Assembly (NCBI GenBank): GCA_026692885.1
Contig: JAPLNJ010000291.1
Span: 1-22,552 of the forward strand
Source: Planctomycetota bacterium
GTDB lineage: Bacteria; Planctomycetota; Planctomycetia; Pirellulales; Pirellulaceae
DNA: 22,552 nucleotides
Reading direction: 5' to 3'
Part shown: piece after piece, positions 1 to 22,552 of the stretch
How the letters are laid out: the number at the start of each line of letters is the position of its first letter
Numbering within the stretch: position 1 is the first letter of the stretch
Translations under genes and position numbers: made by a program
Notes under the pieces: model-generated
What the model was told of the DNA's origin: nothing
The model's database searches: none
What the model saw: the letters and a program-made list of their open reading frames with translations, nothing else

Positions 1-281
1 CGGCTCAATCGTTCTTCCATGTCCCAAGCGATGGGCGGGCCAAGTGCCCGTTCGAGAAGCAGGCGGGCCGCCGCAACATCCCCTTTGACTGCCTCGCCAA
101 TCAGCGTCTTGATTACCTGCCGCATCTCGGCCGCCGAGAATGCCCGCATCACCGCCCCGCGAAGTTTCTGGGCCTGCTGGGCCAGAGGATTGCCCTTGCC
201 GGCCTTGTTCCCCTTGACGAACCGGCCGCCGGGGCCGCGTCCGTCACCGTCAGACACCGTAGGTGACGGTTGATCGCTCAT
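1..281 (-). CDS. Hypothetical protein, N-terminal part (runs off left edge)
   Basis: This reading frame is open from an ATG at 281 to the window edge, so only about 93 residues are visible. The start has a purine-rich ribosome site (GGGAGG) about 8 nt upstream. The N-terminus is a short Ser/Thr/Asp-rich stretch, then GGRFVKGNKAGKGNP, resembling the start of DUF5681-like small proteins found near phage packaging or mobile genes. A helical part follows, with RAFSAAEMRQVIKTLIGEA and AARLLLERALGPP. It lies 26 nt downstream of the 115-aa gene on the same strand, so the two probably form one transcript. I do not know its function; the DUF5681 resemblance is from memory of the family and is tentative. 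Confidence 0.7.
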   Translation of the reverse strand, partial: MSDQPSPTVSDGDGRGPGGRFVKGNKAGKGNPLAQQAQKLRGAVMRAFSAAEMRQVIKTLIGEAVKGDVAAARLLLERALGPPIAWDMEERLS

Positions 282-307
282 CGTCTTGCCCTCCCTGTTT
301 CCGAGCC

Positions 308-655
308 TCAGTTTACCCTGCCCGCTGCCGGGTCCATAGCCGAGATGTCCGCCTGCCTCGCGTCCAGTGCGTTGCGTGGGGCTGTCGCCAGTCCCTCGGG
401 TTCGGATTGTCGTTCCGCGTGGCGTCGCCAGATTTCCTTCTGCAGGGCCTGCTGCTGTCCGGTCACTTCATCAACCGTCAGACGTTGCAGGTCCAACGTC
501 ACCGGGCCAAGGGGCACCACCGGGCCGGCGGGGTGCTCTTGCGCCGTGTTACCCGTCGTGGGCACCGTCCCGCCAACATCCTGCAGGCTAGTTGACAGAG
601 CATCTTCAGTAGGTTCTAAACGCCGATAACCCCGCCTAGATGCGTTTGATGGCAT
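308..655 (-). CDS. Hypothetical protein, 115 aa
   Basis: I start this gene at the ATG at 655, which begins MPSNASRRGYRRLEPTED and has GGAG about 8 nt upstream. The frame stays open much further upstream, but that part lies antisense to the GYF/SHOCT gene and is low-complexity, so I reject the extension. The middle (LDLQRLTVDEVTGQQQALQ, then EIWRRHAERQ) looks helical. The ends look disordered, rich in Gly, Pro, Thr and Ala. No catalytic motif is visible. It is followed 26 nt later by another leftward hypothetical gene. I do not recognise the function. It is divergent from the GYF-domain gene, with 87 nt between the two starts that could hold both promoters. Confidence 0.6.
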   Translation of the reverse strand: MPSNASRRGYRRLEPTEDALSTSLQDVGGTVPTTGNTAQEHPAGPVVPLGPVTLDLQRLTVDEVTGQQQALQKEIWRRHAERQSEPEGLATAPRNALDARQADISAMDPAAGRVN

Positions 656-742
656 GCCAATCGCTCCGCCAATTTGCTTGCGTCGCCGGGGGCTTTCCTT
701 TTTCGGTATTTGAGTCGCAGAGCCAAACACCTGGAGTGCGTG

Positions 743-1708
743 ATGTCTTCCACGGGCTGGTATTACAAACGGGATGGGTTGCTGGCGGAGTCGAACGAGG
801 GGCCGTTTCCGGACGAGGCGCTGCTGCAACTTTGCTTCGATGGAAAGGTCGGTCCCAAAACCTTGGTTGTCCATGCAGCGAAGACCAAGGGACAATGGCT
901 CCCGATGGAAAGACTGCCTGCAGCGAAGAAGCGATTCGAGGAAGGCGAACTGTACCGGCAGCAGCAGAAAGCGGCTGAACAAGAGCGAAAGAGGGAGGGG
1001 CGAGAAGAAAAACAGCGGCTCAAGGAACAAGCAGGCGAGGCCGCCGAACAACAGCGCCAAGCTGCTATCCAAGCGGGCGCTGAGCACCGGGCCAATTTGC
1101 CATTCGCCAAGTTTCTGACTGACGGCCAGAGCGAAGCGACCATAGCCAAGCTTTTTGACCGCGTGCAGCAGATACTGACGAGTCAAGAGAACATCGAATA
1201 CATGGCGGTCCAGGCCAAGCCGATTGCAATCGCCCCAGATTGTATCGTCGTGACGAATCGCCGTTTTATCGTCTTCCACCAGAAAATGCTTGGCCAAATG
1301 GACTTTGACGATTACCTCTGGCGAGAACTGTTCGACGCTCGCATCAAGGAAGGTATCATCTACGCCGCACTGAGTTTCCAAGCCACGAGTGGGCGAACGA
1401 TCCAACTTGACTACCTGTCCAAGGCGCAAGCCCGGAAGATATACCGCATTGCCCAAGAGCGTGAAGAGGCGGCATTGGAAGAGAGAAGAAGGCGAGAAAT
1501 GGAAGAAAGGCGGGCGGGGGCAAGCAACGTCGTCGTAAACACCCCCGTGGCGATGTCTGCCTCGGATACCCCGCCGACACCGGCAACCGGGGCAAGTGCG
1601 GACGATCCGGTGGCAAGACTGAAGAAACTGAAGGTCATGCTGGATGCCGGGTTGATTTCGGATGACGAGTACAACTCGACGAAGACCCGGATCCTACAGA
1701 GCATGTGA
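743..1708 (+). CDS. GYF_2 / coiled-coil / bacterial PH-like / SHOCT protein
   Basis: The start is the ATG at 743 (MSSTGWYYKRDG), with GGAG 6 nt upstream; an in-frame start at 674 would add 23 residues outside any domain. The 321-aa protein begins with a GYF_2-like domain (WYY, GPFPDEALLQL, GKVGPKTLVV; roughly residues 5-55), a fold that usually binds peptides. A charged coiled coil rich in Gln, Lys and Glu follows to about residue 115. Next is a bacterial PH-like domain (EYMAVQAKPIAIAPDCIVVT, RRFIVFHQ, then YAALSFQATSGRTIQLDYL), then a second charged helix and a Pro/Thr-rich linker. It ends in a SHOCT motif (DPVARLKKLKVMLDAGLISD). No signal peptide or membrane segment is seen, so it is probably a cytoplasmic oligomerising adaptor. 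The specific role is unknown. Confidence 0.85.
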   Translation: MSSTGWYYKRDGLLAESNEGPFPDEALLQLCFDGKVGPKTLVVHAAKTKGQWLPMERLPAAKKRFEEGELYRQQQKAAEQERKREGREEKQRLKEQAGEAAEQQRQAAIQAGAEHRANLPFAKFLTDGQSEATIAKLFDRVQQILTSQENIEYMAVQAKPIAIAPDCIVVTNRRFIVFHQKMLGQMDFDDYLWRELFDARIKEGIIYAALSFQATSGRTIQLDYLSKAQARKIYRIAQEREEAALEERRRREMEERRAGASNVVVNTPVAMSASDTPPTPATGASADDPVARLKKLKVMLDAGLISDDEYNSTKTRILQSM

Positions 1709-1864
1709 GAGCATGTGGGGCGTCGGGCACGCTACACGCCATCGCGTGCCCCCGCCTTGACCATCGCGGCGCTGCCCGCCCTGCGTTGCGGGCCGCCGTG
1801 GGCTTCCGAGTCCCGCAACCGTCGCCGCGTCGTCCTGGGGCAGCGTAGACCGCGTGGCGTGGGT

Positions 1865-2254
1865 TCAGCCGATACGGCCACACCGCCGAAGCCACAATTC
1901 TCGCATCACCGCGATAGTCGGGTACCAAGCCTGCCCCGCCTCGCGGCACGTGTTTTGGATGATGATGATTTCGTCCAGTAAGTGAAGATACCGGACATCT
2001 CGGGAAATGGTTGACCTAGAGACGCCGTACAGCCGGGCCACCTTCGCCCCCGCACCGTGGACGCCCGAAAAAACCAACTTCATCCACAGTTTAATCGCCT
2101 TGCTGCGTCGCACATCGGCCCGTGATTGTCGCACCGAGTTGTAGTGCCGCCGCCACCCGGCTCGCTTGCACGCGGCCACCCAGCCCGCCCACGTCTCGTC
2201 GGTGTAGACGGCCAGCCGTGGGCAGTATTTTGTTGCACACTTATGGCAACCCAT
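1865..2254 (-). CDS. Helix-turn-helix protein, paralogue 1
   Basis: A 129-aa protein. The ATG at 2254 is preceded two codons upstream by an in-frame TAA, so it cannot be much longer. The core, RRHYNSVRQSRADVRRSKAI then GAGAKVARLYGVSRSTISRD, is a resolvase-like helix-turn-helix. It aligns closely with the protein at 2380-2697 (RRHYN...ADVRR...GAKVAR..GVSRSTI.RDVR..HLL.EI), so the two are paralogues, probably from a local duplication. The N-terminus carries Cys/His residues (GCHKCATKYC) that could bind metal, but this stretch overlaps a DNA repeat and may be fortuitous. It is the last gene of a leftward cluster with ORF6N. It is probably a DNA-binding protein; the target is unknown. Confidence 0.6.
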   Translation of the reverse strand: MGCHKCATKYCPRLAVYTDETWAGWVAACKRAGWRRHYNSVRQSRADVRRSKAIKLWMKLVFSGVHGAGAKVARLYGVSRSTISRDVRYLHLLDEIIIIQNTCREAGQAWYPTIAVMRELWLRRCGRIG

Positions 2255-2702
2255 TTTTTACCATCCTACGTAACGCCGCCAGCGTCCTGGGGACCGCCAC
2301 CCGCCGCCTGCGAATCCCCATTTTGTTGCACACTTATGACTACCTTATTGCCATGATGCCCGCTTCGCGGTGTCCCGGCTCAGTCGATGATGCCCCAGCT
2401 GAGCCGCCAGAGTCGCCGCATTTTTCGGATCGTCACCGGGATCTTGAGTTCGTGTTCGGTGTAGTTGATTTCGCCCAGCAGGTGGAACCACCGCACGTCT
2501 CGGCAAATCGTAGACCGGGACACGCCAAACGCTCTGGCTACCTTCGCCCCCGGACCGGGAACATCCGCACAAACGAGCTTCACCCACATGTCAACTGATT
2601 CCAATCGTCGCACGTCGGCCAGTAGTCGTCGAATGAGGTTATAGTGCCGCCGGCCGCCCACTAACCCCCAACCCCAGCTTTCCATTTTGTTGCACACTCA
2701 TA
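2227..2702 (-). repeat. Three direct copies of a 19-nt motif at the 5' ends of small genes
   Basis: The motif ATTTTGTTGCACACTTATG (plus strand) is identical at 2227-2245 and 2320-2338, and a third copy at 2684-2702 differs near its end (CTCATA). Copy 1 lies in the first codons of the paralogue-1 HTH gene and copy 3 in the first codons of paralogue 2. Copy 2 precedes an 81-nt stretch able to encode 26 residues (2241-2321). Because the motif is read in different frames in the two HTH genes, it is conserved as DNA rather than as protein. It may be a binding site, a recombination footprint or a leader sequence. Confidence 0.75.
2380..2697 (-). CDS. Helix-turn-helix protein, paralogue 2
   Basis: A 105-aa protein, paralogous to the one at 1865-2254. 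I prefer the GTG at 2697 because AAGGA lies about 8 nt upstream; an ATG four codons later has no ribosome site. Visible features are RRHYNLIRRLLADVRRLESV, a helix-turn-helix GAKVARAFGVSRSTICRDVR, and a basic, Trp-rich tail (KMRRLWRLSW). An in-frame TGA sits immediately before the GTG, and the 38-aa ORF upstream is in this same frame, so only that stop separates the two. Gene order and the near-absent gaps suggest one transcript with the ORF6N gene. It is probably a small DNA-binding regulator or accessory factor of a mobile element; function unknown. Confidence 0.6.
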   Translation of the reverse strand: MCNKMESWGWGLVGGRRHYNLIRRLLADVRRLESVDMWVKLVCADVPGPGAKVARAFGVSRSTICRDVRWFHLLGEINYTEHELKIPVTIRKMRRLWRLSWGIID

Positions 2703-2814
2703 GGGTCCTTTTCGATAAGCTGGGGGACTTCCCCCCCCCGCCGCCAGCTGCCGGGACCATCGCCAAGACGCCCACCGGATCGCAGCGGGCAGCATGCTTT
2801 CGATCCTTGCTCAT
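2698..2814 (-). CDS. Possible small ORF, 38 aa, with a nine-base homopolymer
   Basis: The ATG at 2814 overlaps the ORF6N stop (ATGA), with GAGAAG just upstream, so translational coupling is plausible. It encodes a Lys/Arg start and then five consecutive Gly residues from a G9 tract (plus-strand C9 at 2731-2739), and stops at a TGA directly before the GTG of the next gene, in the same frame. No domain is recognisable. It may be a leader peptide, an unstable phase-variable frame, or simply non-coding spacer; evidence is limited to overlap and ribosome site. Confidence 0.3.
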   Translation of the reverse strand: MSKDRKHAARCDPVGVLAMVPAAGGGGGKSPSLSKRTL

Positions 2815-3341
2815 TTCTTCTCGATCAGCGTGTGATATCCCAGTTCCTGCGGTTGGGCTTGGGGAGGGGCCATCAGTTGGCGAATGGCATCGAACACGAT
2901 GGCGAACTGTCGGTCATGCTTCTGCTCCAACTCGTCCAACCGGCGCGTGAGGTCCGCATGGCTGGCCAGCATGCCCCGCAGCCGGACGAAGGCCCGCATG
3001 ATCTCGATGTTGACTGCTACCGCGCGGGGGCTGTGGAGTACACTGGAAAGCATCGCGACCCCTTGTTCCGTGAAAGCCAACGGGGGATATCGTCGGCCAC
3101 CCCAGGAACTTGAGATTCCAAATTGGAAGCTCAAGTTCTCCAGCTCTTCGGGTGTCAGTTGGAACATGAAGTCGGCCGGGAACCGCTCGACGTTCCGTTT
3201 GACCGCCTTGTTCAGGTTGCCGGTCGTGACTCCGTAGAGCGCCGCAAGGTCCGCGTCGAGCATGACCTTCTGGCCTCGAATCGACAAGATCGCTCGTTCG
3301 ATCCGGTCCACGGGAATCACGGAACCTTGCTGTTTGGCCAT
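2811..3341 (-). CDS. ORF6N domain protein
   Basis: A 176-aa protein of normal length for this family. Residues 10-100 are a clear ORF6N domain: VDRIERAILSIRGQKVMLDA, DLAALYGVTTGNLNKAVKRN, ERFPADFMFQLTPEE, and SSWGGRRYPPLAFTEQGVAM. The C-terminal part is a predicted coiled coil (LTRRLDELEQKHDRQFAIVF). ORF6N and related Bro/KilA-N proteins are DNA-binding proteins of phages and mobile elements, often regulatory. The start ATG at 3341 has GAAGGG about 8 nt upstream. Its codons for NLSFQFGIS form a 27-nt palindrome that is repeated about 150 nt upstream of the gene, which suggests autoregulation or a spreading repeat. It lies next to integrase remnants, consistent with a genomic island. Confidence 0.9.
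   Translation of the reverse strand: MAKQQGSVIPVDRIERAILSIRGQKVMLDADLAALYGVTTGNLNKAVKRNVERFPADFMFQLTPEELENLSFQFGISSSWGGRRYPPLAFTEQGVAMLSSVLHSPRAVAVNIEIMRAFVRLRGMLASHADLTRRLDELEQKHDRQFAIVFDAIRQLMAPPQAQPQELGYHTLIEKK
3109..3135. repeat. 27-nt palindrome inside the ORF6N coding sequence
   Basis: CTTGAGATTCCAA, a central A, then TTGGAAGCTCAAG: 13-nt arms with one mismatch. It matches the copy at 3495-3521 at 26 of 27 positions. On the minus strand it encodes the NLSFQFGIS part of ORF6N. Confidence 0.85.
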
Positions 3342-3494
3342 AGGGCTACCCTTCGCATGCTGCTGCCTTCAGACTGGTCTCCCATCATCCCGTGTCCAAC
3401 TCGCCTTGGCAATCCGCCGCACCGCCGGGAATGCGAACCACCGCCGGGATCGCTTCGGGCAGCGCAGGTCAAGCATCGGTCACAGCCTTCAAGA

Positions 3495-3521
3495 CTTGAG
3501 CTTCCAAATTGGAAGCTCAAG
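3495..3521. repeat. 27-nt perfect palindrome upstream of the ORF6N gene
   Basis: CTTGAGCTTCCAA, a central A, then TTGGAAGCTCAAG: 13-nt perfectly complementary arms. It lies 153 nt upstream of the ORF6N start and directly after the stop of the integrase-tail remnant. It is nearly identical to the palindrome inside the ORF6N gene and could be an operator or a duplicated fragment. Confidence 0.85.
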
Positions 3522-3685
3522 TTATCGCATGGTCGCCCTGACCATCGCCAAGATGCCTTGCCGCAAGGCCTCGGGCAGGTCCTGCCAAGCGTCGACAATC
3601 AGGGCCAAGTCTGCATTGAATGCTGCGCCACGCGCTGCGCCTTCGCAAGAAACCCCTGTTTTTCCGGGGATTTCTGGGGTTTGAT
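3522..3685 (-). pseudogene. C-terminal tail remnant of an integrase-associated protein
   Basis: Leftward from about 3685 a frame reads EGAARGAAFNADLALIVDAW then QDLPEALRQGILAMVRATMR and a TAA stop at 3522. The pattern Asp-Leu, Val-Asp-Ala-Trp, Leu-Pro-Glu-Ala, Ile-Leu-Ala-Met-Val is, from memory, typical of short domains at or just after the C-terminus of planctomycete site-specific integrases. It has no start codon and runs back into the tRNA fragment, where an in-frame TAA closes it, so it is a truncated remnant. The assignment rests on pattern memory and is moderate. Confidence 0.5.
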
Positions 3686-3732
3686 TCTGACTCTGGATCA
3701 GAAGGTTAACAGTTCAAATCTGTTCGGGGCTG
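3677..3732 (+). other. 3' half of tRNA-Gln(CTG); probable attachment (att) site
   Basis: The sequence folds as the 3' part of a tRNA. The anticodon stem is TCTGA/TCAGA (3686-3690, 3698-3702) around the 7-nt loop CTCTGGA, with anticodon CTG at 3693-3695. A 5-nt variable region follows, then a T stem AACAG/CTGTT around TTCAAAT (3708-3724), the acceptor strand CGGGGCT and discriminator G. The D arm and 5' acceptor strand are absent; the DNA to the left is an integrase-tail remnant. A 3' tRNA half next to an integrase is the classic footprint of tRNA-targeted integration. Confidence 0.8.
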
Positions 3733-3744
3733 CTTTCGCACTTT

Positions 3745-3783
3745 CGACAGAACCCCTTGTTTCGCAAGGGGTTCTGTCGTTTT
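3745..3783 (+). terminator. Rho-independent terminator after the tRNA-Gln fragment
   Basis: A perfect 15-bp stem (3745-3759 with 3765-3779; arm CGACAGAACCCCTTG), a 5-nt loop and a T run at 3780-3783. The T run is on the plus strand only, so it serves the rightward tRNA rather than the leftward integrase remnant. Confidence 0.85.
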
Positions 3784-3784
3784 G

Positions 3785-4130
3785 CTAGGTATTGCTGAAT
3801 GATTCGCGCAAGGGGGGATTTTGAGAAGTGCCAACCGAAGTGCCAACTCCTGCGTGTTTCTCCCACAATTCGTCGGCGATGTCGTCAGCGTCCAGCGCCA
3901 CGTAATACTTCATCGTGGTCGCGATATCCTTGTGCCGCATTAGCCGCTGCAACACTGGCGGCTTGACCTTCGATGCCCAACGAGTCCCGAAAGCACGCCG
4001 CAAGTCGTGGGCAGTGGCAAAAGTCCCGGCTGCTTTGTCGATGACCACCCCGGCCTTCTCCCCGATGTCGGAAACCAAGTGGCTCACTGCGTCAGGTAGA
4101 AGCGGCTCGCTGGTGCGGCCTGAATTCTGG
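3785..4130 (-). pseudogene. Tyrosine recombinase (integrase), C-terminal catalytic remnant
   Basis: The frame encodes the C-terminal half of a phage-type integrase: HDLRRAFGTRWA (His-x-x-Arg box), LQRLMRHKDIATTMKYY (second His box and the catalytic Tyr), then DADDIADELWEKHAG. The N-terminal SAM-like domain and the first catalytic Arg box are missing. Upstream of about 4130 the frame becomes Gly/Pro/Arg-rich sequence with no resemblance to an integrase, although it is open to 4339. It is therefore 5'-truncated and presumably inactive. It reads toward the tRNA-Gln fragment 50 nt away, the usual position of an integrase next to its att site. Confidence 0.8.
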
Positions 4131-4358
4131 GAGACGGGAAGGGCGTGGGGGTCTCGGATTCGCTGAGCTACTACCCCGCCGCCTGGGCAGCCCGTGCCTC
4201 TTGTGACCCCGCCCCCAGGGAAGCAATATAGGACCCCGCCCCCTTTTTGTTGCGCGCCGCGGCACGTGCGTTGTCTTGGTTCGGGGAGAACGAAAAAGGG
4301 GCGGCGCGGACTGGTCATTCCGCGGCACGCCCCCGACAAACTTTACACTCTCAGAATC
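4131..4358. other. Gene-free GC-rich junction between integrase and transposase remnants
   Basis: No credible gene. It holds two close copies of ACCCCGCCCCC (around 4207 and 4233) and a possible long hairpin: arms around 4231-4245 (CCGCCCCCTTTTTG) and 4289-4303 (CGAAAAAGGGGCGG) pair with one bulge. The hairpin may mark the left end of the transposase-like element. A GTAGCTCAG string on the minus strand near 4165 resembles a tRNA D arm but has no partner. Confidence 0.45.
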
Positions 4359-4936
4359 ATGTCTGTCGAAGAACAAGTCAAGTCCCATACCTGGCGGGTG
4401 GAGGCCGGCCTGCCCGTGCTTTACGGCGAAGCCTGCCCGCACTGTCACCGCTCCGAAGCGTTCCACGCGTATGACTGCCGGCCACGCACGTTTCGGCTGA
4501 TCATCGGAGGATTCGTGAGGATCTTTCGCTCCGGCATCTGGCGCTGGGTCTGCGGCCGGTGTGGGAGGCGATTCACCGATTACCCCCGTTTGCCTTGCCG
4601 CACAAACGCTTTGTGACCGAGGTCGTCCTCGGCCGGTCACAGGCTTTCCTCGGATCGGACCAGTCGTATCGGGCCAGCGTGCGCCCCAACGGACGGGCGC
4701 TGGTCTACGACGACCGGCAGGACGAAGCGTTGGCCCGGGAGGGGGCCGCGCTCTCGCACAGCACCGTGTGGCGTTGGTTGTCGTGGCTGGGCGACGGCTT
4801 GCAGCGCACGTTTCGCGAAGCCCGGCGATTGATCCGGAGGCGGGAACCGCGCAGTCCGCTGCATCGCCAGGACTGGAGTGTGTCCTCCGCCAAGTATCGG
4901 TCCGAGTCGCGGCGCGAGCGCCGCAGGTGGCGGGGC
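4359..4936 (+). pseudogene. Frameshifted zinc-ribbon/HTH transposase-like protein
   Basis: From the ATG at 4359 (MSVEEQVKSHTWRVEAGLPV) the protein carries a zinc ribbon (CPHC at the start, CGRC about 45 residues later), then reaches a stop at 4616 in the wrong frame. Dropping one C from the CCCCC run at 4583-4587 restores FTDYPPFALPHKRFVTEV. The new frame continues with DEALAREGAALSHSTVWRWL, a helix-turn-helix, to about 4930. The pattern resembles DUF6431-type or insertion-sequence accessory proteins. Either the C run is a disabling insertion or it permits -1 slippage. The C-terminus is lost because the frame passes directly into a holB remnant. No ribosome site is visible. Function as a transposase is inferred, not shown. 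Confidence 0.55.
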
Positions 4937-5719
4937 ATGTCCTACGGCAATCGCGAGAACCCCAGGTGGCGGAGCCTATTCTACCAGCTTGCCCTCAAGC
5001 CATTTTACGGAGGTCGCAGGATCGTTATCATCGACGATGCCGGTTCCTTGGACCCGTTTGGCGCCAGCTATCTGCTGAGAACGTTAGAGGAACCCCCTTC
5101 CAGATCGCTGATCATCCTGGTGGCGAGCGAGCAGATGCAGTGGCCGAAGATTCGGTCGCGGTGCCAGATTGTTCGGTTTCATGCCTTGCAGCCCGAAACA
5201 GTCGCTCAGCTATTGCTCACGCAAGGCGTCGCCAAGACCACAGCGACCGCGTCCCACTTGGCGGCGTTGTCCGAAGGCAGCGTCCGGCGGGCAATCGAAC
5301 TGGCCGACAAGCGAGTCGGCGAGTTCCGGCAAACGCTTTTGGCTGAGTTAAGCCAACCGGACTGGAATTCGGTGGAATTCTCCAAGACCCTTGGCCAGTT
5401 CGTGGAAGAAGCCAGCAAGGAGGCGCCGCCGCGACTGGCCCGCATGATCCAGTTGATGGGGTTCGCAATCGAATTCTATCGCCAGTTGCTGCGTTCTCTG
5501 AGTGGTGCGTCCGTCACGGGGGACGACGTCTTGCGGCGGGCCGTCGCCGCCGCACACCGCTCGTGGCGCGGCGGCACCGAAACCGTCGCCTGCTGCTTGG
5601 ACCGCTGCGTCGACGCGATGGGCCATGTTCAGGCCAATGCGAACCAGGCCACGCTGCTGGACTGCTGGCTGGATGATCTGGCCGGCATGACGCGATCAGG
5701 ACGACCGTTACTGGAGTAG
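4937..5719 (+). pseudogene. holB: 5'-truncated DNA polymerase III delta' subunit (HolB-like)
   Basis: The frame carries the C-terminal two thirds of a clamp-loader AAA+ subunit: LKPFYGGRRIVIIDDAGSLD (Walker B), YLLRTLEEPPSRSLIILVAS, and IRSRCQIVRFHAL (the SRC sensor motif). A helical C-terminal part follows, with HLAALSEGSVRRAIELAD. Delta' and DnaX load the sliding clamp at replication forks. The N-terminal third, including the P-loop region, is missing; in its place the same frame runs back into the transposase-like remnant, giving a 386-codon chimera. An ATG at 4937 could restart translation (260 aa). A functional copy must exist elsewhere if the gene is essential. It converges with mod, with 8 nt between the stops. 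Confidence 0.75.
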
Positions 5720-5727
5720 GCGCCGTC

Positions 5728-8559
5728 CTAGACCTCGAATACCTTGAGTACTTCGTCGCCGTAGTGATTGATGACCTTCACGGCGATCTTGCCGGTTTCG
5801 GGGGCGTCGAAGGGGCGGCTAGTGGTCGAGTAAAGGGCGGACCAAGCGGCTTCGTCGATCTCGGCTCGTAAGGCGCGTTTCAATTTCTCGTAGGGTTCGT
5901 CGGCGCCGGTGAAGTAGGCATGGCGGACGAAGAAACTCTCGCCGTTGTAGTTGGTGTCGATGAACCAGCAGGCAATGTCGTCCGTGCTGCTGGAACGGAT
6001 CTCGCCGGTGGTTGGGTCGAAGATGTCCAGGCCCAACAGGTTCACGACGATGCGGCCATCCTTCTGCCGCTTGACCTCTACGTCCGGCTCGCCGAAGACC
6101 ATGAACAGGTTACCGGAGCCGGTCTTCTTTAAGAGCTCGCCCATCGTCAGGTCGGGATTCATCCGCGTGGGCAGCACCACCAGTTTGCCGTACCGCTTGG
6201 CCTCTTCGGACACGTGCGGGTCGAAGGCGAAGCCGCAGACGATCAGCAAGTCGAAGCCGACGCCGCGGACGGCTTCCTTCGCGGCCTCCTTGACCAACTG
6301 CGGGCCAACCGTGCCGTGTTCCGGGCCGATGCACACGGCCACTCGCTGCGAGGCCCCGTCGCTGTTGGTGTACGTGCCTTCGCCGTGAATCCACTGGCCG
6401 GCGAATGGTTGCAGCGAGTCGAACTGGAGTCGTTCCTTCTTGAATGTGTTCTGCACGCCAGCCGTGCGGAGGTTGTCCAGGATCATGTTGCCGAATTGGT
6501 CGGGGCCGTAGGCGGCGATCTTCAAGCCCAACTTTGGGTCGCCCACTTCAGCGCGGTGTTTCTTCTCTTCGACGCTGATCGTCCGATGCGGCGAGAGGCT
6601 TTCCACGGTGAAGGGACCGGTGACGCGGACGCGTTTGTGCTCTTCGTAGGGCTGGTCGTACAGCATTTCCGTGTCGGCCCGGCGGGCGATCGAGGCATCA
6701 ATTTCCTGCTGCCGTCCCTGACGAGACGCCCACCACTCCTTCAGCAGTTTCTTCGCGTCTGCGGCCCAGTCTTTTTCCGCTTCGCGGGGCACTTCCCATT
6801 CTTCCCACTTCTTCTTCAACAGCTTGTTGAGCTTCGCCCGAAGCGGCTCCAGTGTGGCCTGCCACTTGGCGTGGATGGTGTCGATTTCTTCGTTGTTGGC
6901 GATCGCTTTGAGCGTGACGTGGGGCACCCGCTTGTAGACGAACCCACGGCGGATATCGCCCTCGGTTTTCGGCAGTGGATGCGGTGGTAACTGGCCGGTC
7001 AACTCGGATTCCTTCTTGATGCCCTCCGGTGTGTCGGCTAGGTGGTAGTAGGGGAAACGTGCCGCCATCAGTCGCGTTCGGGCCAAGGTCAGCGCCACCC
7101 GACTGGTGTCGATTGTGATCCATCGCCTGCCCAACTGCTCAGCCACATAGGCTGTCGTGCCGCTGCCGCAGGTCGGGTCCAGCACCAAATCGCCGGGGTC
7201 GGTGGTCATCAGGAGACACCGCTCAACGACCTTGGTAGTGGTTTCAACCACATACTTCTTATCAGGTGCCCCGCCCACATCGGTCCAGAGGTTGTGGAGT
7301 GGATATGCGGGGAAGTCGTCGAAATATCGGACGTACCTGAGGGCTTTGTCCATCCCAAACACACGTTTCGCCGCAAGTATCCTTCGCATTCCGTCCTGAT
7401 TGGTTTTCCATCGACTCCGCTCATACGGGCGATATGTCTTCCCCTCAAATTCGACTGCGAACCAACAGGCTGCACCCTCACCTTTCTCACGACCCATACT
7501 CGCTGACGTAAAGTTGTCGGCGGAGTACATCCTCGCGCCAACCGGCAGTTTGTCTGGATGTACACGCTCGGCTTTTGTCAGGGTTCGGCGCGAACCGTCT
7601 GGCAGTTCCAGACCTGAGTAATTCATTGCGCCGGGCTTTCCTGCCTCTTTGGTCTGGTACAATGACCGATACTTTGTTGACGTTCGGTTCTTTCCGTACC
7701 ACACGATGTAGTCGCAGACCAAAGGTAGAAATACGTTCGTTGCGGTTGTGGTCTTCTGGACGGAAATAAGACCTATCCAGTTCTCCGTTCCGAAGACTTC
7801 GTCCAAGAGAGATCGCACAAGGTGTACGTTCTCGTCCCCGATTTGAACAAAGATCGACCCACTTTCACTCAACAGTTCCCTGGCGATGAGGAGCCTGTCG
7901 CGGAGGTAAGCGAGGTATGAGTGAATACCCAACTTCCACGTATCGCGGAACGCCAGGATTTGTTCGGGTTGCCGGGTGAGGTCTTCACTCTTTCCATCGG
8001 AGATATCGCGTTTGCGTGTGGAGACCTGCCAGTTGGAACCGAACTTGATGCCATAGGGCGGGTCCAGATAGATCATCTGCACCTTGCCCTTCAACGCCTC
8101 TTTCTCCGCCAAGGAAGTCATGACCAACAACGAGTTGCCAAGAATCAGCCGATTGGACCAGTTCCCTTCGTGGTGGTAGAAATCGACCCGCTTGTCAAAG
8201 TCGTCGGGAAGCCCGTTGAAGTCCGAGAACAGGCTCAGTTGCGCGTCGCCCTGCTTCTTCCCCAACTTGGCCAGCGTGGCGAGGAAATCCTCGATGATGG
8301 CCTGGGGATGAACCTTCTCCTGGATGTAGATCGGCACCGCGGGCACTTCCAGCGGCTGGCTGTCCTGCTCGTCCTTGCCCTTCCAGACCAATTGCGGGTC
8401 CAGGTCCGGGTTGCGCGGATAGCGGACGGTGTAAGGCTGTTGCTCTTCCTGCGCCACGAAGTCCCGCAGTTCCTCGGTTGGGATGTTCGTCCGCTTGTCC
8501 TTGTGGCGGACGGCGTCGATGCGCGTCGCGGATGGTTGTTTGACGTTCTTCTTGGCCAC
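5728..8559 (-). CDS. mod: Type III restriction-modification DNA methyltransferase (Mod)
   Basis: A 943-aa N6-adenine methyltransferase of the beta arrangement. DPPY (residues 166-169) is the catalytic motif IV and DPTCGSGTT (461-469) is the AdoMet-binding motif I; the long stretch between them probably holds target recognition. The region to about residue 900 is a family-specific C-terminal extension with a charged coiled coil (LEPLRAKLNKLLKKKWEEWE). The GTG at 8559 is chosen over the upstream ATG at 8646 because AGAGG lies about 8 nt before it, and the ATG would overlap the PIN-like gene. It methylates host DNA to protect it from the Res subunit. It is last in a four-gene operon, 11 nt after the PIN-like gene, whereas the usual order places mod first. 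Confidence 0.93.
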   Translation of the reverse strand: MAKKNVKQPSATRIDAVRHKDKRTNIPTEELRDFVAQEEQQPYTVRYPRNPDLDPQLVWKGKDEQDSQPLEVPAVPIYIQEKVHPQAIIEDFLATLAKLGKKQGDAQLSLFSDFNGLPDDFDKRVDFYHHEGNWSNRLILGNSLLVMTSLAEKEALKGKVQMIYLDPPYGIKFGSNWQVSTRKRDISDGKSEDLTRQPEQILAFRDTWKLGIHSYLAYLRDRLLIARELLSESGSIFVQIGDENVHLVRSLLDEVFGTENWIGLISVQKTTTATNVFLPLVCDYIVWYGKNRTSTKYRSLYQTKEAGKPGAMNYSGLELPDGSRRTLTKAERVHPDKLPVGARMYSADNFTSASMGREKGEGAACWFAVEFEGKTYRPYERSRWKTNQDGMRRILAAKRVFGMDKALRYVRYFDDFPAYPLHNLWTDVGGAPDKKYVVETTTKVVERCLLMTTDPGDLVLDPTCGSGTTAYVAEQLGRRWITIDTSRVALTLARTRLMAARFPYYHLADTPEGIKKESELTGQLPPHPLPKTEGDIRRGFVYKRVPHVTLKAIANNEEIDTIHAKWQATLEPLRAKLNKLLKKKWEEWEVPREAEKDWAADAKKLLKEWWASRQGRQQEIDASIARRADTEMLYDQPYEEHKRVRVTGPFTVESLSPHRTISVEEKKHRAEVGDPKLGLKIAAYGPDQFGNMILDNLRTAGVQNTFKKERLQFDSLQPFAGQWIHGEGTYTNSDGASQRVAVCIGPEHGTVGPQLVKEAAKEAVRGVGFDLLIVCGFAFDPHVSEEAKRYGKLVVLPTRMNPDLTMGELLKKTGSGNLFMVFGEPDVEVKRQKDGRIVVNLLGLDIFDPTTGEIRSSSTDDIACWFIDTNYNGESFFVRHAYFTGADEPYEKLKRALRAEIDEAAWSALYSTTSRPFDAPETGKIAVKVINHYGDEVLKVFEV

Positions 8560-8570
8560 GTGCAAAACCT

Positions 8571-9200
8571 CTATGGTTCGTAAAGGAAATCGGCACCCAC
8601 CGTGCGTTTCAGATTGCGGAGGTAGGAGTCCAAGGACGCCAGACACTTCTCTTGATCGCTGAAATTCACCTCGGAGAAGATGACCTGCATGGTTTTGTGG
8701 TCGGGAAACACGGAGAAGGCGCTAGCCGTGGCAACAGCGCCGTCCGCCATGACCAGCAACCGCAAAACAGTCTCCAGGCAGATTACGCGGCCCGCGATGC
8801 AGTCGCGAATGTCGTGCAACTCCGGGGCGCCGGCAATCGTCAGCATGGCTCGCTTGTCACCCGACGCCAGCAAGTACGTCGGCTGCTCGACCAGCAAAGC
8901 ATAAAGCAGCGCCTCGCCGCCGTCGATTTCCCGGAAGTCGATCAGCCGCTGGTGCAACTGGTCGGCCGGGCGATCCGTGACGGCGGGGACCGTCTTGCAC
9001 GCGGCCAGGGCACGGTCGCGAGTCTGCGGCTGACAGAGTTGCAGGAACTTGCGGCTCCGGCGGAGCATGTGCGGCAATGGGTCCAGACGCAACGCCATGC
9101 CACGACCGAATCCCACGAGCGTCAACACCCGATCCAACAGGCCAGCGCCGCTAAGCAACACGAACACATCGCTGTCGATCATCAGCCTCGCCGCAGCCAT
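8571..9200 (-). CDS. PIN-like domain protein in the type III RM operon
   Basis: A 209-aa protein starting at the ATG at 9200, 13 nt after the ImmA stop. It shows PIN-fold signatures: an early acidic pair in LMIDSDVFVLL (D9, D11), a central IDFREIDGGEALLYALL (E91, E96), and a late LLASGDKRAM (D115). This Asp/Glu/Asp layout binds metal in PIN ribonucleases such as VapC-type toxins. It is longer than a typical 130-aa VapC; residues after about 130 are unassigned. Between an ImmA-type protease and a methyltransferase it could be a toxin or effector. A structural or regulatory role for a catalytically dead PIN fold cannot be excluded. The PIN call rests on motif spacing only. Confidence 0.7.
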   Translation of the reverse strand: MAAARLMIDSDVFVLLSGAGLLDRVLTLVGFGRGMALRLDPLPHMLRRSRKFLQLCQPQTRDRALAACKTVPAVTDRPADQLHQRLIDFREIDGGEALLYALLVEQPTYLLASGDKRAMLTIAGAPELHDIRDCIAGRVICLETVLRLLVMADGAVATASAFSVFPDHKTMQVIFSEVNFSDQEKCLASLDSYLRNLKRTVGADFLYEP

Positions 9201-9213
9201 CTCTGCCCCCCCG

Positions 9214-10209
9214 TCAGACTGCCGAAAGCAGCGACAAGAACCGCTCCGTCGATTCGGGAAGATCATCGCGACAGAGTCGGCTCTTCAAGGCAGCGCCGAT
9301 CTTGGCCTTGGCTCCGTGGTCCAAGCCCAGCAGCTTAAGTGCATTCTGAGCGACGGCGATACGTTGGGCGTTACGGCCGTAGATTAACGCTACGGTGCCG
9401 GGATCGATGTTCTTGTCCGCTGCGATCCGCTTGGCCCAGGCAACCAACTTATCCGCCGTCAGACCGTAGATTGGCGTTGTGCGAATCGACGGATGGCCGG
9501 TCAACGCGGCGCAAGCGAACTCGTCCGCCGCCGTCTCTTCCGCGTCCTTGTCAAGCTGGTCGATGTCGCTGTCGGCCAGGGGCGGCTTGCCTTCGGCCAC
9601 ATGGCCCAACAGAATGTGAGCCAACTCGTGGGCCAAGTGGAAGGCGATCCAGGGCGGACTGTCGCGCCGGCACGCCAAGACGATGATGGGGGTCCGCCCG
9701 TGGAACAGGGCGAGACCACTGAACTTCTTGCTGGCCTTGGGCAGTTCCTCCAAGTGCAATACGGCGATGCCGTGGCTCCAGGCGAATTCGAGCAAGCCCT
9801 CCAAATCGACGGAGTATCTGTCGGCCAGAACGCGTTGTCGCAACTCCTGTACCGACACGACCCCACTAAACGGCGGTAGTCCCGGCAATGCCGTCAGGAT
9901 CGCCTTGGCTGTTTGCTCGGCCAGCAGGATCGCCGGTCGGACTTCGTGGGCCTTGGTCCCCTTGTTACGTTTCAGACGCACATTGTTCAGCGCAGGAAGT
10001 GTCAGTGACCGTTCCGCGGATCGAAGTTGATCGATGGGGAAACCCAGCATCCGAGACACGGCGGCCTCCGCCATCGCCCGGTTCGCCGGCTTCTCGGCTA
10101 GTTCATCCTCCCACCACTCGGGCAGAATGCGATATCGGACGAAGCTGGCGTCAAAGCCAACGTCCCGCAGTCGTTCGTAGAGGTCTTTCATCGGCTTGGC
10201 GTAGGTCAT
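9214..10209 (-). CDS. ImmA/IrrE-family metallopeptidase with XRE-antitoxin-like N-terminus
   Basis: A 331-aa protein with a strong ribosome site (GGAGGAG, 6 nt) before the ATG at 10209. The zinc-binding HExxH is HELAH at residues 194-198 (IAFHLAHELAHILLGH), followed by an acidic helix EETAADEFACAAL that should supply the third ligand. The N-terminal 90 residues (FVRYRILPEWWEDELAEKPA, then RAMAEAAVSRMLGFPIDQLR) match the leader found in ImmA-type proteins of toxin-antitoxin and phage-repressor systems. ImmA/IrrE proteases cleave repressors or antitoxins after stress. It sits 23 nt after res and 13 nt before the PIN-like gene, so it may control that protein. The substrate is unknown. Confidence 0.9.
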   Translation of the reverse strand: MTYAKPMKDLYERLRDVGFDASFVRYRILPEWWEDELAEKPANRAMAEAAVSRMLGFPIDQLRSAERSLTLPALNNVRLKRNKGTKAHEVRPAILLAEQTAKAILTALPGLPPFSGVVSVQELRQRVLADRYSVDLEGLLEFAWSHGIAVLHLEELPKASKKFSGLALFHGRTPIIVLACRRDSPPWIAFHLAHELAHILLGHVAEGKPPLADSDIDQLDKDAEETAADEFACAALTGHPSIRTTPIYGLTADKLVAWAKRIAADKNIDPGTVALIYGRNAQRIAVAQNALKLLGLDHGAKAKIGAALKSRLCRDDLPESTERFLSLLSAV

Positions 10210-10232
10210 CCGCTTCTCCTCCGGGCACGGAA

Positions 10233-13200
10233 TTATGCCCCCGCGGCGATGCAGGCGTCGAGACTGCTGCGGATCGTCGCTTGGGCGTTCCACGGGTCGC
10301 GAATCTCGATGAACGCCCAGCGGCCCCAGGTGCCGGCATTGTTGACGGCCGGCACCCACAGTGTTTGGACCGTGGAAACCTTGGCCTCCTTGTCCTTGTC
10401 CTTCGCACCAGTGACTTCGATGATCAAGTTCAACGGGTTCTCACGGCCGTGGCCGTCGTTGATCCGGGCAATGAAGTCGGGCAAGTAGTTCCGCTGGCTG
10501 CCGCCGGTCGTGTAAGGAATCAGGAAGCTGAGCCCGTAGTTCTTAACGTAGCAGAGAACCTCGTCCATGTCTTCCAGGGTCTGGGCCATTTTCTGTTCCC
10601 AGGACTTCGTGTCGCCCACCACATGGGAGACATGGGACTTGTCGGCCTTGGTCTTGTAGGTGTCCCGGATGGTGTCGAAGTCCACGTGGCGGGTGGAACC
10701 GACGGTGTCGTAGGGCTTGGGAATCGGCAGCAGTTGTTTCTCGCCCTCCGTCGAAGCCACGATTGCCCGGTAGATACGGTCGGCTGCATCGTGGGCGTTC
10801 CCCACCAGGAGCAACAGTTGCGGGAAGGTGTTGTCTTGGCAGACGACGCATTCGGCCATCCATCGTCGGCTGATGCTGAGCAGGTCCGGAAACAGCCAAG
10901 GCTTGAGGTTCTGCTGCTCGTCGCGGAAGTAGTGTTCCAGAAGCCGCTTGGCCAACAGGAACGTGACCTCCTGCGGGCGCCGAGATTTCAGTTCGTCCAG
11001 GGTGAGGATGCTGGACTCGCCGACAATTGGCGCGATCTCGACTTTGGTTGGCACTTGCGCCGTGGACAGGACGAAGTTCGCGTCTTCCGTGAACTGTGCC
11101 GTCAGCCGCTCGGCCGGCAGTTGGTAACGGTAACCGTCGATTCTGGGGAAAGTGATCTCGCTTGCGGCCCGCTCCTCCAACGCGCGAACGCGGGTCACAA
11201 CCGGCCCGGGACCGGGGCCGATTCGAGGGCCTTGCGAGTGAATGAAGGAGAACGGCACGCCGTAGACGTCGGCATACTCGACAGGGAAGGCTTCGATCTC
11301 AAGCGTCTCGCCGTTGGGCAGCGTCACGGTCTGGAGCACGGCTTGGTAGCTCATGCGCCGTAAACCGCGGCCCACCACCTGTTCACAGAGCAGTTGTGTG
11401 CCAAACGCCCGAACGCCAAGGATGTGCGTCACGGTGTTGGCGTCCCAGCCTTCCGTCAACATGGAAACCGAAACGACGCACTTGATGTTTTCGCCGAGCT
11501 TGCCACGCTTGCCGACGGTGTTGAGGACCTCGCGAAGCAAGTCTTCGTCCGTCAGCTTCTCCGGGTCGATGCCGGGGAATCGTCGGCGATATTCGGCCTT
11601 GAATTCATCGATTTCGCGGCTGGCGATCTTCTTGAAGTCATCGCTCATGGACTCGCCCGATTCCAACTGCTCGGAATCGACGAGGATCGTATTCGGACGG
11701 TCGGTGAAGCGGCCACCGACGACGTTGCTAAGGACTTTCAGCTTGCCGGGTACGGCGACAGTGGAACCGTCAGGCAACGGCTTTTCCCAGCCGGCGACGT
11801 AGTCGAAGACCAGCTTTGAAACGCTGGTGTTGTTGCAGACCACGATAAACACCGGCGGCGTGAGCCCGGAGCCTCGGACCTCTTCGTTCTGTCGCCATTG
11901 TTCGTAACTCTTGGCGTAGTTGGCGTACAGGCTTTGCAGCGCGGCTTCCAACGTCGGCGGTAGTGTCGGCTCGCCGGAAACAGCTTCTGTCCGACGCCCT
12001 TTCTTGGGCAGATCGTCGCGAATGCGATCCCACAGATCCCGGTATGTCGGCTGTTCGCCGGTCATCGCGTTGTCGGACACGGGAACTCGCGGCACTTTGA
12101 CGATGCCGCTTTCAATGGCGTCGATCAGCGAAAAATCGGAGACCACCCAGGGAAACAACTTGCCTTCGCGGCCATACCCGGACCCGCGGAGGAAAAAGGG
12201 CGTGGCGGACAGGTCGTAGACGGTCTTGATGCCGCACTTCCGCTGGATGGCTTCCAGGCCGCTGATCCAGACCCGGGCAGCTTCGTCGCGTTTCTCGGCT
12301 TCTTTGCGGTCATCACCCGTGAGTTTCTCTTCGTCGTTGCCGACCCACCGACGATAGCAGTGGTGGGCCTCATCATTGATGGCGATGATGTTGTGCTTGG
12401 TGCCCAGCGCGCGGCAGACCCGGCGGACCATTTCGCCCTCGGACTCGGTGAAGGCGGATTCGCCGCCTTGGCGCAGGATCTCCTTGGTCAGCGCGGCCGC
12501 CTTGACCTTTTCGCGGCGCAGGAAGCCGTGGTAGTTGGTGATGAGGATCTTGGCCTGCCCCATCTTGTCCAGCAGGTCGGGGGGCACAATGTCCATGGCC
12601 CGATAGTAGTTGCCGGGGTCGCTGGGCAACAACACGCGCAGGCGATCGCGGATCGTGATGCCGGGAGTGACCAACAGAAAGGTGTCGGTGAAGCGGGCGT
12701 CCTTGGAGTTGGCCAGCTTGTTCAGGACATGCCAAGCGATCAACATTGCCATGACCACGGTCTTGCCGCTGCCGGTAGCCATTTTGCAGGCGATCCGCAG
12801 CAGCCCCGGGTTAGCGTCCTCGTTGTGCTCTCGCAGGAAATTCTCGATCCAGGTCTGACCGCGTTTCTTGGCGACCTCGACGATGTAGATCAGCGTTTCG
12901 AGAGCTTCGATCTGGCAGAAGAAGAGCCGGCGGGCCCGGTCGGGATGCTGCCAGTACTCCAGCAGCCGGGCAGTCTGCCGCGTGACTTCGTGGGTGTAGC
13001 CGGACTCTCGCCAGATCTTGACCAGTCGTCGAATTTCGTTGATCGTCTTGTTCTCTTCGATGCGGTCTGCGGTCCACTCCTCGAAAACCAATTGCTTGTG
13101 TTTCGCTTGTTTTCGTGGTTTGGCAATGGGGATGAAGAACTGGCTGCCACGCCGGCCCTGGACGAGCTCGTCCGTGATGCCGTCCTCGCCGAAGCGATAG

Positions 13201-13262
13201 TGCCGCTTCGGCTCTTCAAAGGGTGAGTTGACGACGGGATTCTCGATGACGACCTGACGCAT
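10233..13262 (-). CDS. res: Type III restriction endonuclease subunit (Res), DEAH helicase-nuclease
   Basis: A 1009-aa SF2 translocase-nuclease. Visible motifs are Walker A MATGSGKT (161-168), DEAH (297-300), SATPF (352-356, motif III), TEGWDANTVTHILGVRAFGT (motif V region) and VVGRGLRRM (motif VI). The C-terminus has a PD-(D/E)xK nuclease core: PDF at 928, then IIEVTGAK with E949 and K954. Type III Res cleaves DNA after ATP-dependent sliding between inversely oriented unmethylated sites, in complex with Mod. I start at the ATG at 13262 (MRQVVIENPV), with GGTGG about 8 nt upstream; the extension to 13379 is Trp/Cys-rich and unconvincing. It is the first gene of the operon, reversed from the usual mod-res order. 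Confidence 0.94.
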   Translation of the reverse strand: MRQVVIENPVVNSPFEEPKRHYRFGEDGITDELVQGRRGSQFFIPIAKPRKQAKHKQLVFEEWTADRIEENKTINEIRRLVKIWRESGYTHEVTRQTARLLEYWQHPDRARRLFFCQIEALETLIYIVEVAKKRGQTWIENFLREHNEDANPGLLRIACKMATGSGKTVVMAMLIAWHVLNKLANSKDARFTDTFLLVTPGITIRDRLRVLLPSDPGNYYRAMDIVPPDLLDKMGQAKILITNYHGFLRREKVKAAALTKEILRQGGESAFTESEGEMVRRVCRALGTKHNIIAINDEAHHCYRRWVGNDEEKLTGDDRKEAEKRDEAARVWISGLEAIQRKCGIKTVYDLSATPFFLRGSGYGREGKLFPWVVSDFSLIDAIESGIVKVPRVPVSDNAMTGEQPTYRDLWDRIRDDLPKKGRRTEAVSGEPTLPPTLEAALQSLYANYAKSYEQWRQNEEVRGSGLTPPVFIVVCNNTSVSKLVFDYVAGWEKPLPDGSTVAVPGKLKVLSNVVGGRFTDRPNTILVDSEQLESGESMSDDFKKIASREIDEFKAEYRRRFPGIDPEKLTDEDLLREVLNTVGKRGKLGENIKCVVSVSMLTEGWDANTVTHILGVRAFGTQLLCEQVVGRGLRRMSYQAVLQTVTLPNGETLEIEAFPVEYADVYGVPFSFIHSQGPRIGPGPGPVVTRVRALEERAASEITFPRIDGYRYQLPAERLTAQFTEDANFVLSTAQVPTKVEIAPIVGESSILTLDELKSRRPQEVTFLLAKRLLEHYFRDEQQNLKPWLFPDLLSISRRWMAECVVCQDNTFPQLLLLVGNAHDAADRIYRAIVASTEGEKQLLPIPKPYDTVGSTRHVDFDTIRDTYKTKADKSHVSHVVGDTKSWEQKMAQTLEDMDEVLCYVKNYGLSFLIPYTTGGSQRNYLPDFIARINDGHGRENPLNLIIEVTGAKDKDKEAKVSTVQTLWVPAVNNAGTWGRWAFIEIRDPWNAQATIRSSLDACIAAGA

Positions 13263-13515
13263 TCGCAAACCCACCTTTCCGCTGGGCTGGTCTGCGGGGC
13301 ACCAGTCGAAAGGCAGGGAAGGACGGACACCCCACAGCCAGATTTCAACCCAGCACGTGGCCACGCACGGGACACCCAAGGCCGTAAGCTAGCCGCACCG
13401 GGGGTGCCGGTCAACAGCCCGTAGCGAATAAGCGAAGCCCCAGTACCCGGTTTCTGGAGCATCGCTGCACTCTGCCCCAGCCTGGCCCACGCAAGATTGG
13501 GCAGACGTGTGGCTA

Positions 13516-13611
13516 GGGGTCGGGTGTACGAATTTCAGTTCTTGCGGCGAGTAGCTGTTTCTTGGCCACGGACTTGGGGCCGCAAAAACTGAAATTCGTA
13601 CACCCGACCCC
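13516..13611. repeat. 96-bp palindromic element, copy A (32-32-32 layout)
   Basis: Inverted repeat with a 32-nt arm (13516-13547, starting GGGGTCGGGTGTACG), a 32-nt spacer and a 32-nt arm (13580-13611). The arms pair with one mismatch. It has the same size and layout as the elements at 17226 and 21705. The GTAC near the arm base and paired-arm design resemble REP/REPIN elements moved by RAYT transposases. Confidence 0.85.
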
Positions 13612-13694
13612 CTGTCTTCGCGCGGCACAAGAACGGGATAAACTCCAGGCAGCTTCCCACCGCGATTTTGCGCAGCCCCAGCCCCCCTGACCCC

Positions 13695-13870
13695 TGCTGG
13701 GCGTTGATCGTAACGTTGCGCATCGTAAACGCGAAGCGTCAGCGAGGATGAGCGGCGTTTTCCTCGCTGACGCGTCGGGTTACGATGATCCGCTGCTAGC
13801 GTTTTGCGTCACCTTACGATCAAGGCCCCCCCTGCTGCTAGCGTTTTGCGCAACATTCCGATCAAGGCCT
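13695..13870. repeat. Complex of inverted and tandem repeats
   Basis: An inner 13-bp hairpin (GCGTCAGCGAGGA and TCCTCGCTGACGC, around 13737-13772) is flanked by weaker complementary CGTAA/TTACG segments. To the right are two tandem units of about 36 nt (GCTGCTAGCGTTTTGCG... to CGATCAAGGCC) at 13792 and 13834, period 42. A related sequence occurs inverted on the left side (GTTGATCGTAACGTTGCGC at about 13699). Part of the hairpin arm recurs near 21671-21692 (TTCCTCGCTCACGCTTCGGG). Confidence 0.7.
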
Positions 13871-14054
13871 GCTGCACAGTGACCCAGCTTTCTTTGCGGC
13901 ATCGGAAACCAGCTCTCACCCTTCCTCTTATCATTCTGCCCCCATCATTTTGCCAGTCGAACCTCCTGAGGCCCGCTTGTGAAGCAGATGCGGGATTGCC
14001 AAAATAGTGCCCGGCTCGAAAGCCTGACCTACAGGACTCCAAGGAGAAGAAACA

Positions 14055-15572
14055 ATGCACACCAACTTGAGAAGACTGCTTGGCCTCGTGTTACTGGGCG
14101 TGTCGGTAACCTGGGCTGCTTCCGCGGCGCGGGCTCAGACGCCGACGCGCACCTGGACTTCGGTCGACGGCAAACGCACGCTGGAAGCCGAATTCGTGGA
14201 ATTCAAAGACCAAAAGCTCCGTCTGCGCAAGTCGGACGGAAAAGAGGTGTCGCTGTCGCTCTCCGCACTCAGCCCGGCGGATCGCGAATTCGTGCGAGAG
14301 GAAATGCAGCGGAGAAGGAAGACGACCGCTTCCGCTACGCCGGGCAAGGCGGCGAAGGGCGTCGCTGTGGGTGAGTGGCCGCGCTGGCGCGGCCCGAATA
14401 TCGACGGCAAGTCGCAGGAAACCGGACTGCTGAAGGAATGGCCCGAGCAGGGTCCACCGCTGGTCTGGCAGGTCGAAGGTCTGGGCACCGGCTTCGGCGG
14501 ACCGTCCGTCACGGGCGGCAACATCTTCGTCATGGGACGGCGCGACGGGAAGGATCACATCCTGGCCATGAACGTGACGGATGGATCGAACCAGTGGGCT
14601 TCGCTTGCGGGTCCGGGGAGTCGTGAACGCGGGCCGAATTGCACCCCGACGGTCGACGGGAATCTGGTGTATGGCATCACCATTGATGGCGACCTGCTGT
14701 GCGCTCAGGTCGCCACGGGCAAGGAAGTCTGGCGCAAGAACTTCGCGAAAGACTTCGGCGGCAAAATGATGTCCGGGTGGGGCTATAGCGAGTCACCCTT
14801 GGTCGACGGCAACCTGCTGGTCTGCACCCCCGGCGGCGACAAAGCCATCCTGGCGGCGATGGACAAACGCACGGGCAAGCTGGCGTGGACCACGCCCATG
14901 CCCTACGGCGGAAGTCACGGGCAGGATGGCGCCGGTTACTCCTCGATCGTGATCAGCCAAGCGGCCGGTGTGAAACAGTATGTGACCTTGGTCGGCCGCG
15001 GTGTGATCGGTGTGGCGGCGGACACCGGTCGTCTGCTGTGGCACTACGAGCGGATCACCAACGGCACCGCAGCCATCCCCACGTGCATTGTCAGCGGCGA
15101 TTACGTGTTCTGCTCCAGCGGCTACGGAGATGGCGGCACAGCGCTGCTGAAGTTGAGCGGCGGGCGCGGTGGTGTGGACGCTAAAGAGGTCTACTACAAA
15201 CCCGCCAACGACGTGCAGAATCACCACGGTGGCATGATCCTACTGGATGACTACATCTATATGGGCAACAAGCACAACGACGGTTTTCCCTTGTGCCTGA
15301 ACATGAAATCGGGTGAGGACGCCTGGCGGCCCGGCCGCGGTCCAGGCAGCGGCTCGGCAGCCGTCGCCTACGCGGATGGGAATCTCTACTTCCGTTATCA
15401 AAACGGGATCATGGCGCTGATCGAAGCCACGCCCCAGAAGTACAACTTGAAGAGCAGCTTCAAATTGCCCTCGGTGCGGGCCGAGAGTTGGCCGCATCCG
15501 GTGATTGCCGACGGCAAACTGTACCTCCGTGACCAGGAAGTCCTGATGTGCTTCGACATCAAGGCGAAATGA
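14055..15572 (+). CDS. Secreted SHD1-domain PQQ-like beta-propeller protein
   Basis: A 505-aa protein with AAGGAG 8-9 nt before the ATG. Residues 1-28 form a signal peptide (RRLLGLVLLGVSVTWAASAA, cleavage near ARAQ). Residues 32-75 are an SLA1-homology-1 domain (RTWTSVDGKRTLEAEFVEFK, then SLSLSALSPADREFV), common in planctomycete secreted proteins. From about 108 (WPRWRGPNIDGKS) to the end are PQQ/quinoprotein-like propeller blades, such as LLCAQVATGKEVWR, ILAAMDKRTGKLAW and VIGVAADTGRLLWHYE. Many such proteins lack a bound PQQ cofactor and act as scaffolds, so enzymatic activity is not implied. It converges with the lipoprotein gene, with one base between the stop codons. Confidence 0.92.
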   Translation: MHTNLRRLLGLVLLGVSVTWAASAARAQTPTRTWTSVDGKRTLEAEFVEFKDQKLRLRKSDGKEVSLSLSALSPADREFVREEMQRRRKTTASATPGKAAKGVAVGEWPRWRGPNIDGKSQETGLLKEWPEQGPPLVWQVEGLGTGFGGPSVTGGNIFVMGRRDGKDHILAMNVTDGSNQWASLAGPGSRERGPNCTPTVDGNLVYGITIDGDLLCAQVATGKEVWRKNFAKDFGGKMMSGWGYSESPLVDGNLLVCTPGGDKAILAAMDKRTGKLAWTTPMPYGGSHGQDGAGYSSIVISQAAGVKQYVTLVGRGVIGVAADTGRLLWHYERITNGTAAIPTCIVSGDYVFCSSGYGDGGTALLKLSGGRGGVDAKEVYYKPANDVQNHHGGMILLDDYIYMGNKHNDGFPLCLNMKSGEDAWRPGRGPGSGSAAVAYADGNLYFRYQNGIMALIEATPQKYNLKSSFKLPSVRAESWPHPVIADGKLYLRDQEVLMCFDIKAK

Positions 15573-15573
15573 C

Positions 15574-16254
15574 CTACTTCACTTGGAGCGTCTTCAGGAA
15601 GGCCCGGAAGGCTTCGCCCTGGGCGTCCATCGTCTTTTCCGGCCCGTAGGCTTTGACGAAATACAGCTGGCCCTTGACCGGAATGATTGCGCCCAGCATG
15701 CGATAGCCTTCCCGCTCGACACCGGGGGCAAAGGGGCCAGCTTGGTCGCTGTACTTGCCCGTGAAATCGACCACGGTCACTGTGACCCCGCCCAACTCGA
15801 CTTCGTCCTTGGTCTCTTTCTGCGGCTTGTCGACGAACTGCGTGCGCCAGCGGTCGATGTTTTCCTTGACGCTGCCGCCGGCAGAACTCACCGTCAGCCG
15901 TCCGTCCTGCGAATCGCCTTCGGCTTTCGGCAACGCAAATTCGGCGATGAGCATGGAGCTCCGCGGCTGCTTCCGCACCCATTTCTCCGGCGCCGAGAGG
16001 CGCAGCGCGTCGGTGTCCACGTCCGGGCCGGTCGGTACGGGCGCGGCGGCTCCCGCGTGCGCCTCCAGAGCAGCAAGTTCCGGTGAGGCGGCAGTGCCGT
16101 GCGCGGCGCCCACGTCTTTCTCCCCAGGGGGAGCCGCCTCGTTCTGGGACTTCGGTGTGGTCCCCTCCCGCTTCGTCGGTTGATACGACTCACCGCAGCC
16201 CACACAGAACACCGTCGCCATCAAGAGCCCGCTAGCCAGGCACGTACGAACCAT
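15574..16254 (-). CDS. Putative lipoprotein, hypothetical
   Basis: A 226-aa protein. I choose the ATG at 16254 (MVRTCLASGLLMATVFCVGC) because it has AAGGAAAG upstream and puts a hydrophobic signal right at the start; the frame extends to 16299 with charged residues. The signal ends in CVGC, a weak lipobox, so lipid attachment at Cys20 is likely but not certain. A disordered Pro/Ala/Thr-rich linker follows. The folded part (LRLSAPEKWVRKQPRSSMLI to the end, including GGVTVTVVDFTGKYSDQAG) resembles planctomycete envelope proteins of unknown function. It is probably an envelope-attached protein. It is convergent with the SHD1-PQQ gene. Confidence 0.75.
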   Translation of the reverse strand: MVRTCLASGLLMATVFCVGCGESYQPTKREGTTPKSQNEAAPPGEKDVGAAHGTAASPELAALEAHAGAAAPVPTGPDVDTDALRLSAPEKWVRKQPRSSMLIAEFALPKAEGDSQDGRLTVSSAGGSVKENIDRWRTQFVDKPQKETKDEVELGGVTVTVVDFTGKYSDQAGPFAPGVEREGYRMLGAIIPVKGQLYFVKAYGPEKTMDAQGEAFRAFLKTLQVK

Positions 16255-16602
16255 GTCATCTTTCCTTTCGCAATTGTTCCCGTCTTCACCTGCGCCCACC
16301 GCGCCCTTCGATAGTCTCTGGCGAGCGTCCGCTGGCTGCTGCCGAGCCCCGCGGCAGACAAGCCGTCAGGGGGCTGACGCTCGACGCATTGGATAGGTCC
16401 ACGGGGCGCCACATTGCGGCCAACGTAGCAGGCCAGATGGAATTTGTCTAGCGAGTTACCTTGATGTGCCGGTCGGGGCGAATGCTCGCGACGTGCCAAC
16501 GGCGGAGATTTCCCTGAACCGCGAACTGTCAAACGTCGATAACGCGTGGTTAGGACAGGTGCGGTAGGACCGCGATTACAAACCGAGTTGAGGTAGCATC
16601 CG
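16255..16602. other. 348-bp divergent intergenic region with small hairpins
   Basis: It lies between the leftward lipoprotein gene and the rightward 121-aa gene and must hold both promoters, though none is clear. Two small adjacent hairpins are seen: CTGCCG/CGGCAG at 16339-16357 and CGTCAG/CTGACG at 16364-16379. The paired layout looks like a REP-type intergenic repeat. Confidence 0.5.
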
Positions 16603-16968
16603 ATGGCACAGCACACGTATCGAGTGGTCACCCGCGCAAGTGACGGAACGCTGCGGATTCGGGATTTCGACACGGAAGAACACCTGCTCAAGACCCATAC
16701 GCAGATCGGCATCGACGACTGCAGCACCGATCTCACGCTCCGCGGCAAGCCGGTATTTCGCGGCATGATCGGTCCGATCCCGGACGGGAAAAACGTCGCG
16801 CGCTACGAGTCGCCGGAAGTCTTCGAGATGCTGACGAAGGAGTGGAGTAACGCCGCACCCAAGCGCCGGCGCCGCCGCTCCTCGATCCAGATCGATCAGG
16901 CCCACTCGGAACCCCCCGCGCCCCAGGGCTCGCTGGACATCGTCCCGCACCCCCATGTGACTTCTTAG
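16603..16968 (+). CDS. Hypothetical protein, 121 aa
   Basis: The ATG at 16603 has GAGGTAG about 9 nt upstream. The N-terminal two thirds look folded, with alternating strands and helices (MAQHTYRVVTRASDGTLRIR, FDTEEHLLKTHTQIGIDDCS, VARYESPEVFEMLTKEW). The C-terminus is basic then Pro-rich (KRRRRRSS, EPPAPQ) and probably disordered. There is no signal peptide, membrane segment or catalytic motif. The ORF has protein-like composition and a good start, so I think it is real, but the function is unknown. It stands alone between repeat-rich intergenic regions. Confidence 0.7.
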   Translation: MAQHTYRVVTRASDGTLRIRDFDTEEHLLKTHTQIGIDDCSTDLTLRGKPVFRGMIGPIPDGKNVARYESPEVFEMLTKEWSNAAPKRRRRRSSIQIDQAHSEPPAPQGSLDIVPHPHVTS

Positions 16969-17083
16969 CCCGTAGGGTGGGCCAAGGGATCGCAACATCT
17001 TGGTGGGCCTTCGCTAGCCGTCCCCGCCGTATTTCCTAGCACCAAACGGTTTTCGGGGTTGTCGGTGTCAAGCATGGGGTTTT

Positions 17084-17196
17084 AGGCGAGCGGCAGGAAA
17101 TAACTTACCCGTAGGTCGGCCTTTCCAGGCCGATCGGGACGGTCTTGGAAGACCATCCTACATTAAATTGGGTACGTTATTTCCTGCCGCTCGCCT
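17084..17196. repeat. Nested palindrome D (outer IR with an inner GTAGG...CCTAC hairpin unit)
   Basis: Outer arms of 27 nt (17084-17110 and 17170-17196, starting AGGCGAGCGGCAGGAAATAA) pair with one mismatch. Between them lies a GTAGG...CCTAC unit (17111-17161) containing two small hairpins (TCGGCCT/AGGCCGA and GGTCTT/AAGACC). Confidence 0.8.
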
Positions 17197-17225
17197 TACG
17201 GTTTCGCAGAGACGGACCGCCAGCT

Positions 17226-17321
17226 GGGGTCAGACGTACAGATTTCAGTTTTCGCGGGTAGAAGGCTTTCCCTAAGCTTGGGCACACGACCGCGAAAACT
17301 GAAATCTGTACGTCTGACCCC
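17226..17321. repeat. 96-bp palindromic element, copy B (32-32-32 layout)
   Basis: Perfect 32-nt arms (17226-17257 and 17290-17321, starting GGGGTCAGACGTACAG) around a 32-nt spacer. The element sits at the centre of an outer imperfect inverted repeat of 19 nt (17198-17216 and 17333-17351, two mismatches). It belongs to the same family as copies A and C. Confidence 0.9.
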
Positions 17322-17429
17322 TTGTTTCACGCTCCGTCTCTGCTGAACCGTTAAGTCTCATGCTTTGCGCGCAGGGGCCAAAATACCGTTTGGTGCTGGT
17401 GCGACGAAGCAACGACGTTTAGCATAGCG

Positions 17430-17569
17430 ACCGCGGTCTTTGAAGTTTCGCTATCATGTTTTCGCGGCGTTTGTTGTAGGTTGGGTCTCCGACCCGACCT
17501 CAGAAACATCGAAAAAGGACGGGTCGGGAGACCCATCCTACGAAAATGCGCAACTTCAAAGACCGCGGT
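17430..17569. repeat. Nested palindrome E (outer IR with an inner GTAGG...CCTAC unit)
   Basis: Outer 18-nt perfect arms ACCGCGGTCTTTGAAGTT at 17430-17447 and its complement at 17552-17569. Inside is a GTAGG...CCTAC unit (17476-17541) with its own arms (GGGTCTCCGACCCG and CGGGTCGGGAGACCC). The architecture matches nested palindrome D. Confidence 0.85.
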
Positions 17570-17650
17570 TCATTCGGGAACACGGCAGGCTCGGTCCACC
17601 CTCCCAGATCGGTGACACCGACCGCTACGCCTGTTTCGATCGCCGCGCGT

Positions 17651-17660
17651 GGTATAAGAT
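17651..17660 (+). promoter_or_regulatory. Possible extended -10 promoter element before the Uma2 gene
   Basis: GTGGTATAAGAT contains TGnTATAAG, close to an extended -10 box, about 56 nt upstream of the ATG at 17716. No clear -35 box is seen, so this is only a candidate. Confidence 0.3.
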
Positions 17661-17715
17661 AAATTGCCTACGTGCTTCAAGATACTGGCCCCTTGGTTTC
17701 CGATTGGGCGCCCTG

Positions 17716-18450
17716 ATGGCTACCGACATCCGCTTGACCGAGACTGCGCCGCTGCTGACGCCGGAACTGCGTCCGTACGTTGATCACTTGGTGACGGAAG
17801 ATGAGACGCCTGTGGACAATATCTTTTCGGAGAAGCAGCGGCGGCTGTTGACCGAGCCGCTGTTCAGTTCCTGGGTTCACCCGCTTCATGGGCGCAGCTT
17901 TGTGGCCCTGGCGAACGTCGGCTTGTTCTACACCGTCCGCCGCCCACCCTACGTGCCGGACATGTTGTTGAGCCTGGATGTCGAGTTGCCGACGGATGTG
18001 CATCCCAAGCCGTTCCGTTCGTGTTTTCTTTGGGAATACGGCAAGCCGCCCGACGTCGTCGTCGAAATCGTCTCGAATCTGGAGGGCGGCGAAGACACGG
18101 CGAAGCTTGTCGGCTATGCCCGAATCGGCGTCCCCTACTACGTGATTCTCGATCACGAGCGTCTGCTGAGCGATCGGCCGTTACGTGTGTTTCGGCGGGA
18201 ATCGGTGGCCTATCAGGAAATGGCCGAACCGTTTTGGCTGCCTGGCGTGAAACTGGGCTTGCGACTCTGGCACGGCCGCTATGAAGACCTGGACAACACG
18301 TGGCTACGTTGGGTTGACGAGCAAGGCCGGCCCCTGCCGTCGGGTGCGGAACGCGCGGAGCTCGAGGCCCGGCGCGCGGAGCTCGAGGCCCGGCGAGCCG
18401 AGCGTTTGACGGACCAATTGCGGCGTCTGGGCGCCGAGCCGGAAGTCTGA
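17716..18450 (+). CDS. Uma2-family endonuclease (DUF820-type)
   Basis: A 244-aa protein with a PD-(D/E)xK nuclease core: YVPDML (PD at 81-82), DVVVEIVS (E117 as the acidic residue of the ExV motif), then K130 in EDTAKLVGYARIGVPYYVIL. Uma2 proteins are abundant in planctomycetes and cyanobacteria. Their biological role is unsettled; many are thought to be mobile or defence-linked nucleases. I start at the ATG at 17716 (MATDIRLTET); the longer frame reads through palindrome E. The C-terminus is a short coiled coil from a 21-bp tandem repeat (AELEARR twice). The NACHT gene follows 57 nt later on the same strand, so co-transcription is possible. Confidence 0.88.
   Translation: MATDIRLTETAPLLTPELRPYVDHLVTEDETPVDNIFSEKQRRLLTEPLFSSWVHPLHGRSFVALANVGLFYTVRRPPYVPDMLLSLDVELPTDVHPKPFRSCFLWEYGKPPDVVVEIVSNLEGGEDTAKLVGYARIGVPYYVILDHERLLSDRPLRVFRRESVAYQEMAEPFWLPGVKLGLRLWHGRYEDLDNTWLRWVDEQGRPLPSGAERAELEARRAELEARRAERLTDQLRRLGAEPEV
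18352..18402 (+). repeat. 21-bp tandem repeat at the Uma2 C-terminus
   Basis: Two identical 21-bp units (18352-18372, 18373-18393) and a degenerate partial third, encoding the heptad AELEARR. The copy number keeps the reading frame, so slippage would lengthen or shorten the coiled coil. Confidence 0.9.
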
Positions 18451-18507
18451 GGTCGTGGACGCTCCCGCGGCGACAATCCAGGTAATCTAGCGTCCGGAGA
18501 CCACTCC

Positions 18508-21500
18508 ATGAACGCCACTCGCAACGCAGACGCGATTCCGCGCGTGTTCATTTCCTCGACCGTCGAGGACCTGCGGGCGTACCGTGAGGCGGCTAAGGAA
18601 GCCGCCCTGGGGGCCGAGCTGCTGCCGCGCATGCTGGAGTACTTCCCCGCCTCGGGCGACCGTCTGCCCGTGGATTGCTGTCTGCAGGAAGTCGCGGACT
18701 GCGATCTGACCATCGTGATCGTGGCTCATCGCTACGGTTGGATCCCGACCGGTCAAACGCCAGGCGAGGCGAAGAGCATTACCCGGCTGGAAGTCGATCA
18801 GGCAATCGCCTGTGGCCAGGAAGTCCTGGCCTTCCTGGTGGACGATAAGCAGCCTTGGCCCGAGGACCAGCGCGAAGAGAGCTCGCTGCTCGCCGCCATT
18901 CGCGCCGGCAAGGCAACTGGGAGACAATTGAAGGCCGTGCAAGAGAACGTCGAGCGGCTGAAGGACTTCAAGGACTGGCTCAGCGGTCGCAACATCCGCG
19001 CTTTCTTCACCACGCCCGAACATCTGCGGCGGCTGGTGAGCGAGGCCCTGTCGGGCTGGCGCAAACGGAACATGGCCCCGGCTGCGGCCCAACTCCACCT
19101 CGCTCCGTCGGATCCCACCCGCTACCTGGAATCGCTCCGCGAGCAGACATCGCACATCGACATTCGCGGGCTGCAAGTCGGCACAGGCCGTGTCCACCGG
19201 TTCCCGATCGAAGACTTGTTCATCTCGCTGACCACCGCCGCCCGCCCGCTGCCGAAAGACGAGACGGACGCCGACGATCCTGAGCGGATCGCGTCGCGTC
19301 TTGCGGAATCCTGCGCGGCGCTCCCCTTGCAGGCCGCTCTGCAGCACGACCGTCTGCTGGTTGTGGGCGATCCGGGGATGGGCAAGACGACCTTCGTGCG
19401 CCGCGTCGCTTACGCACTGTGCCAGACGCGATTGGGCGAGACGCCGGACGCCGCGCAAACCCGCCTGGGCGTGGCCGACCGCACCTTTCCCGTCCTGCTG
19501 CGGCTGAACGAACTGGCCCAACACCTGGGCCGTTGCCGCACCCAAGCCGGGGCCCCGGCCACCGCGACCGCGGCGGCCTGGCTGCCGTACTTCCTGGCCG
19601 CCGTCAGCGCCGACAGCAGTTGGGGGCTGGACGAAACCTTCTTCCGTCGGCAACTGGAAGGCGGCCTGTGTACCGTGCTGCTGGACGGTCTGGACGAAGC
19701 GCCGGACCGGATCATCCGGGAGCAGTTGTGCACCCTGATCGACCAGGCCGCGATGGCCTATCGCGGCTGCCGCTGGGTGGTCACCAGCCGGCCGGCTGCC
19801 AACGCCGGTGCGGCGGTGTTACCCACCTTCACCCACGCGGAGATCGACCCTTTAAGCGATGCGGCGATCGAGACGTTCCTGTCCCGCTGGTGTGCGGCCT
19901 TGTATGCCGACAGCCCCGACTCGGCCAGCCAGCACTTGGCCGAGTTGCTGGAGGCCCTGCGCGCCCGGCCCGACATCCGCCGCATGGCCCGCAATCCGGT
20001 GATGCTGACCGCCTTGGCCGTCGTGCATTGGAACGAGCGGCGGCTGCCCGAACAGCGGGCCGAACTGTACGAATCGATTATCCGCTGGCTGTCGCGTTCG
20101 CGCGAGCAGCGGCCGGGACGGGAGAAGGCCGAGCGGACGGTACAGTTGCTGCAGGAACTGGCGTTGGCCATGCAGAACCATCCGGAGGGCCTCCGCACCC
20201 AGGTGCCCAAACGCTGGGCCGCCGAACGTTTGGCCCCCGCCTGGGCTGCGGGCGGCCAATCCGCCACCGACGCGATCGACACGGCCCAGCAGTTCCTGGA
20301 AGCCGAGGAGTTGGACAGCGGCATCGTGGTGGCTCGCGGCAGCGAGCTGCAATTCTGGCACCGCACGTTCCAGGAATTCCTGGCTGCCCGGGCCATCGCC
20401 GGCCGTACGGACGAAGGCCAGCGGCAGCTGCTGTGGGGACCGCCGCCCCGGCTGTACGCCCCGGAGTGGCGCGAAGTCGTGCTGTTGCTGTCCGGCATCC
20501 TGCACCAGCACGGCCCGGACAAGGTCGACGCGCTGGTGGGAAGCCTGATCGCCGAGGTCTGGCCGGACGGGGAACTGGCGGCCCAGGCCCGTTGCGTCGG
20601 GCTGCTGGGCGCGATCCTCCGCGACCTCACGCCGCTGGCCTACGAAGTGAAGCACGCCGTCTATCCGGACCTGCGCCACCGCGTGCTGGCCATTTTCGAC
20701 CGCCAGCGCAGCCCAAGCGTGCCGATCGAAGTGCGGATCGCCGCGGCCGATGCGCTCGGACAAACCGGCGACCCGCAGATGGACCACCGCCGCGCCGACT
20801 ATTGGATCGAAATCCCGGCCGGTGAGTTTTGGATGGGGGCGCAGAAAAAGGACCCGCAGCAGCGGAACTTTGATTCAGAAGCGTACGACGACCAGTGGGA
20901 CGAATCGCCCGTCCATGCTGTGCCGCTGGAAACATTTCAGATCGCCCGTTACCCCATCACTGTAGGCCAGTTTCAGCAGTTCTTCGACCACGGCGGCTAC
21001 GAGCAGCCGCGCTGGTGGGATTCCGCCGTGTTCGGCCAGTTCAAGGAGCCGAACGACTGGGACAAACAGTTGCCGTTTCCCAGCCGCCCGGTGACCGGCG
21101 TCAGTTGGCACGAGGCGTCGGCGTTCGCGGCCTGGCTGGGCTGTCGGCTGCCGACCGAAGCGGAATGGGAACGGGCGGCGCGCGGAACGGACGGACGTAA
21201 GTACCCCTGGGGCAGTGAACCGGCGAACGAAACGCGGTTGAATTTCGCCGGTAAGATTGGTCATGTGACGCCGGTGGGAATCTACCCGCTGGGGAATACA
21301 CCGGAAGAGATCAGCGAATTGGCGGGGAACGTGTGGGAATGGTGTGCCGACTGGTACGGCAAGTACGAGGACGCTATCGAGCATAATCCACGGGGTCCCG
21401 ACAAGGGCTCGGCCCGGGTTCTCCGGGGCGGTTCGTGGCGCTACCACGCGCGGGACTGCCGCTCCGCTTGCCGCAGCAGGCGCGATCCTGGCGTGCGGTC

Positions 21501-21543
21501 CCAGCGCTTCGGCTTTCGTGTGGCCGCAGTTCAGTCCAGGTGA
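18508..21543 (+). CDS. DUF4062-NACHT-FGE-fold protein (bacterial NLR-like sensor)
   Basis: A 1011-aa protein; GGAG lies 9 nt before the ATG. Residues 11-185 are a DUF4062 domain (PRVFISSTVEDLRAYREAA, then DLTIVIVAHRYGWIPTG), common at the N-terminus of NLR-like proteins and predicted to signal. Residues about 280-640 are a NACHT NTPase: Walker A GDPGMGKTT (287-295), Walker B LLDGLDEAPDR (391-401), and the typical HRTFQEFLAARAI. Residues 765-1011 are an FGE-sulfatase (C-type-lectin-like) domain: IPAGEFWMG, VSWHEASAFAAWLGCRLPTE, AEWERAARG, NVWEWCADW, LRGGSW. The first of the two Cys residues used by true formylglycine-generating enzymes appears to be replaced by Tyr, so this is probably a binding domain. 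The likely role is a cytoplasmic immune or signalling sensor that oligomerises with ATP. Confidence 0.92.
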   Translation: MNATRNADAIPRVFISSTVEDLRAYREAAKEAALGAELLPRMLEYFPASGDRLPVDCCLQEVADCDLTIVIVAHRYGWIPTGQTPGEAKSITRLEVDQAIACGQEVLAFLVDDKQPWPEDQREESSLLAAIRAGKATGRQLKAVQENVERLKDFKDWLSGRNIRAFFTTPEHLRRLVSEALSGWRKRNMAPAAAQLHLAPSDPTRYLESLREQTSHIDIRGLQVGTGRVHRFPIEDLFISLTTAARPLPKDETDADDPERIASRLAESCAALPLQAALQHDRLLVVGDPGMGKTTFVRRVAYALCQTRLGETPDAAQTRLGVADRTFPVLLRLNELAQHLGRCRTQAGAPATATAAAWLPYFLAAVSADSSWGLDETFFRRQLEGGLCTVLLDGLDEAPDRIIREQLCTLIDQAAMAYRGCRWVVTSRPAANAGAAVLPTFTHAEIDPLSDAAIETFLSRWCAALYADSPDSASQHLAELLEALRARPDIRRMARNPVMLTALAVVHWNERRLPEQRAELYESIIRWLSRSREQRPGREKAERTVQLLQELALAMQNHPEGLRTQVPKRWAAERLAPAWAAGGQSATDAIDTAQQFLEAEELDSGIVVARGSELQFWHRTFQEFLAARAIAGRTDEGQRQLLWGPPPRLYAPEWREVVLLLSGILHQHGPDKVDALVGSLIAEVWPDGELAAQARCVGLLGAILRDLTPLAYEVKHAVYPDLRHRVLAIFDRQRSPSVPIEVRIAAADALGQTGDPQMDHRRADYWIEIPAGEFWMGAQKKDPQQRNFDSEAYDDQWDESPVHAVPLETFQIARYPITVGQFQQFFDHGGYEQPRWWDSAVFGQFKEPNDWDKQLPFPSRPVTGVSWHEASAFAAWLGCRLPTEAEWERAARGTDGRKYPWGSEPANETRLNFAGKIGHVTPVGIYPLGNTPEEISELAGNVWEWCADWYGKYEDAIEHNPRGPDKGSARVLRGGSWRYHARDCRSACRSRRDPGVRSQRFGFRVAAVQSR
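21433..21510 (+). other. Putative DGR-type variable region of the FGE-fold domain
   Basis: The codons after GGSW encode RYHARDCRSACRSRRDPGVR and then SQRFGFRV. Diversity-generating retroelement targets with this fold commonly have templates rich in AAC codons at these positions (GGSWNNN.RNCRSANR...GFR). Here many of them are NNC codons (CGC, TAC, CAC, GAC, TGC, AGC, TCC, TTC) reachable from AAC by adenine changes alone. High GC also favours C endings, and no reverse transcriptase is in the window, so this is a hypothesis. Confidence 0.4.
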
Positions 21544-21831
21544 GCGGTAGCGAGCGGAGCGAGAGCGGGTCTTACGAGCTGGAGGGACGACGGCGAGTAG
21601 CAGCGGTGTGAGGCACGAACACCGCGCGCGATATATTTTGCGACGTAATCTGGGGTCGGAACTGGCCCGTTCCTCGCTCACGCTTCGGGTTATTGTGAAC
21701 GCAAGGGCTCAGACGTACAGAATTCAAAATTGGCCGAGCCACGTCTTTGCCATTGGAGAGAACCCTGCCCGCCAATTTTGAATTCTGTACGTCTGAGCCC
21801 GGTCTGCACCCTAACCAGGGAGGAAGTCCCC
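21544..21831. other. Intergenic region with repeats between the NACHT and LamG genes
   Basis: It holds palindrome copy C and, at about 21671-21692, a half-copy of the hairpin arm seen at 13695-13870. The first 60 nt after the NACHT stop contain GCGAGCGGAGCGAGAGCGGG, a short direct-repeat stretch. No gene, template repeat or reverse transcriptase is visible here. Confidence 0.6.
21705..21800. repeat. 96-bp palindromic element, copy C (32-32-32 layout)
   Basis: Arms of 30 perfectly paired nt (21705-21734 and 21771-21800, starting GGGCTCAGACGTACAG). Extending the arms to 32 nt leaves a 32-nt spacer, the same total of 96 as copies A and B. The outer half of the arm matches copy B closely; the inner half (TTCAAAATTGGC) has diverged. 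It ends 32 nt before the next gene. Confidence 0.88.
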
Positions 21832-22552
21832 ATGCAGCGAACGAGTTCCCCCTCGCGACACGGTTTACTCGGCGCTCTCTGCTTCGGGCCCGTCGGCCTG
21901 TCCGTGCTGTTGACGCTGGCTTCGTCGGCAGCGGCTCAAAGTGAAAACGGCTTGAGCGGGCATTGGAAACTCGACGACAACGGTGCCACGGAGCTCGTGG
22001 CCGACACGTCGCCGAATCAGTTCCACGGTACGCTCGATGCGACCACGGCCGAACGTTCCGTGGTCGGCCGGATCGGGCGCGCGATCCGCTTCCCGGCGAA
22101 AGGCTCCGTGCAACTTGACCGGCACGCTCCCGCGCTGGGCAAACTGACCGACTTCACCGTGTCGCTGTGGATCCAATACGACGGCGGTGCCAGCCGGCAG
22201 TTGTTCACGTTTTCCGATGGCACGCTGAATCACCGCGTCCAGATGGAAGTTCATAACGACCGGCTGCACTTCGGCTGGCAGAACGGCGGTGGATTTGCCG
22301 GGTTTGCCACGGACAGCCTGCCGTGGACACCAGGCACCTGGTATCACGTCGTGTTTGTCAATGACAGCAAGTCGGGCAAGTCGATCCTGAGGTCAAACGA
22401 TTTGGTGTGGAAGACCGACGCGAATACGGTTTCGCCAGCGGCTCTGCAAAAGCCGGTCAAGCGGATCGAGATCGGCTCGCTCCACGGCGCGTATCCGTTC
22501 CACGGTTGCCTGGACGACGTGCGGCTGTTCAAGCTGGCGCTCCCGCTGCCGG
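21832..22552 (+). CDS. Secreted LamG/concanavalin A-like domain protein (partial)
   Basis: The ATG at 21832 has AGGGAGG about 8 nt upstream and the frame is open to the window end, 240 codons. Residues 1-36 look like a signal peptide (HGLLGALCFGPVGLSVLLTL, cleavage near ASSAAAQS). From about residue 41 the protein is a LamG-like jelly roll: GHWKLDDNGATELVADTSPN, FHGTLDATTAERSVVGRIGR, FTVSLWIQYDGGASRQLFTF, WTPGTWYHVVFVNDSKSGKS, and HGCLDDVRLFKLALP. Such domains bind carbohydrate or other ligands at the cell surface. In planctomycetes they are often the first domain of large secreted DUF1553/DUF1549 or sialidase-like proteins, so more domains may follow outside the window. Confidence 0.88.
   Translation, partial: MQRTSSPSRHGLLGALCFGPVGLSVLLTLASSAAAQSENGLSGHWKLDDNGATELVADTSPNQFHGTLDATTAERSVVGRIGRAIRFPAKGSVQLDRHAPALGKLTDFTVSLWIQYDGGASRQLFTFSDGTLNHRVQMEVHNDRLHFGWQNGGGFAGFATDSLPWTPGTWYHVVFVNDSKSGKSILRSNDLVWKTDANTVSPAALQKPVKRIEIGSLHGAYPFHGCLDDVRLFKLALPLP

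Follow-up and report, generated by a model that had tools for sequence, protein, structure and literature searches.

Why a metalloprotease gene and a PIN-domain gene should lie between the two subunit genes of a restriction operon is the question raised by this locus, found in the window (the whole 22,552-nucleotide stretch analysed here, from Planctomycetota contig JAPLNJ010000291.1). The best explanation, to which we assign a probability of roughly 0.6, is that immA-pin is an exchangeable cassette of the toxin-antitoxin kind, taken up into a cargo slot at the res-mod junction of a type III-like restriction operon.

Organization of the operon

Four genes follow one another 5′ to 3′ on the minus strand: res (10233..13262), encoding a BPTD_3080-family type III-like restriction subunit of 1009 aa; immA (9214..10209), encoding a 331-aa ImmA/IrrE-type metalloprotease (phrog_18577) that is a putative antitoxin or regulator; pin (8571..9200), encoding a 209-aa PIN-fold putative ribonuclease toxin (phrog_15597); and mod (5728..8559), which has a GTG start and encodes a 943-aa N6-type methyltransferase of the type III kind. 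The res-immA junction (10210..10232, minus strand) measures 23 nt, carries the ribosome-binding-like sequence GGAGGAGAAG ahead of immA and forms the entry of the cargo slot; on the same strand, immA and pin are 13 nt apart (9201..9213), and the 11 nt between pin and mod (8560..8570) form the slot exit. This same-strand arrangement with its three short gaps, already noticed in the sequence-only reading, is confirmed here, and immA-pin sits in register within the operon. All four genes are probably co-transcribed. An internal promoter was rejected, the sole promoter-like site near immA being no better than chance, and so was a recent foreign insertion of immA-pin visible by composition, since the four genes are similar in G+C.

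Restriction and modification subunits

Res matches the NF046055 model (BPTD_3080 group) at 1169 bits, against a family cut-off of 800, and contains GSGKT at 164, DEAH at 297 and a C-terminal nuclease-like region, YLPDF...IIEVTG. In this PD-(D/E)xK region the PDF and the E are present and the K position is T in the window; among the 55 rows of the Res tree, K is found in 36 and T or S in 19; of these 19, 15 make up the group to which the window belongs and four are outer rows. Mod matches PDLC03632 (MTase_III) at 1101 bits and has the DPPY motif, and its gene shares the operon with res, two genes lying in between. We therefore assign the locus to the type III-like restriction-modification operons of the BPTD_3080 group, with predicted activity.

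The usual gene order in EcoP systems is mod-res. Like EcoP1 and EcoP15, the window encodes a Mod with an N6-methylase motif and a Res that has helicase motifs and ends in a nuclease-like region; unlike them, it has res ahead of mod, belongs to the BPTD_3080 subfamily and bears a cargo slot at the junction. The res-first order had been described as reversed. The order itself stands, but not as a peculiarity of the window, because res before mod is the rule within its Res branch. A literature search under the name BPTD_3080 found no paper.

The ImmA and PIN proteins

ImmA matches the Peptidase_M78 family and carries its HExxH motif as HELAH at residues 194-198; a predicted model supports the protease fold. 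Its best PADLOC match is PD-Lambda-2_B (36 bits), while the PADLOC models of RmrA, the RosmerTA antitoxin, match weakly (⩽26 bits) and in the protease region only. No solved RmrA is found among the structural matches listed for the ImmA model, which is not evidence of absence. The PIN protein belongs to no PADLOC family, and its closest relatives (59-70% identity) come from metagenomes and unplaced assemblies. Its fold, proposed earlier from sequence, is borne out by an AlphaFold model and structural alignment, and the conserved acidic residues D9, D11, E96 and D115 are present. PDB sequence searches with PIN and with ImmA gave nothing useful. Membership in VapBC was rejected because the partner of pin encodes a 331-aa metalloprotease rather than a small DNA-binding antitoxin of the RHH, AbrB or PHD kind. 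Toxicity of PIN, its neutralization by ImmA, a trigger, and contact with Res or Mod are properties that we infer for the pair.

The pair outside restriction operons

At least 57 viral contigs were found with the ImmA alignment, 46 of which hold a strong ImmA relative; a PIN homologue adjoins that relative in 46 of 46, among the matches listed, with gaps of −28 to +11 nt in the paired copies. One further locus (L172), found through PIN, raises the viral set to 47, which collapse into 28 clusters when grouped at 90% identity and into 8 when grouped at 50%. HExxH is kept in 47/47 of these viral relatives, and the loss of this motif or of the PIN acidic residues among homologues, named in the sequence-only reading as telling against its proposal, did not occur. 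More than half of the viral copies (26/47) are flanked by P2-like genes for a replication endonuclease and a portal protein, a site known as P2 defence hotspot 1 (PMC9519451). On plasmids the two genes are paired in all six loci opened (of 11 records found). One decayed immA copy (L109) has no visible partner. Neither res nor mod is present in the flanking DNA retrieved for any of the other immA-pin copies read.

Several searches returned little: a plasmid search with PIN and a phage search with ImmA gave no match, scanning viral contigs with A1 or with ImmA of the window yielded nothing, and a scan with A3 gave one locus. A PIN search of class genomes (0/9 and 0/20) says nothing on absence.

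Elsewhere, immA-pin is a stand-alone, strictly paired module of prophages, plasmids and chromosomes. Judged by its sequence features, it behaves like a toxin-antitoxin or defence-type module, as had been suggested for the inner pair; the strict pairing, the conserved HExxH and PIN acidic residues and the location in the P2 hotspot agree with this. COG2856-PIN, DUF433-PIN and UPF0175-PIN pairs have been predicted to be toxin-antitoxin systems (PMC2701414).

A cargo slot at the res-mod junction

Of 56 further res-mod loci that we examined in this branch, 28 have an empty junction and 28 hold same-strand cargo there. The immA-pin pair lies between res and mod in 0/56, a count that excludes the genome context of the closest PIN relatives, and the sister locus (Res 75% identical) has an AIPR gene in its place. 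A conserved four-gene unit, which the sequence-only reading had proposed, was thus rejected: res-mod pairs without immA-pin are the rule among the loci read, so that the proposal fails by the comparison it had itself put forward.

The junction instead looks like a swappable cargo slot, because related operons hold other exchangeable modules there. In 27 loci the cargo is on the same strand and its ORFs take up 71-100% of the gap, and the first cargo ORF overlaps the res stop in 21/27 loci scored (longest-ORF starts). On the Res tree, at least 16 changes are needed among four cargo labels. Near the window, other PIN-type toxin genes occupy the slot in L006, L066 and L068 (the window's subclade) and L231, with four different partner proteins. 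In one lineage a DUF433 antitoxin domain (70 bits) is fused to Res, directly ahead of a DUF5615 gene in L068; four proteins have this fusion. In a second branch, the mod-res gap is larger than 500 nt in 24/29 loci.

The Res tree was built from 55 rows by a quick method that flagged L050, L148, L155 and L160 as long branches; L067 (HTH protein plus Eco57I-type methylase) and L069 (UPF0150 alone) were scored, generously, as toxin-antitoxin. Partial matches above the cut-off were left out of the locus set, as were, from the counts, L041, L044, L063, L156, L162, L163, L165, L167, L171 and L232, where the locus does not span the whole res-mod junction or Res is broken. L168 and L231, with partial Res, were counted by hand outside the tree; the Mod of L231 (63% identity) and an EVSG motif put it close to the window. 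Near-copies (L145/L146/L164 and L153/L154/L158) were kept, and therefore the slot counts are not independent events.

Comparison with known systems

As in the RosmerTA and NetFlax ImmA (D25) systems, an ImmA-type protease stands as putative antitoxin beside a toxin gene, and the NetFlax paper associates D25 with PIN-like domains (PMC10440598); the window differs in its weak RmrA matches, a PIN without a PADLOC family and the placement of the pair inside a restriction operon. The COG2856-PIN pairs of Makarova et al. 2009, abundant in phages and prophages and present on several plasmids, likewise combine a Zn-protease gene with a PIN toxin gene. Their proteases are often fused to an HTH, whereas the N-terminal HTH of the window ImmA is only putative, and no restriction-operon placement was found in the available text (PMC2701414). 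PD-Lambda-2_B is an Xre-peptidase of the toxin-antitoxin-like defence system PD-lambda-2, which, as described, also includes a HigB-like first component and a further, third one, both absent from the window operon (PMC9519451).

That restriction operons can enclose defence genes is established, type I systems being one example. The DarTG2 pair lies between hsdS and hsdR in the RRDM island of EPEC (PMC12255303), and resembles the window in having a toxin-antitoxin-type pair between restriction subunit genes; as reported, it differs in its type I setting, a toxin unrelated to PIN and control by a dedicated repressor, RptR. Like the putative RNA-cutting toxin of the window, the RNA-cutting toxin PrrC of EcoprrI is encoded within a restriction locus, but it is described as an ATPase-linked anticodon nuclease under a type IC enzyme, with neither PIN nor separate antitoxin gene (PMC12707154, PMC3506569). 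The literature located on type III res/mod with intervening toxins or embedded genes gave, in its available parts, examples from type I systems and the concept of guilt by embedding, but nothing on the BPTD_3080 slot; the Payne et al. 2024 preprint, cited in PMC12255303 and PMC12988326, may hold type III cases.

What the slot offers is a systematic site in a type III-like restriction operon at which toxin-antitoxin and other modules are exchanged in register. Makarova et al. 2012 stated that immunity systems contain toxin genes and appear not to encode typical toxin-antitoxin antitoxins (PMC3506569, in its available text), whereas whole toxin-antitoxin-type pairs are found here. With these pairs and the Res-fused antitoxin-family domain, the long-standing question of whether restriction enzymes physically restrain toxins can be put to a direct test. 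The slot also offers a way to look for new defence modules, and points to the phage-borne phrog_18577/phrog_15597 module.

Weighing the explanations

If immA-pin is a captured cassette, ImmA would restrain the PIN nuclease encoded on the transcript that the two share. When phage attacks, DNA is damaged or the operon is lost, ImmA might be inactivated, or might cleave itself or a partner, and the freed PIN would cut RNA and stop growth. The pair could back up restriction when it fails and lock the operon in place by addiction, because its position between res and mod would couple toxin dosage to the operon. Functional wiring of the toxin to restriction is plausible. Ordinary accretion of defence genes, in which the pair was inserted by chance, works alone and shares the strand merely for expression, is possible but on the unlikely side: the unlinked copies elsewhere, the many unrelated modules accepted by the slot and the wide gaps of the second branch all suit it, whereas the precise register of the cargo, the recurrence of PIN-type genes with four different partners and the Res-borne antitoxin domain do not.

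A wired device akin to the one suggested in the sequence-only reading, in which ImmA specifically senses restriction failure and releases PIN as a guard like PrrC on EcoprrI, is quite improbable. PrrC itself is a precedent (PMC12707154, PMC3506569, as far as available), and the four Res-DUF433 relatives show that a restriction subunit can bear an antitoxin-family domain; however, no co-evolved four-gene unit is seen, because the 56 other loci, sister included, are without immA-pin, and the copies read elsewhere have no adjacent res-mod. The conserved res-mod linkage expected of a PrrC-type guard was thus not found among the loci read. Unlikely as well is that ImmA is a DNA-damage sensor like PprI or CapP rather than an antitoxin, phage ssDNA made by Res activating the protease, which would destroy a repressor and deploy PIN as second-line effector; the operon has no separate repressor gene, and the similarity of ImmA to RosmerTA antitoxins, weak as it is, tells against it. 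Tentatively, and with rather low probability, capture in the slot may be extended to a modular effector slot at the BPTD_3080 junction, into which PIN-type toxin genes with varied partners were recruited several times (ImmA-PIN, UPF0175-DUF3368, PIN plus 79 aa, DUF433-DUF5615, 334 aa plus PIN). Res could here become an antitoxin platform, as in Res-DUF433, and inhibition of restriction would free the slot toxin; such a guard would resemble PrrC but have interchangeable warheads, and would belong to the group with T or S at the PD-ExK lysine of Res.

Organization of the restriction operon

All four genes lie on the minus strand of the window: res (13262-10233), encoding a BPTD_3080-type restriction subunit (1169 bits); immA (10209-9214), encoding a Peptidase_M78 metalloprotease with a HELAH motif; pin (9200-8571), encoding a putative toxin with a predicted PIN fold; and mod (8559-5728), encoding a type III-type methylase (1101 bits). 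Rechecking of the coordinates confirmed the gaps of 23, 13 and 11 nt claimed in the sequence-only reading, and co-transcription is presumed. The sequence GGAGGAGAAG stands ahead of immA. The nearest homologues in genomes suggest a Planctomycete origin for the window.

The sources of BPTD_3080 Res genes were 392 Planctomycete-phylum genomes (50 above cut-off), 75 genomes of one class (20 above cut-off, overlapping the former set), plasmids (49 records) and viral contigs (31 loci). Detailed reading covered 50 genome matches of nearly full length, 15 plasmid records out of the 49, all 31 viral loci and, from the one-class set, four short loci (L121-L124); these split into two branches. In the window's branch, whose Res share 43-74% identity with that of the window (L050 and L160, also included, reach 38-39%), mod is downstream of res wherever both are visible. 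In the second branch, at 29-39% identity and with the Thermus plasmid L048 among its members, any mod that was found is upstream, and the mod-res gap is longer than 500 nt at 24 of 29 loci (some Mod ends being approximate). The Res-first, Mod-last order, previously thought to be reversed from the usual, is thus real but no peculiarity, since every window-branch locus showing both genes has it. At L071:6630-7239 in the second branch, mod and res are separated by a HepT-MNT toxin-antitoxin-type pair, the single case among the loci scanned.

The PD-(D/E)xK region of Res (residues 926-951, gene at 10233-13262) poses a further puzzle. The lysine position is K in 36 of 55 tree rows; the other 19, made up of the 15 rows of the window's group plus four outer rows, have T or S. 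Three PIN-type cargo loci other than the window also fall in the T/S group.

Cargo of the res-mod slot

Apart from the window, 56 res-mod junctions were counted in its branch (54 in the tree, L168 and L231; near-copies included). In 28 of these the slot is empty, no ORF in it reaching 40 aa, and in 28 it carries cargo; the search for the same four-gene order, suggested earlier, found immA-pin between res and mod in none of the 56. The arrangement could still be conserved among near kin of the window, since the closest PIN relatives (59-70% identity) lie outside the loci read.

By Pfam, the cargo is UPF0175 with DUF3368, which we take to be a PIN-type domain (L006); NOV_C (L042); DUF3800 (L053); Bro-N (L054, L150); a deaminase with HATPase_c_4 (L055); GmrSD_N (L056, L061, L149, L154, and by near identity L153 and L158); RhuM with AlbA_2 (L058); HNH (L062); AlbA_2 with HATPase_c_4 (L064); PIN with a 79 aa protein and an MqsA-like protein below cut-off (L066); HTH with an Eco57I-type methylase (L067); DUF5615, labelled PIN-like in the fetched database record (L068); UPF0150 (L069); AIPR (L141); a 274 aa protein without family and DUF5131 (L142); NYN (L147); or of no family (L008, L043, L045, L059, L151). 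Upstream of mod in L231 (243-1934), a 334 aa protein without family overlaps a PIN-domain gene (46.7 bits), seemingly a further toxin-like set.

Across the 27 loci that were scored, ORFs on the same strand take up 71-100% of the res-mod gap, and in 21 the first of them, taken at its longest start, has a 4-20 nt overlap with the res stop. When four cargo labels were placed on the 55-row Res tree, built by a quick method, at least 16 changes were needed against a shuffled mean of 24.6, so that cargo is partly inherited. It turns over: the window's sister L141 (75% Res identity, support 100) has AIPR in place of immA-pin. L149 and L150, with closely related Res (end branches about 0.04), differ in cargo, GmrSD versus Bro-N, which points to fast exchange.

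In L068, the Res frame (7351-10946, minus strand) continues into a C-terminal DUF433 domain (70 bits), and the DUF5615 PIN-like gene (69 bits) follows with a 4-nt overlap. A tail-only search returned five long proteins with this tail: that of L068 itself (P0038), three further Res (P0040-P0042) and one different helicase (P0039). The four Res are 60-67% identical to that of the window over about 1000 residues and 57-75% among themselves. DUF433 (COG2442) has been predicted to be a family of antitoxins partnered with PIN toxins (PMC2701414), and a PIN-COG2442 locus has been studied (PMC3834315).

The immA-pin pair away from restriction genes

Scanning viral contigs with an ImmA alignment gave at least 57 loci among the pattern matches listed. 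Among these matches, 46 (L173-L218) have a strong ImmA relative (at least 155 bits), every one with a PIN homologue directly downstream, and none of the remaining 11 (L219-L229; ImmA match weak in nine, absent in two) has one beside it. With L172, recovered via the PIN alignment, the matches listed yield at least 47 paired copies; these copies group into 28 clusters at a 90% identity threshold and into 8 at 50%. In 26 of these 47, the pair is flanked by P2-like replication endonuclease and portal genes, an interval described in PMC9519451 as a defence hotspot.

On plasmids, a PIN homologue adjoins immA in 6 of 6 loci opened, from 11 records found. Among the 392 Planctomycete-phylum genomes, PIN occurs in two and ImmA, mostly weak, in 12; L002 holds a stand-alone pair; in L001 the contig end truncates the pair, and L110 has one as well. 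No res or mod was seen in the fetched flanks of the 47 viral copies, L001, L002, L103-L108 or L110. The ImmA relative of L109 (about 4181-4912, minus strand; 42% identity), with no PIN homologue seen at the locus, has a frame that no longer matches the family after about residue 248 and looks like a decayed copy. One 39-kb Fischerella plasmid, AP018302.1 (L007 and L106), carries both parts of the window arrangement unjoined: a BPTD_3080 res-mod pair at about 29-35 kb, its junction empty, and immA-pin on its own at about 13-15 kb.

With its pairing, stand-alone copies and hotspot location, immA-pin behaves like a mobile two-gene toxin-antitoxin-type module. COG2856-PIN pairs were predicted as such modules in 2009 (PMC2701414), and NetFlax noted ImmA in association with PIN-like domains (PMC10440598).

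Proposed role of immA-pin in the operon

We consider it somewhat probable (about 0.6) that the restriction operon captured immA-pin as a toxin-antitoxin cassette, which would be expressed together with res and mod and would serve both as an abortive back-up and as an addiction lock; the gene architecture, the predicted folds, the pairing and the turnover of cargo are observed, whereas PIN toxicity, its neutralisation and a trigger are presumed here. The main rival is pure accretion, whereby immA-pin would sit in the operon without functional coupling. A specific guard device wired to restriction, as the sequence-only reading proposed, is possible; however, the occurrence of immA-pin elsewhere without res-mod linkage argues against a guard co-evolved as a four-gene unit.

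PrrC is a known defence gene embedded in a restriction operon (PMC12707154), and DarTG2 is embedded in a type I system, with guilt-by-embedding as a concept (PMC12255303). A full-text literature search, with one key preprint outside its coverage, found no description of a type III-like res-mod cargo slot.

Surroundings of the operon

On the plus strand at 4559-5719, an ORF has in its C-terminal part a DNA polymerase III delta-prime fragment that lacks the domain start. The end of this ORF and the convergent stop of mod are 8 nt apart, and it looks like a scar left at an island boundary. Positions 2811-3341 (minus strand) hold an ORF6N antirepressor-like gene (PF10543), and the ORF at 3785-4339 (minus strand) resembles, by eye, a tyrosine recombinase C-terminus. 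About 5 kb past the operon, 18508-21543 (plus strand) encodes a protein of 1011 aa that combines DUF4062, NACHT and FGE-sulfatase domains, possibly an NLR-like defence gene.
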